DNA from: Propioniciclava flava
GTDB lineage: Bacteria; Actinomycetota; Actinomycetes; Propionibacteriales; Propionibacteriaceae
DNA length: 64,000 bases
Reading direction: 5' to 3'
Assembly (NCBI RefSeq): GCF_004126535.1
Contig: NZ_PPCV01000004.1
Coordinates: 62,001 to 126,000, forward strand
The position numbers were made by a program, and so were the translations under genes. Positions 1 to 64,000 of this stretch are shown one piece after another (the first letter of the stretch is position 1; every line of letters starts with the position of its first letter). Under the pieces are notes generated by a model that made no database searches, was not told where the DNA came from, and was given only the letters and a program-made list of their open reading frames with translations.

Positions 1-924
1 GGCGTGCTCGTCGCGACCCTCTCCCACGACGACATCGTCAACTGGGGTTGGCGTATCCCGTTCCTCGCGTCGGTCCTCATCATGGTGTTCGCCGTGTGGG
101 TGCGGTTCAACCTGAAGGAATCCCCGGTGTTCGAGGCCCGCGAGGACGTCGTCGACGGCGTCGCGGTCTCCAAGGAGGAACTGGCTCAGGTGGCCTCGAA
201 CAGCAACGTGCTGGCCGAGGGTCTCTCCGAGCGCAAGGGCCGCGCCTTCTTCGAGGCGTTCTTCCTGCGGTTCGGCCAGGCCGGTAACTCCGGCATGGTC
301 CAGACCTACCTGATCTCCTACATCACGGCGACGCTGCTGCTGGCGCCGAGCGTGGGCACCAACGTGGTGATCACCTCCTCGCTGGTCGGCTTCATCACCG
401 TCCCGCTGGTTGGTTTCCTCAGTGACAAGTTCGGCCGCAAGCTGATGTACATGGTGATGTCGTCCATCTCGCTGATCCTGGTCTTCCCGATGATCTGGAT
501 GATCGCCACGGCACAGGTCAACGCCGTGTTCGCGGGGTACATCATCATTCACCAGTCCTCCGTCTTGGCTTTGGCCTCCCTGGAGAACCTGACCATGGCC
601 GAGATCTTCGGCGCTCGTCACCGCTACACCCAGATGGCGCTGGCCAAGGAGATCGCTGCCATCATCGCTACCGGTGTCGGCCCGGTCGTCGCCGCCGCCC
701 TCGTCGTGGCGACCGGTGGCTCCTGGTGGCCGATCGCGATCATGATCGCGATCTTCACGGCCCTCTCGCTGGGCGCCTCGATCGTGATGCCCGAGGTTGC
801 GGGCCGCGACCTGACGCTGCTCAACGACAGCAAGCCGGGCGAGGCCATCATCGGGCCGTTCGCTCGCCGCGAGCGGATCAAGCTCGGCCTGCCGGTCGAC
901 GATGAGGCCATGCGGGCGAAGTAA
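1..924 (+). CDS. MFS transporter, metabolite:H+ symporter type (5' end missing)
   Basis: Carboxy-terminal two thirds of a major facilitator superfamily carrier that enters the window already in frame, so the true start lies upstream. The opening stretch WGWRIPFLAS followed by a charged loop with LKESPVF is typical of the metabolite:H+ symporter subfamily (ShiA, ProP, KgtP relatives), which moves small organic acids, osmolytes or shikimate across the inner membrane. About six further hydrophobic helices follow, and the inter-domain loop carries the SDKFGRK signature of the MFS. The polar tail ends in a basic segment. The substrate cannot be read from what is present. A strong hairpin follows the stop codon. 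Confidence 0.85.
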   Translation, partial: GVLVATLSHDDIVNWGWRIPFLASVLIMVFAVWVRFNLKESPVFEAREDVVDGVAVSKEELAQVASNSNVLAEGLSERKGRAFFEAFFLRFGQAGNSGMVQTYLISYITATLLLAPSVGTNVVITSSLVGFITVPLVGFLSDKFGRKLMYMVMSSISLILVFPMIWMIATAQVNAVFAGYIIIHQSSVLALASLENLTMAEIFGARHRYTQMALAKEIAAIIATGVGPVVAAALVVATGGSWWPIAIMIAIFTALSLGASIVMPEVAGRDLTLLNDSKPGEAIIGPFARRERIKLGLPVDDEAMRAK

Positions 925-944
925 CTCATCCCTGCCACAGCGAC

Positions 945-978
945 GGAGGGCCCCGGAACTCACGTTCCGGGGCCCTCC
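945..978. terminator. Hairpin terminator between MFS gene and glgA
   Basis: Perfect 15-bp inverted repeat (945-959 with 964-978) around a 4-base loop, lying between two genes that converge. It has no long T-run, which is usual in high-GC actinobacteria, and by symmetry can serve both strands. Confidence 0.85.
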
Positions 979-994
979 GCCTGTCTGCGTGTGG

Positions 995-2194
995 CTAGTG
1001 CGCGCCGTCGGCTGCGTGACGGTCGATGGCTGCCTGGTAAACCTCGACGGTCTGCTGGGCGATCGCGGCCCAACTGAACTCATCGATGCAGCGTTGCCGG
1101 CCGGCGACCCCCATGGCAGCGGCCCGCTCGGGGTCGCGGGTGAGGTCGTTGATGCGCTCGGCGAAGGTGGCCTCGAAGGCGGCGATGAAGGCCGGATCGT
1201 TGGCCCGCGCCGGATCGTAGGGGACCAGCAGGCCCGTCACGCCGTCATCGACGACCTCCGGAATGCCGCCGACAGCAGAGGCGACCACGGCCGTCTCGCA
1301 CGCCATCGCCTCGAGGTTGACGATGCCGAGGGGCTCATAAATCGACGGGCAGGCGAACACAGTGGCCGCCGTATTGATCTGGCGCACCTGCTCGCGCGGC
1401 AGCATCTCCTCCACCCAGAACACGCGGCCCGGACGCTCGGCCTGCAGACGCGCGAACTCGGCATTGAACTCTGCGGCGATCTCGGGGGTGTCCGGGGCGC
1501 CAGCGAGCAGGAGCAGCGTCGTATCGGGATCCAGCGCCCGCGCAGCACGGACGAGGTGGATGAGCCCCTTTTGACGGGTGATGCGCCCGACGAACACCAC
1601 GATGGGGCGATCCAGCGGGACGCCGAGGCGCTCCAAGACGTCGGTGTCGTGGTCGGGGCGGAACTCATCGGTGTCGATGCCGTTCTTCACGACGTGGATC
1701 TTCTCGCGCGGCACGAACGGGTACGCGCGAGTGATGTTCTCGATCATCGCCTCCGACACGGCGATGACCGCATCGGCCTCGGCGAAGGCGGTCTTCTCGA
1801 TCCAACTGGAGACGCGGTAGCCGCCGCCGAGTTGTTCGACCTTCCACGGACGATCCGGTTCGAGACTGTGCGCGGTGACCACGAGCGGCACGTCCAGGAG
1901 GCGTCCGCCGATGACCCCGGCGAACTGGGCGTACCAGGTGTGCGCGTGGATGACGTCAACATCAGGAATGGCGGCGGCCATCGCCACGTCGGTTCCTAGC
2001 GTCCGCAAGGCTCCGTTGGCCCCGGGCGGGAACGTCTCGGGGTGCGCCGTAGCGCCCTCGCGGGGTTCGCCCATCGCTTGGACGTCGACCATGTCGGTGA
2101 TCGCCGCGAGTTGCGGGACCAGTTGGGCCACGTGGACGCCAGCGCCCCCGTAGATCGTGGGGGGGTACTCACGGGTGAGGATCGAAACGCGCAT
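995..2194 (-). CDS. glgA: Glycogen synthase / GT4 glycosyltransferase GlgA (GlgM type)
   Basis: Family GT4 retaining glycosyltransferase of about 399 residues. It begins with MRVSILTREYPPTIYGGAGV, the actinobacterial glycogen synthase N-terminus with the donor-binding YGGAGVH loop. The C-terminal Rossmann half carries VGRITRQKG and the E-x7-E signature in SIYEPLGIVNLEAMA. Mycobacterial homologues use ADP-glucose to extend alpha-1,4-glucan or to make maltose-1-phosphate (GlgM), and the sequence alone does not separate these roles. I chose the ATG at 2194 because the family begins at MRVS; six further upstream codons remain open. It is divergent from glgC, which makes its likely substrate. No clear -10 box was found for it. 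Confidence 0.9.
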   Translation of the reverse strand: MRVSILTREYPPTIYGGAGVHVAQLVPQLAAITDMVDVQAMGEPREGATAHPETFPPGANGALRTLGTDVAMAAAIPDVDVIHAHTWYAQFAGVIGGRLLDVPLVVTAHSLEPDRPWKVEQLGGGYRVSSWIEKTAFAEADAVIAVSEAMIENITRAYPFVPREKIHVVKNGIDTDEFRPDHDTDVLERLGVPLDRPIVVFVGRITRQKGLIHLVRAARALDPDTTLLLLAGAPDTPEIAAEFNAEFARLQAERPGRVFWVEEMLPREQVRQINTAATVFACPSIYEPLGIVNLEAMACETAVVASAVGGIPEVVDDGVTGLLVPYDPARANDPAFIAAFEATFAERINDLTRDPERAAAMGVAGRQRCIDEFSWAAIAQQTVEVYQAAIDRHAADGAH

Positions 2195-2345
2195 GACCCG
2201 ATGGTGGCACATGCGGGGGGTGCCGGGGGCGGCAAATCCTCCTCGGTGGGCGCCGATGCAGGCCGCCCGAGGGGGCGTGCGGGTCGCGCACAGCGACGAA
2301 ATGGGACAGTCCGGCTTGGGTTCCCCACGGAGGGCTCGCGTGGCC

Positions 2346-2351
2346 TAGGTT
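2346..2351 (+). promoter_or_regulatory. -10 box TAGGTT for glgC (leaderless type)
   Basis: TAGGTT lies 7 nt before the glgC ATG, so transcription should start at or within a base or two of the start codon. No convincing -35 or ribosome binding site is visible. Confidence 0.55.
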
Positions 2352-2358
2352 TAGCACC

Positions 2359-3585
2359 ATGAGCGATCGACCGAATGTCCTGTCGATTGTCCTGGCAGGT
2401 GGAGAAGGCAAGCGTTTGATGCCGCTCACCGCCGACCGGGCCAAGCCGGCCGTGCCCTTTGGGGGCACCTACCGCCTCATCGACTTCGTGCTGTCCAACT
2501 TGGCGAACTCGGGGCTGACAAAAATTGCCGTTCTGACGCAGTACAAATCCCACTCCCTCGACAAGCACCTCGCGCAAACCTGGCGCATGTCGACGCTGCT
2601 GGGCAGCTACGTCACTTCTGTTCCGGCACAGCAGCGCACCGGGAAGCAGTGGTTCAGCGGAAGCGCCGATGCCATCTTCCAGTCGATGAACCTGATCAAC
2701 GACGAAGATCCTGACTACGTCGTCGTCTTCGGCGCCGACAACATCTACCGGATGGACGTCGCCGATATGCTGCGCGCCCACATCGATTCGGGAGCTGAAG
2801 CCACCATCGCGGGCATTCGCGTGCCGCGATCGGAGGCGTCCGCCTTCGGGATCATCGATGCGGGCGAAGACACCGTGATCGACGCGTTCTTGGAGAAGCC
2901 CGCCAACCCGCCGGGGCTGGTGGACAGCCCCGAGGAGTCTTACGCGTCGATGGGGAACTACATCTTCACGCGCAAGGCGTTCGTGGAGGCGCTGCGCGCC
3001 GACGCGGAGGACGAGGGCTCGATGCACGACATGGGCGGGAACATCATCCCGTCGTTCGTGGACAAGCAGCAGGCGCACGTTTACGACTTCACCCGGCAGT
3101 CCGTCCCCGGCGCCACCGAAAAGGACCGGAACTACTGGCGTGACGTGGGCACCATCGACGCCTATCACGCGGCCCACATGGACCTGGTCAACGTCGTGCC
3201 GGAGTTCAACCTCTACAACCGCCGCTGGCCGATCTTCACCTCCCAGCCGCAAGCGCCGGGGGCGAAGTTCACGCTGCGTGGTACCGCTGAGGACTCGATT
3301 GTCTCCTCGGGTTGCATCATCTCCGGCGGCGACGTCGATCGGTCCGTGCTGTCGCCCAACGTGCTCGTCGACAAGTGGGCCAAGGTCGAGGAGTCGATCA
3401 TCTTGACCGGCGCGCGCGTCGGACGCAACGCGGTTGTGCGCAGGGCGATCCTCGACAAGAACGTGGTCGTGGAGGACGGCGCCGAGGTGGGCGTCGATCT
3501 CGACCACGATCGTGCCCGGGGATTCCACGTCTCCGAAGGGGGCATCACGGTTCTGAGCAAGGGAGACCGCGTTCACGCCGAGTGA
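2359..3585 (+). CDS. glgC: Glucose-1-phosphate adenylyltransferase
   Basis: Makes ADP-glucose from ATP and glucose-1-phosphate, the committed step of bacterial glycogen synthesis. The 408-residue protein has the full family layout. The N-terminal nucleotidyltransferase domain has [19 protein letters not shown] (pyrophosphorylase signature), then [10 protein letters not shown] and the sugar-phosphate site around [21 protein letters not shown] leads into a C-terminal left-handed beta-helix of hexapeptide repeats from about residue 290. Length matches actinobacterial GlgC (about 400-410). It is divergent from glgA, 164 bases away, and is closed by a strong hairpin. The ATG start is supported by the TAGGTT box 7 nt upstream. 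Confidence 0.97.
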
Positions 3586-3606
3586 TCTGCCTCCCACCGG
3601 CCCACA

Positions 3607-3647
3607 CCACGACCGCCCCTCACGTTGAACGTGAGGGGCGGTCGTGG
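3607..3647. terminator. Bidirectional hairpin terminator glgC / methyltransferase
   Basis: Perfect 20-bp inverted repeat (3607-3626 with 3628-3647) centred in the gap between two convergent genes. The tip TTGAA would form the loop. Confidence 0.9.
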
Positions 3648-3685
3648 TTGATGCCAGGCGCCTTCAGGGCGCCGGGGTTGAGGGC

Positions 3686-4333
3686 TTAGGCGCGCCGGGC
3701 CACCAGCACGCCGTCACCGACCGGCAGCAGCACGGGGGAGAGGTCTTCTGCGTCGGCGACGGCGGCGAGCGCCTCACGCATGATGACGGTGTCGTCGTCC
3801 TCGTTGCCCGTGTCGGCGACCCGGCCGCCCGACAGCGCGTGGTAGATCACGAGGAGGCCGCCGGATCGCAGGAGCCGCAAGGCCTCTTCGACATACTCGA
3901 CGGCTTCGAGCGGGTCCGCGTCGACGAAGACGAGGTCGTAGGCGCCATCGCTGAGCTTGGGCAGGACCTGCAGCGCAGGACCCGCGATGAGTCGCGCGCG
4001 GCGGGAAGGGATCCCCGCTTCCACCAGGATGCGGCGCGCAGTCGCCTGATGTTCTGGCTCAGTGTCGATCGAGGTCAGGGTTCCTTCGGCCATGCCTAAG
4101 AGCAGCGCCAACGACGCCACCCCAGCACCGGTGCCGACCTCGACGACGGTACGGGCGTCCAAGGAACGCGCCAGAAACGTCAGCAGGGTGGAGGTGCCGG
4201 GGGAGACGGCCCCGATCCCGAGACTCTGCGCGGCGGCACGGGCCGCGGCTGCGTCCGCGGACTCCGGCACGAACGCTTCGGCATAGGCCGAAGCAGCGGT
4301 GTGGGGGATGCTGGGCGTCGACGCTGCGTTCAC
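3686..4333 (-). CDS. SAM-dependent O-methyltransferase
   Basis: Class I methyltransferase of the O-methyltransferase family 3 (catechol OMT-like), 215 residues, the same length as the mycobacterial homologue Rv1220c. Visible motifs are VVEVGTGAGVASLALLLG (SAM-binding loop), SIDTEPEH (acidic residue for the ribose hydroxyls) and YDLVFVDADP (motif with the metal/catalytic Asp). In actinobacteria this gene is often near sigE or isolated, and its substrate is not known. The GTG at 4333 is preferred over an in-frame GTG at 4342 because a TAGTGT box sits exactly 7 nt before it and the resulting length fits the family. It is divergent from dapA. Confidence 0.88.
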   Translation of the reverse strand: MNAASTPSIPHTAASAYAEAFVPESADAAAARAAAQSLGIGAVSPGTSTLLTFLARSLDARTVVEVGTGAGVASLALLLGMAEGTLTSIDTEPEHQATARRILVEAGIPSRRARLIAGPALQVLPKLSDGAYDLVFVDADPLEAVEYVEEALRLLRSGGLLVIYHALSGGRVADTGNEDDDTVIMREALAAVADAEDLSPVLLPVGDGVLVARRA

Positions 4334-4340
4334 GAGTGCC

Positions 4341-4346
4341 ACACTA
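4341..4346 (-). promoter_or_regulatory. -10 box TAGTGT for methyltransferase
   Basis: TAGTGT on the minus strand, 7 nt before the GTG at 4333. It lies 34 nt from the -10 box of divergent dapA, so the two promoters lie back to back. Confidence 0.5.
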
Positions 4347-4380
4347 GCGCTCAGGGGGCAGGACGCCGTGCGGATGTGCC

Positions 4381-4386
4381 TAGACT
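4381..4386 (+). promoter_or_regulatory. -10 box TAGACT for dapA
   Basis: TAGACT, 7 nt before the dapA ATG, in the leaderless arrangement. No -35 match at the expected distance. Confidence 0.6.
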
Positions 4387-4393
4387 GTCCCTC

Positions 4394-5275
4394 ATGGCCC
4401 CGCAACCTTTCGGGCGACTCATCACGGCCATGGTGACGCCCTTCACGTCCGACGGCTCTCTCGACCTTGACGAGTCGCGCCGCCTCGCCGCCTACCTCGT
4501 CGACGAGCAGGGCAACGATGCCTTGGTGATCAACGGCACCACAGGCGAGTCGCCGACCACCGACGACGACGAGAAGAAGGCCCTGCTGAAGGCTGTCGTG
4601 GCGGAGGTCGGGGACCGCGCGCAGGTCATCGCGGGCGTCGGCACCAATGAGACGGCCGCCACGATCAAGCGCTGCCACGATGCGGTCGAGGCGGGTGCTC
4701 ATGGCGTCCTCGTCGTCACGCCGTACTACTCCAAGCCCCCGGCGGACGCGTTGCTGGAGCACTTCGTCATGGTGGCGGACTCCACCGACCTCCCGGTCAT
4801 GTTGTACGACATCCCCAGCCGCTCCGGTATCCCGATCCCCGAAGACGTCCTGATCGAGTTGGATCGCCACCCCACGATCGTCGCGGTCAAGGACGCCAAG
4901 GGTGACCTGGTGAGTTCCGCGCGCGTCATGGCCTCCACGGATCTCGCCTACTACTCCGGGGACGACGCCGTCACGTTGCCGTTGCTCTCGCTCGGGGCTG
5001 TGGGGCTCGTCGGAACCTCGACCCACTTCACGGGGGCTGCCACGAAGGAATGGCTGTCGCTGTGGGAGGACGGTGCAACGCAGGAGGCCTTGGAGTTGTA
5101 CCGCCGGTTGCTGCCGGTCTACACGGGGGTCTTCGCCACGCAGGGCTGCATGCTGGTCAAGGCTGCGTTGGCGGCGCGTGGGTTCACCACCCACACATTG
5201 CGGCGACCGCTGAAGCCCGCCAGTTCGGCTCAGGCTCGAACTTTCCTCCAGGTCCTGGAAGCCGCCGGCTTGTGA
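4394..5275 (+). CDS. dapA: 4-hydroxy-tetrahydrodipicolinate synthase
   Basis: Condenses pyruvate with aspartate semialdehyde, the first committed step to diaminopimelate and lysine, and so feeds peptidoglycan. The protein has 293 residues, the usual length. The (beta/alpha)8 barrel shows NGTTGESPTT (substrate loop, residues about 47-56), VTPYYSKP with the catalytic Tyr pair at 111-112, and AVKDAKGD with the Schiff-base Lys at 166. It is followed after 25 bases by tatB on the same strand. The start is fixed by the TAGACT box and by homologue length. Confidence 0.95.
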   Translation: MAPQPFGRLITAMVTPFTSDGSLDLDESRRLAAYLVDEQGNDALVINGTTGESPTTDDDEKKALLKAVVAEVGDRAQVIAGVGTNETAATIKRCHDAVEAGAHGVLVVTPYYSKPPADALLEHFVMVADSTDLPVMLYDIPSRSGIPIPEDVLIELDRHPTIVAVKDAKGDLVSSARVMASTDLAYYSGDDAVTLPLLSLGAVGLVGTSTHFTGAATKEWLSLWEDGATQEALELYRRLLPVYTGVFATQGCMLVKAALAARGFTTHTLRRPLKPASSAQARTFLQVLEAAGL

Positions 5276-5300
5276 CCAGACCCCGCGGCTAGGAGTCTGC

Positions 5301-5687
5301 GTGGACTTCAACATGGTGGAGATCGTCTTGCTGGGCGGTCTGGCCATCGTCATCTTTGGCCCCGAGAAACTCCCGGAGTTGGCTCGGAAGGCGGCGCGCG
5401 TCCTGGCCTACCTGCGCAAGATCAGCGAGGACGCCCGCGGGCAGCTTCGCGAGGAGTTGGGCCCGGAGTTCGACAACTTCTCCCTCGCCGACCTGAACCC
5501 GAAAACCCTGGTGGCTAAGCACCTTCTATCGGGCGAAGAGATCGCCGATTTCCGCGAGATGCGTGACGAGGCGATCGCGACTGGCCAGATCGTGAAGGAG
5601 GCCGTCGACGAGGCCAACGGCGTCGCCTCAACGGCATCCGTCGTCGCGGAGCCTCGCGTCGTGCCGTTCGATCCCGAGGCGACCTAG
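5301..5687 (+). CDS. tatB: Sec-independent protein translocase subunit TatB
   Basis: Small membrane protein of the twin-arginine export pathway, which recognises folded substrates together with TatC. It has the TatA/B pattern: a single N-terminal membrane helix (MVEIVLLGGLAIVIFG), the hinge FGPEKLPELARK, then an amphipathic helix and a charged, mostly helical tail, 128 residues in all. The long acidic tail and the Glu-rich helix fit TatB better than TatA. AGGAG lies 6-7 nt before the GTG start. Actinobacterial tatB commonly lies apart from tatAC and near sigE/mrp/mgtE-type genes, as here. Confidence 0.88.
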   Translation: MDFNMVEIVLLGGLAIVIFGPEKLPELARKAARVLAYLRKISEDARGQLREELGPEFDNFSLADLNPKTLVAKHLLSGEEIADFREMRDEAIATGQIVKEAVDEANGVASTASVVAEPRVVPFDPEAT

Positions 5688-5751
5688 AACTCTCCTACCC
5701 CCGTGGGCCATGATGTGCCGATCCGTTGGGTCGGCATTCGTGAGCGTGCGC

Positions 5752-5757
5752 TAGCCT
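5752..5757 (+). promoter_or_regulatory. -10 box TAGCCT for MgtE-N/CBS gene
   Basis: TAGCCT placed 6 nt before the GTG at 5764; it supports that start. Confidence 0.55.
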
Positions 5758-5763
5758 TCGCCC

Positions 5764-7023
5764 GTGAGTGGATCTGCCTCGTCGATCTTCGTGTCGCGCA
5801 TCAGGGGCCTGCCGATTATGGACGCCAGTGGCGACCAGGTGGGCAAGGTGCGCGATGTCGTTGTGCAAAACCGATCGAATGCCCGGCCTCCCCGTGTGAA
5901 GGGCCTTGTGGTGGAGTTGCTGAGGCTCAGACGCGTGTTCTTGCCGATGGAACGGGTGCACTCGATCGACGCGCAGCAGGTCATCATCTCTGGCGTCGTC
6001 AACACCGTCGTCTTCCAGCGTCGCGATTTGGAACGCTTGGTCGACGCCGACCTGTTCGACAAGCGGGTGGACCGGCCAGGAGAGAAGCCGTCCACCATCT
6101 TCGACGTGGCCATCCAGCAGACCCGCAACCATGCCTGGGAGGTCAGCGAGGTCGCCTTGAAGGAGAGCACTGGGCGCCCCTTCAGCCGTGGACATGTGGT
6201 GATCGTCGACTGGAACGAGGTGCCGGACTACTTCGCAGACTCGGCGCAGGGCACCGATCAGGTCGTGGCGCAGTTGGCCGAGATGAAGCCGGCCGATGTG
6301 GCGCGAGAGTTGCACGAGATGAGCCCCGAGCGCCGCGCCGAGGTGGTTTCCGCCTTGGAGGACGACGTCTTGGCCGAGGCGCTGGAGGAGTTGCCCGAGC
6401 GTGAGCAGGTCAGCCTGATCCGTTCGCTGGACACCGAACGTGCCGCCGACGTGCTGGAGGAGATGGATCCCGACGACGCCGCCGACCTGATCGCCGAACT
6501 GACCCCAGAGTTGGCCGAGACGATTCTGCAGCAGATGGAACCAGAAGACGCCGAGGACGTCCGGACGCTGTTGAACTATGACGCGGCCACCGCGGGCGGC
6601 CTGATGACGCCCGAACCGGTGATCCTGGGGCCCGACGAGACGGTGGCCGATTGCCTGGCCAAGCTCCGTCAGGAAGAGGTGACACCCGCGCTGTCCGCGT
6701 TGGCGTTCTTGTGCCGCCCCCCGCTGGATACCCCGACGGGCCGCTACGTCGGAGCCGTGCACATTCAGCGGCTGCTGCGCGAGCCACCCTCGACGTTGGC
6801 GGCGAACCTGGTCGACGCGTCGATCACGCCGCTGCGCCCCGACAACAGCGTCGCCCAGGTCAGCCGCTACTTCGCGACCTACGACCTGGTGTGCGCGCCC
6901 GTCGTCGACGAGAGGGGTCGCCTGGTGGGCGCGGTCACCGTCGATGACGTCTTGGACCACATTCTGCCTGCGGACTGGCGCGGGCTTCAGCTAGCAGAGG
7001 GGGCGGATGATGGCCGCCGGTGA
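5764..7023 (+). CDS. MgtE N-domain and CBS-domain protein without membrane part
   Basis: A 419-residue protein. Residues about 1-90 form a PRC-barrel-like region (VSRIRGLPIMDASGDQVGKVRDVV). Residues about 165-280 are the helical MgtE N-terminal domain, rich in repeats such as EMDPDDAADLIAEL. Residues about 280-410 are a CBS pair containing GGLMTPEP and VVDERGRLVGAVTVDDVL. In the Mg2+ channel MgtE these two cytosolic domains sense magnesium and gate the pore, but the pore helices are absent here. The next gene, overlapping by 17 bases, encodes a two-helix DUF1003 membrane protein, so the pair may act together as a split sensor and membrane part. That role is inference; the domain calls are firm. 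Confidence 0.85.
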   Translation: MSGSASSIFVSRIRGLPIMDASGDQVGKVRDVVVQNRSNARPPRVKGLVVELLRLRRVFLPMERVHSIDAQQVIISGVVNTVVFQRRDLERLVDADLFDKRVDRPGEKPSTIFDVAIQQTRNHAWEVSEVALKESTGRPFSRGHVVIVDWNEVPDYFADSAQGTDQVVAQLAEMKPADVARELHEMSPERRAEVVSALEDDVLAEALEELPEREQVSLIRSLDTERAADVLEEMDPDDAADLIAELTPELAETILQQMEPEDAEDVRTLLNYDAATAGGLMTPEPVILGPDETVADCLAKLRQEEVTPALSALAFLCRPPLDTPTGRYVGAVHIQRLLREPPSTLAANLVDASITPLRPDNSVAQVSRYFATYDLVCAPVVDERGRLVGAVTVDDVLDHILPADWRGLQLAEGADDGRR

Positions 7024-7567
7024 TCGACTCAATACGCCCGGGCGCAACCGCACCTGGCTGCCACGGATGCGCCTGCCCGATGACGCCTTCGGGAGCTTCG
7101 CGGAAACCTTCGCCCGGTTCATGGGCACGGCCTCCTTCATCATGTGGATGACCGCCTTCATCATCGCCTGGATCGTGGTCAATCAATACAACTCCAGCTT
7201 CCTGGGGGACCCGTTTCCGTTCATCTTCTTGACGCTGCTGCTGTCGCTGCAGGCCTCCTATTCGGCGCCTTTGATCCTGCTGGCTCAGAACCGATCCGAA
7301 GCGCGCGAACGCGTCAGCATGGAGCATGATCGGCAGGTGGCGGCCCAGAGCCGCGCCGACATGGACTTCCTAGCCCGCGAGATCGCTGCGCTGCGGATCC
7401 GGATCAACGACATGCCGACCCGCGACTTCCTTCGCAGTGAACTGCGTGATCTGGTCGACGAACTGGGACGCGAGGACGACAAGGCGGCCGCAGAAGCCGC
7501 CGAGGACGACACGGAAGAGGCCGCAGCCACGGCGGACGCCGCGACGTCCACGCAGCAGCGCTCCTGA
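7007..7567 (+). CDS. DUF1003 membrane protein
   Basis: 186 residues. Two closely spaced membrane helices at about 45-65 and 75-95 (FIMWMTAFIIAWIVVNQY; FPFIFLTLLLSLQASYSAPLI) match DUF1003, whose hallmark is the short loop with DPFPF and the conserved QASYSAPLIL segment. A long polar, helical C-terminal tail rich in Arg/Asp/Glu follows (coiled-coil-like to about residue 160), then an Ala/Glu/Thr tail. The gene overlaps the MgtE-N/CBS gene by 17 bases and is almost certainly co-translated with it. Function is unknown in the family. An alternative start is the adjacent ATG at 7010. Confidence 0.85.
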   Translation: MMAAGDRLNTPGRNRTWLPRMRLPDDAFGSFAETFARFMGTASFIMWMTAFIIAWIVVNQYNSSFLGDPFPFIFLTLLLSLQASYSAPLILLAQNRSEARERVSMEHDRQVAAQSRADMDFLAREIAALRIRINDMPTRDFLRSELRDLVDELGREDDKAAAEAAEDDTEEAAATADAATSTQQRS

Positions 7568-7617
7568 TCGGCCTGTCACTCCACGACGCCCAAGGGGCTC
7601 GGGCCGTAGTCCTGCCG

Positions 7618-7623
7618 TAGACT
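7618..7623 (+). promoter_or_regulatory. -10 box TAGACT for mrp
   Basis: TAGACT, 6 nt before the mrp ATG. Confidence 0.55.
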
Positions 7624-7629
7624 GGGGGC

Positions 7630-8784
7630 ATGTCTGCCGTCAGCCTCCACGAAGCCGTGTGGGACGCGTTGTCTCACGTCCAAGACCCCGAGATCCACAA
7701 GCCGATCACCGAGTTGGGCATGGTCGAATCGGTGGAGGTCGACGATGCGGGTCAGGCCAACGTGTCGGTGCTGCTGACCATCTCCGGGTGCCCGATGCAG
7801 AACACCATCGAGCATGATGTGCATGCCGCGTTGCAGCAGGTCGAAGGGCTCACCGGCTTGGAGTTGAACTTCGGCGTCATGTCGGATGAGCAGCGCGACG
7901 AGTTGAAGACCAAGCTGCGCGGCGGCGTCCGGGAGCGCGTGATTCCTTTCGCTCAGGACGGCAACCTGACCCAAGTGCTGCTCATCGCCTCAGGCAAGGG
8001 TGGCGTCGGCAAGTCGAGCGTGACGGTGAACCTGGCCAGCGCCTTGGCGGCCCAGGGCAAGAAGGTCGGCATCCTGGACGCCGACATCTACGGTCACTCC
8101 GTCCCGCCGATGCTGGGCATCGCGGACGCGGACGTGACCGGCATCGACGACATGATCATCCCGGTGAGCGCGGGGGAGAACCTCAGCGCGATCTCGATTG
8201 GCATGCTCAAGCAGTCGCGGGATCAGGTCATCGCCTGGCGCGGGCCGATCCTGGACCGGGCGATCCAGCAGTTCCTCGCCGACGTTTACTGGGGCGATCT
8301 CGACTTCTTGCTCGTCGACCTGCCCCCCGGGACGGGTGACGTGGCCATGAGCCTGGGTGCCAAGCTGCCCAACGCCGAGGTCATCGTGGTGACCACGCCC
8401 CAGCAGGCCGCGGCCGAGGTCGCCGAGCGGGCCGGAACGATGGCCTCCATGGTCGACCAGAAGGTTCTGGGTGTGGTGGAGAACATGGCCTACCTGGACG
8501 CGGAGTGCCCCCATTGCGGCCAGACCCACCGCGTCGACCTCTTCGGGTCCGGCGGTGGCGCCCGGGTCGCGGAGGCGCTCACGTTGCGGCTGGGCTACGA
8601 CGTGCCCCTGCTGGCAGAGGTCCCGATCGATGCACGCATGAGCAGTTCTGGGGACGCCGGTGTGCCGCTCGTGCAGGCCGACGCTGAGCGTCCTGCCGCG
8701 GCAGCGCTGACCGGTCTGGCCGAACGGCTCGCCTCGCGCAAGCGCGGCTTGGCGGGCCGCAAGCTCACCCTGCACGTCGGCTGA
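7630..8784 (+). CDS. mrp: Iron-sulfur cluster carrier ATPase Mrp/ApbC
   Basis: P-loop NTPase of the MRP/NBP35 family that binds and transfers Fe-S clusters to target enzymes. It has 384 residues. The N-terminal MIP18 (FeS assembly) domain occupies residues 1-95, with PEIHKPITELGMV and the ISGCP segment. The deviant Walker A GKGGVGKSS starts at residue 122, DADIYGHSVPPMLG is the switch region and LVDLPPGTGD is Walker B. A CPHC pair near residue 297 is the cluster-binding CxxC. Family length and domain order are complete. The start is supported by the TAGACT box. The lipoyl synthase in this window, an Fe-S enzyme, is a possible client. Confidence 0.95.
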   Translation: MSAVSLHEAVWDALSHVQDPEIHKPITELGMVESVEVDDAGQANVSVLLTISGCPMQNTIEHDVHAALQQVEGLTGLELNFGVMSDEQRDELKTKLRGGVRERVIPFAQDGNLTQVLLIASGKGGVGKSSVTVNLASALAAQGKKVGILDADIYGHSVPPMLGIADADVTGIDDMIIPVSAGENLSAISIGMLKQSRDQVIAWRGPILDRAIQQFLADVYWGDLDFLLVDLPPGTGDVAMSLGAKLPNAEVIVVTTPQQAAAEVAERAGTMASMVDQKVLGVVENMAYLDAECPHCGQTHRVDLFGSGGGARVAEALTLRLGYDVPLLAEVPIDARMSSSGDAGVPLVQADAERPAAAALTGLAERLASRKRGLAGRKLTLHVG

Positions 8785-8807
8785 GGGACGAGGAGCCCCC
8801 GCGCCGC

Positions 8808-8813
8808 TAGGCT
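8808..8813 (+). promoter_or_regulatory. -10 box TAGGCT for GNAT gene
   Basis: TAGGCT, 6 nt before the GTG at 8820. Confidence 0.5.
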
Positions 8814-8819
8814 GCCAGC

Positions 8820-9506
8820 GTGCTGGAGGAGACCAGGCGGCGTATCGAAGGGCACTGGGCCCGACGGTTCGGCGCGCCGGTCCCCGGTCTGGCGCCGGTG
8901 GTGATCGGCTCGACCGGGCTTCTTCGCGACGCCGCCGTGGTGCTCCTCCTCGGCGACCATGCGTATGTGGACACGCCCGTGGCCCATCTGGACGACATCG
9001 TGGCCGTGGCCAGGGACGCCTCCCCAGCGGAGGTTCTCGACCCGCAACGGTGGGCACCTGTCGCCGACGGTCCCGTCGCGGGGCCCGTCGATCACTGGTG
9101 GGCTGATCGCGGCACCGAACTCGCAGGTGATGTGGACGCGCTCGAGGATTCCCGGCGTCGTTCCTTGGCCGCGACCGTCAGCGAAGACGTCTGGCGGGAG
9201 GCAGGCTTCGATCGTCCCCTTCAGGCGTCCTTCGGCGTCGTGGAGGACGACACGGTGCTGGCGGCGTCCGTCGTCACCGCGCTGTGGGGATGGCCGTTGG
9301 ATGTGGGGGTTTTGGTGCGTCCGGACGCCCGAGGGCGGGGACTGGGCCGTCGGGTTGCGCAGGCCGCGCTAGCCGCCGCGGTCGGGCTGAGCGGATTCGC
9401 CGCATTTCGGGTGGATCGAGGGAACCCCGCGGCGCAGAGGATCGCCGCCGGTCTGGGGCTGACTCGCTACGGAACCCATGTGAGCGTGCCCCTGCCCGTA
9501 GGCTAG
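8820..9506 (+). CDS. GNAT-family N-acetyltransferase
   Basis: 228 residues with the acetyl-CoA fold in the C-terminal half. VGVLVRPDARGRGLGRRVAQAAL (residues about 165-190) is motif A with the R-G-x-G-x-R pyrophosphate loop, and NPAAQRIAAGLGL is the motif B helix. The first 110 residues form an extra domain that begins with a helix (EETRRRIEGHWARRFG) and is not recognised. Such two-part GNATs in actinobacteria have no assigned substrate. The GTG start is chosen because of the TAGGCT box. The stop codon overlaps the -10 box of the next gene. Confidence 0.75.
   Translation: MLEETRRRIEGHWARRFGAPVPGLAPVVIGSTGLLRDAAVVLLLGDHAYVDTPVAHLDDIVAVARDASPAEVLDPQRWAPVADGPVAGPVDHWWADRGTELAGDVDALEDSRRRSLAATVSEDVWREAGFDRPLQASFGVVEDDTVLAASVVTALWGWPLDVGVLVRPDARGRGLGRRVAQAALAAAVGLSGFAAFRVDRGNPAAQRIAAGLGLTRYGTHVSVPLPVG
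9499..9504 (+). promoter_or_regulatory. -10 box TAGGCT for CitE-like gene
   Basis: TAGGCT, 7 nt before the ATG at 9512. Its last base is shared with the stop codon of the GNAT gene, so the promoter is embedded in the preceding reading frame. Confidence 0.5.
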
Positions 9507-9511
9507 AGGGC

Positions 9512-10468
9512 ATGCCCGTCACGCCTCGCCCAGCCCGCGTCCGCCGCACCGTTTTGGCTGTCCCCGGCTCGTCAGACCGGTTCATCGCCAAAGCGCGCAC
9601 CCTTCCCGTGGACACCTTGTTCCTGGATTTGGAGGACGCCGTCGCGCCTGCGGTGAAGCAGGAGTCGCGGCAGCGCATCGTCGAAGCCCTGCTGGATCCA
9701 GCGGGGTTCGCGGCGCCGACGGTGACGGTCCGGGTCAACGACTGGTCGACGCCCTGGACGTTTCGCGACGTCGAGGTGGTCGTCGGCGGTGCCGGGGTCA
9801 AGATCGACTGCGTCCTGCTACCCAAGGTGACGTCGGCGTCCCAGGTCGTTGCGTTGGATCTGCTGCTGACCCAGGTGGAGCAGGAAGCGGGCCTTGAGGT
9901 GGGGGCGATCGGGATCGAGGCGCAGATCGAGGAGGCGCTCGGGCTGATCCACGTCAACGAGATCGCGGCCGCATCGCCCCGGTTGGAGACCCTGGTGTAC
10001 GGCCCCGGGGATTTCATGGCCGCCATGGGCATGGCGGGGCTGAACGTGGGCGCGCAGCCGGCCGGCTACGGCGCGGACGCGTTCCATTACGTCATGATGG
10101 CGATCCTGGTGGCCGCTCGCGCGCACGGCCTCCAGGCGATTGACGGGCCGTTCGTCGCTATCCGTGACCCAGAAGGGTTTGAGGTAGCCGCGCGTCGGGC
10201 TGCCGCGCTGGGCTACGACGGAAAGTGGGTCCTGCACCCCGACCAGGTTGCGGCGGGCACACGCATCTTCTCTCCTGATCCCGCCGACCTGGCGCGGGCG
10301 CGGCGCATCGTGGACGCCTACGCGCAGGCCGGCACCCGGGAGGGTGGTGCACGAGGCGCTATCGTGGTCGATGACGAGATGGTCGACGAGGCCGGTGTGA
10401 AACTCGCGGCGGCGATCGTCGCCCGGGGTCAGGCCGTGACGTCGTCGGCCGGGAAGGAGCAGGCATGA
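9512..10468 (+). CDS. HpcH/HpaI aldolase / citrate lyase beta-like protein
   Basis: 318-residue (beta/alpha)8 lyase of the CitE/CLYBL family, which cleaves or forms carbon-carbon bonds in malyl-CoA, citramalyl-CoA or similar thioesters with Mg2+. Seen are FLDLEDAVAP (metal-binding acidic residues), VRVNDW with the CoA-phosphate Arg, the pair IEAQIEEALGL (second metal ligand Glu), YGPGDFMAAMG and KWVLHPDQ. It stands alone without citrate lyase alpha/gamma subunits, so a CLYBL-like or malyl-CoA lyase/thioesterase role is more likely than citrate lyase. The ATG at 9512 follows the TAGGCT box; open codons upstream of it are shadow sequence of the GNAT gene. Confidence 0.85.
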   Translation: MPVTPRPARVRRTVLAVPGSSDRFIAKARTLPVDTLFLDLEDAVAPAVKQESRQRIVEALLDPAGFAAPTVTVRVNDWSTPWTFRDVEVVVGGAGVKIDCVLLPKVTSASQVVALDLLLTQVEQEAGLEVGAIGIEAQIEEALGLIHVNEIAAASPRLETLVYGPGDFMAAMGMAGLNVGAQPAGYGADAFHYVMMAILVAARAHGLQAIDGPFVAIRDPEGFEVAARRAAALGYDGKWVLHPDQVAAGTRIFSPDPADLARARRIVDAYAQAGTREGGARGAIVVDDEMVDEAGVKLAAAIVARGQAVTSSAGKEQA

Positions 10469-11376
10469 CCCAGCAGACCCCGTTGGGCGGCAACGCTGCG
10501 CTGTTCAACCTGGAGTACCCGCAATCCCTGGGGGTCTTCGACAGCTACGCGGATGCCCAGAAGGCCGTGGATCAGCTCGCTGACGCGGACTTCCCCGTGA
10601 AGAACCTCGCCATCGTCGGGACGGATCTTCGGCTGATGGAGCGTGTCACCGGGCGACGTACCTGGGGCACGGTGCTGGGCCAAGGCGTCACGAGTGGCCT
10701 GTCGACGGGCTTCATCGTCGCGATCGTGATGATGATCTTGCAGCCGCAGCCCGAGTCTTTCTTCGCCATGCTGCTGACCGCGATCCTCATCGGCGTCGTG
10801 ATCGGGCTGGTCTTCGCCATCTTGGGGTACGTGCTCAGCCGCGGCCAACGCGACTTTACGTCGGTCTCCCAGACGATCGCCACCAAGTACGAGGTGTTGT
10901 GCGAGCACAAGGTCGCGGCCCAGGCGCGCGAGTTGCTGGCCAAGAACCCGGCGACGCGTGGGCAGCAATTCAATCAGCCGCCGCGGCAGCAGCCCTACGC
11001 CGGGTACGGAAACCAGCAGTCCGGGTATGGGAACCAGCAGCCCGGGTATGGGCAGGGCTACCCGCCGCCGCCCGGATACGGGCAGCAGGGGTGGGGTCAG
11101 CCCTATCCCGAGCAGCCAGGGCAGGGTCACCCCGCCGTGCCCGGGCAGGCGTACCCCGAGCAGCCGGGCCAAGGCTATGCGCCTTATCCCGGGGCGTCCT
11201 ACCCCGCTCAGCCCGAGGGGGGCGTGCCCAGCTATGGGCCCCCGCCCGGATACGGGGCAGGACCCGGCAGCGAGACCGCTCCCGAGGCGGATTCAGCACC
11301 TGCGGCAGAGACGAACGCTGCGGCCGGTGGCGACCCTGAACCCCATGACAAGCAGACGGGGGACGCCAAGGCGTAA
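10465..11376 (+). CDS. Stress protein 17M-like (YflT) membrane protein with GYQP-rich tail
   Basis: 303 residues. The N-terminus (LGVFDSYADAQKAVDQL..NLAIVGTDL, residues 20-55) matches the general-stress 17M/YflT domain. Two membrane helices follow at about 70-92 and 98-120. After a short cytosolic helix the protein ends in a roughly 130-residue low-complexity tail made of Tyr-Gly-Asn-Gln-Gln, Pro-Gly-Tyr-Gly and Pro-Gly-Gln units. The tail resembles those of actinobacterial proteins thought to bind partners or condense; that comparison is inference. The ATG overlaps the upstream stop as ATGA, so the gene is translationally coupled to the CitE-like gene. Confidence 0.8.
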   Translation: MTQQTPLGGNAALFNLEYPQSLGVFDSYADAQKAVDQLADADFPVKNLAIVGTDLRLMERVTGRRTWGTVLGQGVTSGLSTGFIVAIVMMILQPQPESFFAMLLTAILIGVVIGLVFAILGYVLSRGQRDFTSVSQTIATKYEVLCEHKVAAQARELLAKNPATRGQQFNQPPRQQPYAGYGNQQSGYGNQQPGYGQGYPPPPGYGQQGWGQPYPEQPGQGHPAVPGQAYPEQPGQGYAPYPGASYPAQPEGGVPSYGPPPGYGAGPGSETAPEADSAPAAETNAAAGGDPEPHDKQTGDAKA

Positions 11377-11470
11377 TCCGTCCTTGCGGGCGAGGTTGAC
11401 GCTCACGGCGAGGGGAAAGGCTCCCCGAGGGAGCGAGCCCGCCGCATCACAGAGCCACGTCACAGACGAC

Positions 11471-11511
11471 AACGAGGGGGACACAGGCATCAAGCCTGTG
11501 TCCCCCTCGTT
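11471..11511. terminator. Bidirectional hairpin terminator
   Basis: Perfect 18-bp stem (11471-11488 with 11494-11511) and 5-base loop between convergent genes. The approximately 95 bases before it hold nothing I recognise. Confidence 0.88.
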
Positions 11512-11521
11512 GGGTGTGGCG

Positions 11522-12832
11522 TTACGCGTCCAGCATGTTCCCGGCCAGGAACTCCGAGTACGCCGGGAGGTCAAGCTGCCCGGAGCCGGAGACCCCGATC
11601 AGGATGACCGGGGAGGTGCCGTCCTGCGCGGCCTGCTTGGCCTGGCGAAGCGCCCCCGCGATCGCGTGGTTCGACTCCGAGGCCGGGACGATGCCCTCGG
11701 CGCGGGCAAACTCGACACCTGCAGCGAACGCTTCCCGCTGCTTGATGGCGATCGCCCGCAGCAAACCCTCGTGGTAGGCGTGCGAGACCAGCGGCGCCAT
11801 GCCGTGATAGCGCAGCCCGCCCGCATGGACCGGGTCGGGCACAAAGTCGGCGCCCAGGGTGTACATCTTCAGCAGCGGGGTCATCTGCGAGCTGTCGCCG
11901 AAGTCGTAGCGGTATTCGCCCTCGGTCAGCGACGGGGCTGCCGCGGGCTCGCACGCCACAACGTCGACGTTCATCCGGCCCTCGATGTTCTCCCGCAGGA
12001 ACGGGAAGCTGATCCCGGCCAGGTTTGAGCCACCGCCCGCGCACGCGAACAAGAAATCGGGTGCCTGCTCGCCGAACTTGGCCAGTTGCTTGATCGCTTC
12101 CTGCCCGATCACGCTTTGATGCAGGGCCACATGGTTGAGAACCGAGCCCAGCGCGTAGGAGGCGTCCGGATCGCCGGCGGCAACCTCGACGGCCTCGGAG
12201 ATGGCCATCCCCAGGCTGCCGGGGGTGTCGGGGAAGCGTTCGCGCAACGCGCGTCCGGCTGCGGTCAGTTCTGAGGGGCTCGGCGTGACCGTCGCACCGT
12301 AGGTCTCCATCAGCATGCGGCGGTACGGCTTGGATTCGTACGTGTTGCGGACCTGCCACACCTCACACGACTGGCCAAAGATCTGCGTGGCGAAGGCCAA
12401 CGCCGACCCCCATTGCCCGGCACCCGTCTCAGTGGTGAGCCGCATGCGGCCCGCCTCGCGGTTGTAATAGGCCTGCGGCACCGCAGAGTTCGTCTTGTGT
12501 GAGCCGACCGGCGATTCGCCCTCGTACTTGTAGTAGATGCGGGCGGTCGTGCCGAGTGCCCGCTCCAACCGGCGCGCACGATGCAAGGGGGAGGGGCGCC
12601 ACAGCCGATAGATGTCCCGTACCTCGTCGGGGATCTCGATCCAGCGCTGCGTGCTCAGTTCCTGCTCGATGAGCCCGGCCGGGAACAGGGGGGCCAGATC
12701 GTCGGGCTGCAGCGGCTGCTGCGTGCCCGGGTGCAGGTGAGGCGGCGCCGGGTTCGGGAAGTCCGCGGCAATGTTGTACCAGTGGGTAGGGATCTCGTCC
12801 TCGTCGAGGAAGACCTTCGTCAGTTCGGCCAT
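11522..12832 (-). CDS. trpB: Tryptophan synthase beta-like protein TrpB2
   Basis: PLP enzyme of 436 residues in the TrpB2 branch, distinct from the TrpB1 that pairs with TrpA. Diagnostic features are the N-terminal extension with THWYNIAADFPNP, the PLP Lys at 113 in GSHKTNSA, CAGGGSNLAG (phosphate-binding glycine loop) and the closing GVSGSGQLDLPAY. TrpB2 enzymes make tryptophan from indole and serine or phosphoserine and often act as indole salvage enzymes. There is no trpA or other trp gene nearby, which fits that stand-alone role. The start is supported by TACAGT 6 nt upstream. Confidence 0.93.
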   Translation of the reverse strand: MAELTKVFLDEDEIPTHWYNIAADFPNPAPPHLHPGTQQPLQPDDLAPLFPAGLIEQELSTQRWIEIPDEVRDIYRLWRPSPLHRARRLERALGTTARIYYKYEGESPVGSHKTNSAVPQAYYNREAGRMRLTTETGAGQWGSALAFATQIFGQSCEVWQVRNTYESKPYRRMLMETYGATVTPSPSELTAAGRALRERFPDTPGSLGMAISEAVEVAAGDPDASYALGSVLNHVALHQSVIGQEAIKQLAKFGEQAPDFLFACAGGGSNLAGISFPFLRENIEGRMNVDVVACEPAAAPSLTEGEYRYDFGDSSQMTPLLKMYTLGADFVPDPVHAGGLRYHGMAPLVSHAYHEGLLRAIAIKQREAFAAGVEFARAEGIVPASESNHAIAGALRQAKQAAQDGTSPVILIGVSGSGQLDLPAYSEFLAGNMLDA

Positions 12833-12838
12833 GACTGA

Positions 12839-12844
12839 ACTGTA
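12839..12844 (-). promoter_or_regulatory. -10 box TACAGT for trpB2
   Basis: TACAGT on the minus strand, 6 nt before the ATG at 12832. Confidence 0.5.
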
Positions 12845-12919
12845 GAGGGCTCACCCCGCCTCATGCGCGCGAGGACCACCCTCCGGCAAGGGTTGCCGCC
12901 CCTGCCGGACGCGACTGGC

Positions 12920-14410
12920 TCAGGCGCGCTGGGCCGCTAGCCAGGCCTCGACATCGTCGGGGGTACGCGGCAGCGATCCCGAGAGCAGGCGCGGTGCACC
13001 ATCGGTGATGACGATGTCGTCCTCGATGCGCACCCCAATCCCACGCAACTCCGGCGGAACCAGCAGATCGGTCGACTTGAAGTAGATGCCGGGCTCCACG
13101 GTGATCACCATGCCCGGACGCAGGATCCCCTCGCGGTAGAACTCCTGACGCGCCTGCGCGCAGTCATGCACGTCCATGCCCAGGTGGTGCGAGGTGCCGT
13201 GCACCATCCAGCGACGATGCTGACCGCCCGTGACCGGATCCAGCGATTCCTCCACCGTCACGGGGAGAATGCCCCACTCGCGCAGGTAGGTCGCGACGAC
13301 CCGGATGGCCGCCTCGTGAACATCCTGGAACCGGGCGCCGGAGCGCGCGGCCTCCATGCCCGCCTGCTGGGCTACCAGCACCGCCTCGTAGACCATGCGC
13401 TGAGGGTCGGTGAACGTGCCGTCGACCGGAAGGGTGCGCGTGACGTCGGCGGTGTAGAGGGAATCGACCTCCACACCCATGTCCAGCAGGATCAGATCCC
13501 CGGGACGCAGGCCACCGTCGTTGCGAATCCAGTGGAGTGTGTTCGCGTGGTCGCCCGAAGCACAAATACTGCCGTAGCCGACCCCGTTGCCCAGGTGGCG
13601 GGCGTGCAGTTCGAAGACGCCTTCGCACCAGCGCTCGCCGCGGCCCTTCTCGACCGCCGTGGGAAGGTCGGCCGCCACAGCGGCGAATCCGACGGCGGTG
13701 GCGTCACAGGCGGCCTGCAACTCGTCGATCTCGAAGGCGTCCTTGACCAGGCGCAACTCCGACAGCGCCGTCCGTAGTTCCTCATCGGCGTCACGGTCGA
13801 CCTCGCCCGTGGCTTCCTGACGCAGGCTGTCCAGCAGGGCAGTCAAGGAGACATCGACGTCGCGGACCAGGCGAGTTGGCACCGTGTCGATATGGTCGGC
13901 CAGCGCGCCGGGAAGTTCGCTGATCGGACGCGTGGGGAGCCTGGTCAGGGCCGACATTTCCTCGCACGACTCGCGTTGCCCGACCCACATTTCGCCGTAG
14001 CGCGGGTCAGCATAGAACTCAGGGTCGGTGCGCGGCGCGCGCGGCTTGAAGTACAGCGTCGCGTCGTGGCCTGCCGGCTGATCGCCTGCGGCAGCGTGCG
14101 GCTCCAAGACGAGGACGGCGTCGGGCTCCCGGTCGGTGCCCAGGCCGGTGAGGTGAGCGAACGCGGAATGCGGACGGAAGCCGTAGTCGCAGTCGTTGCT
14201 GCGCACGACCAGGTTTCCGGCGGGAATGACCAGTCGTTCACCGGGGAAGGCGGCGCTCATGGCGTCCCGGCGCGGGGCGGTGTGCGCGGACGCGGGCAGC
14301 GGTGCGGGGAGGTCGCTCGGATAGGGCTCCCAGTCGGTCGCGATGAACGACACGAAGGCCTCCGAGAAGGGGGTTTGGCGGTTGGGCAGCTTGGGTGCCT
14401 TCTGCGACAT
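12920..14410 (-). CDS. pepP: Xaa-Pro aminopeptidase (aminopeptidase P)
   Basis: Releases N-terminal residues that precede proline. The pita-bread metallopeptidase fold is complete at about 496 residues. The creatinase-N domain (FPGERLVIPAGN..DCDYGFRPHSAFAHLTG) is followed by the catalytic domain with all five dinuclear metal ligands: two Asp in DMGVEVDSLYTADVTRTLP, His in HGTSHHLGMDVHD, and Glu in ITVEPGIY and VRIEDD. I chose the ATG at 14410 because GGAGGAG lies about 9 nt before it. An in-frame ATG at 14446 would add 12 residues, but the nearest -10 box (TAGGGT) would put the start of the message just ahead of it with no ribosome site. Confidence 0.93.
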   Translation of the reverse strand: MSQKAPKLPNRQTPFSEAFVSFIATDWEPYPSDLPAPLPASAHTAPRRDAMSAAFPGERLVIPAGNLVVRSNDCDYGFRPHSAFAHLTGLGTDREPDAVLVLEPHAAAGDQPAGHDATLYFKPRAPRTDPEFYADPRYGEMWVGQRESCEEMSALTRLPTRPISELPGALADHIDTVPTRLVRDVDVSLTALLDSLRQEATGEVDRDADEELRTALSELRLVKDAFEIDELQAACDATAVGFAAVAADLPTAVEKGRGERWCEGVFELHARHLGNGVGYGSICASGDHANTLHWIRNDGGLRPGDLILLDMGVEVDSLYTADVTRTLPVDGTFTDPQRMVYEAVLVAQQAGMEAARSGARFQDVHEAAIRVVATYLREWGILPVTVEESLDPVTGGQHRRWMVHGTSHHLGMDVHDCAQARQEFYREGILRPGMVITVEPGIYFKSTDLLVPPELRGIGVRIEDDIVITDGAPRLLSGSLPRTPDDVEAWLAAQRA

Positions 14411-14458
14411 GAGATCCATCTCCTCCCTCGCGGCATCTGACCACATGGGTTCTTCTCC

Positions 14459-14464
14459 ACCCTA
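14459..14464 (-). promoter_or_regulatory. Possible -10 box TAGGGT for pepP
   Basis: TAGGGT on the minus strand, which would give a leader of about 40 nt carrying the GGAGGAG ribosome site used at 14410. Weaker evidence than the start-linked boxes elsewhere. Confidence 0.35.
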
Positions 14465-14483
14465 GCGCGCAGTCCTGCTCTGG

Positions 14484-15110
14484 TCAGGGGGTTCTCCGCC
14501 GTCCCCCGCTCCCCGGGGGGGAGAAGTGTTGGGTGGACGGGAACGCTAACATGTTCCAGTGCAGGACGGCCCAGGACTCCTTCTCTCGCCCCAGCACCGA
14601 CAGCGAGGCCGTGTCGAGCGGGAAGCTTTGGCCAAAGATCAACGGGAAGTCCAACCAGCACTGGGCCAAGACGCGCAGGGCGTGCCCGTGGCTGAAGCAG
14701 ATGGCCCGCGCCGCGCCGGAATCGCGTACCCGGTGGACGACACGCGTCAGTCGCGCGCGGACCTGATCGGCGGTCTCACCGCCGCGCGGCCCGTTGAACC
14801 ACAGCCGCCAGCCGGGGTGGAACTGCGAGCGGATCTCGTCGGAGGTGAGGCCTTCATAGTCGCCGTAGTTCCACTCGGCCAGGTCGTCGGTGATCTCGAG
14901 GTTGGTGAACCCCGCCAGTTCTGCGGTGCGGCGCGCGCGACGTCGCGGGCTCGACAGCACCAGGTCGAAATCGGACGGATTGAGCTTCTCGCGTAACGAC
15001 AGCGCCTGCTCGACGCCGTGGGGCGTGAGATCCAGGTCGGTGTAGGAGGTGTGCTGTCCTGACTTGCTCCAGGACGTCTCACCGTGTCGGACCAGATACA
15101 GGTTCGTCAT
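14484..15110 (-). CDS. Histidine phosphatase family protein
   Basis: 208 residues of the phosphoglycerate-mutase-like superfamily. YLVRHGETSWS (residues 5-15) holds the phospho-accepting His with its RHG motif. LSSPRRRARRTAE supplies the second Arg, and CFSHGHALRVLA holds the second catalytic His. WNYGDYEGLTSDEI is the usual acid-donor region. Similar proteins in actinobacteria are acid phosphatases with broad or unknown substrates. It is divergent from the zinc-ribbon gene, and a weak CAGGAT box lies 6 nt before the ATG. The proline- and glycine-rich tail after residue 195 has no clear role. Confidence 0.88.
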   Translation of the reverse strand: MTNLYLVRHGETSWSKSGQHTSYTDLDLTPHGVEQALSLREKLNPSDFDLVLSSPRRRARRTAELAGFTNLEITDDLAEWNYGDYEGLTSDEIRSQFHPGWRLWFNGPRGGETADQVRARLTRVVHRVRDSGAARAICFSHGHALRVLAQCWLDFPLIFGQSFPLDTASLSVLGREKESWAVLHWNMLAFPSTQHFSPPGSGGRRRTP

Positions 15111-15212
15111 GGGTTCATCCTGGCAGGTCGCCTCCCTGCATATCAGGGGAGGACCGCCGCAGCCTTTCCCCCTGCGGTATCGTGCGACCGGCGAAACGGC
15201 TCAGGAGGACGC

Positions 15213-15953
15213 ATGAAGGCACAACCCGCAGCGCAGCATCGGCTGCTTGATCTTCAGGCGACGGACACCGCGATCGCCCAACTGGACCATCGGCGGGCAA
15301 CACTGCCCGAAACGGCGACGGCGCGCGCGCTGCAAGCCGACCGGGCCAAGGCCGCCGAGCGGGTCATCGCCGCCGACACGGTCGCCTCGGACGCCGACCT
15401 CGAACTCACCAAGGCTGAGCAGGATCTGGTCCCGGTGCGTGAGCGTCTCGCCCGCAACGAGGCCCGCGTCGCCGATGGCACGATGACCGATCCGAAGGCG
15501 CTGCAAAGCATGCTGGAGGAGATCACGCACCTCAAGCGCCGGATCAGTGAGCTAGAGGACGGCCAACTCGAAGCGATGGAGCGGGCCGAGGCGGCGCGCG
15601 AGAAGGCCAACCAGGTGCAGGCGGACAAGACGGAGATCGAGTCACGGATGCGGGCTGTGCTCGCGGAGCGGGAAACCAAGCTGGCGGACATCGCCGCCGA
15701 GCGTAAGGTCTTGGAGCGGGAGCACGACGTCGTCGCCGCCGGGATCCCGGCCGAACTGCTCGCGCTGTACGCCCGGATCGCCGAGAAGGCGGGCGTCGGG
15801 GCCGCGCTTCTGCAGCACGGGCGCTGCGGCGGCTGCCAACTGGAGGCCAACACCTCCGACATGAACCGCTACCGCGCCGCTGCGGCCGATGAGGTCCTGC
15901 GCTGCGAGGAATGCGGTCGGATCCTCGTTCGCACCGCCGAGTCGGGGCTGTGA
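15213..15953 (+). CDS. Coiled-coil protein with C4 zinc ribbon
   Basis: 246 residues. Residues about 10-195 are nearly all helical with heptad pattern and many Glu/Arg/Ala, forming a long antiparallel coiled coil. The tail carries two Cys pairs, CGGCQLEA and CEECGRIL, typical of the C4-type zinc ribbon (formerly DUF164). Homologues are found across bacteria, often next to RNase-related or Nif3-like genes, and are proposed to bind nucleic acid. CAGGAGG lies 6 nt before the ATG. The stop overlaps the next start as GTGA, coupling it to the RNB nuclease and suggesting a shared role in RNA metabolism (inference). Confidence 0.85.
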   Translation: MKAQPAAQHRLLDLQATDTAIAQLDHRRATLPETATARALQADRAKAAERVIAADTVASDADLELTKAEQDLVPVRERLARNEARVADGTMTDPKALQSMLEEITHLKRRISELEDGQLEAMERAEAAREKANQVQADKTEIESRMRAVLAERETKLADIAAERKVLEREHDVVAAGIPAELLALYARIAEKAGVGAALLQHGRCGGCQLEANTSDMNRYRAAAADEVLRCEECGRILVRTAESGL

Positions 15954-17386
15954 GCCCCAGCGCGGTCTATTCCTCCGGGCGGACGGCCCCTGAGCCGTTG
16001 CGTCCCGGGTTGCGGCGATTGCGCGGTGAACTGAACGTCCCGGACGCCTTCCCGGCGTCCGTGGAGGCCGAAGCGGCGGCGTCCGCGCGCGACACCTCGC
16101 TGCCCGTGCGCGACGCCACCGACATCCCGCTGGTCACGATCGACCCGCCGGGTTCCACGGACCTGGATCAGGCCCTGTTCATCGCCCGTGAGGGCGAGGG
16201 CTATCGGGTGGTCTACGCGATCGCCGACCTGGAACGTTTCGTGACGCCCGGTAGTGCGCTGGACGCCGAAGTGCACGCGCGTGGGGTGACGCTGTACGCC
16301 CCCGACGGGCGCGTCCCGCTGCACCCCACGGTGCTGAGCGAAGGCGCTGCGTCGCTTCTGCCGGACGTAGAGCGCCCAGCACTGTTGTGGGAGCACACGC
16401 TGGACGCTGAGGGTCGTACCACGGCGTCCCGCGTCGAGCCTGCCCGCGTGCGTAGCCGCGCCCAGCTCAGCTACGAGCAAGTTCAGGCGTCCCTGGACGA
16501 TGGCACCGCCGACGAGACGCTGATGCTGTTGCGCGAGGTCGGCCTCAAGCGGGAGGCACTGGAGCGCGACCGCGGTGGCGTCAGCTTGCAGATCCCGGAG
16601 CAAGAGGTCGAGGTCATCGACGGTCGCTGGGCGTTGCGTTTCCGGGCGACCCTACTTGTGGAGGGGTGGAACGCGCAGATTTCCTTGCTCACTGGCATGG
16701 CGGCGGCCGAACTGATGCTGCGTGGCGGTGTGGGGATCCTGCGGACACTGCCGCCCGCCCGCCCGGCGGATGTGGCCCGGCTGCGTCGCGTCGCGTCCGC
16801 GCTGGGTATCCGCTGGTCGGCGTCCCTCAGCTATCCGGAGTTCGTTCGCACGTTGGATCCGGCGTGTCCGCGCGACCTGGCAATGCTCAACGCCTGCACC
16901 ACGCTGTTTCGGGGTGCGGGCTACGTCGCGTTCGACGGCGCTTCGCCGCAGCAACCGCTGCACGGGGCGATGAACGCGCCGTATGCCCACTGCACGGCGC
17001 CGCTGCGTCGGCTGGCGGACCGCTACGCCAACGCGGTGTGCGTCGCCCTCTCGGCCGGGGCCCCGGTCCCCGCGTGGGCACGATCGGGTCTGGCGGCGTT
17101 GCCGGGGGTCATGGGGAAAGCGACCCAGCGATCCAACGCCTATGAGCGCGGGATCCTCAGCCTGGTCGAGGCGCTCGTGCTGGACACGCGCCGCGATGAA
17201 GAGTTCGTGGGCACCGTGGTCGAGGTGAATGAGAAGTCCGGTCGGGCTGAGCTGCAACTGGCAGACCCGGCAGTGTCGGCGCCCATGGAGGGCGAACCGC
17301 ACGTCTTGGGCGAGCAGGCCGCCGCGCGCCTGGTCGAGGCCGATCTCCTGACCGGCGCAGTCCTGTTTGCGCGGGAGTCTCAGTGA
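15950..17386 (+). CDS. RNB-domain ribonuclease (RNase II/R family, short form)
   Basis: 478 residues, predicted 3'-5' exoribonuclease. The catalytic centre is TIDPPGSTDLDQA, with Asp at 65, 71 and 73. The fourth acidic position of RNase II (Asp210 in E. coli) is Gln74 here, a form common in this short branch. YAIADLERFV and HCTAPLRRLADRYAN, the late RNB Arg/Asp segment, are both present. No N-terminal cold-shock domains are present and only a short C-terminal barrel follows. The GTG start overlaps the zinc-ribbon stop (GTGA), and the 3' end overlaps the next gene the same way, giving a tight three-gene unit. Confidence 0.88.
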   Translation: MSPSAVYSSGRTAPEPLRPGLRRLRGELNVPDAFPASVEAEAAASARDTSLPVRDATDIPLVTIDPPGSTDLDQALFIAREGEGYRVVYAIADLERFVTPGSALDAEVHARGVTLYAPDGRVPLHPTVLSEGAASLLPDVERPALLWEHTLDAEGRTTASRVEPARVRSRAQLSYEQVQASLDDGTADETLMLLREVGLKREALERDRGGVSLQIPEQEVEVIDGRWALRFRATLLVEGWNAQISLLTGMAAAELMLRGGVGILRTLPPARPADVARLRRVASALGIRWSASLSYPEFVRTLDPACPRDLAMLNACTTLFRGAGYVAFDGASPQQPLHGAMNAPYAHCTAPLRRLADRYANAVCVALSAGAPVPAWARSGLAALPGVMGKATQRSNAYERGILSLVEALVLDTRRDEEFVGTVVEVNEKSGRAELQLADPAVSAPMEGEPHVLGEQAAARLVEADLLTGAVLFARESQ

Positions 17387-18063
17387 GCGGGGGAGGGGAG
17401 CGGGTTCCGCTGCTCCGCGCCAACGACGAGGCCCAGATGCAGGGGGACAAGGCCGCTTTGGAGCGGCTGGTTGCCTTCAGTGACGCCGTCGTCGCGATCG
17501 CGATCACCCTCATCGTGTTGCCGCTGGTGGATCACGCGATCGAGGCCGAGAATGCGACGGAGTTCTTTGCCGGGAACGTCGTCGGCCTGATCACAGCACT
17601 GCTGAGTTTCGTGATCGTCGGGGTGTTTTGGCGAGCCCACCACCTCGTCTTGGCGCAGGCCACGGGCTACACCCGCAACGTCATGCGGGTGGAGTTCCTG
17701 TGGCTTGCTTCGGTCGTTTTCTTGCCGGTGGCGACCGCGCTGGACTTTGCTGGACACGGTCCCGACGTCGTGGCGTTGGCGTCCTATTTCGGGACGCTGC
17801 TGGTGGCCAGCGTCTCGTTGCGCCTTCAGCGGGTGTTGCTGGAACACGCAGGGCTGATTCCGGTGGAGACCATCAGCTTCCTGGATCGCTGGCTGGGGAG
17901 CCTGCTGTTGGCTGTCGCCTTCGTCTTGGTGCTGCTGGTGCCCTCGGTGGGGGCAGCGTGGCTGCTCGTGCAACTCGTCGAGCCGGTCTCCCGGCGCATC
18001 TTCGGGCGGCGCATGGAGCGCCCCCGAAACGATAAGCTGGTAGAGGATGAGTCGGCCGGGTGA
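17383..18063 (+). CDS. TMEM175-type (DUF1211) membrane channel protein
   Basis: 226 residues with six hydrophobic helices. RLVAFSDAVVAIAITLIVLPL (residues about 28-48) holds the FSD signature of helix 1 that lines the pore of bacterial TMEM175 potassium channels. FWRAHHLVL matches the helix 3 region. Bacterial members have one six-helix repeat and assemble as tetramers that leak K+. The GTG overlaps the RNB stop (GTGA). Its last 15 bases overlap the 5' end of rnpB, so the C-terminal residues DESAG are encoded by the first P1 stem of the RNase P RNA. Confidence 0.85.
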   Translation: MSGGGERVPLLRANDEAQMQGDKAALERLVAFSDAVVAIAITLIVLPLVDHAIEAENATEFFAGNVVGLITALLSFVIVGVFWRAHHLVLAQATGYTRNVMRVEFLWLASVVFLPVATALDFAGHGPDVVALASYFGTLLVASVSLRLQRVLLEHAGLIPVETISFLDRWLGSLLLAVAFVLVLLVPSVGAAWLLVQLVEPVSRRIFGRRMERPRNDKLVEDESAG

Positions 18064-18443
18064 TCGCGGCGCGTCAGCGTCGAGGAAAGTCCGGACTCCA
18101 CAGGGCAAGGTGGTGGGTAACGCCCACCCGGGGTGACCCGCGGGACAGTGCCACAGAGAACAGACCGCCGCCCCCGCGAGGGGGAGGTAAGGGTGAAACG
18201 GTGGTGTAAGAGACCACCAGCGTCCTCGGTGACGGGGATGGCTCGGTAAACCCCACCTGGAGCAAGACCAAGAAGGGCTTCGGCCCGCGGATGCCGTTCG
18301 AGCGCTGCCCGTGCGAGGCATCCGGGTAGGTTGCACGGCATCGCCGGGGGTTCCCCGGTATACCGGAGGCCGTCGGCAACGGCGGTCACAGATGGATGAT
18401 CACCGCCCGTTTGGGCACAGAATCCGGCTTACAGGCCGACTCG
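18047..18443 (+). ncRNA. rnpB: RNase P RNA (M1 RNA, bacterial class A)
   Basis: Catalytic RNA that trims the 5' leader of tRNA precursors. The P1 stem is GAGTCGGCC at 18049-18057 pairing with GGCCGACTC at 18434-18442. The universally conserved blocks are present in order: GAGGAAAGTCCGGACTCC (18081 onward), ACAGAGAACAGACCGCC region, AAGGGTGAAACGGTG, GGTAAACCCC and the 3' ACAGATGGATGA then AGAATCCGGCTTACAG. Helix P3 and the P12-like arms are visible as GC hairpins. Length of about 395 nt is normal. The promoter must lie inside the upstream coding region; TAAGCT at 18033-18038 is the best -10 candidate. Confidence 0.97.
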
Positions 18444-18517
18444 TCCCCACCCACTCCCGATGGCGGCAAAATGACGCCTCGGCTGCGCAATGCCGCCGCA
18501 TAGGTCATCGTGGGGTC

Positions 18518-19060
18518 ATGAACCGTGCACCCCTCATGGCTGCGGGAGCGGCGCTCCTGCTCGTCGGGTGCACTGCGGTGCCCGTGGGGCTGCCGATCAG
18601 CCCGACGCCGACCGCTACCGTGGCATCGGGCCGACCGTCGACCATCCCCGCGACGGAATCCGCTGGAGCGCAGCCTCCGCCAGCCGAGCAGACGCAACCC
18701 ACTTTCGGATGCGAGAGCGTTCCTGAGCCTGCACGCAAGGCGGCCATCAAGGTGGCGGATAGCCGGGGATTTGCGGCGTCGGGACGGGCCGTCATGGTGC
18801 GGGGCGGGGTGACGTCCCAGGGGTTGCCGTGGCGAGTGATAGCGCTGGCTGGGAGCGCCCGCAAGGGCCACGAGGCGTCGGCCACCAACACGGTGCTGTG
18901 GTGGGGCCCCGCGGGCGGTAAGCCCGAGGTTCAGCAGGGGCACGCTCGGGGTCTCTTCGGCTGGCTGATTCCCGGTTGGACCGGTGACGCTACGGCTGGC
19001 TTCTCGGTCCCCTGGGGGGCGCAGGGGCAAGCAGCGGCGCTGGCCTGTCTCGGGAGGTAG
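18518..19060 (+). CDS. Small lipoprotein of unknown function
   Basis: 180 residues. The start MNRAPLMAAGAALLLVGC is a lipoprotein signal with lipobox LVGC and lipidated Cys at 18. A Pro/Thr/Ser-rich linker follows to about residue 60, then a compact domain with CESVPEPARKAAIKVADSRG, VMVRGGVTSQGLPWRVIALAG and WWGPAGGKP, ending in LACLGR. Two Cys in the domain may form a disulfide outside the cell. I do not recognise the family. It lies 75 nt after rnpB. A partial copy of its last codons is repeated directly after it, and a second, damaged lipoprotein gene follows. Confidence 0.65.
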   Translation: MNRAPLMAAGAALLLVGCTAVPVGLPISPTPTATVASGRPSTIPATESAGAQPPPAEQTQPTFGCESVPEPARKAAIKVADSRGFAASGRAVMVRGGVTSQGLPWRVIALAGSARKGHEASATNTVLWWGPAGGKPEVQQGHARGLFGWLIPGWTGDATAGFSVPWGAQGQAAALACLGR

Positions 19061-19089
19061 ACGGCGCTGACCTGTTTCGGGAGGTAGGG
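19036..19089 (+). repeat. Imperfect tandem duplication, 27-bp unit x 2
   Basis: Units 19036-19062 and 19063-19089 agree at 23 of 27 positions. The first unit contains the last codons and stop of the lipoprotein gene. The second puts GGGAGG 7 nt ahead of the GTG of the next lipoprotein frame and so supplies its ribosome binding site. Confidence 0.8.
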
Positions 19090-19091
19090 GA

Positions 19092-19318
19092 GTGAGCCGC
19101 GCCCCGTTCCTGTCGGCATGGGCAGTGCTCGTGCTGCTCGGGTGTACCGGCGGCCCGCAACCCACCCCGACCCTCACCGGCGCCCCCTGTCTGGAGGTGC
19201 CGATGCCGAGCGCGTCCGCGCCGGAATCGTTTACGCCGACGCGTCCACGCCGAAGACTTCTGTGCCCGGCATGGACGGACCGACGGGGTTGCCAGGGACG
19301 CGCTCGGCGGCGTTGGGC
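19092..19318 (+). pseudogene. Second lipoprotein gene, apparently frameshifted
   Basis: From the GTG at 19092 the frame reads MSRAPFLSAWAVLVLLGC, a signal peptide and lipobox much like the neighbouring lipoprotein (MNRAPLMAAGAALLLVGC), then a Pro/Thr linker. At about 19225 the G/C preference at third positions leaves this frame and moves to another, which reads GIVYADASTPKTSVPGMDG before running into the 3' end of gluD on the other strand. The simplest reading is a duplicated lipoprotein gene broken by an indel and cut short. A sequencing error is the alternative. A ribosome site (GGGAGG) is present, so a short fragment may still be made. Confidence 0.45.
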
Positions 19319-20266
19319 TCAACGCTCCCGTTGCTCGGGCGGGGGCATGATCGTGGCCGGAACCACAGGCTCGGACGCGACCGAGGGAACCATGCCGCCG
19401 GTGGCCGGGGCTGCGACGGCTCGCGGCCCGCGCCGCAACCGGTTCTGGATCCAACCTGCCAAACGGGTCAAAGCCGAGTTGACCAGGATGTACATGGTGG
19501 CCAAGACGATCATCGTCGGGATCAGGTTGCCGTACGCGGTCGACAGGTAGGTGCCCGAGCGCAGCAAGTCCAGGTAGGAGATCATCGAGCCGAGCGCGGA
19601 GTCCTTCAAAATGACCACCAGTTGGCTGACCATCGAAGGGAGCATCGCGGTGACGGCTTGCGGGAGCAGGATCGTCACCAAAGTGCGCAGCGGTGTCAGA
19701 CCGATCGCCAGCCCGGCTTCGCGTTGACCATGAGGCAGGTTGTTCACGCCAGAGCGGATCAGTTCGGCGATGACGCAGGAGTTGTAGAGGGTCAAACCGA
19801 CGACGACACCGAAGAAGGGCAGCGCCGCGCCGGTGATCTTGAGCAGGAACAGGCCCGCATAGTAGGCGAAGAGCATCATCATCAAGACGGGGACGGCGCG
19901 GAAGAACTCGACGAACGCGCCGCAGGCCCACCGGACCCACCGAATCTGGACGAGGCGCCCGATCCCCAGCAGCAACCCGAAGAACAGGGACGCCACCACG
20001 GCAGTGACGGCCGCGAGCAAGGTGCCCCACAGGCCGGGCAGCAAGTAGGAGGTCCAGGTCTGCGGCTGCAGGAACGGGAGCCACTTCTCGGGGGCCCATT
20101 GATTGTTGGGCGTCCGGCCGACCGGAGCGGGGAAGTCCGCCAACCGCAGCACGAGCCACACCAGGAGGGCGGCCACGACGAGACCGCCAGCGATGGCGAT
20201 AAGGCGATACCGGGCGCGGGCCTTCGGGCCGGGCGCGTCGAACAGGACGGAGGCTTCCGCGCTCAT
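19319..20266 (-). CDS. gluD: Glutamate/polar amino acid ABC permease GluD
   Basis: 315-residue permease of the HEQRo/His-Glu-Gln family. It has an N-terminal membrane anchor at residues 21-45, a periplasmic segment, then the five-helix core with the EAA loop ELIRSGVNNLPHGQREAGLAIGLTPLRT that docks on the ATPase. A basic and Pro-rich tail of about 45 residues follows. It pairs with GluC to form the membrane channel. The ATG overlaps the gluC stop as ATGA. Gene order gluA-B-C-D matches the Corynebacterium glutamate uptake operon. The last bases face the broken lipoprotein gene. Confidence 0.9.
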   Translation of the reverse strand: MSAEASVLFDAPGPKARARYRLIAIAGGLVVAALLVWLVLRLADFPAPVGRTPNNQWAPEKWLPFLQPQTWTSYLLPGLWGTLLAAVTAVVASLFFGLLLGIGRLVQIRWVRWACGAFVEFFRAVPVLMMMLFAYYAGLFLLKITGAALPFFGVVVGLTLYNSCVIAELIRSGVNNLPHGQREAGLAIGLTPLRTLVTILLPQAVTAMLPSMVSQLVVILKDSALGSMISYLDLLRSGTYLSTAYGNLIPTMIVLATMYILVNSALTRLAGWIQNRLRRGPRAVAAPATGGMVPSVASEPVVPATIMPPPEQRER

Positions 20267-20952
20267 CGTTGCACCGCCAATCGGTTGGACAGCCACGTGA
20301 ACAGCAGCCCGATGGGAAGGGTGAGGATCACGAAGGCCGAGGCCATCACGAAGAAGATCAGGTAGAGGTACTGCGGGGAGAACTCGATCATGTTCTTCAT
20401 CTGGAAGGCCAACTCGGCGACGCCGATCGTTGCGGCGACCGTCGTGTTCTTCGTCAAGGCGATGAGGGTGTTCCCCAAGGGGGCGACAGCGCCGCGCATC
20501 GCCTGAGGCAAGACCACGTAGCGCAACGTGGAGGCGAACCCGAGCCCGATGGAGCGAGCGGCTTCTGCCTGCCCTTGGGGCACCGTGTTGATGCCGCTGC
20601 GGATGGCTTCGGCGACGAAGGACGCATGGTAGAACGCGAGCGCCACGATGGCCCAGCGGACGCCATTGTCGGTGATCGACGTCGGCGAGTTCGGATCGGA
20701 CAACGTGATACCCAGCGTGAACGACAGACCGAGCAGGCAAAAGGCGACGATCAGCGTCAGGGGGGTGTTGCGGAACACGGTCACGTAGGCCGTGCCGAAC
20801 TTCTGCAGGACGGCGACCGGGGAAACCCGGCAGATCGCGATCACCAAGCCGATGACGAGCGCACCAAGGGCCCCCAGGAGTGAGAGTTGAATGGTGAGCC
20901 AGAACGCGCCGAGGACGTCGTAGCGGGTGAAGAGTTCGACGAACCCTGTCAT
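20263..20952 (-). CDS. gluC: Glutamate/polar amino acid ABC permease GluC
   Basis: 229-residue permease, five membrane helices. The EAA loop is AEAIRSGINTVPQGQAEAARSIGLGF, followed by RYVVLPQAMRGAVAPLGN and the closing helices. FRNTPLTLIV is a family hallmark. The ATG at 20952 is preferred over an upstream TTG because GGAAGGAGGTG lies 5 nt before it. It is 69 bases after gluB and overlaps gluD. Confidence 0.9.
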   Translation of the reverse strand: MTGFVELFTRYDVLGAFWLTIQLSLLGALGALVIGLVIAICRVSPVAVLQKFGTAYVTVFRNTPLTLIVAFCLLGLSFTLGITLSDPNSPTSITDNGVRWAIVALAFYHASFVAEAIRSGINTVPQGQAEAARSIGLGFASTLRYVVLPQAMRGAVAPLGNTLIALTKNTTVAATIGVAELAFQMKNMIEFSPQYLYLIFFVMASAFVILTLPIGLLFTWLSNRLAVQR

Positions 20953-21021
20953 GGGCTCACCTCCTTCCAAGAACGAGTGGGGTGAGGTGGCCGACGCGAG
21001 GCGCGCCGGCCACCTGGATGA

Positions 21022-21849
21022 TCAGGAGCAGGCGTCAGCCTTGGGCGGGTTCACCGCAGCGTCCGGGGTGAACCCCGAAGCACCCACGGTCGAATCGAGA
21101 GCCTTCTGCCAGGAGCCGTCTTGGACCATCTTGGACAGGGCGCCGTTGATCTTGGTGCACAACTCGGTGTCACCCTTCTTGATGCCGACGCCGTAGCGCT
21201 CCTGCGTGAAGGGCTTGCCGACGACCTTGAGCTTGCCCACATACTGCGGCTGCGAGGCGAAGCCCGCCAAGATCACGTTGTCGGTGGTCACCGCGTCGAT
21301 GGAGCCGGTTGAGAGGGCCTCCACGCACTTGGAGTAGGTGTCGAGTTCCTGCAACTGCACCTGGCCAGCGAACTGGTCTTTGACCTTCTGCGCCGAGGTG
21401 GAACCGGTCACCGAGCACAGCTTCTTGCCGTTGAGCGACTCCGGGCCAGTGATGTCGGTGTTGTCGGCGCGCACGAGGAGATCCTGCCCGGCCACGAAGT
21501 AGGGGCCAGCGAAGGAGACCCGCTGCTTGCGCGCATCGGTGATCGAGTACGTCGCCACAACCATCTTCACTTGCTCGGATTCCAGCAGCGTCTCGCGCTG
21601 AGCCGACGGCGCCTCCTTGAAATCGACCTGGGTGTAGCCGAGATCCTTGGCGATGTACTTTGCGACCTCGACATCGAAGCCCTGGTACGCCTCGCCGACC
21701 TTCAGGCCCAGGCCGGGCTGATCGAACTTGATGCCGATAGTGATCTTGGAGGAGTCGCTGGCTCCTGGGGTCGATGAACAGGCCGTGAGGCCAGCAAGCA
21801 GGACGAGGGCCGCAGAGGCCGCCGCCCATACCTTGACGTTCTTCTTCAT
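21022..21849 (-). CDS. gluB: Glutamate-binding lipoprotein GluB
   Basis: Family 3 solute-binding protein, 275 residues. The signal peptide ends in lipobox LTAC with lipidated Cys at 24. The bilobed binding domain has GYQGF-like DQPGLGLKVGEAYQGFDVEV, the ligand-binding Arg in ARKQRVSFAGPYF (conserved in glutamate/glutamine binders), LNGKKLCSVTGSTS and AVTTDNVILAG. The sequence follows the actinobacterial GluB type. The ATG at 21849 follows AAAGGAAGAC; seven codons further upstream are open but lack support. It is 38 bases after gluA. Confidence 0.92.
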   Translation of the reverse strand: MKKNVKVWAAASAALVLLAGLTACSSTPGASDSSKITIGIKFDQPGLGLKVGEAYQGFDVEVAKYIAKDLGYTQVDFKEAPSAQRETLLESEQVKMVVATYSITDARKQRVSFAGPYFVAGQDLLVRADNTDITGPESLNGKKLCSVTGSTSAQKVKDQFAGQVQLQELDTYSKCVEALSTGSIDAVTTDNVILAGFASQPQYVGKLKVVGKPFTQERYGVGIKKGDTELCTKINGALSKMVQDGSWQKALDSTVGASGFTPDAAVNPPKADACS

Positions 21850-21887
21850 CTGTCTTCCTTTCGGATGCATGAAACGGAGGAGGTGGA

Positions 21888-22661
21888 TCAGTGGGACAAG
21901 ATCTTGCTGAGGAAATCCTGTGCGCGGGTCGTCGTGGGGTTCGTGAAGAACTCGGCGGGCGTGTTCTCTTCCACGATCTGCCCGTCAGCCATGAAGACGA
22001 CGCGATCGGCGGCCTTGCGGGCGAAGCCCATCTCGTGCGTGACGACGACCATGGTCATGCCGCCTCGAGCCAGAGTGACCATCACGTCGAGAACCTCATT
22101 GACCATCTCGGGGTCGAGAGCGGAGGTGGGCTCGTCGAACAAGATCACTTTGGGATCCATGGCGAGTGCTCGCGCGATGGCGACACGTTGTTGCTGTCCG
22201 CCGGAGAGTTGGGCGGGGTACTTGTCGGCCTGGTTGGCGACGCCCACGCGCTCCAAGAGTTCCATCGCCCGAGTACGGGCCTGCGCGGCGGGAACCTTGC
22301 GCACCTTGGTGGGGCCGAGGGTGATGTTCTCCAGGACCGTCTTGTGGGCAAAAAGGTTGAACGACTGGAACACCATTCCTACATCGGCGCGCAGGTTGGC
22401 GAGCGCACGGCCCTCCTCCGGCAGGGGGACACCGTCGATCGTGATCGTCCCCGAACCGATGGGTTCGAGTCGGTTGATCGCCCGGCACAGCGTCGACTTG
22501 CCCGAACCTGACGGGCCAAGAATGACGACCACCTCACCCTTGTGGATGGTGAGGTCGATGTCGCGCAGGACGTGCAGTGACCCGAAGTGCTTGTTCACGG
22601 AGGTGAGTACCACCAGGGGTTCACCCGACAGGCCTGCGGGGTTCGGCTCGGCTTCGGTCAT
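21888..22661 (-). CDS. gluA: Glutamate ABC transporter ATP-binding protein GluA
   Basis: 257-residue ATPase of the polar amino acid uptake type. Walker A is GPSGSGKST (about residue 49), the Q-loop is [16 protein letters not shown], the signature is [15 protein letters not shown], Walker B is [14 protein letters not shown] and the H-loop His is in [10 protein letters not shown]. It is the first gene of gluABCD and gives the energy for glutamate import. The start is set by TAGCGT 7 nt upstream. A candidate GlnR element lies 32 nt upstream of that -10 box. Confidence 0.94.
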
Positions 22662-22668
22662 AGGGGCG

Positions 22669-22674
22669 ACGCTA
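22669..22674 (-). promoter_or_regulatory. -10 box TAGCGT for gluABCD
   Basis: TAGCGT on the minus strand, 7 nt before the gluA ATG. The expected -35 position holds a poor match (CAGACC), which suggests dependence on an activator. Confidence 0.55.
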
Positions 22675-22706
22675 GCGGCCTCAGGCTTACGGGTCTGTGA
22701 ACTCGT

Positions 22707-22722
22707 GTTACAAGAGCGTCAC
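22707..22722 (-). promoter_or_regulatory. Candidate GlnR operator upstream of gluABCD
   Basis: On the minus strand GTGAC, six bases, GTAAC. This fits the GlnR half-site pair GTnAC-n6-GaAAc at all but one specified position and also the mycobacterial AC-n9-AC form. It sits 32 nt upstream of the gluA -10 box, the same distance as at glnA. Confidence 0.5.
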
Positions 22723-22820
22723 GAAAATGTGGGTTTGGTTCTGGTTTCGTGCGCTAGAAGGCGACCTTTGCCGCCCGTTACGCTGGTGCGAAGTCGGCCA
22801 CCCCTCCCGAAAGGCGCGCC

Positions 22821-23681
22821 ATGTCACACCCTCATCTTGACCCGACGTCCGTCCGGAACCCCTCGCTGTCGCTGTCGCTGGATCCGGACGCTGCGAAGCT
22901 CCCGCAACTCATCGATAACGTGGTCATCCTCGCCTTCGAGGCGCAAAAGGCGTTCATCGAACGGTTCGGCGGGTTACCCCAGTGGGGCGTTGATCTCGAT
23001 GCGCAACTCCTGTGGTTGGAAGGCGAGCAGGGGCGTGCCGAGTTCGTGCCGTTCTTCCTCGGTACGGCGGCGGAAGGGTCCGACACGTGGATGTGGGGAT
23101 GGAACAACATCAACGGGTTCTCCGCCTCCGTGGTGGGAATCGCCAATGACGTCTTGGCCTTCGGCGAGCACTTCGCGGAGCAGGCCCTCACCGTGGCGCA
23201 GCAACCGCTGGATGCCGCCAACCGCGTGGCGCAAGGGCTGCCCGCTTTGCAGCCCGATGTTTCGCTCGTGCGGGTGTGCGTCCTTGCAGCCCAAGCTCTG
23301 TCCGGAATCGCCGCGCCTGTGTGGTACGTCGCGAAAGCGGCCCCGGGCTCGGATGCGTGGTTCCTGCTGTCGAATCCTGCCCAGTTCGCCCTGCCCCCGG
23401 CCACATTCCTGCCCACCTTGGCCGCTTTGACCGATGCCCTCGCGGTGGGAGCCATCACGCACGGTGCCGCAGCCCTGGCTGGCTACGCGTCGCGTCGGGA
23501 GGGTGTCGCGTTGATCGAGGAGGGCCCGAACCTCGTCCTGCGGCTCACCGACGGTGACATCCGCGTGACGCTCGATGACCGCGGCCGGATCACGCGGATG
23601 AACGGGACGGCGGGTGCGTCGGCGCCACAGCCGCCCGCCGAGTCGCGCCCAGGGCTCCTGAGGCGGATGTTCGGGCGCTGA
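22821..23681 (+). CDS. Conserved actinobacterial protein (DUF6882-like)
   Basis: 286 residues, soluble, no signal peptide. The middle part contains FIERFGGLPQWGVDL and TWMWGWNNINGFSASVV, which resemble the DUF6882 family found widely in actinobacteria and firmicutes. The WMWGWNN stretch is the most distinctive piece. A C-terminal mixed alpha/beta segment and a basic tail (RRMFGR) follow. No enzyme motif is visible and no function is known to me. AAAGG precedes the ATG by 7 nt, and TACGCT at 22779-22784 is a likely -10 box. It is divergent from gluA and converges on the MFS gene with only 10 bases between. Confidence 0.7.
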   Translation: MSHPHLDPTSVRNPSLSLSLDPDAAKLPQLIDNVVILAFEAQKAFIERFGGLPQWGVDLDAQLLWLEGEQGRAEFVPFFLGTAAEGSDTWMWGWNNINGFSASVVGIANDVLAFGEHFAEQALTVAQQPLDAANRVAQGLPALQPDVSLVRVCVLAAQALSGIAAPVWYVAKAAPGSDAWFLLSNPAQFALPPATFLPTLAALTDALAVGAITHGAAALAGYASRREGVALIEEGPNLVLRLTDGDIRVTLDDRGRITRMNGTAGASAPQPPAESRPGLLRRMFGR

Positions 23682-23691
23682 CCGCGTCCGC

Positions 23692-24939
23692 TCACACCGT
23701 CTCGGCCGGACGCAGGCCCAGACGGTGGAAAGCGTACGAGCAGCCCGCAGCGGCAGCCAGGCAGATTCCGCCGGACACCATCAGCGCGGCGGGGGCCCCA
23801 TAGCTATCGGTGACCCATCCGGTGAAGAGGGACCCCAACGGCGTGGTGCCCATCATGACGACGAAGTACAGGCTCATGACGCGGCCACGGACGGCGGGGT
23901 CGGCCTCGATCTGCACCGACGCGTTGGCCATCGTGTTGAACGACACGCCTGCCAGGCCGGCGATCACGAGCACGACCATGAACGCGGGGAGCCAGCCGAT
24001 GAGACTCAAGACGATCAACCCGGCGGCGAAACTGGCCGACATGGTGATCATGCGCGCCGGCGTCACGCTCTCCCGACGTGCAGTCAGGATGGCGCCGAGG
24101 ACCGACCCGACGGCCATCATCGAGTTCAGGATGCCGTAGAGGGCCGAACCGCCGTCGAACACCTTCGCGGCATACGCCGTGAGGATGATGGGGAAGTTGA
24201 AGCCGAACGTCCCAATGAAGAACACCAAGATGATGGTGACCAAGATGCGAGGATGCCCGGCGACGTAGGACAGGCCTTCGCGGAAGGCTCGCGCCCCCCG
24301 CCCCGTGCGGGGCACCTCCTCAAACCCGGACGAGTCGAGGGTGGCGAGCGCATAGAGCATGGGCAGGAAGCTGAGCGCATTGAAGAGGAACGCCCACGCC
24401 ACCCCCGCGGACGCGATGAGCAGCCCGGCCACGGCGGGCCCCGACAGCCGTGCGAGGTTGAAGTTGCCGGAGTTGAGCGCGACCGCGTTCGGCAGGAGCC
24501 GTGGGGGCACCATGACGCCGACGAAGCTTTGCCTGGCGGGGTTGTCGAGCGCGGTCACGATGCCGAACAGCAAGGCAATGATGTAGACCCACTCGACGGT
24601 CACGAAGTTGAGGAAGGTTACTGTCGCGAGGAGCCCAGCCAGCAGCATCATGGCCATTTGGGTGAGCAGCAGGATCCTGCGCTGGGGGTAGCGATCGGCC
24701 AGGACGCCGCCGTAGAGGCCGAGCACGAGCATGGGGCCGAACTGCATGGCCATGGTGATGCCCACGGCCAGGCCTGAACCGGTCAGGGTGTAGACGAGCC
24801 AGTCCTGGGCGATGCGCTGCATCCAGGTGCCGTTGTTGGAGACGAGCGCGCCAATGAAGTAGTGCCGGTAGTTGCGGACCGACAGCGAAGCGAAGACGGG
24901 CAGGTACCCTTGGGCGGGTTCTTGGCGGGTCGAGGTCAT
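23692..24939 (-). CDS. MFS efflux transporter (MFS_3/EntS-like)
   Basis: 415-residue major facilitator with twelve predicted helices, of the MFS_3 group that includes the enterobactin exporter EntS and macrolide exporters. Marks are FRNYRHYF-like SVRNYRHYFIGALVSNNGTWMQRIAQDWLVY at the start, GLYGGVLADRYPQRR (motif A loop 2-3), DNPARQSFVG in loop 4-5, and NASVQIEADPAVRGRVMSLYF near helix 10. The ATG overlaps the marR stop (ATGA), so the pair is co-translated. A DtxR-like box at the shared promoter raises the possibility of iron-linked control or siderophore export (inference). Confidence 0.88.
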   Translation of the reverse strand: MTSTRQEPAQGYLPVFASLSVRNYRHYFIGALVSNNGTWMQRIAQDWLVYTLTGSGLAVGITMAMQFGPMLVLGLYGGVLADRYPQRRILLLTQMAMMLLAGLLATVTFLNFVTVEWVYIIALLFGIVTALDNPARQSFVGVMVPPRLLPNAVALNSGNFNLARLSGPAVAGLLIASAGVAWAFLFNALSFLPMLYALATLDSSGFEEVPRTGRGARAFREGLSYVAGHPRILVTIILVFFIGTFGFNFPIILTAYAAKVFDGGSALYGILNSMMAVGSVLGAILTARRESVTPARMITMSASFAAGLIVLSLIGWLPAFMVVLVIAGLAGVSFNTMANASVQIEADPAVRGRVMSLYFVVMMGTTPLGSLFTGWVTDSYGAPAALMVSGGICLAAAAGCSYAFHRLGLRPAETV

Positions 24940-25355
24940 GTCGTGGCGAGTTTCTGGAGTGCGGGGATCGCGTGGCTGAGGGCCTCGCGCTCCTCTTCGG
25001 TCAGGGTGTCGATGCGGCTTGCGAGCCACGTCGAGCGTTGCCGGACGGTCGCGGCGAGATAGTCGGCGCCGGTGGGGTCGAGGTGAACGATCGTCGAACG
25101 ACGATCGTCGGGGTTGGGCTGTTTGGTGACCATGCCCATCTCGACCAAACGGTCGACGATGCGGGTCATGGTCGGGGGGCGCACATGCTCGGCGCAGGCG
25201 AGGGCCTGAAGGGTCGTGGGCCCTTCGCGGCGCAGAAGCCCCAGGACGGCAATGCCTGTGGCGGACAGCGGGCGGGCCGTGGGCGCCTCATTGCGGAGCC
25301 GGCGCGCCAGGCGTGACACCGCAGCCCGGAGGGCGTCTACCTGATTTGCATCCAT
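24936..25355 (-). CDS. MarR-family transcriptional regulator
   Basis: 139 residues with the winged helix of MarR. The recognition region is CAEHVRPPTMTRIVDRLVEMGMV (residues about 55-77) and the wing is NPDDRRSTIVHL with the conserved D-x-R-x3 motif. N- and C-terminal helices form the dimer interface. MarR proteins usually repress their own operon and release DNA on ligand binding, so regulation of the coupled MFS exporter is likely. The ATG at 25355 is chosen; more open codons exist upstream but run across the promoter and operator. Confidence 0.9.
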   Translation of the reverse strand: MDANQVDALRAAVSRLARRLRNEAPTARPLSATGIAVLGLLRREGPTTLQALACAEHVRPPTMTRIVDRLVEMGMVTKQPNPDDRRSTIVHLDPTGADYLAATVRQRSTWLASRIDTLTEEEREALSHAIPALQKLATT

Positions 25356-25363
25356 GTATCCCC

Positions 25364-25392
25364 AGGCTAGAACGTTAGTTAGCCTAAGTAAA
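25364..25392 (-). promoter_or_regulatory. marR-MFS promoter (-35 TTTACT, 17 bp, -10 TAGCCT)
   Basis: On the minus strand TTTACT (25392-25387) is 17 bp from TAGCCT (25369-25364), which is 8 nt before the ATG. It is one of the few promoters here with both hexamers recognisable. AGGCTA and TAGCCT at 25364-25369 and 25380-25385 also form an inverted repeat that could be a MarR site. Confidence 0.55.
25374..25392 (-). promoter_or_regulatory. DtxR/IdeR-like iron box
   Basis: The 19-mer matches the published iron-box consensus TTAGGTTAGCCTAACCTAA at 13 of 19 positions, with the central ten bases (GTTAGCCTAA) identical. It covers the -35 hexamer and most of the spacer of the marR-MFS promoter, the usual place for DtxR-type repression. 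This is a site prediction only. Confidence 0.4.
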
Positions 25393-25435
25393 TAGTTGCG
25401 CGGTGTTGCTCTCCCCGAGGGCGAGCCGAGGAGCG

Positions 25436-26299
25436 TCAGGCGAACTCCGGCGGGGGAGAGGTCAGGATCTCTGCGCCCGTCTCCGTCACCACGATGGTGT
25501 GCTCCCACTGCGCCACGCGTGAGCCGTCGTTGGTCGAGACGGTCCACTCGTCGTCCCACACGTGACTGCTGGGGTTACCCAGGGCCAGCATCGGCTCGAC
25601 GGTGAAGGTCATGCCTGGTTCCATCACGTCGCGGTAGGCCTCGCTGTCGTAGTGGAGGATCACCAGCCCGGAATGGAAGGCGCTGTGCACCCCGTGGCCG
25701 GTGTACTCACGCACGACGCCATAGCCGAACCGCTTGGCGTACGCCTCGATCACCCGCCCGATCACGTTGGTCTGCCGGCCCGGCTTGACCGCACGGATGC
25801 CGCGCAGCATGGCCTCCTTCGTGCGCTCCATCAGCAGGCGCGACTCCTCGTCGAGTTCGCCACAGCCGAAGGTGGCGCAGTTGTCGCCGTGGACGCCGTT
25901 CTTGAAGGCGGTCACATCCAGCTTGACCAGGTCGCCGTCCTCCAACGGGCGCGCGTCGGGGATGCCGTGGCAGATGACCTCGTTGACCGACGTGCAGATC
26001 GACTTGGGGAAAGCCCGATACCCCAGGGTGCTCGGGTAAGCCCCGTGGTCGAGCATGTACTCGTGCGCGATGGCGTCCAACTGATCGGTCGTCACGCCCG
26101 GAGCGATGGCCTTCGCCGCCTCGTACAGTGCGTCGGAGGCGATCCGGCTCGACTCGCGCATCAGCTCAATGGTCTCCGCCGATTGCACGTGCGAACCGGT
26201 GTACCGGTCGGGGGCGGGGCGGTCCACGTACGAGGGGCGCGGGATCGAGGCGGGAACGTGCCGCCGGGGGGACTGCGGGTAGGGCATCATGGGTGTCAC
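25436..26299 (-). CDS. map: Type I methionine aminopeptidase with N-terminal extension
   Basis: Removes the initiator methionine from new proteins. The pita-bread domain of 287 residues carries the metal ligands: Asp in LVKLDVTAF and [10 protein letters not shown], His in [10 protein letters not shown], Glu in FTVEPML and [14 protein letters not shown] holds the substrate His. About 40 residues precede the domain and contain proline-rich [15 protein letters not shown], as in mycobacterial MetAP1c, where this segment binds the ribosome exit region. The GTG at 26299 is fixed by TATGAT exactly 6 nt before it. It is divergent from a small acidic protein. Confidence 0.95.
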
Positions 26300-26305
26300 C
26301 CGCCG

Positions 26306-26311
26306 ATCATA
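26306..26311 (-). promoter_or_regulatory. -10 box TATGAT for map
   Basis: TATGAT, the best -10 match in the window, 6 nt before the map GTG start. Confidence 0.65.
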
Positions 26312-26343
26312 GTTCCCGGCGATAGAGCCCTCAGGAGGTCACC

Positions 26344-26577
26344 ATGTCGACTGAACAGTGGTACTACTGCCTCGTTCATCACGATGTTGAGCCCGCCGAA
26401 GGGTGCAAGGCCATCGAGCGCCTCGGCCCTTACCCCACCCGCGAGGAGGCTGCGCAAGCGCTGCGGCTGGCCCAGGAGCGCAACGAGGAGTGGGACAACG
26501 ATCCTCGGTTCAACGACGACGAAGACGAGCCGGACAAGGACGACGGCGGCTCGGCGTTCGACGCGCTCAAGCCCTAA
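26344..26577 (+). CDS. Small acidic conserved protein
   Basis: 77 residues: MSTEQWYYCLVHHDVEPAEG, then GPYPTREEAAQALRLAQERNEEWDN and a very acidic tail with DDDEDEPDKDD. The WYYCL..H..VE start and the EEA helix recall small SPOR-like actinobacterial proteins of about this size that accompany map or related genes. I know of no assigned function. AGGAGGT lies 6 nt before the ATG. It converges with the membrane protein gene, 18 bases away. Confidence 0.75.
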   Translation: MSTEQWYYCLVHHDVEPAEGCKAIERLGPYPTREEAAQALRLAQERNEEWDNDPRFNDDEDEPDKDDGGSAFDALKP

Positions 26578-26595
26578 AGCAGGCCGACGGTAGCA

Positions 26596-27345
26596 TCAGG
26601 TCAGCAGGACGACCGAGGCGAGGGCGACGAGCAGGCTGGCGAAGGTGCCGACCAGGAAGTACTCGGTGACCTCGTCGACGGCCCGAGGCTCCTGACGCGC
26701 TGCGGCCTGGAGTTCGGGAAAGCGCAAGATCCCCTTCGCGGCTACCACGACAGCCGCCGCCTCGATGTGTCCGGCGGCCCCGAAGCCGATGATCAGCAGG
26801 CGTTCCATCGGCCCCAGCAGACGTCCGCCGCGCAGAGTCTCTGAGGCGGGGCCTTGCCCCGACGATGCCACCAGCCGAGGCGGGTGAGCGTCCACTGCGA
26901 CCAGGGCCAACCGGACGACGCGGTTCGCGGTGGAGAGGTTCGTCACCACGACGGCAGCGAGCATCAGCGCTTGGCCGGGGGTCCGGTTTGCCAGGGCAGG
27001 GACGTCCACCCACGAGAGCCATGCTGCGAAAGGCCCCCCAACCGGTGATGCGTAGCCCGACCCGGCCAGCAGGGCAGCAGCGGGGATGGCAAGCGTGGCG
27101 AGGGTGCGCCGCGCCTGGACGGGGCTGGACTCGGCATGGGTGGCCATCAGCGACCACAGGCAGGTCGCCACGAAGATGACACCCACGGCAATGAGATCGG
27201 GAAGCGTGAGCAGGGCCGCCAGCCCGGCCACCGCGGCGGTCGCCGCCACGGCTGCTAGCAGGCCCATGCGTCGCCAAGCTGGCCTGGTCGAGGCGAGCAG
27301 ATCGCTGAGGCCGACGCACAGCAGGAGCAGGGACAGCCAACTCAT
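26596..27345 (-). CDS. Integral membrane protein, partner of SatD-like protein
   Basis: 249 residues with about seven hydrophobic helices (N-terminal MSWLSLLLLCVGLSDLLA, two at 30-70, others at 90-160). The last 80 residues read PMERLLIIGFGAAGHIEAAAVVVAAKGILRF, then VTEYFLVGTFASLLVALASV. This ER-LI / AK-x-ILRF / EYFL-x-GT pattern resembles the C-terminal part of DUF3307 membrane proteins, which elsewhere also sit beside satD genes. The ATG overlaps the satD stop (ATGA) and follows GAGGAGG, so it is translationally coupled. Function is unknown. Confidence 0.75.
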   Translation of the reverse strand: MSWLSLLLLCVGLSDLLASTRPAWRRMGLLAAVAATAAVAGLAALLTLPDLIAVGVIFVATCLWSLMATHAESSPVQARRTLATLAIPAAALLAGSGYASPVGGPFAAWLSWVDVPALANRTPGQALMLAAVVVTNLSTANRVVRLALVAVDAHPPRLVASSGQGPASETLRGGRLLGPMERLLIIGFGAAGHIEAAAVVVAAKGILRFPELQAAARQEPRAVDEVTEYFLVGTFASLLVALASVVLLT

Positions 27346-27983
27346 GCGACCTCCTCGAGGTGGGTCATCGCTTCCGCGAGAATAGCGAGCCGCCCCCGCG
27401 CCACGCGCTGACTGACCGCCGAGGGGCTGATCTGTAGGCGTGTGGCCATCACGGCCTGCGAGGTTCCGGCACGGAGACCGGCGAGGATGACGACATCCTG
27501 ATCGTCCAGGCCGAACAGGGCGGCATCGGTCAGGGCCACGGCGGCACGCAGGGATGCCGTGGGGGGCTCGTGACCCTCGGCGGCGGCCACCCCGGTGCGC
27601 AAGGCCCGGTGTGCGCCATGGGCGGCTTCTTCGACGGCCTCGATGGCGGAACGCGCGGCCCACCAGGCCGATCCATCTTGAACATTGGTCTCGGCGTCGA
27701 TGATCTGGACCGACCCGATGCCGAGGCCGAAGCGAGCCTGGGCGGGGTGTAGGGCGGCGCGCAGGGTGAAGGTGGCGGCCAGCGCTGCTCCCACGCTCGC
27801 GAAGACGCCCTGAAACTCGTCGCCAGCAGTCACGCGCAAGGGATCAAGGATCTGGGGACCGGCGTTGGCCGATCGGATCGCCTGCAGCAAGTGCCGGTGG
27901 AGCGCACTGCGATCGGGGGCCTCGCGAGACGCAACGAGATCCCCGAGGAGCGCAACGCAAGCTGTGGGCTTCATCAAGGGCAT
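27342..27983 (-). CDS. SatD-family protein: cyclase-like palm plus HTH
   Basis: 213 residues. The N-terminal domain begins ACVALLGDLVASRE (Asp15) and continues to LRVTAGDEFQGVFAS (Asp55, Glu56), with RFGLGIGSV at 84-92. This pair of acidic motifs in a beta-alpha-beta setting resembles the metal site of GGDEF and class III cyclase palm domains. The C-terminal part (residues 160-205) is a sigma-70 region 4-like helix-turn-helix, TSQAVMATRLQISPSAVSQRV. The family name comes from a streptococcal acid-tolerance locus; no biochemical role is established as far as I know. The ATG at 27983 is fixed by TAAACT 6 nt upstream. It is divergent from glnA2. Confidence 0.78.
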   Translation of the reverse strand: MPLMKPTACVALLGDLVASREAPDRSALHRHLLQAIRSANAGPQILDPLRVTAGDEFQGVFASVGAALAATFTLRAALHPAQARFGLGIGSVQIIDAETNVQDGSAWWAARSAIEAVEEAAHGAHRALRTGVAAAEGHEPPTASLRAAVALTDAALFGLDDQDVVILAGLRAGTSQAVMATRLQISPSAVSQRVARGRLAILAEAMTHLEEVA

Positions 27984-27989
27984 ATGAAG

Positions 27990-27995
27990 AGTTTA
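27990..27995 (-). promoter_or_regulatory. -10 box TAAACT for satD operon
   Basis: TAAACT on the minus strand, 6 nt before the satD ATG. Confidence 0.6.
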
Positions 27996-28017
27996 GCTTC
28001 ATTTGTGACGGAGTGTC

Positions 28018-28033
28018 GTAACCGTGGCGTAAC
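28018..28033 (+). promoter_or_regulatory. Candidate GlnR operator upstream of glnA2
   Basis: GTAAC, six bases, GTAAC, with a further GTGAC at 28005-28009. It ends 10 nt before the putative -10 box of glnA2, so it would cover the -35 region. It lies between glnA2 and the divergent satD operon. This is the weakest of the four sites by position. Confidence 0.4.
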
Positions 28034-28043
28034 AGCGCCCAGG

Positions 28044-28049
28044 CAGACT
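28044..28049 (+). promoter_or_regulatory. Possible -10 box CAGACT for glnA2
   Basis: CAGACT, 6 nt before the ATG. It differs from the TAGACT seen at dapA and mrp only in the first base. Confidence 0.35.
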
Positions 28050-28055
28050 GACCGC

Positions 28056-29393
28056 ATGGACAAGCAGACTGATTTCGTCCTGCGCACCCTGGAGGAACGG
28101 GACGTGCGGTTCGTCCGCCTCTGGTTCACTGACGTGCTGGGGTTCTTGAAGTCTGTGGCGATCGCGCCCGCCGAACTCGAAGGTGCGCTCAGCGAAGGCA
28201 TCGGGTTCGATGGCTCGGCCATCCAAGGGTTTGCCCGCGTCTACGAGTCGGACATGGTCGCGCACCCGGACCCCTCCACGTTCCAGTTGCTGCCGTGGCG
28301 CGGCAACCCGGGCGGGACGGCTCGGATGTTCTGCGACATCGGCCTGCCGGACGGCTCTCCATCGTTTGCTGACCCGCGGCACGTGCTCAAGCGCGCCATG
28401 CGGAAGGCCGCCGACATGGGATTCACCTACTACGTGCACCCCGAGATCGAGTTCTACCTGTTCAAGCAGCCCATCATCCCCGGCGAGGTGCCGACCCCGG
28501 TGGATCGCAGCGGCTACTTCGACCACACCACCGCTACTGCCGGAACCGACTTCCGCCGCTCCGCCATCAGCATGCTCGAACAGATGGGCATCTCGGTGGA
28601 GTTCAGCCACCACGAGGGCGGCCCCGGGCAGCAGGAGATCGACCTGCGCTACGCCGATGCACTGTCCATGGCTGACAACATCATGACGTTCCGCGTGGTG
28701 GTCAAAGAGGTCGCGGTCATGCAGAACCTCTTCGCCTCGTTCATGCCCAAGCCGTTGGCCGACCAGCCCGGCTCGGGCATGCACAGCCACGTCAGCCTGT
28801 TCGAGGGCGACACGAACGCCTTCTACGACGCGTCGGGGGAGTACAACCTCAGCACGATCGGGCGCCAGTTCGTCGCAGGCCTGCTCCATCACGCTTCGGA
28901 GATCAGCGCAGTGCTGAACCCCTGGGTGAACTCCTACAAGCGCCTGGCCGGTGGCGGTGAGGCCCCCAACTACATCTGCTGGGGCCAAAACAATCGCTCG
29001 GCCATGGTGCGCGTCCCCATGTTCAAGCCGAACAAGTCCTCTTCTGCGCGCATCGAGTTGCGCACCGTCGACAGCGCGGTAAACCCCTACCTGGCCTACG
29101 CGCTCATCCTCACTGCCGGGCTGTCCGGTATCGAGAACGAGATGGTGCTGCCGGATCCGGCCGAGGACGACGTGTGGTCCCTGACCGATCGGCAACGCGA
29201 AGCGCTCGGGATCAAGCCCCTGCCCAACAGCCTGGACGCCGCCGTGCGGGCCATGGAGACCAGCCAACTGGTCGCCGACACTCTCGGGGAGCACGTCTTC
29301 GACTTCGTTTTGCGTAACAAGCGGGCCGAGTACGCCGAATACATGCGTCAGGTCACGCCGCTCGAACTGGGCAAACTGCTGCCTTCGTTGTGA
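28056..29393 (+). CDS. glnA2: Glutamine synthetase-like protein GlnA2
   Basis: 445 residues, the short type I-alpha form found beside glnA in mycobacteria and streptomycetes (GlnA2, 446 residues in M. tuberculosis). The beta-grasp start, GFDGSAIQGFARVYESDM, the metal motif YVHPEIEFYLF, HHEGGPGQQE and the ATP segment NYICWGQNNRSAMVR are all present. The adenylylation tyrosine region of GlnA reads DVWSL here, with Trp in place of Tyr, so GlnE is not expected to modify it. In Streptomyces, GlnA2 acts on polyamines rather than ammonium; which role applies here is open. A good hairpin follows the stop. Confidence 0.93.
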   Translation: MDKQTDFVLRTLEERDVRFVRLWFTDVLGFLKSVAIAPAELEGALSEGIGFDGSAIQGFARVYESDMVAHPDPSTFQLLPWRGNPGGTARMFCDIGLPDGSPSFADPRHVLKRAMRKAADMGFTYYVHPEIEFYLFKQPIIPGEVPTPVDRSGYFDHTTATAGTDFRRSAISMLEQMGISVEFSHHEGGPGQQEIDLRYADALSMADNIMTFRVVVKEVAVMQNLFASFMPKPLADQPGSGMHSHVSLFEGDTNAFYDASGEYNLSTIGRQFVAGLLHHASEISAVLNPWVNSYKRLAGGGEAPNYICWGQNNRSAMVRVPMFKPNKSSSARIELRTVDSAVNPYLAYALILTAGLSGIENEMVLPDPAEDDVWSLTDRQREALGIKPLPNSLDAAVRAMETSQLVADTLGEHVFDFVLRNKRAEYAEYMRQVTPLELGKLLPSL

Positions 29394-29405
29394 TCCGTGG
29401 CGCTT

Positions 29406-29445
29406 CCGCGGTCGTGACCTCACCATCGTGAGGACGCGGCCGCGG
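29406..29445 (+). terminator. Hairpin terminator after glnA2
   Basis: Nested stem: CCGCGG 29406-29411 with 29440-29445, and CCTCAC 29418-29423 with GTGAGG 29428-29433 around a CATC loop. Confidence 0.65.
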
Positions 29446-29506
29446 TTGCACATGCGCAGCGGTTTCCCCGCCGCGTCCGAGGGATGGAGACGCTCGAACA
29501 GGCGCC

Positions 29507-30103
29507 ATGCGCGTGTGCCATCGTGGACGAATCGTGAACACGCTCTTCGCTCCCTTTGAACCTGAATCCTCCGGCACACCGATGCCGGAGGCTCATGTGC
29601 GCCTAGGAGTACGCGGGGACCTCCCCCACACCGGGGCTCTGGCGGCCCAGCGCGAAGGCGGACTCCCCGCCGACTGGATCGCTCAGCATGCGCGTCGCTT
29701 CGAGACGGACGGCAACCAACTCTTCGTCGTCGAAGCCGAGGGTGCGATCATCGGCTACGGGTGGGTGTCCTTCCTCACCCCGGTGGATCATGGGGGCCGC
29801 AACGCACCCGATGGCTGGTACCTCAGCGGCGTCGTGATCGCCCCGGACGCCCGCCGCCGTGGGCTGGGGCGTCGCCTGACGCAAGAGCGCATCGACTGGG
29901 CGCTGGAGCGCGGATCGGCCGTCTACTACGTGGTGGCGGCGTCGAACTGGGCTAGCCGTGCTCTGCATGGAGAACTCGGCTTTGAGGAACTCACGGACGA
30001 CTTCCGGATGCCGGGCGTCGTCTTCACCCGCGACGATGGCTTGCTATGCCGTCGGGTCGAGCGCCCTGACGCCACGGTCACCGAGTTGGCTTCACGGCGC
30101 TGA
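29507..30103 (+). CDS. GNAT-family N-acetyltransferase
   Basis: Up to 198 residues. The acetyl-CoA fold is clear: VRLGVRGDLPHTGALAAQREG (strand 1 and helix 1), LFVVEAEGAIIGYGWVSFL, WYLSGVVIAPDARRRGLGRRLTQ (motif A) and SNWASRALHGELGFEEL (motif B). The substrate is unknown. The start is uncertain. The ATG at 29507 gives about 25 extra residues before the domain, while the GTG at 29534 and the ATG at 29582 are alternatives, and the last fits the domain border best. None has a ribosome site or a start-linked -10 box. Confidence 0.75.
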   Translation: MRVCHRGRIVNTLFAPFEPESSGTPMPEAHVRLGVRGDLPHTGALAAQREGGLPADWIAQHARRFETDGNQLFVVEAEGAIIGYGWVSFLTPVDHGGRNAPDGWYLSGVVIAPDARRRGLGRRLTQERIDWALERGSAVYYVVAASNWASRALHGELGFEELTDDFRMPGVVFTRDDGLLCRRVERPDATVTELASRR

Positions 30104-30137
30104 TCCCCAGGCCGAGGGCGAGGACCGGTTTGACCCC

Positions 30138-30605
30138 TCAGGCGAGAAGGTCTCCCAGGTCGGCATGGGCGCCACTAGCCCGCACCCGATGGTCGGCCCG
30201 CGCATCATGCCAGGAGAGATGCCGGGAGACGAGCAAGAGCCATGTCGCGGCGTCCGTCTCCACCACATTGGGCGGTGTTCCCCGGGTGTGGGCTGACGCG
30301 ACACCGACCATGCCGATCTGCACGGCGCCGAAGGGCGGAATCCGCACCTCAACCAGCTTGCCGGGGTGTTGCTCCTCGAGCCGCGCCAGGCTGGTGCGCA
30401 CGGCGGCCGCAAGATGAGCACGGGGGAGGGTAAGCCCGGCCGCCAGCGCGGCGCAGACCAGACGCTCCTCGGCCCGTGAGGCGTCGGCGGGCTCGGTGGG
30501 CGCAGGAAGCTCCAGGAGCCGTCGGACGTCAGGCTCGGGCGTCCCTGTGAGGGACATCCGCAGCGACGCCAGCCGGGTCAAGGCGCCGGCATCGGGACGC
30601 TTCAC
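30138..30605 (-). CDS. Bacterial sterol-carrier-like (SCP) family protein
   Basis: 155 residues. The C-terminal two thirds, AAVRTSLARLEEQHPGKLVEVRIPPFGAVQI followed by HTRGTPPNVVETDAATWLLL and ASGAHADLGDLL, are the hallmark of the actinobacterial SCP orthologue family, which adopts the SCP2-like lipid-binding fold. A helical N-terminal segment of about 60 residues precedes it. In mycobacteria the gene usually lies near purine genes. Here it is the last gene of the efflux operon, with its GTG overlapping the adaptor stop (GTGA). The hydrophobic-pocket fold and location hint at lipid handling next to the exporter, but that is inference. Confidence 0.82.
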   Translation of the reverse strand: MKRPDAGALTRLASLRMSLTGTPEPDVRRLLELPAPTEPADASRAEERLVCAALAAGLTLPRAHLAAAVRTSLARLEEQHPGKLVEVRIPPFGAVQIGMVGVASAHTRGTPPNVVETDAATWLLLVSRHLSWHDARADHRVRASGAHADLGDLLA

Positions 30606-32386
30606 CTGCTGGGAGTCGGGGTGGGGGATGCGGAGGAACCGCGCCCCATATCGGCGCCGAGACCGCCAGGAACCGGGAGCCGTCGGTCCGCGAGGACGAC
30701 GAGCTGACCCTCGCGCAGCCCGGACGTGATCTCGATCCGTCCGTCGCCTTGACGCCCGGTGGCTACGGTGACGGTGTCAGCGGTGGTTGCGTAGGCGTCG
30801 CCAGCGACCTGAACGGTGCCCGCGTTCTCGGAGGTCTTCGTCACTGCGGACATGGGCACGGTGAGAACGTCGGTGGCGCGCGCCAGATCAAGGCTGACCT
30901 GGGCGTAGCTGCCCTGCGGCAGCGTCTGGCCGGGATCGTCGGCATTGAGGCGGGTGGGGTAGGCCGGCTGAGACCCTGTGGTGGCGGGCAAAACGCCAAT
31001 CGACGCCACGGTGCCAGTCAGCGAGGGACGCGTCGCGAGGTGACCCACCTGGGCGGCGACGCCTGCAGCGACCAGCGGGCGATCGGCCAGCGGAACATTC
31101 ACGGTGATGGAGACCGCTCCCGGGCCGACGATGGTCGCGGACTTGCCTGCCGAGGACTCCCCGACCGTGAGGCTCAGCGCGCCGACCACACCCGAGATGG
31201 GGCTCGTGATGGTTGCCTGGGACAGATCAGTCTCGGCCCGGTCCACGCCCTGCTGGGCCTGCAGCACGGCGGCGCGGTCACTGGCAATGGTGGCGTCGGT
31301 GACGGTTGCCCCGAAGTTGGCAGCCATCTGCTTGGCCATCTCCGCCTGGGCCGCCTTCATGGCCTGTTCGGAGGCCTGCCGGGCAGCCACTTCAAGGTTG
31401 GCCTGGGCTGCCGCGACCGCAGCCATGGCCTGCTGCGTTTGCTGGGACAGGCCCTGGGCCGCGGTGGCGATCGCTGCTCCCGCGTTGCCCTCGGCTGTCG
31501 CGAGTGCGCCCAGCGCATCGGAGCAGGCGGTGACCTGATCGGCCATGCCCGCGAGCTTGTCGAGGTCGGCCCGCGTGATCGCGGGCAGGCTGGGCGTCGG
31601 GGTCGCCGACGTCGCCGTGGTGGAAGAGGATGGGCTCGCGGTGGTGGAATCGGTGGGAGAGGGGGGCGTCGTGGGCGCGCTCTCGGTGGTCGAGGGGGAC
31701 GCCGAAGGAGACACGGGGGCTGTGGCGGTGCTCGTCGGCCGGGCCGACGGTGTGGGCAGCGCGGTCGGCAACGGAATGTTCTTCAGCCGCTGGAGGGCCT
31801 CGAACACGGGGGTGCACTTCTTTTGCTGGTCCTTGACGGCCACCTGCAAGGCCGCCAGGGAGTCGTTCATCGCCGTGACATAGGTGGGGGTGCCCGTAGG
31901 CAGGCTGCCCTTGCCGCCGCCGGGGGTACTCGGGGGCGTGGTGCCCCCACCGGGGACGGCACCGCCGGGGGCGCCCATCCCGCCTGCGGACGGGAGACCA
32001 GCCTGGGTCCGAGCCGAACCGGCCTTCTGCGCGGCGAGATCGGAGTCGAGTTGCGCCTGGGTTTGCGTCAACCGGGCGCGCGCTTGGAGTAACGCGAGCC
32101 GAAGATCGGCCGGGTCGATGGAGGCGAGCGCTTGCCCCGCACTCACCGTGTCACCGACCTGGACATTCACGGCGGTGACCATGCCAGCTGCGCTGAACTC
32201 CACCGTGGATGCGCCTGAACGCTCCACGGGGCCCACCAGGGTCAACTGTTGATGCAGGTCGCCGCGGGAGACCGGCGCGGTGACATACGACAAGGCACGC
32301 TGCGGCCGTGGCCACAAGGCGACGAGAAGGACCAGCACCACGGCAAGGCTGGTGCCGATGATCAGATAGCGACGGCGTCGCATCAC
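30602..32386 (-). CDS. MacA-type membrane-fusion adaptor with S/T/P-rich insertion
   Basis: 594 residues, an efflux periplasmic-adaptor-like subunit. It has an N-terminal membrane anchor (residues 8-25), a split lipoyl domain (VEFSAAGMVTAVNVQVGDTVSAGQALASID and ATITSPISGVVGALSLTVGES), a coiled-coil hairpin, a beta-barrel (PYPTRLNADDPGQTLPQGSYAQVSLDL) and a membrane-proximal domain ending near 580. The hairpin is interrupted by Gly/Pro-rich (134-168) and Ser/Thr/Pro-rich (207-268) low-complexity segments and two Cys (191, 288) that could pair. Usual adaptors are about 350-450 residues. It overlaps both neighbours by 4 bases. The long disordered loops suggest an exposed, perhaps glycosylated region. 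Confidence 0.85.
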   Translation of the reverse strand: MMRRRRYLIIGTSLAVVLVLLVALWPRPQRALSYVTAPVSRGDLHQQLTLVGPVERSGASTVEFSAAGMVTAVNVQVGDTVSAGQALASIDPADLRLALLQARARLTQTQAQLDSDLAAQKAGSARTQAGLPSAGGMGAPGGAVPGGGTTPPSTPGGGKGSLPTGTPTYVTAMNDSLAALQVAVKDQQKKCTPVFEALQRLKNIPLPTALPTPSARPTSTATAPVSPSASPSTTESAPTTPPSPTDSTTASPSSSTTATSATPTPSLPAITRADLDKLAGMADQVTACSDALGALATAEGNAGAAIATAAQGLSQQTQQAMAAVAAAQANLEVAARQASEQAMKAAQAEMAKQMAANFGATVTDATIASDRAAVLQAQQGVDRAETDLSQATITSPISGVVGALSLTVGESSAGKSATIVGPGAVSITVNVPLADRPLVAAGVAAQVGHLATRPSLTGTVASIGVLPATTGSQPAYPTRLNADDPGQTLPQGSYAQVSLDLARATDVLTVPMSAVTKTSENAGTVQVAGDAYATTADTVTVATGRQGDGRIEITSGLREGQLVVLADRRLPVPGGLGADMGRGSSASPTPTPSR

Positions 32387-33606
32387 TCGCTCCTCAGGGC
32401 GTCGATGGGGGGAAGGTTCGCGGCCCGCGCGGCGGGATAGACCCCGGCGATGACGCCGATGCCCAACGAGACCGCCAAGGCGAGCACGGTGGCGGGCAAG
32501 GAGAGCGTGACCTGCAGGTTGAGCAGCGGCGTCAAGATCGCCGCCCCCAGCAGGCCGACCAGGACGCCGAGGGCGCCGCCCAGCAGACCCAGAATGCCCG
32601 CCTCCACCATGAACTGACGACGGATCAGTCGGGGAGTGGCGCCCAGCGCCTTACGTAGGCCGATCTCGCGCACCCGCTCGCTCACCGAGACGAGCATGAT
32701 GTTCATGACACCGATCCCGCCCACGACCAGGGAGATCGCGGCCAGCCCGCCCAACAGGGAGGTGAGTACCCCGGTCATGGTGTTCGCGGCGGTCAGCAAG
32801 GCCTGGAAGGTGAAGATCGAGAAATCCTGGTCGGCGGTGGTGGTCTGCCGGTTCACGGTCAGCGCACGCGTGATCTCTTGATGCGCGGCCGTGATCGACG
32901 CGTCGTCGCGCGCGGCGACGTACATGGTGTTGATGGTGAGGGCACCCGACGGCGTCGAAAGTCGCTGCGCCATCGTCGACATCGGGATGACGAGCACGTC
33001 GTCGTCGTTGGACAGCGAGGCCGACCCGGAAGACTCCAGCACCCCGATCACCACGAAGGTCTGCCCGCTGACGACGATCTCCTTGCCGACGGGAGGCTCC
33101 TGATCGAATAGCGAGCGGGCGGTTTCCGGCCCGAGAACGGCCACCTGTGCGGCGGAGGCCTGTTCCGCCTCCGTGAAGAAGCGCCCCTCACTCAACGTGC
33201 GGGCACGGACCCGCGCCCACGCGGGCAACGTCCCATTGACCTGCGTGGAGGTGTCCTTGGTGCCGTACTGGAGGGTGACGCCCGACGTCATCACAGGGGC
33301 GACGCCCGCGACATCGGGAGCGATCGCCGGATCGGAGATCACCTGTGCATCGGCCAGGCTGAAGCCGCCCGAGGACGAGCCGCTCAACCCGCTGGAGAGC
33401 CCCCCATTGCCGGGAATCACGATGAGCAGGTTCGATCCGAGCTTGTTGATCTCCTTGCCGATCTGCAGGCGGGCCCCTTCACCCAAACCGACGGTCAGCA
33501 TGACGGCGGCGATGCCGATCAGGATGCCCAGCATGGTCAGCAGGGAGCGCATCCGACGGCCGTTGAGGGCCTCCCAGGCGGTGCGCAGCGTTTCAGTCCA
33601 GGTCAT
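32383..33606 (-). CDS. MacB-type ABC permease
   Basis: 407 residues with the FtsX/MacB layout. One N-terminal membrane helix (RSLLTMLGILIGIAAVMLTVGLG) is followed by a large extracytoplasmic domain at 45-275 and three C-terminal helices with the coupling segment EIGLRKALGATPRLIRRQFMVEA. These mechanotransmission exporters work with a separate ATPase and, in Gram-negatives, an adaptor and outer membrane channel. Here the ATPase is encoded by the preceding gene and adaptors lie on both sides. It overlaps each neighbour by 4 bases. Confidence 0.9.
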   Translation of the reverse strand: MTWTETLRTAWEALNGRRMRSLLTMLGILIGIAAVMLTVGLGEGARLQIGKEINKLGSNLLIVIPGNGGLSSGLSGSSSGGFSLADAQVISDPAIAPDVAGVAPVMTSGVTLQYGTKDTSTQVNGTLPAWARVRARTLSEGRFFTEAEQASAAQVAVLGPETARSLFDQEPPVGKEIVVSGQTFVVIGVLESSGSASLSNDDDVLVIPMSTMAQRLSTPSGALTINTMYVAARDDASITAAHQEITRALTVNRQTTTADQDFSIFTFQALLTAANTMTGVLTSLLGGLAAISLVVGGIGVMNIMLVSVSERVREIGLRKALGATPRLIRRQFMVEAGILGLLGGALGVLVGLLGAAILTPLLNLQVTLSLPATVLALAVSLGIGVIAGVYPAARAANLPPIDALRSE

Positions 33607-34292
33607 CGCGTCGCCACCGTGTCATCGCTGATGAGCCCGTCGGTGATCCGCAGGACGCGACGCGCTTCCTGCGCCACATCGGGTTCGTGGGTGATCAAGA
33701 CGATGGTGCGTCCTGCGTGGTGAAGGTCGTGGAAGAGTTCCAAGACGTCATTGGTCGAGACCGAATCCAGGTTCCCAGTGGGCTCGTCGGCGAGGATCAG
33801 CGTCGGGTTCGTGACCAGCGCACGCGCCACGGAGACGCGTTGCTGCTGGCCACCGGACAGTTCGCCGGGTCGATGGTCAGTCCGCTCGCCCAACCCCACG
33901 CGAGTCAGCGCCTCGCGTGCGCGCTCGTGACGCTCAGCCGAGGGCACGCCCGCATACACCAGGGGGAGTTCCACGTTGCGTAACGCCGTCATCGACGGCA
34001 ACAGGTTGAACTGCTGAAACACGAAGCCGATCTGGCGGTTGCGGACCAGGGCGAGGTCGGCCTCGCTCATCCGGCTGACGTCGGTCCCGCCCAGTTCGTA
34101 GGTGCCCTCGGACGGGACATCCAGGCAGCCCAGAATGTGCATCAACGTGGACTTGCCGGACCCTGACGGGCCGGTGATCGCGACGAAGTCGCCCTCCTCG
34201 ACCGCGAGGCTCACTCCGCGTAAGGCCTCCACCTGGACGACGCCGGTGTCGTACACCTTGCGGACGTTCTCCATCCGCAGCAGGGCCGTCAT
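33603..34292 (-). CDS. ABC transporter ATP-binding protein (MacB/LolD type)
   Basis: 229 residues. Walker A is [10 protein letters not shown], the Q-loop is [20 protein letters not shown], the signature is [15 protein letters not shown], Walker B is [13 protein letters not shown] and the H-loop is [12 protein letters not shown]. The [11 protein letters not shown] and PTGNLDS pieces are typical of the LolD/MacB/FtsE branch. It powers the MacB-type permease encoded next. Four-base overlaps at both ends indicate strict co-translation. Confidence 0.93.
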
Positions 34293-35521
34293 CGGCGGGC
34301 GCTCGGGCTGGAGCTCGCGGTGGAGCTGGGGCGCGCGAACGGGTTGGCGGGGGGAGCGCTCACGGCGGTGACGACGGGGGTCAGCACATCGTCGCCGACG
34401 GCGAGCCCGGAGACGATCTCGGTTCGGTCGCCGAACTGGCGCCCCGTCGTCACGGTGACCTGGCGGCCTAGCGCGCTGCCATCAGGGACGCGCACGTGCG
34501 CGGTGTTGCCGTCATAGGAGATGGCGCGCCCCGGCAGCGTGGTCACGTCCTGCACAGTCTCGGTGGTCACCACGGCGTCCGCGCTGGACCCGGCAAATAG
34601 CCGCGAGGAGGCGTCGTTCACCTTGATGGTGACCGGGAAGGTTGCCGCTTGCCCGGCGGAGCCAGAGGCGACGATACCGACGCTGTCGACCGTGCCGGAC
34701 ACGTGGGTATCGGTGCCCTTCGGCGTCACGATGGCAGCCTGACCCGCCTTCAAGGCGGCGATGTCTGCGGTGCCGACCGTGGCGTCCAACTGCCAGGCGT
34801 CGGGCACCAGGATCACGAACTGGGCACCCGAGGACGCCGACGAGGCGCCCAGGCTACCGGTGGGCAAACCTGCCGCACCGCCCGCGGCACCCAGCCCCGA
34901 CAGGCCGCCCAGGCGGCCACCCGTCGTTGCGCCGGACAGTGCCGAGGTGTTGATGCTCCCGCCGCCGCTGACCTGGTCACCGACCTCGACGGAGACGGTG
35001 GCGACGACGCCGGTGAGGGGCGCAGTCAGCGTGGCGTCCCGCACGCGGGACTGAGCCTGGTCCAGGGACGCCTGCGCCGAGGTCACTTGGGCCTGGGCTG
35101 CGGTCACTTGCGCGGAACTGGAGGAGGACGCGTTGCGGATGGTCTTGACCTGGGCGCGGGCGGCGTCGAGTTGGGCTTGCGCCAGGGCGACCGCGTTACG
35201 GAGATCGCGGTCATCGACGGAGGCCAGCGTCTGGCCCTCCTTGACCGACTCCCCGACCTTGACCGCAACGGATTCGACCGTGCCTGCCACAGCGAAGGAC
35301 ACGTTCGCCTGCCGTTGTGGCGCGATGACGCCCGAGACGGAGACGCTGGTGGCCTCATTGCTGCGGGTGACCTTGACGACTTCGGTGGCCGGAGCGGCCG
35401 GGGGCCGCGGTGCGACGAGGGCGAACCAGCCCGCCACCAGCGCAATAATCAGCAACGTGATGCCGATGACCGTGACCCAACGGCGACGAGACCAAGGGGT
35501 ACGTGGGCGGCGCGGCGGCAT
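34289..35521 (-). CDS. Membrane-fusion (HlyD-like) adaptor, first gene of efflux operon
   Basis: 410 residues. It has a membrane anchor at 15-35, the lipoyl half VSFAVAGTVESVAVKVGESVKEGQTLASVDD, a coiled-coil hairpin at 95-155 (AQLDAARAQVKTI..), the second half ATLTAPLTGVVATVSVEVGDQVSGGG, a Gly/Ala/Ser-rich stretch at 190-225, then a barrel and membrane-proximal domain. It is shorter and more canonical than the second adaptor of the operon. A -10 candidate TACATT lies at 35555-35560 with CAGGAAAG before the ATG. It is divergent from glnE. Confidence 0.88.
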   Translation of the reverse strand: MPPRRPRTPWSRRRWVTVIGITLLIIALVAGWFALVAPRPPAAPATEVVKVTRSNEATSVSVSGVIAPQRQANVSFAVAGTVESVAVKVGESVKEGQTLASVDDRDLRNAVALAQAQLDAARAQVKTIRNASSSSSAQVTAAQAQVTSAQASLDQAQSRVRDATLTAPLTGVVATVSVEVGDQVSGGGSINTSALSGATTGGRLGGLSGLGAAGGAAGLPTGSLGASSASSGAQFVILVPDAWQLDATVGTADIAALKAGQAAIVTPKGTDTHVSGTVDSVGIVASGSAGQAATFPVTIKVNDASSRLFAGSSADAVVTTETVQDVTTLPGRAISYDGNTAHVRVPDGSALGRQVTVTTGRQFGDRTEIVSGLAVGDDVLTPVVTAVSAPPANPFARPSSTASSSPSARR

Positions 35522-35585
35522 GAGGCCTACTTTCCTGTCTGACGTGCGGCTACCAATGTAGCTGTCTGCACGAAGGGGTCTTCGC

Positions 35586-35591
35586 TAGCAT
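35586..35591 (+). promoter_or_regulatory. -10 box TAGCAT for glnE
   Basis: TAGCAT, 6 nt before the glnE ATG. Confidence 0.55.
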
Positions 35592-35597
35592 CCAGAC

Positions 35598-38564
35598 ATG
35601 GCCCTGGACCGGACATCAACACTCGTGGGCCGCTTGGCCGGCCGGGGTTTCGAGGACCCACGCCGCGCCGCCGCGGTGATGGAGAGCTGGCTCGAACACC
35701 ACGACGAGGACGCGGTGATCCGCGTCATGAACGATGTGCTCGCCTCTGATGATCCCGATGTGGCGCTCTCGGGGCTGGTCCGACTCGCCGATGAGAATCC
35801 GGCCGTGGTGGACGAGGTGGTGGGTTCGCCGTCGCTGGCTCGGCGCCTGATCCGCCTGCTGGGCGGTTCAGCCGCCTTGGCGCAGCATCTCGCTGCTCAC
35901 CCCGAAGCGCTGGAGGACGTGCGTCTTGAGCCTGCCCGCCACAGTGCGGCCGACGTCCGCGCCGCGTTGCTGCGAGCTGTGGGGGCAGACCCGGACGCAG
36001 CCTCCCCGGTGGGTCACGCGGACGGTGCCGATGCGCTGCGGCTGGCCTACCGCCGCCACCTGCTGCAGATCGCCGATCGGGATCTGACCGCCCCCGAGCC
36101 GATCGCCGTGGTGGCCTCGGTAGGGGCCGACCTTGCCGATCTGGCCGACGCCACCGTGGAAGCCGCCCTCGCGGTGGCGCGCGCCACGACACCCGGGTGG
36201 GAGGGCGTCCGCCTCGCGGTGCTCGCTATGGGCAAGACCGGCGCTCGAGAACTCAACTACATCTCCGACGTGGACGTCATCTACGTCGCCGAACCTGCCG
36301 TGGACGCCGACGGCACCCCGCTCGTCAGCCCCGAGGAAGCGGTCGCGGTGGGAAGCCGATTGGCCGCAGCGCTGTCGCGGATCTGTTCGGCGCATACGGC
36401 CGCGGGCACGATCTGGCAGGTCGACCCGAACCTGCGCCCTGAGGGGAAGGCGGGCCCCCTCGTGCGCACGCTGGCCTCGATGCGGACCTACTACACCAAG
36501 TGGGCCAAGAACTGGGAGTTTCAGGCGCTGCTGAAGGCACGGCCGATGGCCGGTGACCGGCACGTGGGGCAAGAGTTCGTCGACCTCGTCGCCCCGCTGG
36601 TGTGGCGCGTCGCCGACGATCCTCACTTCGTCGGGGAGACCCAAGCCATGCGGCGGCGTGTCATCTCGTTGATCCCCGCGAAGGAGGCCCAACAGGAGAT
36701 CAAGCTGGGTGCGGGCGGCCTGCGTGACACCGAGTTCAGCGTTCAGTTGTTGCAGTTGGTCCATGGTCGCGCCGATGAACGGCTTCGCCTGCGAGGGACG
36801 TTCGAGGGCCTCAACGCCCTCGTGGCGCACGGCTACGTGGGCCGAGCCGACGGGGCCGCCATGGCGGAGGCCTACGCGCTGCAACGCGTGCTGGAGCACC
36901 GCATCCAGCTGTACCACCTGCGCCGCACGCACCTGATGCCCACGGACGAACCGAGCCTGCGGCGCCTGGCGCGCAGCGTCCAGTTCGATGGCCCCGACGC
37001 GCTGGTGGACGCCTGGCGGGCTTCCACCCGCAAAGTACAGCGCCTCCAACAGCGCATCTTCTACTCCCCGGTCCTGGAAGCTGTCGCGCGGATCCCATCG
37101 GACCAGGTTCGCCTCACGTCGGAGGAGGCGCAGACGCGACTGCGGGCGCTCGGCTTCAACGACACTGCGGCGGCCCTGCGACACATCGAGGCGCTCTCGA
37201 CGGGCGTCCGACGGCGCACCGAGATCCAGCGCCAACTGTTGCCCGCGATGCTGGGGTGGTTCGCAGCAGGCCCCAACCCCGACCATGGGCTGCTCGCCTT
37301 CCGGCAGGTCTCAGAGGCCCTGGGCACCTCGGCCTGGTACCTGCGGGCCCTGCGGGATGAGGGCGCGCTGGCGGAGAACCTGGCCACCGTGCTGGCGTCC
37401 AGCCGATATGCCGTTGACCTGCTGCTTCGCGATCCGCAGACGGTCCAACTGCTGGGCGACGACGCGGGGGAGCGCCGCTCGCAAGAGGAGATGTCGGCGC
37501 AGATGCGCGCGGTGGCGCGACGCCACGCCGATCCCGGGGATGCGATCGAGGCCGTTCGCGCCGTACGCCGCCGCGAACTCCTGCGCGTGGCCGCCGGGGA
37601 ACTGCTGGGACGCGCCGACGTGCAATCGGTCGGGGAGGCGCTCAGTGATGTCATGGCCGCCACCCTCGACGTCGCCTTGGACGTGGCCAGCCGTGTTGTG
37701 GAGGACCCGCCCCCGCTAGCGATCATCGCCATGGGGCGGTGGGGCGGCCGGGAACTCACCTTCGGGTCGGACGCCGACGCGCTGGTGGTCGTCGGGGACA
37801 CCGAGGACCCGGAGGCGATCGTCAAGGCGTCGAGGATCGTGACCCGGCTGAGGGATCTGCTGCGGCGTCCCGGCCCCGACCCCGCGGTCGAGCTCGATCT
37901 GGATCTGCGCCCCGAGGGCAAGGGCGGCCCCATGGTGCGCAGCATGGCGTCCTACCTGGCCTACTACGAGAAGTGGGCCGCGACGTGGGAGGCGCAGGCG
38001 CTGTTGCGGGCCTCCCACGGCGCCGGGGATCCGACCGTGTCGGCGACCTTGTTGGCCGGTGTCGCCCCGCTGCGCTACCCGGTCGACGGGCTGGATACAC
38101 GCCAGGTCGCCGACATTCGCAAGCTGAAGGCGCGGATGGAATCCGAGCGCGTCCCCCGAGGCACGGATCCGCGCCGCCACGTCAAACTGGGCCCGGGCGG
38201 CTTGTCCGACGTCGAGTGGACGGTCCAACTGGTCCAGTTGCAGCACGCTCACGAGGTGCCGTCCCTGCGCACGACGGGCACCTTGTCCGCCTTGGACGCC
38301 TCCGTTGCGGCAGGCCTGCTGACACTTGAGGATGCGCAGGCGCTGCGCGAGGCGTGGGAGATGGCGACCCGGATCCGCAACGCCACCATGCTGCTGCGCG
38401 GGCGAGGAACCGACACGGTCCCCACCGATGCGCGCGAGCGGGCCGCGGTCGCGGAACTGCTGGGATACGCGAAGGGGGAGGCGTCGTTCTTCCTGGACGA
38501 CTGGACGCGTCGCGCCCGGCAGGCGCGGGCGGTGATGGATCGGGTGTTTTGGGGTTTGACGTGA
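35598..38564 (+). CDS. glnE: Bifunctional glutamine synthetase adenylyltransferase / deadenylylase
   Basis: 988 residues, full length. It adds or removes AMP on the regulatory tyrosine of GlnA according to nitrogen supply. The N-terminal deadenylylase domain has the nucleotidyltransferase motif [19 protein letters not shown] near residue 215. The central regulatory helices are followed by the C-terminal adenylylase domain with [20 protein letters not shown] near 712 and [17 protein letters not shown]. Both G-x-D-x-D sets are intact, so both activities are expected. Its target GlnA, with the modifiable Tyr, is encoded 4 kb downstream. The start is supported by TAGCAT. Confidence 0.97.
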
Positions 38565-38654
38565 GGGCTGCCTCCCCAGACCGACCTTTGCGGCGCGCTC
38601 TACGACTATGGTCGCGGTGCAACCGGTTCGCCTGCCGAGGGCGATGGGCCTCGT

Positions 38655-38660
38655 TAGAAT
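38655..38660 (+). promoter_or_regulatory. -10 box TAGAAT for dprE1-dprE2
   Basis: TAGAAT, 7 nt before the dprE1 ATG; close to the ideal TATAAT. Confidence 0.6.
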
Positions 38661-38667
38661 CGCCTCG

Positions 38668-40083
38668 ATGACCACGACCCAGACCCCGCCCGTTCCTACC
38701 CGGCTCACCGGCTGGGGACGCACCGCCGCAAGCACCGCTGAGGTGCTGACCACCCCCGATGTTGATCAGATCGCTCGTGCGGTCGCCCGCGCCGCCGAGG
38801 CGCGCGCTGAGGGCAAGGGTCGCGGCGTTCTCGCCCGCGGCTTGGGCCGTAGCTACGGTGACGTCGCGCAGAACGGCGGCGGGACCGTCGTCGACATGAC
38901 TCAGCTCAACACCATCCATGTGATCGATCCTGATGCCGCCACGGTCACCGTGGACGCCGGCGTCAGCCTGGACGCGCTTATGAAGGCCGCCTTGCCCTAT
39001 GGGCTGTGGGTGTCGGTGCTGCCCGGCACACGGCAGGTCACCGTCGGCGGTGCGATCGGCAACGATATCCACGGCAAGAACCACCATTCCGCAGGCAGCT
39101 TCGGTAACCACGTGCTGGCGATGGATCTGCTGGTTGCGGACGGTCGCGTCCTCACTTTGCGGCCCGAGGGCAGCCCGGACGACCCGGACGGTTCGCTGTT
39201 TTGGGCCACCGTCGGCGGCATCGGGCTCACCGGCATCATCCTGCGGGCAACGTTGTCGATGACGCGGACGGAGACGGCCTACTTCCTGGCCGACGGCGTC
39301 GTCACGCACACGTTGGATGAGACGATCGCGGTCCACTCCGACGGTTCGGAGTCACGCTACGACTACTCCTCTGCCTGGTTCGACGCGATCAGTGCGCCGC
39401 CGAAGCTGGGGCGGGCGGCGATCAGCCGGGGCAGCCTGGCGACGCTGGCGCAACTGCAGGAGTTCGCGCCGCAACTCGCCCAGCGTCCCTTGGAGTTCAG
39501 CGGCAAAACGTTCCTGACGCTCCCTGACGTGTTCCCCAATGGGCTGGCCAACAAGCTCACCTTCGGTCTGCTGGGCGAGGCCTGGTATCTCAAATCGGGG
39601 GATTACACCAACAAGATCCAAAGCCTCACCGGCTTCTATCACCCGCTGGACATGTTCGGCGAGTGGAACCGGGCCTACGGGAGCCGCGGCTTCCTGCAGT
39701 ACCAGTTCGTCGTCCCGCCCGAGGCTGTGGCGGAGTTCAAGCAGATCATCGGCGAGATCCAGGCGTCCGGCAACTACTCATTCTTGAACGTGTTCAAGCT
39801 GTTCGGCGAAGGCAACCGCGCGCCGCTGTCCTACCCGATCCCCGGGTGGAACGTCTGCGTCGACTTCCCGATCAAGGCGGGCCTGTCCGACTTCCTGACT
39901 CGCTTGGACGCCCGCGTCCAGGAGTTTGGTGGGCGCCTGTACACCTCGAAGGATTCGCGCACCACCGCCGAAACGTTCCATGCCATGTATCCCCGCGTCG
40001 ATGAGTGGATCGCCACCCGTCGCCGCATCGACCCGACTGGGGTTTTTGTCTCCGACATGGCCCGACGATTGGAGCTCATCTGA
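38668..40083 (+). CDS. dprE1: Decaprenylphosphoryl-beta-D-ribose 2'-oxidase DprE1
   Basis: FAD enzyme of 471 residues that oxidises decaprenyl-phospho-ribose to the 2'-keto form, the first half of epimerisation to the arabinose donor. The N-terminal FAD-binding PCMH domain has [16 protein letters not shown] and [20 protein letters not shown] (the His that contacts FAD in mycobacteria lies in this segment). The substrate domain follows, with FNVFKLF-like [20 protein letters not shown] and [10 protein letters not shown]. Cys397 in that stretch corresponds to Cys387 of M. tuberculosis DprE1, the residue attacked by benzothiazinones. It is coupled to dprE2 by a one-base stop/start overlap (TGATG). 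Confidence 0.95.
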
Positions 40084-40844
40084 TGATCGACGCCACCGGA
40101 AACCCCGGCAAGATCCTGGTCCTGGGCGGTAGCTCGGAGATCGGCCTGGCCATCGCTGCGCAGTACCTGTCCCACGGCCCGGCTGAGGTCGTCCTGGCCG
40201 GCCGCTCCGGCGACCCGCGTGAGACGGCCTCACTGGACGCGATGACGGCCGCCGGTGCGTCCGCCGCCCGCTGGATCGACTTCGACGCCACCGCCTTCAG
40301 CACCCACGAGGCCGTGATCGAGGACGCGTGGCGAGGCGAAGACGTCGACGTCGCGATCGTCGCCTTCGGGCTGCTCGGGGACGCCGAGGAACTGTGGCAG
40401 AACCAGGCCAAGGCCGTGGAGATCGCCCAGGTCAACTACACCGGCGCCGTCAGCGTCGGCGTCCTGCTCGGGCAGCGCATGGCGCAGCAGGGTTACGGGC
40501 AGATCATCGCGATGAGCTCGGCGGCCGGCGAGGTGGTGCGGCGCTCGAACTTCGTCTACGGCTCCACCAAGGCGGGTCTTGACGGGTTCTACCGCAACCT
40601 GGGCCAGGCTCTCGAACCGAGCGGGGTCAAAGTGCTCGTGATCCGCCCCGGTCAGGTGCGCACGCGCATGTCCGCTGGCGTGAAGGAAGCTCCGCTGACG
40701 GTCAACAAGGAAGACGTCGCCAAGCTTGCGGTCAACGCGGCACGGGACGGCAAGTCGCTCATCTGGGCGCCGCCGTTGTTCCAGCTCGTCATGATGATCC
40801 TCAAGCACATCCCCGGCCCGATCTTCCGCAAGCTGCCCATCTAG
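40083..40844 (+). CDS. dprE2: Decaprenylphospho-2-keto-ribose reductase DprE2
   Basis: 253-residue short-chain dehydrogenase that reduces the keto intermediate with NADH to decaprenyl-phospho-arabinose. The Rossmann start is [19 protein letters not shown] (G-x3-G-x-G). Catalytic residues are Ser in IAMSSAAGE and Tyr-x3-Lys in [24 protein letters not shown] matches DprE2. It works as a complex with DprE1. The stop codon overlaps the convergent oxidoreductase stop in a shared CTAG. Confidence 0.95.
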
Positions 40845-41878
40845 GCTTCGCCGGGGAACCGAACCCCCACCTGGGCGCGGATCTTATCGAGCGTGCCCAT
40901 GATGGCGAGGGTTTCGGCCCACGGCAGCAGCGGGGATTCGGGGCGGCCCTCGGCCACCAGCCGAGCAAAGTGCGCGGCCTCGAACGCGAGGCCACCCGAG
41001 CCGGTGATCACGGGTTCCGGCGAGGTGCAGATCGCGCCCTCACGGGGCGCGAACGTCAACGACACAGGCGTGTAGAACCCGCTGGGCAACACGACCAGGG
41101 CCTCGGATCCGCTGATCTGGGCCCTGGTGGGCGTGCGGGCGGCCAGGGTGGTCGTCACCACCGCGTGCGCCCGTGAACCCGGGAACTCATCGAAGATCGC
41201 CGAGACCTGGCGATCCACTCCCGTGTCGGTGAGCGTCCCGCGTGCGGTGATGCGTCCCGGTGTGCCGAGCACCATGCTGGCCAAGGACACGGGGTAGATC
41301 CCCAGATCCAACAGCGCCCCACCCGCGGCGTGCGGGTCATAGAGGCGATGCGTCGGGTCGGGGGCAAACCACTGGCCATGGTCGGCGCTCACCGTCTCGA
41401 TATCGCCCAGCGCCCCGTCGGCCAGCAGTTGGCGCAACACGTCGATGTGCGGCAGGAACCGCGTCCACATGGCTTCCATCAGCGTGACGCCCGCAGCGGC
41501 GGCCGCATTGATCACGGCGGACGCCTGCGCCGCATCCTGGGTGAACGCCTTCTCCACCAGAACGTGCTTGCCCGCGCTGATCGCGGCCAACGCCTGCTCG
41601 GCGTGCCTGCTGTGAGGCGAGGCAACGTAGATGGCGTCCACGTTCGGATCCGACAGGAGCGCCTCGTAGGAACCGTGTGCCGCGGCGACGCCGTGCTCGG
41701 CGGCGAACGCCTCCGCGCGGGCCTGCGAACGAGAACCGACGGCGACGACCCGTTGCGTCGTGTGTGCCGCCAAAGCGGAGACGAACGCCGAGGCGATACC
41801 GCCGGGGGCCAGGATGCCCCAGCGCAGTGTGGGCGCTTCGGCGGGATCGGGCACGCGGCTGAGCGGGAGCGTCGTCAT
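40841..41878 (-). CDS. Gfo/Idh/MocA-family oxidoreductase
   Basis: 345 residues. The N-terminal NAD(P) domain has [31 protein letters not shown] and [22 protein letters not shown] holds the conserved E-K dyad. The C-terminal beta-sheet domain has [12 protein letters not shown] and [20 protein letters not shown], with the conserved G-G-G/A-L-x-D-x-G stretch of trans-dihydrodiol or aldose dehydrogenase relatives. It probably acts on a sugar or cyclic alcohol, with the substrate unknown. The start is fixed by TAGCAT 6 nt upstream. It converges on dprE2 with a 4-base overlap of stops. Confidence 0.9.
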
Positions 41879-41884
41879 GCGCTC

Positions 41885-41890
41885 ATGCTA
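41885..41890 (-). promoter_or_regulatory. -10 box TAGCAT for Gfo/Idh gene
   Basis: TAGCAT on the minus strand, 6 nt before the ATG at 41878; identical to the boxes of glnE and lipB. Confidence 0.55.
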
Positions 41891-41983
41891 GTGAAGCGGT
41901 GCCGCAGACGAACGCTCCGCGAGAATGACACCATGGAGGGGCGGCGCGCCGGTGTCGCCCCATCAGTGCAGGAGTGATGCATC

Positions 41984-42832
41984 GTGATCCCACCCGTTGT
42001 CGATCAAGCTTTCCTCGCAGCGCACCCCGACGCTGTGCTCGTCGATGTGCGCTGGTACCTGGACGGGCGCTCAGGCCGGGACGCCTGGCTGTCGGGTCAC
42101 CTGCCGGGTGCCGTCTTCGTCGATCTCAACACGGCGCTCGCCGCGCCACCATCGGCCGAAGCGGGTCGGCACCCCCTTCCCGAGCCGGAGCAATTCGCTG
42201 CCGCGCTGGGAGGCCTCGGCATCGGGGACGCCGACACCGTCATCGCCTACGACGACGCCGGCGGCTCCTCAGCCGGTCGGCTGGTCTGGCTGCTGCGCAC
42301 CGTCGGGGTGTCCGCCGCGCTCCTGAATGGGGGAATCGCTTCGTGGGAGGGTCCCCTGGAGAAGGGTGAGGTGACCCGTGACGCCGTTTCGTTCGCCGCG
42401 CGGCCCTGGGACGCTGCGGCACTGGCCACCATCGATGACGCCGCTACGGCCCTGCACGTCGTCGACGCGCGGGCCGGGGCCCGCTACCGCGGGGAGACCG
42501 AGCCGGTCGATGCGCGGGCCGGGCACATTCCGGGCGCCATCAATCTGCCGTTCAGCGGCAACCTGGACGCCGAGCAGCGCTTTTTGGCGCCCGCGGTGCT
42601 GCGGCAACGTTTCGCGCAAGCCGGTATCAGCGACGCCTCAACAGTGGTGGTCTATTGCGGTTCCGGCGTGACGGCCTGCCATGATCTGTTGGCTCTCGAG
42701 TACGCCGGGCTCGGGCGTGCGCGCCTCTACCCAGGATCCTGGTCGCAGTACGCGGCCACGACGCGGCCACAAGCAACGGGTTCCGAACCGGGGGAGCGTC
42801 CGAGCGCCACTCCCGATGGGGTGTCGCGCTAA
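41984..42832 (+). CDS. Sulfurtransferase (3-mercaptopyruvate/thiosulfate type)
   Basis: 282 residues, two rhodanese domains. The first, inactive one has VLVDVRWYLDGRSGRDAWLSGHLPGAVFVD. The second has VVDARAGARYRGETEPVDARAGHIPGAINLP and the active loop YCGSGVTACHDLLAL with the persulfide-forming Cys at 225. The loop CGSGVTA is typical of 3-mercaptopyruvate sulfurtransferase rather than thiosulfate rhodanese. The GTG at 41984 follows CAGGAG by about 9 nt. A strong hairpin follows the stop. Confidence 0.92.
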   Translation: MIPPVVDQAFLAAHPDAVLVDVRWYLDGRSGRDAWLSGHLPGAVFVDLNTALAAPPSAEAGRHPLPEPEQFAAALGGLGIGDADTVIAYDDAGGSSAGRLVWLLRTVGVSAALLNGGIASWEGPLEKGEVTRDAVSFAARPWDAAALATIDDAATALHVVDARAGARYRGETEPVDARAGHIPGAINLPFSGNLDAEQRFLAPAVLRQRFAQAGISDASTVVVYCGSGVTACHDLLALEYAGLGRARLYPGSWSQYAATTRPQATGSEPGERPSATPDGVSR

Positions 42833-42858
42833 CCACACTCCCGTGCGCTCAGGAACAC

Positions 42859-42894
42859 GATCAGGCCCGCTCGCGCAAGCGAGCGGGCCTGATC
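42859..42894. terminator. Bidirectional hairpin terminator sulfurtransferase / glnA
   Basis: Perfect 16-bp stem (42859-42874 with 42879-42894) closed by a GCAA tetraloop, between convergent genes. Confidence 0.9.
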
Positions 42895-42918
42895 AGTGCT
42901 GGGCGATGCCGTCAGGAC

Positions 42919-44349
42919 TCAGAGGTCGAAGTACATCTCGAACTCGTGCGGGTGCGGACGCAGACGCAGGGCGGTGATGTCCTCGCGCTTCATGTCGATC
43001 CAGGTTTCGATCAGGTCGGCGGTGAACACGTCACCGGCGAGCAGGTAATCGTGATCGGCCTCCAGGGCAGCCAGGGCATCCCCCAGGGAGGAGGGAACCT
43101 GAGCGATCTCGGCGTGCTCCTCGGGAGGCAGCTCGTAGAGGTCCTTGTCGATCGGGGCCGGGGGCTCGATCTTGTTCTGGATGCCGTCCAGGCCGGCCAG
43201 CAGCATCGCGGCGAACGCGAGGTACGGGTTGGCCGACGGATCGGGGCAGCGGAACTCCATGCGCTTGGCCTTCGGGGAGGGCCCGGTCAGCGGGATCCGG
43301 ATGCAGGCCGAACGGTTGCGCTGGCTGTAGACCAGGTTCACGGGAGCTTCGAAGCCCGGAACGAGGCGGTGGTAGGAGTTCGCGGTCGGGTTCGTGAACG
43401 CCAGCAGCGACGGTGCGTGGTGCAAGATGCCGCCGATGTACCAACGAGCCAGATCCGAGAGGCCCGCGTAGCCGGACTCGTCGGCGAACAGCGGGACGCC
43501 GTCCTTCCAGATGGACTGGTGCACGTGCATGCCCGAACCGTTGTCACCGAAGATCGGCTTCGGCATGAAGGTGGCGGTCTTGCCGGCCTCCCAGGCGGTG
43601 TTCTTGACGACGTACTTGTACTTCATGACGTTGTCGGCGGCGGCCAGCAGCGTGTCGAACTTGGTCGCGATCTCGCTTTGGCCAGCGGTGCCGACCTCGT
43701 GGTGGGCGCGCTCGATGGTCAGGCCGACACCTTCGAGGTTGCGGACCATGTCGTCACGCAGGTCGCCGAAGTGGTCAACCGGCGCGACCGGGAAGTAACC
43801 ACCCTTGTACTTGACCTTGTAGCCGCGGTTCGCGTGGCCGTCGATGTCCTTCTCGTCGCCGGAAGCCCAGGCGCCCGCGTCGGACTCGATGAAGTAGTAG
43901 CCGGCGTTCTGCTTGGTCTCGAAGCGCACCGAGTCGAACACGTAGAACTCGGCCTCGGGGCCCATGAACGCGGTGTCGCCGATGCCGGTCGACTTGAGGT
44001 ACTCCTCAGCCTTACGCGCAATGTTGCGCGGGTCGCGGCTGTAGGCCTCCTTGGTGATCGGGTCGTGGACGAACCAGTTCATGTTGAGCGTCTTGCTCTT
44101 GCGGAAGGGGTCCACGTACGCGGACGAGAGATCCGGCAGGAGCGCCATGTCGGACTCGTGGATCTTCTGGAAGCCACGGATCGAGCTGCCGTCGAAGCTC
44201 AGACCGTCCTCGATGATGTCGCGGGTGAGGAACTTCGACGGGATGGTGAAGTGCTGCATCACGCCAGGCAAGTCACAGAAGCGGACATCGACCGTCTCGA
44301 TGTCGTTCTCCTCGATGTAGGCGAGGAGCTCGTCGGCGCCTTGGAACAT
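42919..44349 (-). CDS. glnA: Glutamine synthetase type I (adenylylated form)
   Basis: 476 residues, the main ammonium-assimilating enzyme. [19 protein letters not shown], the metal motif [35 protein letters not shown] and the ATP loop [16 protein letters not shown] are complete. The adenylylation loop [11 protein letters not shown] places the GlnE-modified Tyr at 405 (406 in M. tuberculosis GlnA1). GGAGGA lies 5 nt before the ATG. The leader is about 35 nt, with TAGCGT as -10 and a GTAAC-n6-GAAAC element 32 nt further upstream. It is divergent from the RDD gene. Confidence 0.97.
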
Positions 44350-44385
44350 GGGTCCTCCGAAGTGGTAGGTAGCTTTCTGCGCGAA

Positions 44386-44391
44386 ACGCTA
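44386..44391 (-). promoter_or_regulatory. -10 box TAGCGT for glnA
   Basis: TAGCGT on the minus strand about 36 nt before the start codon, with the same hexamer as gluA. The -35 position reads ACTGCT, a poor match. Confidence 0.5.
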
Positions 44392-44423
44392 GTGATGCAG
44401 GATCACCGAGCAGTGTCGTCCGT

Positions 44424-44439
44424 GTTTCGGCAGTGTTAC
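44424..44439 (-). promoter_or_regulatory. Candidate GlnR operator upstream of glnA
   Basis: On the minus strand GTAAC, six bases, GAAAC: an exact match to the Streptomyces GlnR half-site pair GTnAC-n6-GaAAc. A weaker second pair (GACAC, six bases, GTGAT) follows with the same 6-nt phasing. The first box lies 32 nt upstream of the glnA -10 box and 9 nt upstream of the -10 box of the divergent RDD gene. Confidence 0.6.
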
Positions 44440-44448
44440 AGCCCCCGC

Positions 44449-44454
44449 TAGGGT
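44449..44454 (+). promoter_or_regulatory. -10 box TAGGGT for RDD gene
   Basis: TAGGGT, 7 nt before the GTG at 44462. It decides that start over an in-frame GTG at 44453 that lies inside the box. Confidence 0.5.
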
Positions 44455-44461
44455 GGCGCTC

Positions 44462-44881
44462 GTGACGGCGTCCCCTGACTACCCGGGCAGCGGCCTGGGT
44501 CTGCCTGCCGAAGGCCGTGGCTCGTTGGCGAGCTGGCGGGCCCGTGTCAGCGCACTGGTGATCGACTGGGGCGCCAGCATGGCGGTGGCCGTCGGTGTCT
44601 TCGGCGGCGGCGTCCTGGAGGCCAACACGTGGCGGTCATGGATGGTGCTCACGGTGTTCTTCGTGCAGAAGGCTCTCTTGACGGCATTCACCGGGAGCAG
44701 CTTTGGTCAGCTCATCACCGGGGTCGGCGTGACCCAACTGGACGGATCGCCGTTGGGGTGGTGGCGCGCGTTCGCGCGCGCGGCAATGGTGGCCATCGTG
44801 CTCCCCGCTGTGGTCATCGGGCCGGATCGTCGCGGTCTGGATGACCTGCTGTTGGGGTCGGTTGTCGTCACGCGCCGCTGA
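44462..44881 (+). CDS. RDD-family membrane protein
   Basis: 139 residues, three membrane helices. SLASWRARVSALVIDWGASMAVAVGVF is the RDD helix 1 with its Arg and the Ile-Asp pair. SFGQLITGVGVTQLDGSPLGWWRAFARA is the cytosolic loop, and RRGLDDLLLGSVVV the end motif. RDD proteins have been linked to Na+ or protein export but have no firm role. In many actinobacteria RDD and glnA are neighbours, as here. Confidence 0.88.
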   Translation: MTASPDYPGSGLGLPAEGRGSLASWRARVSALVIDWGASMAVAVGVFGGGVLEANTWRSWMVLTVFFVQKALLTAFTGSSFGQLITGVGVTQLDGSPLGWWRAFARAAMVAIVLPAVVIGPDRRGLDDLLLGSVVVTRR

Positions 44882-44910
44882 TCACTTTTCACTTTCCGAC
44901 TTGGGGATTC

Positions 44911-44926
44911 GTCACGCTTGGGTAAC
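44911..44926 (+). promoter_or_regulatory. Candidate GlnR operator upstream of peptide ABC operon
   Basis: GTCAC, six bases, GTAAC. It lies about 150 nt before the binding-protein start and 51 nt upstream of TACGGT (44978-44983), the best -10 candidate. The remainder of the 193-base gap shows nothing else I recognise. Confidence 0.4.
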
Positions 44927-45073
44927 GAAAGGGATTCGGTTTGTGGAACGACCTGCCAGTTCAGGTCACCCCGTGTGTACGGTTCATCCACAACGCCCAC
45001 CTGTCCGCCATGCGGTCAGATGGATCAGCTTGGAGGGCCTCACGAGGTCCCTCACACACTCCATGGAGGAACA

Positions 45074-46891
45074 TTGAGCAACCGCAAGCTCATCGCTGCG
45101 GCGGGCATCGCGCTGACCAGTGCGCTGGCCTTGACCGCCTGCACGCCGCCGACCCCTGGCGCGAACTCGTCCGCCAATGCCGCGACGTCGATCAACGTGA
45201 GCTGGAACCAGGCGTTCTACAGCTACAACAACAACACCGACTACGGCAACGCGGTCGCGAACACCAACCCGGTCTACATGTCGAATGACCGCATCGCGTA
45301 CTACGACAAAGACCTGAAGATCGCGCAGAACCCGTCCTTCGGCAAGTACGAGAAGGTCAGCGATAGCCCGCTCAAGGTCAAGATCACGTTCGCGGACACC
45401 GCGACCTGGTCCGACGGCACGCCCGTGACCGCTGCGGACGCCATCTTGAAGTGGGCCTCGGCCTCGGGCAACTACAACACCACCAAGAGCGAGCAGGACG
45501 ACGACGGCAACGTTGCCGCGAACACCGGCAACGACGTCTTCTTCAACAGCTCCGATCCTGGCTTCGCCCTGATCAAGGACTTCCCGGAGGTTTCGGCCGA
45601 TGGCAAGTCGGTGACCTTCACCTACTCCGCGCCGTTCGTGGACTGGGAGATCCTGGCCATGGATCCGGCAGGCGTTCCGGCCCACGTGGTCGCCAAGCGT
45701 GCCCTCGGCACGACCGACCCGGCCGCCGCCAACCAGGCGCTGATCGATGCGTTCAAGAACAAGGACAACGCCGCGCTGTCCAAGATCTCGAACGTCTACA
45801 ACAACGACTTCAACTTCAAGAAGACGCCGGCCGACAAGGAACTGCTCGTCGGCTCGGGCCCGTACACCATCACCGACATCGCTGAGGAGCAGTACCTCAC
45901 GCTGGAGAAGAACCCCAACTACAAGGGTTCGCACGTCCCCAGCATCGGCAAGGTGACGATCCGGATCACCCCGGATCCCCAGGCGTCGGTGCAGGCCCTG
46001 CAAAACGGTGAGGTTCTCGTCACCCAGCCGCAGGCCACTGCCGACATCCTCAAGCAGCTGCAGGGCATGTCGAACATCAACGTCCTGACCCAGAACGGCG
46101 GCACCTACGAGCACGTCGACCTGGTGTTCAAGAACGGCGGCCCGTTCGACCCGGCCAAGTACGGCGGCGACGCAGCCAAGGCCCTCAAGGTTCGCCAGGC
46201 CTTCCTGCAGACCATTCCGCGGCAGAAGATCGTCGACAACATCATCAAGCCGCTGAACCCGACGGCCGAACTGCGCAACTCCTTCACGCGTGTGCCCGAG
46301 GACAAGGCTGCCTACGCTGCGGTCACGGCCGCCAACGGCATCCAGGCCACCTACGGTGGCGGGTCGAACATCGACAAGGCCAAGGCTCTGCTGGCCGAGG
46401 CCGGAGTGACCAACCCGACTGTCCGCGTGATGTATGCCCAGAACAACACGCGTCGCCAGCAGGAGTTCCAGCTCATGCAGGAGTCCGCACAGGCGGCAGG
46501 CTTCACCGTCCAGGACGTCAGCAGCAAGGACTGGGGTCAGCTGCTGAAGAAGACCGAGACGTACGACGCCTCGCTGTTCGGTTGGCAGTCGCAGTCCACC
46601 GGGGTGAGCGAGTCCATCGCGAACTACGAGACGGGCGGCCAGAACAACTACGGCAAGTACTCCGATCCTCAGGTGGACAAGCTGCTCGATGAGCTGAAGG
46701 TCACCACGGACACGGCGCGCCAGACGGAGATCCTCGCCAGCGTGGAGAAGCAGCTGGCCGACGATGCCTTCGGCATCACGATCTTCCAGTTCCCCGAGGT
46801 CACGGGCATCAGCAAGAAGGTTCAGGGCGTCAGCTCGATCCCGCTGTCCCCGAACTACTTCTGGAACTTCTGGGAGTGGAAGGTCTCCTGA
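45074..46891 (+). CDS. Peptide ABC transporter substrate-binding lipoprotein
   Basis: Family 5 binding protein of 605 residues. I chose the TTG at 45074 because ATGGAGGA precedes it and the next residues form a proper lipoprotein signal, SNRKLIAAAGIALTSALALT with lipobox LTAC (Cys23). Family marks are INVSWNQAF near the N-terminus, the KVKITFADTATWSDGTPVTAADA segment (the family signature with WSDGTPVTA) and the closing hinge with SPNYFWNFW. It captures oligopeptides for the two permeases and ATPase downstream. A strong hairpin separates it from the permease genes, which would leave the binding protein in excess. Confidence 0.92.
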   Translation: MSNRKLIAAAGIALTSALALTACTPPTPGANSSANAATSINVSWNQAFYSYNNNTDYGNAVANTNPVYMSNDRIAYYDKDLKIAQNPSFGKYEKVSDSPLKVKITFADTATWSDGTPVTAADAILKWASASGNYNTTKSEQDDDGNVAANTGNDVFFNSSDPGFALIKDFPEVSADGKSVTFTYSAPFVDWEILAMDPAGVPAHVVAKRALGTTDPAAANQALIDAFKNKDNAALSKISNVYNNDFNFKKTPADKELLVGSGPYTITDIAEEQYLTLEKNPNYKGSHVPSIGKVTIRITPDPQASVQALQNGEVLVTQPQATADILKQLQGMSNINVLTQNGGTYEHVDLVFKNGGPFDPAKYGGDAAKALKVRQAFLQTIPRQKIVDNIIKPLNPTAELRNSFTRVPEDKAAYAAVTAANGIQATYGGGSNIDKAKALLAEAGVTNPTVRVMYAQNNTRRQQEFQLMQESAQAAGFTVQDVSSKDWGQLLKKTETYDASLFGWQSQSTGVSESIANYETGGQNNYGKYSDPQVDKLLDELKVTTDTARQTEILASVEKQLADDAFGITIFQFPEVTGISKKVQGVSSIPLSPNYFWNFWEWKVS

Positions 46892-46926
46892 CCTCGCGCT
46901 GAACGCAACTGTGTAGTTATCCCCAA

Positions 46927-46959
46927 CGGTGGGGCGTCAGGTAACCTGACGCCCCACCG
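46927..46959 (+). terminator. Intercistronic hairpin after binding-protein gene
   Basis: Perfect 15-bp stem (46927-46941 with 46945-46959) with a TAA loop, between genes of the same operon. It is likely a partial terminator or a 3' stabiliser that raises binding-protein mRNA over permease mRNA. Confidence 0.7.
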
Positions 46960-47029
46960 GCGGTGACAGGGCCCAGTGTCCGTCTGCCCTGTCGATCTTC
47001 TTTGTTCGCACTCCACTCTCGAGGTATCC

Positions 47030-48556
47030 ATGGCACGTTTCCTAGCCCGGCGACTAGGCCTCGCGGTCGGCATCTTGTTGGTGCTCTCCTTCGCGATGTA
47101 TGGCCTCCTCGACATCGCTCTCGACCCGCTCGCGGATCTCCGTGAAAACCCGGCCCCCAACCGGGAGGAGATGATCGCCAACCGGGTCCGGCTGCTGAAC
47201 CTCGACCTGCCCTGGTACCAGCGGTACTTCCTGTGGCTGAGCCACTTCGTGCGCGGCGACTTCGGGTTGGCCTGGAAGACGATGCAGCCCGTGGGCGCGA
47301 TTGTGCAAAGCGCCGTCGCCACGTCGATCCAGTTGATCTTCGCGGCCACGATCATCTCCATCCTGACCGGCGTGACGATCGGCCTGATCTCCGCCCTGCG
47401 TCAGTACACGACGTTCGATTACGTCATCACCTTCATCTCCTTCCTGCTCTACTCGCTGCCCGTCTTCTGGGTGGCCGTGCTGTTGAAGCAGTTCTTCGCG
47501 ATCGGCGCCAACGACTACATCGCCAACCCGAGCATCAACTGGGTGGCGGTGCTCATCGCCTCGGTGGTGTCGGGATTGTTCTGGGCGGGGGCGCTGGGAG
47601 GCCGGCGTCGCAAGAAACTCATCGTGTTCGCCAGCGCTTTCGGGCTCACGCTCGTGCTGCTCGCCGCCTTGCTGCTGTCGGGTTGGGTGAGCCACCCGCA
47701 GATCGGTCTGGTGGGCATCGTGATCGGCTCGCTCGCAGCAGCGCTGGCCGTCACCGCCTTGTTTGCGGGCATGAACAATCGGCGCGCGCTGTACTCGGCG
47801 TTGACGGCCGCCGCCGTGGGAGCCATCTCGTGGTGGCCCTTGCAATGGCTGTTCGTTCTGGTGCCGATGAACTGGGGCTGGATGATCGGCCTCTTGGCTT
47901 TGGCGATGGTGATCTGCGCCGGCATCGGGTGGCTGTACGGCGGGCCTGACCGCAACGTCTCGATGCGCGGCGCCATGTTCGTGGGGCTGTTCTCTAGCGT
48001 CTTGGTCTTCCTGGATCGGGTGCTGCAGACCTGGCCCGAGTACTACAACACCAGCGAGATCAACGGGCGTCCGATCGCCACCTTGGGGGCCCAGACTCCC
48101 GGGCTGAATGCGGATTTCTGGATGGCTCAACTCGACCGGGCCACCCACTTGATGCTCCCGACGATCGCGCTGGTCCTCATATCCTTCGCGACCTACACCC
48201 GGTATGAGCGGGGCGCCATGCTGGAAGTCCTGAATCAGGACTACATCCGCACCGCCCGCGCGAAGGGGCTCTCCGAGCGGGTCGTCATCGTGCGGCACGC
48301 GCTGCGCAACGCGCTGATGCCCTTGGCGTCGGTGGTGCCGGTCGACTTCATCACGCTGATCGGCGGCGCGGTCATCACCGAAACCATCTTCAGTTGGGCC
48401 GGTATGGGACGCCTCTTCATCGACTCCATGACCAACCAGGAAGTTGACCCGGTGATGTTCTACATCATGCTGACGGGGGCCTTGGCGATGATCGCCAACC
48501 TCGTGGCCGACTTCCTCTACGCCGTCATCGACCCCAGGATTCGGGTGAACGCATGA
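47030..48556 (+). CDS. Peptide ABC permease DppB-like with membrane insertion
   Basis: 508 residues against about 310-340 for usual DppB/OppB. The N-terminus RFLARRLGLAVGILLVLSFAMYGLLDIALDPLADLRENP and the C-terminal core with ERGAMLEVLNQDYIRTARAKGLSERVVIVRHALRNALMP (EAA loop) are standard. Between them, residues about 165-335 hold some five extra hydrophobic helices and a basic loop (GGRRRKKLIVF). Such enlarged permeases occur in some actinobacteria. The ATG follows GAGGT. The stop overlaps the next start (ATGA). Confidence 0.88.
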   Translation: MARFLARRLGLAVGILLVLSFAMYGLLDIALDPLADLRENPAPNREEMIANRVRLLNLDLPWYQRYFLWLSHFVRGDFGLAWKTMQPVGAIVQSAVATSIQLIFAATIISILTGVTIGLISALRQYTTFDYVITFISFLLYSLPVFWVAVLLKQFFAIGANDYIANPSINWVAVLIASVVSGLFWAGALGGRRRKKLIVFASAFGLTLVLLAALLLSGWVSHPQIGLVGIVIGSLAAALAVTALFAGMNNRRALYSALTAAAVGAISWWPLQWLFVLVPMNWGWMIGLLALAMVICAGIGWLYGGPDRNVSMRGAMFVGLFSSVLVFLDRVLQTWPEYYNTSEINGRPIATLGAQTPGLNADFWMAQLDRATHLMLPTIALVLISFATYTRYERGAMLEVLNQDYIRTARAKGLSERVVIVRHALRNALMPLASVVPVDFITLIGGAVITETIFSWAGMGRLFIDSMTNQEVDPVMFYIMLTGALAMIANLVADFLYAVIDPRIRVNA

Positions 48557-49773
48557 GCAACAACAATGGATTCAACGAACCTGACGACGCGCGACTCGAA
48601 CAGGAGATCCCCGAAGGGGACGCCGTCGAACGTGCCCTTGTGCCCGACGTGGAAGGCGCTGCCGCTCACGAGGTAGCGGGCGCAGACGAAGCCTCGGGGC
48701 GCGGCGAAGGCGTCGGGGAGGGCAAAGAGGTCGCCGGCCTGTCCCAAGGGCAGATCGTTGCCCGGCGCTTCTTCCGTCACCGCGGTGCGATCTTCGGGCT
48801 GGTCACGCTCGCTTTGGTGACGCTGGCCTCCGTTTTGTCCATGGGGCTGGGGCCGATCCCGGGCCTGTGGCGAGATCAGGAGATGCGCTCGGGGGACGTC
48901 ATCAACGGCGGGACGCCGACGCTGCAGATCCCGTTCATCAACGGCTCCACGTTCAGCCTGGGCATGTACCCCTTCGGTCAGGACTCGCTGGGGCGTGACT
49001 ACTTCGCGCAGGTGCTGCTCGGCGTCCAAACCTCTTTGTTCGTGGCCTTCATCCTCGGGGCCGTGGCGCTCATCCTGGGTGTCACGGTGGGATCGCTCGC
49101 GGGCTACTACCGCGGCTGGGTTGACATGGCGCTGATGCGCCTGACCGACCTGGTCATCACGTTGCCCGTCATCGTGATCGGGGCAGTCCTGGGTGCCCTC
49201 ATCTCGAAGCTGCCCCTGCGCCTGCACGCCGGACCTGAAACCGCTGTGTGGCTGCGCGAAAACATGCCGCTTTTGCTCGCGATCGCGCTGGGCTGTGTCC
49301 TGTGGACCGGGTTGGCGCGACTGGTCCGCTCGGAGTTCTTGTCCCTACGCGAACGCGAATTCGTCGACTCGGCGCGGGTCGCTGGCGCGAGCGACTGGCG
49401 CATCATCACCAAGCACATGCTGCCGAACGCGGTCGGCGTCATCGTGGTCAACACGACGCTGCTCATGTCCTCGGCCGTCACGCTGGAAGCCGCTTTGAGC
49501 TTTGTGGGCTTCGGCATCCAGGCACCGGCGGTGTCCCTGGGCCGCCTCATCTCGGAGAACCAAGGCGCCTTCTCGACGCGTCCGTGGCTGTTTTGGTGGC
49601 CTGGCCTGTTCATCATCTTGATCGCGCTCTCGATCAACTTCATCGGGGACGGCCTGCGCGACGCCTTCGACCCGCGGACCAAGCGCGTCCCGTCGGCCCG
49701 CGCGATGCGCAAGGCCGAGGCTGAACTGGCCGCACGACAGTCCACGCAGACCGCCGAGGGAGGCGCACGATGA
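48553..49773 (+). CDS. Peptide ABC permease DppC-like
   Basis: 406 residues. An acidic, probably disordered cytosolic N-terminus of about 60 residues is followed by a first helix (IFGLVTLALVTLASVLSMGLG), a periplasmic loop, FGQDSLGRDYFAQVLLGVQTSLFVAF, and the EAA loop REREFVDSARVAGASDWRIITKHMLPN. The last helix is followed by a basic tail. FGTDxxGRD-type FGQDSLGRD is the DppC/OppC signature. It overlaps both neighbours by 4 bases. Confidence 0.92.
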   Translation: MSNNNGFNEPDDARLEQEIPEGDAVERALVPDVEGAAAHEVAGADEASGRGEGVGEGKEVAGLSQGQIVARRFFRHRGAIFGLVTLALVTLASVLSMGLGPIPGLWRDQEMRSGDVINGGTPTLQIPFINGSTFSLGMYPFGQDSLGRDYFAQVLLGVQTSLFVAFILGAVALILGVTVGSLAGYYRGWVDMALMRLTDLVITLPVIVIGAVLGALISKLPLRLHAGPETAVWLRENMPLLLAIALGCVLWTGLARLVRSEFLSLREREFVDSARVAGASDWRIITKHMLPNAVGVIVVNTTLLMSSAVTLEAALSFVGFGIQAPAVSLGRLISENQGAFSTRPWLFWWPGLFIILIALSINFIGDGLRDAFDPRTKRVPSARAMRKAEAELAARQSTQTAEGGAR

Positions 49774-51590
49774 TCGGCCGCAAGAAAACCGAGGCGACGC
49801 CGGAGAGCGCAAGCCGCTCCGCGTTCACCGATGCGATCAAGCTCAGCCGCGACACTGGCGGCCCGGTGGCCAACGGCGATGTGATCCTCACCGTGCGCGA
49901 CCTCAGCGTCCAGTTCTGGGTGGGCGACGAGTGGTTCACCGCCGTCGACAAGCTCAGCTACGACCTGCATGCGGGTGAGGTCTTGGCCATCGTCGGCGAG
50001 TCGGGGTCAGGTAAGACCCAGTCGTCGATGAGCCTGCTCGGCCTCCTACCACCCACCGGTAGGGCGACCGGCTCGGCCAACCTCAAGGGGACCGAACTCG
50101 TCGGCATGTCGATCCAGGAGTTGCGGGAGATCCGGGGCAACGAGATCTCGGTCATCTTCCAGGAGCCGATGACCGCGCTCAACCCGGTCTACACCGTGGG
50201 TTTCCAGATCGTGGAGACGCTGCGGACGCATTACCTGATGAATCCGTCTGCGGCCAAGCAGCGGGCCATCGAACTGATGACGCTGGTGGAGATCCCCGAT
50301 CCGGCCGACAGCTTCGACAAGTATCCTCACCAGCTCTCCGGTGGTCAGCGGCAGCGGATCATGATCGCCCAAGCGCTGGCGTGCGAGCCCAAGCTGCTGA
50401 TCGCCGACGAGCCGACCACGGCCCTGGATGTGACGGTCCAGGCCGAGATTCTGAAGCTCATGCGTGACCTGCGGGAGCGGGTGAGCGCGGGCATCATCTT
50501 GATCACCCACGACATGGGCGTGGTGGCCGACATGGCCGACCGGATCATCGTGATGAAGGACGGCCTGGTCGTCGAGCACGGTTCGTCCCACGACATCTTC
50601 ACCAACCCGCAGCACCCCTACACCCAGCAATTGCTGGCCTCAGTGCCGCACCTGGCCGAGCATGCCGATGGCGATGACCTGGCCGGGCCGCCGCAGACGA
50701 CGATCATGGTGGGCGACACGCCTGTGCCGCTGTCGGAGGCGCGCACCGAGCAGACACCCGCGCTCCTGATGGAGGACGTGGCGATCGTCTATCCCAAACA
50801 AGGTCGACGCCCGGAGTTCCGGGCTGCCGAACATATCAACCTGCGCATCGAGCAGGGCGAAGTCATCGGCCTCGTGGGTGAGTCGGGTTCCGGCAAGACG
50901 ACGTTGGGTCGCGCGGCTGTCGCGTTGCTACCGGTGCGTGAGGGAACGCTCACCGTGGGCGGCCACGACATCACCCATGCCAGCCTCAAGGAACTCAAAC
51001 CGTTCCGCAAAACGGTCGGCATCGTGTTCCAGGACCCGGGCAGCTCGCTCAACCCTCGGTTGCCCGTGGGGGAGTCCATCGGCGAACCTTTGCTGCTGCA
51101 CGAAGGTCTCAAGGGGCAGGCGCTCAGCAAGCGGGTCGAAGACCTGCTCGACTCGGTCCACCTGCCTCGCGCGATGCGCAACCGCTACCCGCACGAGTTG
51201 TCCGGCGGGCAGCGCCAGCGCATCGGCATCGCCCGCGCGCTCGCGCTCAACCCGAAGCTGCTGATCGCGGACGAGCCCACCTCGGCGCTCGACGTCTCGG
51301 TGCAGGCTCGCGTCCTTGATCTGTTCAAGGAACTGCAGGAGCAATACGGCTTCGCGTGCCTGTTCATCAGCCACGACCTGGCGGTCGTCGAACAGGTCTC
51401 CAGCAGGATTGCGGTCATGCACCACGGCCACCTCGTCGAGGTGGGGGACACCTACGACATCGTGACGCGTCCCCAGCACCCCTACACCCAGCGGCTGTTG
51501 TCCGCGGTGCCGGTGCCGGATCCCGAAGAGCAGCGCAAGCGGCGCGAACTGCGCGACGCGATTATCGAGGAACAACACATCGTTTCCTGA
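49770..51590 (+). CDS. Fused dual ATPase of peptide ABC transporter (DppD-DppF)
   Basis: 606 residues with two nucleotide-binding domains in one chain. Domain 1 (about 30-290) has [42 protein letters not shown] and [11 protein letters not shown]. Domain 2 (about 330-590) has [42 protein letters not shown] and [11 protein letters not shown]. Both keep Walker A, signature, Walker B and H-loop, so both should hydrolyse ATP. Each ends with the oligopeptide-ATPase tail [12 protein letters not shown] or [12 protein letters not shown]. The final gene of the operon, it is closed by a hairpin. Confidence 0.94.
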
Positions 51591-51601
51591 AGCGGGATGT
51601 C

Positions 51602-51649
51602 ACGCCGGGGCAGGGCAGGGGGATCCATCCCCTCGCACTGCCCCGGCGT
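51602..51649 (+). terminator. Hairpin terminator after peptide ABC operon
   Basis: Outer stem of 12 bp (51602-51613 with 51638-51649) with an inner GGGGAT/ATCCCC stem. The remainder of the gap to 51796 holds TAACCT at about 51754 as a possible -10 for the next gene. Confidence 0.75.
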
Positions 51650-51795
51650 CGTGCTGTCCTGGGTTAACTGGCGCGACCACACGCCCTTGACCCGCGACAG
51701 GGGAGCCCAGAGGCCCCGATCGTGCCTGTCTGGGGCTGTTGTGTGCCTCACGTAACCTGCACCCAGACCTGGAACGACATCAAGAAGGAGAGGTC

Positions 51796-53535
51796 ATGGC
51801 ACGAACCGTGGCGGACCAACTGGTCGCCTTTCTCACCGAGGTAGGGGTCGAGCGCATCTACGGCCTGGTGGGAGACAGCCTCAACCCCATCTCGGACGCC
51901 CTGCGCCGGCAGGACGTGATCGAGTGGGTGGACGTCCACAACGAGGAGGCGGCCGCTTTCGCAGCAGCAGCCGAGTCGCGCATCACCGGCGAGCTTGCGG
52001 TGTGTGCGGGTTCGTGTGGCCCCGGCAACACGCACCTCATCCAGGGGCTGTACGACGCCAACCGCAACGGCATGGCCAAGGTGTTGGCGATCGCCTCCCA
52101 CATTCCCTCAGAGCAGATCGGCACCTCCTACTTCCAAGAGACCCACCCCGACCGGTTGTTCGCTGAGGCCAGCCACTACGCCGAGGTGGCCAACTCTCCT
52201 GAGCAGGCCGCCCGGATCTCTCACATCGCCGTCCAGACGGCGATCGCACGCAATGGCGTCAGCGTCGTGGTGATGCCCGGTGACGTCGCCTCCGCGGACG
52301 CCGTGGAAGCGCCGACCATGGGTAACGTCTCCACGCTGGCCCCGGCCCACGTGCCGCACCCCCAGCAGGTGTCGGCGTTGGCCGACCTGATCAACGACGC
52401 GAAGAAGATCACCCTGTTCTGCGGGGCGGGGACCGCGGGGGCGCACGACGAGGTGATGGCGCTCGCCGAAGCCCTCAAGGCCCCGATCGGGCACGCGATG
52501 GGCGGCAAGGAGTTCATCCAGTACGACAACCCCTATGACGTCGGCATGAGCGGTCTGCTGGGCTACGGAGCGGCCTATGACGCCATGCACGAGTGCGATC
52601 TGCTGCTGTTGGTCGGCACGGACTTCCCCTACGACCAGTTCCTGCCCAAGGACGTGACGATCGCGCAGATCGACCGCTTCGGCGAGCGCCTCGGGCGTCG
52701 CGCCAAGCTGGAACTGGCTGTAGAGGGGGACGTCGCCGCGACCATCGAGGCCGTCTTGCCGTTGGTCTCAGAGCGCACCGATCGCTCCTTCCTGGACAAG
52801 ATGCTCAAGCAGCACTGCGACAAGCTGGAGAAGGTCGTCGAGGCCTACACCCGCGACGTGGAGCATCATACCCCGATCCATCCCGAGTATGCGGCGTCCA
52901 TCCTCGACGAGGTGGCGGCCGAGGACGCGATCTTCACCGCGGACACCGGCATGTGCAACGTGTGGGTGGCGCGGTATATCACCCCCAACGCCAAGCGTCG
53001 CGTGCTCGGCTCTTGGCATCACGGCACGATGGCGAACGCCCTGCCGCACGCGATCGGCGCCTCGTTCGCAGCCCCCGGGCGTCAGGTGATCTCGGTCAGC
53101 GGAGATGGCGGCCTCTCGATGCTGCTGGGCGAACTGCTGACCGTGAAGGAGCATAACCTGGACACCACGATCGTGGTGTTCAACAACTCGACGCTCGGCA
53201 TGGTGCGCTTGGAGATGCTCGTCGACGGCATGCCTGCATGGGGAACCGATCGTCCGGCGACCGACTACGCGGCCATCGCGCAGGCGATGGGCATCCGGAG
53301 TTGGCGGGTCACGGATCCGGCCGCGGTGCGGGCGACGCTCACCGAAGCGTTGGCCACGCCTGGCCCCGGACTGGTGGATCTCGTGACCGACCCGGACGCG
53401 TTGTCGATCCCGCCGCACATCACCGGCAAGCAGCTCACCGGTTTTGCGGTGGCCTCAGCCAAGGTCGTGCTGGATGGGGGCGTGGGCGCGATGCTGAAGC
53501 TGGCACGCTCCAACCTGCGCAACATTCCGCGCTAA
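51796..53535 (+). CDS. poxB: Pyruvate dehydrogenase (quinone)/pyruvate oxidase type ThDP enzyme
   Basis: 579 residues, three-domain thiamin-diphosphate enzyme. Seen are the N-terminal Pyr domain with IYGLVGDSLNPISDAL and the catalytic Glu in WVDVHNEEAAAFAA, the central FAD-binding domain, and the PP domain with ISVSGDGGLSMLLGEL..NNSTLGM (GDG-x-NN ThDP/Mg motif). The sequence matches PoxB, which decarboxylates pyruvate to acetate and CO2 and passes electrons to the quinone pool at the membrane. The C-terminus LARSNLRNIPR would be the lipid-activated membrane segment. AAGGAGAGG precedes the ATG. It converges on an aldehyde dehydrogenase gene. Confidence 0.92.
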   Translation: MARTVADQLVAFLTEVGVERIYGLVGDSLNPISDALRRQDVIEWVDVHNEEAAAFAAAAESRITGELAVCAGSCGPGNTHLIQGLYDANRNGMAKVLAIASHIPSEQIGTSYFQETHPDRLFAEASHYAEVANSPEQAARISHIAVQTAIARNGVSVVVMPGDVASADAVEAPTMGNVSTLAPAHVPHPQQVSALADLINDAKKITLFCGAGTAGAHDEVMALAEALKAPIGHAMGGKEFIQYDNPYDVGMSGLLGYGAAYDAMHECDLLLLVGTDFPYDQFLPKDVTIAQIDRFGERLGRRAKLELAVEGDVAATIEAVLPLVSERTDRSFLDKMLKQHCDKLEKVVEAYTRDVEHHTPIHPEYAASILDEVAAEDAIFTADTGMCNVWVARYITPNAKRRVLGSWHHGTMANALPHAIGASFAAPGRQVISVSGDGGLSMLLGELLTVKEHNLDTTIVVFNNSTLGMVRLEMLVDGMPAWGTDRPATDYAAIAQAMGIRSWRVTDPAAVRATLTEALATPGPGLVDLVTDPDALSIPPHITGKQLTGFAVASAKVVLDGGVGAMLKLARSNLRNIPR

Positions 53536-53546
53536 CCCGAATGCAC

Positions 53547-53588
53547 AACGCGAGGGGCGCCACCCGGTCAGGTGGCGCCCCTCGCGTT
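53547..53588. terminator. Bidirectional hairpin terminator poxB / aldehyde dehydrogenase
   Basis: Perfect 18-bp stem (53547-53564 with 53571-53588) and 6-base loop between convergent genes. Confidence 0.9.
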
Positions 53589-53645
53589 CTCTGCTGATGG
53601 CGTCAGTGCCGCGTCCCCATGCGGTGCTGGGCCGACGCCGTCAGG

Positions 53646-55037
53646 TCAGAACTCGGCGTCGATGTCGACCACACCGATGACCTTGTGGTTGACGAACTCG
53701 TTGAGGCCCAGGTCGGTCAGCTCGCGTCCGAAACCGGACCGCTTCACGCCACCGAAGGGAACATCGGCCTTCACCAGGGTCGGGTGGTTGACGAACACCA
53801 TGCCGGTGTCGATGCGTGCGGCAACCGCCTTGCCCCGTTCCAGGTCCGTGGTGAACACCGAACCACCCAGACCGAAGTGCGAGTCGGTGGCGATCCGCAC
53901 AGCGTCGTCCTCATCGCGGGCGCGGAAGATCAACGACACCGGGCCGAAGAACTCCTGGTAGTAGGCGGGATTGTCCTCGGCGAGGTCGGTGAGCAGTGTC
54001 GGCTGCACGAACGCACCCTGGGTCGGCACCGGGGCCCCGACCTGGGTCGCCGTAGCACCCTGCTTGACCGCCTCGGCGATCTGCGCGGTGATGTCGTCGG
54101 CGGCCTTCTGCGAGGACTGGGGGGCGAGCGTGGTGCTCGGATCGGACGGATCGCCCGCGACCAGCGCGGCGACGCCCTCGCTGTAGCGGCGCACGAACTC
54201 GTCGTAGACGGCGTCCACGACGATCATCCGCTTCGAGGAAACGCATACCTGGCCACCGTTCCAGTGGCGCCCGAAGACGGCCCACGGGACGGTCTTGTCG
54301 AGATCGGCGTCCTCCAAGACGACGAACGCATCGGCTCCGCCCAGTTCCAGCGTGCTCTTCTTCAGGGCGGCTGCGGCCTGCTGGGCCACCACCGCGCCTG
54401 CTGCTTCCGAGCCGGTCAACGCCACGCCCCGCACGCGATCGTCGGCGATGATCCGTTCGATCTGCTGGCGGGTGGCGTACAGGTTGGTGAAGCCGCCGAC
54501 CGGAAGGCCTGCGTCCAGGAGCAGCTTTTCGAAGCGGGCCGCCGACTGCGGGACGTTCGAGGCGTGCTTGAGCACAAGCGTGTTGCCAGCGGAAAGCTGC
54601 GGTGCCGCGATGCGGGCCAGCTGGTAGTAGGGGAAGTTCCACGGCTCGACCGCGAACAGGACTCCCAGGGGCTCGCGGACGACGACGATCTCGCCGGTGG
54701 ACTTCTCCTTCACGTTGAGGGGTTCGGGTGCGAGGAGTTCCTCGGCCTTGTCGGCGTAGTACTCGAAGATCTTGGCCGACAGCTCCACCTCAGCCAAAGC
54801 CTCGGCGGTGAGCTTGCCCATCTCCACGGTGAGGATCGCGGCGAGGGCGTCCTTGTCGGCGCGCAGCAGTTCGGCGGCCTTCGTCAGTACCGCGCGGCGC
54901 TCGGCGAACGTGGTGGTCCGCCACGCCTGGAACGTCGCATGGGCGGTGGCCAGCGCGGCATCGACCTGGTCGTCGGTGGCATCGGGGAAGGTGGCTACGG
55001 TCTGCCCGGTGTAGGGATTGATCGTTGCGTACGACAT
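53646..55037 (-). CDS. NAD(P)-dependent aldehyde dehydrogenase, succinate-semialdehyde type
   Basis: 463 residues, full-length ALDH fold. It begins MSYATINPYTGQTVATFPDATDDQVDAAL and has PLGVLFAVEPWNFPYYQLAR, GNTLVLKHASNVPQSA, the catalytic Glu in TLELGGADAFVV and the nucleophile Cys in GQVCVSSKRMIV. VPFGGVKRSGFGRELTDLGLNEFVNHK closes it. The short form with NPYTGQ and EPWNFP fits the succinate-semialdehyde dehydrogenase GabD/YneI branch. AGAAGGAGCACG precedes the ATG. It has no gabT neighbour, so the true aldehyde is uncertain. Confidence 0.9.
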   Translation of the reverse strand: MSYATINPYTGQTVATFPDATDDQVDAALATAHATFQAWRTTTFAERRAVLTKAAELLRADKDALAAILTVEMGKLTAEALAEVELSAKIFEYYADKAEELLAPEPLNVKEKSTGEIVVVREPLGVLFAVEPWNFPYYQLARIAAPQLSAGNTLVLKHASNVPQSAARFEKLLLDAGLPVGGFTNLYATRQQIERIIADDRVRGVALTGSEAAGAVVAQQAAAALKKSTLELGGADAFVVLEDADLDKTVPWAVFGRHWNGGQVCVSSKRMIVVDAVYDEFVRRYSEGVAALVAGDPSDPSTTLAPQSSQKAADDITAQIAEAVKQGATATQVGAPVPTQGAFVQPTLLTDLAEDNPAYYQEFFGPVSLIFRARDEDDAVRIATDSHFGLGGSVFTTDLERGKAVAARIDTGMVFVNHPTLVKADVPFGGVKRSGFGRELTDLGLNEFVNHKVIGVVDIDAEF

Positions 55038-55129
55038 CGTGCTCCTTCTGGGCCACAGCAGGCCCTCGTGGTGGGCGGCTCGCCGTGAGTCGTCACTGGG
55101 ACAGCCGGGAGTGTGGGGAGCGCCTCACA

Positions 55130-55149
55130 CCCCGCCGACGTCGGCGGGG
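55130..55149. repeat. Perfect 20-bp palindrome
   Basis: CCCCGCCGACGTCGGCGGGG is fully self-complementary, with no loop. It lies 92 bases upstream of the aldehyde dehydrogenase start and 157 bases past the ABC-F stop, in a gap of about 270 bases. It could be an operator for a dimeric regulator or part of a terminator. Confidence 0.6.
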
Positions 55150-55264
55150 GCGGACACTCGCGGACGCATGGCGTCCCGGCCTCTTGATTCTTCAATCATC
55201 TGCCGCGAGCGGCCCAGAATCAAGGCGAGGGTCACCCCGTGGACGCTGTCACCAGTCCGGTTGT

Positions 55265-55287
55265 GCACGCGGCCGGAATCCGCGTGC
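55265..55287 (-). terminator. Possible terminator after ABC-F gene
   Basis: GCACGCGG (55265-55272) pairs with CCGCGTGC (55280-55287) around a 7-base loop, 19 bases past the ABC-F stop codon. Confidence 0.45.
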
Positions 55288-55305
55288 GGATCAGCCACGA
55301 CCGGA

Positions 55306-57108
55306 TCACTCCAAGGTGGCTGACAACTCCAACCACTGTTCCTCCAGCCCGTTCGCTTCGTCGTCGAGGGCGGTGATGGCCGTCATCTTCGCACCCAACT
55401 GGTGGTAGTCAGTGGGGTCCACGTCAGCCATGGCGGTGCGGGCGTCATTCGCTCGTTCACGCAGCCGTTCGATACGGCGTTCCAGCGATGCCAGTTCCTT
55501 GTGTGCGGCGCGCAACTCTGCCCCCGACAGGGCTGCTGTGGGCGCGGCCGACGTTGTGGCTGCGGCCTCACGTGGCTGTGCGGGGGAGGTGGTCTCGGCG
55601 GCACGCAGCCGGAGGTACTCGTCGACGCCGCCGGGCAAGTGACGGAGCCGGTGGTCAAGGATCGCGTACTGCTGGTCGGTCACCCGCTCCAGGAAGTAAC
55701 GATCATGGCTGACCGCCAGCAGCGTCCCCGGCCAGGAGTCGAGGAGGTCCTCCATGGCCGCCAGCATGTCGGTATCCAGGTCGTTGGTGGGCTCATCCAG
55801 GATGAGGACGTTCGGCTGGTCCAGCAGGATCAACAACAATTGCAGCCGTCGTTTCTGGCCTCCGGAGAGGTCTTTGACCGGCGTCGAGAGTTGGGCGCTG
55901 GAGAAGCCGAGCCGCTCCAGCAACTGTGAGGGGGTGAGCTCTGCGGCCTTGGAACCCGTGCCGAAACTGTAGGTGGTGCGCAGCCGCGCCAGCACGGTGC
56001 GGACGGGTTCGTCGGCGAACTCGTCAAGAGAGTCGAGCCGCTGGGTGAGCGTGGCCACCTTCACGGTCGTGCCGCGCTTGACGCGTCCCGAGGTTGGTTC
56101 GAGCGTGCCGCTGACCAGGCCCAGCAAGGTCGACTTGCCCGAACCGTTGACGCCCAGGATGCCGGTGCGCTCGCCGGGGGCGATGCGCCACTCCACGTCG
56201 CGCAGGACCTCGTTCTCCCCGTAGGAGACCCCCGCATCGAGCAGGTCGACCACATCGCGACCCAGCCGGCTGACCGCCAAAGACTGCAGCGAGACGGTGT
56301 CGCGTAGCGGGGGGACGTCGGAGATGAGGGCGTTGGCGGCGTCAATGCGGAACTTCGGCTTCGACGTCCGCGCCGGGGCTCCCCGCCGCAGCCAGGCGAG
56401 TTCCTTGCGTGCGAGGTTTTGACGTCGCTGTTCGGTGGCGGCGGCGATCCGGTCTCGTTCCACTCGCTGCAGGATGTAGGCGGCGTAGCCACCCTCGAAA
56501 GGCTCCACGATCCGGTCGTGGACCTCCCACGTCGTCGTGCAGACCTCGTCGAGGATCCAGCGATCGTGGGTGACCATGAGGAGGCCACCGGTGTCCGGGG
56601 CCCACCGGTTCTTCAGGTGACCAGCCAGCCACGTGATGGCCTCGACGTCGAGGTGGTTGGTCGGCTCGTCCAGCACCAGGATGTCGTGATCACCGATGAG
56701 GACCTGAGCCAGCGCCACCCGGCGCCGCTGGCCACCCGACAGCGTCCCGATGGTGGCGTCCCACGCCAGGTCGCCGAGAAGCCCGCCGATGATGTCACGG
56801 GTTCGCGCGTCGCCGGCCCACTCGTATTCGGGGACATCTCCCACCACCGCATGCCCGACGGTGTCGGCGTCATCGAGGCTGTCGGTTTGATCGAGGACGC
56901 CGATCCGGACGCCGCCACGCATGGTGACGCGGCCAGCGTCGGATTCGCGGCGTCCGGCCAGCAAGGCCAGCAGGCTCGACTTGCCGTCTCCGTTGCGCCC
57001 CACGATGCCAATGCGGTCACCCTCGTTGACGCCAAGGGTCACCGAATCGAACACGACCTTGGTCGGGAAGTCGAGGTGCAGGGCTTCAGCCCCCAGAAGG
57101 TGCGCCAT
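55306..57108 (-). CDS. ABC-F family ATPase (ribosome-associated, Uup-like)
   Basis: 600 residues, two ATPase domains without membrane helices. Domain 1 has GRNGDGKSSLLALLAG, TLSGGQRRRVALAQVL and LVLDEPTNHLDVEA. The linker (residues about 215-265, rich in Arg/Glu) is the ABC-F P-site tRNA interaction motif. Domain 2 has GVNGSGKSTLLGLVSG, DLSGGQKRRLQLLLIL and LILDEPTNDLDTDM. A C-terminal coiled coil (ELASLERRIERLRERANDARTAM) follows an Ala/Thr/Pro linker, as in Uup. Family members act on stalled or antibiotic-bound ribosomes. The start is set by TAGTCT 7 nt upstream. Confidence 0.92.
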   Translation of the reverse strand: MAHLLGAEALHLDFPTKVVFDSVTLGVNEGDRIGIVGRNGDGKSSLLALLAGRRESDAGRVTMRGGVRIGVLDQTDSLDDADTVGHAVVGDVPEYEWAGDARTRDIIGGLLGDLAWDATIGTLSGGQRRRVALAQVLIGDHDILVLDEPTNHLDVEAITWLAGHLKNRWAPDTGGLLMVTHDRWILDEVCTTTWEVHDRIVEPFEGGYAAYILQRVERDRIAAATEQRRQNLARKELAWLRRGAPARTSKPKFRIDAANALISDVPPLRDTVSLQSLAVSRLGRDVVDLLDAGVSYGENEVLRDVEWRIAPGERTGILGVNGSGKSTLLGLVSGTLEPTSGRVKRGTTVKVATLTQRLDSLDEFADEPVRTVLARLRTTYSFGTGSKAAELTPSQLLERLGFSSAQLSTPVKDLSGGQKRRLQLLLILLDQPNVLILDEPTNDLDTDMLAAMEDLLDSWPGTLLAVSHDRYFLERVTDQQYAILDHRLRHLPGGVDEYLRLRAAETTSPAQPREAAATTSAAPTAALSGAELRAAHKELASLERRIERLRERANDARTAMADVDPTDYHQLGAKMTAITALDDEANGLEEQWLELSATLE

Positions 57109-57115
57109 TGAAACA

Positions 57116-57121
57116 AGACTA
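57116..57121 (-). promoter_or_regulatory. -10 box TAGTCT for ABC-F gene
   Basis: TAGTCT on the minus strand, 7 nt before the ATG at 57108; the same hexamer and spacing as the pfk gene. Confidence 0.55.
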
Positions 57122-57205
57122 GGCGAGGGAAGCCCTCGCGCGGGACGAACCGGCCGCGGTGGGCGCTCGCACGTTTGCCCGGTGACTCACCGTGAGCGCC
57201 TCAGT

Positions 57206-58324
57206 TCACCAGCCTGAGCGCCAGTAGGGGGCGGGCTGGGGGTTCTGAGCGCGAGCCACGCCCAGGTCATGAGCGGCGCCGGAGGCCCAGTGAGGGTTGC
57301 GCAGCGCCGCCCTGCCCAGGGATACGGCATCGGCCTGCCCGGTGGCGAGGATCGTTTCGGCCTGCTGGGCGTCGACGATCAGGCCGACAGCGCTCACCGT
57401 GGCCGTGGTGTCGCTCAGCGCGGCCCGCAGGCGTGCCGCCAACCCCACCTGGTAGCCGGGCCCCACCGGAATGTCGGCGCCCGAGGTGAGGCCCCCACTG
57501 GAGGCGTCCAGCCACGAGACCCCGTGCTTCACGACGAGGGTGCGGGAGAGTTCAACGGTGGCGTCGGTGTCCCAGCCGCCCGGAACCCAGTCGGTCACGC
57601 TGAACCGGACCCCCAAGGGCTTGTGGGCGGGCCACACGGCACGTACGGCGTCCACGACCTCGATCAGGAGCCGAGCCCGTTCGGCATTGCCGCCGCCATA
57701 ACGATCGGTCCGGGTGTTGGTGAGCGGGGACAGGAATTGATGGAGGAGGTAGCCGTGTGCCGCATGGATCTGCACCACGTCGTAGCCCGCCTGGTCGGCG
57801 CGCACCGCCGCCGCCGCGAAGGCCGCGACCACGTGGTCGATCCCGGCTTGGTCCAGGGCCCGTGCAGGGGCGAGCCCAGGCAGGACAGGGGCGTCGCTGA
57901 CACCCTCAGTCGGCCAGCCGCCCTCACCGGGAGGGACCGTGCCCGAGGCAAAGCCGGGAAGCCCCGGGTAGGTGGACGCCTTGCCTCCCGCATGGCCTAA
58001 CTGGATGGCCGCGCGGACACCGTGCGCGTGGGCAAACGCCACCAGCGGGGCGTGAGCCTGGGCCTGGTCGTCGTTCCACAAGCCGAGATCGCGCGGGCTG
58101 ATGCGAGCCGTGGGCGTGATGCCGGTGGCCTCGGTGACCACCATGCCGAAGCCGCCCGCGGCCAGGCTCCCCAGATGCTGGCGGTGCCAAGCGGTGGGAA
58201 GCCCATCGGCGGCGTCCACGGAGTACTGACACATCGGCGCGACGAAGGCGCGGTTACGTACCCGCAGCCCGGGGCCCTCGGGGGCCGCGAGCGTGACGGG
58301 TGTGAATAGCGCCGGCGCCGTCAT
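57206..58324 (-). CDS. NADH:flavin oxidoreductase of the old yellow enzyme family
   Basis: 372-residue FMN barrel of the YqjM/XenA class. Motifs are FVAPMCQYSVDAADGLPTAWHRQHLGS (FMN-binding start with the regulatory Cys), IQLGHAGGKAS, HAAHGYLLHQFLSPLTNTRTDRYGG (His-x2-His for the substrate oxygen) and VRFSVTDW. A phosphate loop with GQADAVSLGRAALRNPHW closes the barrel. It reduces activated C=C bonds with NAD(P)H, with the natural substrate unknown. The ATG begins 2 bases after the DUF4191 stop, in one unit with lipA. Confidence 0.93.
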   Translation of the reverse strand: MTAPALFTPVTLAAPEGPGLRVRNRAFVAPMCQYSVDAADGLPTAWHRQHLGSLAAGGFGMVVTEATGITPTARISPRDLGLWNDDQAQAHAPLVAFAHAHGVRAAIQLGHAGGKASTYPGLPGFASGTVPPGEGGWPTEGVSDAPVLPGLAPARALDQAGIDHVVAAFAAAAVRADQAGYDVVQIHAAHGYLLHQFLSPLTNTRTDRYGGGNAERARLLIEVVDAVRAVWPAHKPLGVRFSVTDWVPGGWDTDATVELSRTLVVKHGVSWLDASSGGLTSGADIPVGPGYQVGLAARLRAALSDTTATVSAVGLIVDAQQAETILATGQADAVSLGRAALRNPHWASGAAHDLGVARAQNPQPAPYWRSGW

Positions 58325-58326
58325 GG

Positions 58327-59091
58327 TCAGCGTCCGCGCATCGCGCGATTGAGGCCCTTCGGGGTCGGCATGGGGCCCTTAGGCAGCGGGGCGCGGGGAC
58401 GCACCGCGTCCAGTGCACGCAGGCGCTGCTTCAGTTCGGTGATCTGGTGCGTCTGGAGGGCCTTCGGCATCTTCTCGATGTGCTTTTGCAGGTCACCCAG
58501 CTTGATCTGGTTCGCCCCATCGCCCACCATCACGGTGACGACCGGCGTCCCGAAGGAGACCTGTTCGTGCTTCTTGGCGTCGCTGGCCAGCATCTGACGC
58601 ACCCGGCCCGGGCTTCCCTCACCGATCAGCACGATGCCCATCGGGCCGACAACACGATGAACCAAGTCCATCTGACGGTCGGCGTTGATGCCCATGTCGT
58701 AGCTGTACTTCTTGTTGTTCAGCAGTTGCAGCGCGACCTCAGCGGAACCGGGTTGGCCCTCGTAACGCTTGATGGTGGCCGTGCGCACCCGACGGGTCAA
58801 GACGAACAGCGCACCCAAGAATCCGGCCATGAGGGCAAGAAGGATGTAGGACCACCACGGCCAGCCCAAGAGCAGCCCCGCGACGATGATCACGGCAGCG
58901 GTACCCAGCCCGACGCCCAGCATCCACCAGGTGACGGCCGGATCGACTTCGGCGGTGCGCTTGTAGGCCTCCACGACCTGCTTCACGCGCCCCCAGTCGC
59001 GGGGATCGTCGCTGTTCTTCTTGCGCAGTTTCTCGGCCTTGGCGGCCGCCTTCTGCTCCGCGGCGAGTTGTTTCGCCTTCTCGCTAGCCAT
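58327..59091 (-). CDS. DUF4191 membrane protein
   Basis: 254 residues. A charged N-terminal helix ([20 protein letters not shown]) is followed by two membrane helices at about 56-76 and 80-98, then a soluble domain with [29 protein letters not shown] and [38 protein letters not shown]. This is the DUF4191 family, found only in actinobacteria and nearly always directly after lipA, as here. It overlaps the lipA 3' end by 8 bases. Function is unknown; the fixed link to lipoate genes suggests a shared role. Confidence 0.93.
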
Positions 59092-60043
59092 GCTGATTCA
59101 CTTTCACGTTCGTTCGGGACGCCTTCTTGCGGGCTTCGATCGCCTGCCGGTAGAGCCGGCCCGCGCGATACGACGAGCGGACGAGCGGCCCCGAAAGCAC
59201 TCCCGCATATCCTAGGGCTTTCGCCTCGTCTTCGAGTTCGGCGAACTCCTCCGGCGTCACCCAGCGGTCGATCGGGTGATGCAGGGCCGAGGGGCGCAGG
59301 TACTGCGTGATGGTGATGAGGTCGGTGCCGGCCTCGCGCAGGTCCACGAGTGCCTGGGTGATTTCCTCACGCGTCTCGCCCATGCCCAAGATCAGGTTCG
59401 ACTTGGTGACCAGCCCGAACTGGCGGGCCTTGTCCAGCACCCCGAGGCTGCGGTCGTAGTCGAAGGCGGGGCGAATGCGCTTGAAGATGCGGGGGACCGT
59501 TTCGACGTTGTGCGCGAACACTTCGGGGCGCGACTCGAACACCGTCTGCAATGCGGAGTCGGCGCCCTTGAAGTCGTCCACCAGCAATTCCACCCCGGTG
59601 CCGGGGTTGAGTTCGCGGATCCGGCGGCAGGTCTCGGCGTACAGCCAGGACGCGCCGTCGGGCAGATCGTCGCGAGCGACGCCGGTCACGGTCGCATACT
59701 TCAGGCCCATCTCCTTGACCGATTCCGCGACGCGGCGGGGCTCCTCCTTGTCGTAGGAGGTGGGGCGACCGGTCGCGATCTGGCAGAAATCGCAGCGGCG
59801 CGTGCACTGATCGCCACCGATGAGGAACGTCGCCTCGCGGTCCTCCCAGCATTCAAAGATGTTGGGGCAACCCGCCTCCTGACACACCGTGTGCAGCCCA
59901 CCATCGCGCACACGCTGCTGCATGTCGCGGTATTCCGGGCCCATCGTGGCGCGCGTCTTGATCCACGAGGGTTTGCGTTCGATCGGGGTCTGCGCGTTCT
60001 TGGCTTCGATCCGGAGGAGGCGGCGTGGTTGGGTGTCGGTCAC
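59084..60043 (-). CDS. lipA: Lipoyl synthase
   Basis: Radical SAM enzyme of 319 residues that inserts two sulfur atoms into octanoyl groups on E2 and GcvH proteins. The auxiliary cluster ligands lie in [15 protein letters not shown] and the radical SAM triad in [29 protein letters not shown] and [10 protein letters not shown] are further family marks. The length is typical. The GTG start at 60043 follows TAGGAT by exactly 6 nt. It heads a three-gene unit with DUF4191 and the OYE gene. lipB and an E2 gene, its substrate pathway, lie 2-3 kb away on the same strand. Confidence 0.96.
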
Positions 60044-60049
60044 AGGCTC

Positions 60050-60055
60050 ATCCTA
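60050..60055 (-). promoter_or_regulatory. -10 box TAGGAT for lipA
   Basis: TAGGAT on the minus strand, 6 nt before the lipA GTG. Confidence 0.55.
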
Positions 60056-60074
60056 GACTTGCAGGTCAGCAGAC

Positions 60075-62276
60075 TCAGGCGTCGGCGTCGCCGGGGCGTC
60101 GGCCCAGCGCTTCGAGGACCGGTTTGAGCACCAGCCACCATTGGTCGATCGGGCGGCGGGCATGCCAGTCGACCAGATCGTCAAGTTCCTTGACCGACCG
60201 CATCCCTTCGGGGGTCGCGAAAGTGTGCTGGGCGGAGTGGGTCTCGAACTGTGCCGACATCCAGTCGATGACCGACGCCGCAAAACGGACCCCGTTGATG
60301 CGGTCGAAAGGCGAGGGCACGCCGCCTTGCTGGACGTGCCCGAGCACGGCCCCGCGGACGCTGAACCCGCCTTGGCCCTCTGCCTCGAACATGCGGGTCA
60401 GCAGATCGGTGGTGTAGAACTCCGAGGCGTTCTCGTTGCGGATCGACAGCCAGAAGTTCTGCCCGCGGCCAAAAGCGCGCACCATCGCGTCCACATCGTG
60501 CTTGAGGTCAGCGATGGTGATGCCGTCCTCATTGAGGTACACGCGCTCGGCGCCCGCCGCGACACCCGTCGTCAGGGCCAAGAATCCGCACCGCCGACCC
60601 ATCGTCTCCACCACGAAGGCCCGCTTGGATGCCGTCGCCGACTGCTTGATGCGGTCCACGGCCTGCACGTCGACGTTCAGGGCTGAATCAGCCCCCACCG
60701 CCATCTGCAGCCCCGGAAGGTTGTTGTCCAACGAGGCGGGCAACACGACAATCGGGATGCTCAGGGCAGGGAAACGCTTGCGTTCGGCGTTGATCCGGCT
60801 CAGCGCCCGGTAGGCCTGGAAGCCGCCGATGATGACGATGCCGTCAAGTTCGTGGGTCTCGATCGAGCGGGCGACCGCGTACAGATCGCCATCGCCGGGG
60901 ATGCTGCGGCGCGTCCCGAGATTGGCCCCGGCAGCGGCTTCCCAGCCTTCGACATCTCCCCAGGTCAGGTCGCGAAGGTCGCCCTCGATCAGCCCGGGGA
61001 AGCCACCCTGGATGCCGACCATGTCGTGGCCCTGGTCGACCCCCAGGCGCACGACGGCACGTGCCGTCGGGTTCATGCCCGGGGCCAGGCCCCCGACGTT
61101 CATGACGCCGATGCGCTTGGCGGACGCCTCCCGAACCACGTTGGGTCGCGCTTCCGACAGCCGCTGGAACACGTGGGCCATCTGGACGAACGAGTGACCG
61201 CGCGCAGCCATGGCCTCCTCGTAGCGTCCCTCGGCGATCGAGGTGGCGACAGCCTTGGTGTCCTTGACGGCCTCCAGCAAGGACATGGCGTGCGGACGAT
61301 TCGCACGGACGCCGATCACCTGGGGTTCGCGGTCACCGTAGAGGACCTCATCGACGGCGGCGCAGCCCACCATCGAGGCCATCCACCGGTCATAGGCGCT
61401 GGGGACGCCGCCGCGCTGCACGTGGCCCAAAATGGTGACGCGGGCGTCCTCACCCATCTCGTCGGCCAGCACCTTGCGGACGGCATCGGCGGTGATGGGG
61501 TTGCCCTCGCGGTCGGCGGCGCCCTCGGCGACCACCACGATGGAGGAGCGTCGTCCGGCATTGCGGGCGCGGCGCAGCACGGTGGCCATGTGCTCGTGCC
61601 AATCCGCTGCCGGGGGCCGCTCGGGGATGAACGCGTAGTCCGCACCGCCCGCAATCGCGCTCATCAAGGCCAGGTAGCCGCAATGGCGCCCCATGACCTC
61701 CACGACGAAGCTGCGCTGATGCGAGGCCGCCGTGGAGGCGATGGCGTCGATGGCTTCGGTGATGCGATGCAGTGCCGAATCCGTGCCGATGGTCATGTCG
61801 GTGCCGACCATGTCGTTGTCGATCGAGCCGACCAGCCCGGCGACACGCAACGTGGGGTGCTCGGCGGCGTCCTGGGCGGTGATCTGGCCCCAAGCCACCA
61901 AAGCGTCAATGTGGTCGGGCCATTCGTCCCGCAAGACGTCGGTGCCGGTGAGGGATCCGTCGCCTCCGATGACGACGAGACGATCGATCCCGGCGAGGAT
62001 CAGGTTGAGGACGGCGGTCCGGCGTCCTTCAGGCGTCCGGAAGGCGGCACAGCGGGCCGTTCCGATGACGGTCCCGCCCTGGATCATGATGCCGCTGACG
62101 TCTTCCCACGACATCGGGCGGATGAAGCGCCCGCCGTCCACGGCGCCCTGCCAGCCCTCGTAGATGCCGTACACCTCGACACCGGCAGTGATGCCTGCAC
62201 GGACGACGGCTCGCACCGCCGCATTCATACCGGGGGCGTCTCCGCCCGACGTCAAAACCCCGATGCGTACACTCAC
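60075..62276 (-). CDS. pfkA: Tandem two-domain 6-phosphofructokinase of eukaryotic type
   Basis: 733 residues, twice the usual bacterial length of about 320-340, built as two PFK domains. The N-half (1-365) keeps the catalytic set: TSGGDAPGMNAAVRAVV, GGDGS at 104-108, VGSIDND ending at 155 with the base Asp, and VEVMGRHCG at 192-200. Gly107 and Gly150 predict ATP, not pyrophosphate, as donor. The C-half (385-733) has NVGGLAPGMN, GGFQA at 484-488 and SLDNN at 515-519, so its catalytic residues are lost, while VETMGRRCGF and HVQQGG remain. This is the same division of labour as in animal and fungal PFK-1. The GTG at 62276 follows TAGTCT by 7 nt; the open codons upstream belong to lipB. Confidence 0.93.
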   Translation of the reverse strand: MSVRIGVLTSGGDAPGMNAAVRAVVRAGITAGVEVYGIYEGWQGAVDGGRFIRPMSWEDVSGIMIQGGTVIGTARCAAFRTPEGRRTAVLNLILAGIDRLVVIGGDGSLTGTDVLRDEWPDHIDALVAWGQITAQDAAEHPTLRVAGLVGSIDNDMVGTDMTIGTDSALHRITEAIDAIASTAASHQRSFVVEVMGRHCGYLALMSAIAGGADYAFIPERPPAADWHEHMATVLRRARNAGRRSSIVVVAEGAADREGNPITADAVRKVLADEMGEDARVTILGHVQRGGVPSAYDRWMASMVGCAAVDEVLYGDREPQVIGVRANRPHAMSLLEAVKDTKAVATSIAEGRYEEAMAARGHSFVQMAHVFQRLSEARPNVVREASAKRIGVMNVGGLAPGMNPTARAVVRLGVDQGHDMVGIQGGFPGLIEGDLRDLTWGDVEGWEAAAGANLGTRRSIPGDGDLYAVARSIETHELDGIVIIGGFQAYRALSRINAERKRFPALSIPIVVLPASLDNNLPGLQMAVGADSALNVDVQAVDRIKQSATASKRAFVVETMGRRCGFLALTTGVAAGAERVYLNEDGITIADLKHDVDAMVRAFGRGQNFWLSIRNENASEFYTTDLLTRMFEAEGQGGFSVRGAVLGHVQQGGVPSPFDRINGVRFAASVIDWMSAQFETHSAQHTFATPEGMRSVKELDDLVDWHARRPIDQWWLVLKPVLEALGRRPGDADA

Positions 62277-62281
62277 GCGGC

Positions 62282-62983
62282 TCAGACTAGGCCGCGCGAC
62301 GTGAGCGTGAAGGCAAGTTGCCGTTCCAGTTGCGGTTCCAATGCTCTGGCAACCTCCACCAGGGGGAGCGCGGGGCCGCCCGTCTCGTCTTGGAGGCTTG
62401 TCACCCCAGCATCGCTGATGCCGCACGGGATGATGTTCCCGAAGGGACCAGTCGCCTGTGAGGTCACGTTGAGGGCAAACCCGTGCATCGTCGTCATCTT
62501 GGCGACGCGGACGCCGATGGCGCAGATCTTGCGCTCTGGCCGCTGGCCGTCAGCCGGCAGCCAGACGCCGGTGCGTCCGTCGACCCGAATGCCGTGGACG
62601 TCCCAGTGGTCGGCCAACGTGTCGATGACCGCCTGTTCGACGCGGCGGACGTACTCCAGGGGGCCGTACTTCCGGGTCAGGGTGATGATGGGGTAGCCGA
62701 CGAGTTGCCCGGGGCCGTGATAGGTGATCTTCCCGCCCCGGTCGACGTCGACGACGGGTGTCCCGTCGCGGGGACGCTCCTCCGGCTGGGTGCGGTGACC
62801 GGCCGTGTAGACGCTCGGATGCTGCACGAACAGCACCTGAGGGCCGATCGTGCCCGCGACGACCTGGGCATGCACGTTGCGCTGCAGATCCCAGGTCTCT
62901 TGGTAGTCGCTGAGCCCGAGGTCGTCGCCGTCGAAGCCCAGATAGGTGAACGTGAATCCCTCGCGGGAGTCTTGAGGTGGCAC
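62282..62983 (-). CDS. lipB: Octanoyl-ACP:protein transferase
   Basis: 233 residues. It moves the octanoyl group from acyl carrier protein to lipoyl domains, the step before lipoyl synthase. QHPSVYTAGHRT, GGKITYHGPGQLVGYPI (substrate loop), RKICAIGVRVAKMTTMHGFALNV (catalytic Lys) and IIPCGISD (acyl-accepting Cys) are intact. The GTG at 62983 follows TAGCAT by exactly 6 nt. It ends 5 bases before the pfk start on the same strand. Confidence 0.96.
   Translation of the reverse strand: MPPQDSREGFTFTYLGFDGDDLGLSDYQETWDLQRNVHAQVVAGTIGPQVLFVQHPSVYTAGHRTQPEERPRDGTPVVDVDRGGKITYHGPGQLVGYPIITLTRKYGPLEYVRRVEQAVIDTLADHWDVHGIRVDGRTGVWLPADGQRPERKICAIGVRVAKMTTMHGFALNVTSQATGPFGNIIPCGISDAGVTSLQDETGGPALPLVEVARALEPQLERQLAFTLTSRGLV
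62284..62289 (-). promoter_or_regulatory. -10 box TAGTCT for tandem pfk
   Basis: TAGTCT on the minus strand, 7 nt before the pfk GTG. Its first base pairs fall within the last codons of lipB, so pfk can be transcribed on its own. Confidence 0.55.
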
Positions 62984-62989
62984 GCAGCC

Positions 62990-62995
62990 ATGCTA
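62990..62995 (-). promoter_or_regulatory. -10 box TAGCAT for lipB
   Basis: TAGCAT on the minus strand, 6 nt before the lipB GTG. Confidence 0.55.
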
Positions 62996-63102
62996 CGCAG
63001 CCGAGGAGGCGAGCGCGGAGGCTGGTCGCATCCCGACCGGCCTAGCGTATGGGCAGGGCGGATGCGGATGCCCGCCGCGTGTCGATGTGGGTACGAGGAA
63101 GC

Positions 63103-63140
63103 GCGCGTGCCCGCCCCCGAGAGCGGGGACGGGCACGCGC
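63103..63140 (-). terminator. Hairpin terminator after E2 gene
   Basis: 11-bp outer stem (63103-63113 with 63130-63140) with an inner CCCC/GGGG stem, just past the E2 stop codon. The remaining 100 bases up to lipB show only the lipB -10 box. Confidence 0.75.
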
Positions 63141-63150
63141 GGTGAGTGAA

Positions 63151-64000
63151 TCAGATGCCGAACTCGGCGCCGAAGTCGGCTTCTTCGAGGCGCGCCTTCA
63201 CGAACGAGAGGAACCGGGCCGCGACCGCACCGTCAATGAGGCGGTGATCGTAGGTCAGCGAGAGGTACATCATGTCGCGAACGGCGATGACCTCGCCCAA
63301 CGCCGGATCCTTGATCACCATCGGACGCTTGACCAGCGCGCCGGTCCCCAGGATCGCCGACTGGGGCTGGTTGATGATCGGTGTGTCGAACAGGGTGCCC
63401 GCCGAACCGTAGTTGGTGATGGTGAAGGTTCCACCGGTCAACTCGTCAGGGCCGACCTTGTTCGCACGGGTGCGTGCCGCCAGGTCGCCGATCTTCTTGG
63501 CCAGGCCGGTGACGTTGAGGTCGCCGGCGTCCTTGATGACGGGCACGAGCAGGCCACGGTCGGTGTCCACTGCGATGCCGAGGTGCTCGGCGGCCGGGTA
63601 GGTAATCGTGCCCGCCGTCGTGTCGATCTCGGCATTGATGACGGGGAACTGCTTGAGCCCCTCGACCGCAGCCAGCGAAATGAACGGCAGGTAGGACAGC
63701 GACGCGCCTTCACGAGCCTTGAAGGCGTCCTTTACCTTGGCGCGCAGCTTCGTGATGTTGGTCACGTCGATCTCGACCGTGGCCGTCAACTGCGCGGCGG
63801 TCTGCAGGGATTCGGTCATGCGCTTGGCGATGACTGCGCGCAGACGGTTGAGCTTCTCCGTGGTGCCGCGCTTGGCGGACGGCTCGACCTTGGGGGCGCT
63901 CTTCTGTGCGGGGGCGGACGCCGCGGCCGCGGGCGCCGCAGGGGCGGGAGCCGGGGCCTTGGCGGCCTCGGCCGCGTCGAGGATGTCCTGCTTGCGGATG
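63151..64000 (-). CDS. sucB: 2-oxoacid dehydrogenase E2 component, acyltransferase (start outside window)
   Basis: C-terminal part of a dihydrolipoamide acyltransferase, 282 codons visible; the start lies beyond the window. Reading inwards from the edge, the last residues of the peripheral subunit-binding domain (IRKQDILDAAEAA) precede an Ala/Pro linker. The catalytic domain then begins TEKLNRLRAVIAKRMTESLQ. It contains GLLVPVIKDAGDLN, GGTFTITNYGS, SAILGTGALVKRP and the active-site LTYDHRLIDGAVAARFL with His and Asp. The end ADFGAEFGI and the ITNYGSAGTLF stretch fit actinobacterial SucB (2-oxoglutarate dehydrogenase). Its lipoyl domains would be modified by LipB and LipA encoded next to it. 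Confidence 0.9.
   Translation of the reverse strand, partial: IRKQDILDAAEAAKAPAPAPAAPAAAASAPAQKSAPKVEPSAKRGTTEKLNRLRAVIAKRMTESLQTAAQLTATVEIDVTNITKLRAKVKDAFKAREGASLSYLPFISLAAVEGLKQFPVINAEIDTTAGTITYPAAEHLGIAVDTDRGLLVPVIKDAGDLNVTGLAKKIGDLAARTRANKVGPDELTGGTFTITNYGSAGTLFDTPIINQPQSAILGTGALVKRPMVIKDPALGEVIAVRDMMYLSLTYDHRLIDGAVAARFLSFVKARLEEADFGAEFGI

Follow-up and report, generated by a model that had tools for sequence, protein, structure and literature searches.

Textbooks describe the double-length, half-inactivated phosphofructokinase PFK-1 as an animal and fungal invention, and open-access reviews and preprints up to 2026 treat both the fusion and the allosteric sites gained with it as features of eukaryotes (PMC12203962, PMC12873801, PMC12889660). 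The fructose-2,6-bisphosphate (F2,6BP) site of the eukaryotic enzyme is the pocket of the C-half, and a human PFKP structure has fructose 1,6-bisphosphate (F1,6BP) bound there (PMC12203962). A fused PFK of bacteria was looked for in the literature, of which only open-access text was covered, and no description was found. Such an enzyme is encoded in Propioniciclava flava, in the 64,000-nucleotide stretch of DNA analysed here (the window). Related genes occur widely in two bacterial phyla, and the duplication therefore probably occurred in bacteria. The window gene, which we call pfk, belongs to the curated family TIGR02478, and its interest lies in how broadly the fused enzyme is spread among bacteria and in its likely origin there. 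The features of the locus, all on the minus strand, are as follows.

62282..62983, minus strand: lipB, octanoyltransferase (NCBIfam), 5 bp upstream of pfk
60075..62276, minus strand: pfk, fused 6-phosphofructokinase gene, GTG start, 733 aa, scoring 935 bits with TIGR02478 against a cut-off of 708
61242..62276, minus strand: N-half (residues 1-345), predicted catalytic PFK domain, all checked catalytic and ATP positions kept
61953..61967, minus strand: N-half GGDGS (residues 104-108), with the Mg-ATP Asp106 (E. coli D103)
61812..61826, minus strand: N-half SIDND (residues 151-155), with the catalytic base Asp153 (E. coli D127)
61677..61694, minus strand: N-half MGRHCG (residues 195-200), fructose 6-phosphate (F6P) contacts
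61119..61241, minus strand: linker joining the halves (residues 346-386), model pLDDT below 50 at residues 378-383
60078..61118, minus strand: C-half (residues 387-733), PFK domain predicted to be catalytically dead and regulatory
60813..60827, minus strand: C-half GGFQA (residues 484-488), Mg-ATP Asp replaced by Phe486
60720..60734, minus strand: C-half SLDNN (residues 515-519), Asp517 kept at the D127 position, Asn519 at the D129 position
60594..60623, minus strand: C-half R552, M559, G560 and R561 of the retained phospho-sugar pocket
60327..60434, minus strand: C-half pocket residues E615, R641 and H647, and Q650, where E. coli has R252 and eukaryotes likewise have Gln
59084..60043, minus strand: lipA, lipoyl synthase (NCBIfam), 31 bp downstream of pfk

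The interval assigned to pfk by the initial annotation is spanned exactly by an open frame, with the correction that the gene lies on the minus strand. The tandem of two PFK domains that it described is borne out by PF00365, which matches the protein as two full domains (606 bits, two stretches), and so is normal local codon use (GC 0.679 and GC3 0.856, against a GC3 of 0.84-0.88 in the neighbours). TIGR02478 aligns at model positions 2-741 of 744 and its cut-off is exceeded by 227 bits. The open frame and the conserved residues rule out a pseudogene. Contamination with eukaryotic DNA is ruled out by the position of pfk inside a bacterial lip locus, by its local GC3 and by the occurrence of the fused gene in 102 of the 148 genomes of the family (Propionibacteriaceae). 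A 614-codon open frame runs antisense to pfk (window 60852-62696, plus strand) and likely reflects nothing more than the codon use of G+C-rich DNA.

The likeness to eukaryotic PFK-1 extends over the whole chain. The closest solved structures are human, rabbit and yeast PFK-1, which align end to end, and the segments of the human muscle enzyme that the initial annotation had quoted proved to be real, human PFKM residues 17-760 aligning with query residues 4-732 at an E-value of 4.8e-210 (PDB alignment). With PFKM the window protein shares 46.5% identity over its full length, the N-half reaching 54.7% and the C-half 40.3%; its own two halves are just 30.5% identical to each other. An AlphaFold model built from five window and locus sequences (pLDDT 81, pTM 0.84) superposes at full length on the best chains of human PFKP and PFKL with TM scores of 0.92-0.94 (Foldseek), while the short E. 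coli and Bacillus enzymes overlay one half of the model only. The Lys at the position of human K557 (citrate) is retained.

The catalytic residues of the N-half are intact, as in PFK-1 of the TIGR02478 type, and the motifs GGDGS, SIDND and MGRHCG reported for it are all present. The GGDGS is of the ATP type, and pfk passed none of the PPi-PFK models, the best score being 185.9 bits against a cut-off of 550. The C-half combines a lost Mg-ATP site with a retained F6P-type pocket, again as expected from the sequence of a PFK-1. It had been said to lack the phosphate-transfer residues; this is true of the D103 position (Phe486) and the D129 position (Asn519) but not of the D127 position, where the catalytic-base Asp517 is kept. 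To judge from the alignment, the decisive loss is that of D103 to Phe in GGFQA. Among 100 bacterial C-halves the D103 position is never Asp (Trp in 54, Phe in 20, Tyr in 13, Leu in nine, others in four), and the D127 and D129 positions are never both Asp. We therefore predict that the C-half of the window enzyme is inactive. The R252 position is Gln in 89 of the 100 and in all six eukaryotic rows, and the R171 position is mostly Arg or Lys in bacterial C-halves and Gly in eukaryotic ones. The C-half of pfk also has a GHVQQGG motif.

Occurrence was counted as genomes over the TIGR02478 cut-off, the surveyed phyla being Actinomycetota and Chloroflexota. Besides the window's own family, the fused PFK is found in 67 of 81 genomes of Actinomycetaceae (the family around Actinomyces vulturis, L006), in 25 of 396 sampled Actinomycetota and in 37 of 350 Chloroflexota; none of 14 control genomes has one over the cut-off. 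Named relatives of the window protein include those of Propioniciclava sinopodophylli (75% identity), a Propionibacterium MAG (78%) and A. vulturis (55%). One Chloroflexota genome (G544) has two fused paralogues, the deep divergent L007 and the ordinary L137. In several Chloroflexota (L089, L094, L098, L100, L103), a second PFK-domain frame, mostly of about 400 aa, adjoins the fused gene; these neighbouring frames share about 30% identity with the window protein. A 115-codon match to the fused-type N-half (L139, G286:C2:2242-2586) occurs in a genome that also has a complete copy.

The shared fusion and its direction were judged from separate N-half and C-half trees and a concatenated tree, with short PFKs as reference. 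The eukaryotic rows (human M and P, and the alpha and beta subunits of S. cerevisiae and K. pastoris) were taken from PDB alignments; the yeast alpha query matches the PDB chain exactly, and E. coli PfkA was a further row. The phylogeny of the separate halves, which the initial annotation had proposed as a check, places N-halves with eukaryotic N-halves and C-halves with eukaryotic C-halves (100/100 each), not with short PFKs. Because each half groups with its eukaryotic counterpart, the bacterial and eukaryotic fusions are a single event of shared ancestry. PFK genes are frequently duplicated, and this general point is all that speaks for independent fusions whose likeness is convergent; no result of the analysis favours them. 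The C-halves not only group with those of eukaryotes but also share derived changes with them (a bulky residue in place of D103, Gln in place of R252, an identical gap following R72), and convergence, ruled out by the half-trees, is in our estimate scarcely credible. The direction of descent is less clear. Two divergent, long-branched fused copies from Chloroflexota (L007 and L136) split first in both half-trees, and the remainder, eukaryotes included, holds together at 100/100 (N-half) and 99/96 (C-half). In the AU test, the C-halves reject monophyly of all bacterial sequences (p 0.011) and the N-halves do not (p 0.077); the concatenation, with outgroup sites counted twice, rejects it at p 7.8e-6. 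The C-half of L007, in addition, retains more ancestral residues (TIDN, GHVQRGG). These trees give moderate support to a placement of the eukaryotes inside the bacterial diversity of the fused PFK. Lateral transfer into bacteria from an early eukaryote, which would keep the fusion a eukaryotic invention, draws on the patchiness of the fused gene across Actinomycetota and Chloroflexota and on the order of eukaryotes and bacteria within the main clade, which is left open once L007 and L136 are set aside (bacteria as one clade, p 0.58). The deepest branches are nevertheless bacterial in both halves, and this, the rejected bacterial monophyly and the ancestral residues of L007 make such a transfer, in our view, quite improbable. 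The trees favour a bacterial origin without proving it, because long-branch attraction of L007 and L136 to the outgroup is possible and Amoebozoa are missing from the data.

The function of the C-half has to be judged from what it has kept. In 66 non-redundant bacterial C-halves, conservation is 98-100% at the pocket positions corresponding to E. coli R162, M169, G170, E222, R243 and H249; all six are highly conserved, against 50 of the 347 C-half columns that reach 97% (hypergeometric p 7e-6). No PFK-2 (PF01591) was found over the cut-off in 14 genomes with a fused PFK, the window genome included. The initial annotation had asked which effector is bound in a bacterium where F2,6BP is not expected, and because of this result we regard the question as a real one in the host and F2,6BP as an unlikely natural ligand. 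From the conserved pocket and the lack of PFK-2 over the cut-off in these genomes we infer that the effector is a sugar phosphate, F6P or F1,6BP rather than F2,6BP. In this species F6P may be the better fit, since Asp517 at the catalytic-base position would repel a 1-phosphate. The conservation of the pocket could instead serve tetramer packing. In a rival reading the C-half is a mere scaffold, there to complete the tetramer without binding any effector. The drift of the catalytic Asp positions in C-halves fits this idea, as does the part that the C-half of human PFK plays in stability too (PMC12203962). However, it is exactly the phospho-sugar contacts that are invariant while ATP-site positions vary, and we think a pure scaffold unlikely. 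That the C-half is still active, or uses another donor, might be argued from Asp517 and R561, both kept in the window protein. None of the 100 C-halves has the Mg-ATP Asp and none retains both D127 and D129, which makes this very improbable.

The genes lipB, pfk and lipA are co-directional, pfk starting 5 bp past the lipB stop and ending 31 bp before lipA. The start-linked promoter claimed for pfk is thus unsupported: a consensus scan found no promoter-like site, although a scan for the sigma-70 consensus is weak evidence in a G+C-rich actinobacterium. The loci compared were window 59084-62983, L144-L150, L162, L164 and L165. Eight species of the genus, this one included, have the window-type gene placed between the two lip genes. 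Two genomes (G053 and G104) have lipB-lipA with no pfk between and a fused PFK, 55-56% identical, elsewhere in the genome; a third (G011) has lipB-lipA with no pfk between and a fused PFK is absent from its genome. In the trees the window type is separate from other Propionibacteriaceae copies. Together, these patterns point to relocation into the lip locus, or lateral acquisition there, within the genus. In the relative that lacks a fused PFK (G011) there is just a weak match, of the size expected from its PPi-PFK. The fused gene of one single-contig genome (L145, G094:C1:2578006-2580197) is frameshifted near residue 84, which reflects either a pseudogene or a sequencing error. In the window genome pfk is the sole ATP-type PF00365 gene.

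We suggest that pfk encodes an ATP-dependent 6-phosphofructokinase that shares its ancestry, and also its fusion, with animal and fungal PFK-1. The N-half, with its intact active site, would make F1,6BP. The C-half would be a dead copy in which a bulky residue blocks the Mg-ATP site and the fructose-phosphate pocket is retained; this pocket would take up, as an allosteric signal, a phosphorylated sugar that bacteria already have (F6P or F1,6BP), much as its eukaryotic counterpart binds F2,6BP. Both the fusion and the catalytic loss of the C-half would be older than the divergence of the bacterial enzymes from the eukaryotic ones and would most likely have arisen in bacteria. To this reading as a whole we assign a probability of about 0.77. 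A fuller history, in which the gene was duplicated and fused and its C-half disabled in bacteria, the disabled half was first a sensor of F6P or F1,6BP, and the gene then passed to the ancestors of animals and fungi, where this half was retuned to F2,6BP as PFK-2 appeared, is offered tentatively, its odds a little short of even. The bacterial enzymes may change when and where a textbook gene fusion is placed. Being a wide branch that lacks PFK-2, they also offer a natural experiment on the signal to which the disabled half responded before F2,6BP.

Animal PFK-1 (PFKM, PFKP, PFKL) is likewise a full-length tandem with an active N-half and a dead C-half that retains the sugar-phosphate pocket, whereas the window enzyme is bacterial and has no PFK-2 partner. 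The window C-half also has Asp at D127 and Arg at R171, where the six eukaryotic sequences compared have Ser and Gly. Yeast PFK alpha and beta (S. cerevisiae, K. pastoris) have the tandem and the C-half changes in common with it, S. cerevisiae at 43-46% identity, but unlike the window enzyme have an additional N-terminal domain and two subunit types (PMC12203962). The short bacterial PfkA (E. coli, Geobacillus) is 43-45% identical to the N-half, which keeps all of its active-site residues; it is half the length of the window protein and lies outside the fused clade in every tree. Conversely, the window protein, at 733 aa, is not the single domain of about 320 aa of a short PfkA and falls outside the short clade at 100/100. 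The other PF00365 gene of the same genome (family NF005121, 408 aa; L003, G000:C11:287472-288338) belongs to the PFK superfamily too, but is a separate, PPi-dependent enzyme. The described family that the window protein does join, NCBIfam TIGR02478 (6PF1K_euk), is, like InterPro IPR009161 ('eukaryotic type'), named for eukaryotes, and its bacterial members show that this name is too narrow.
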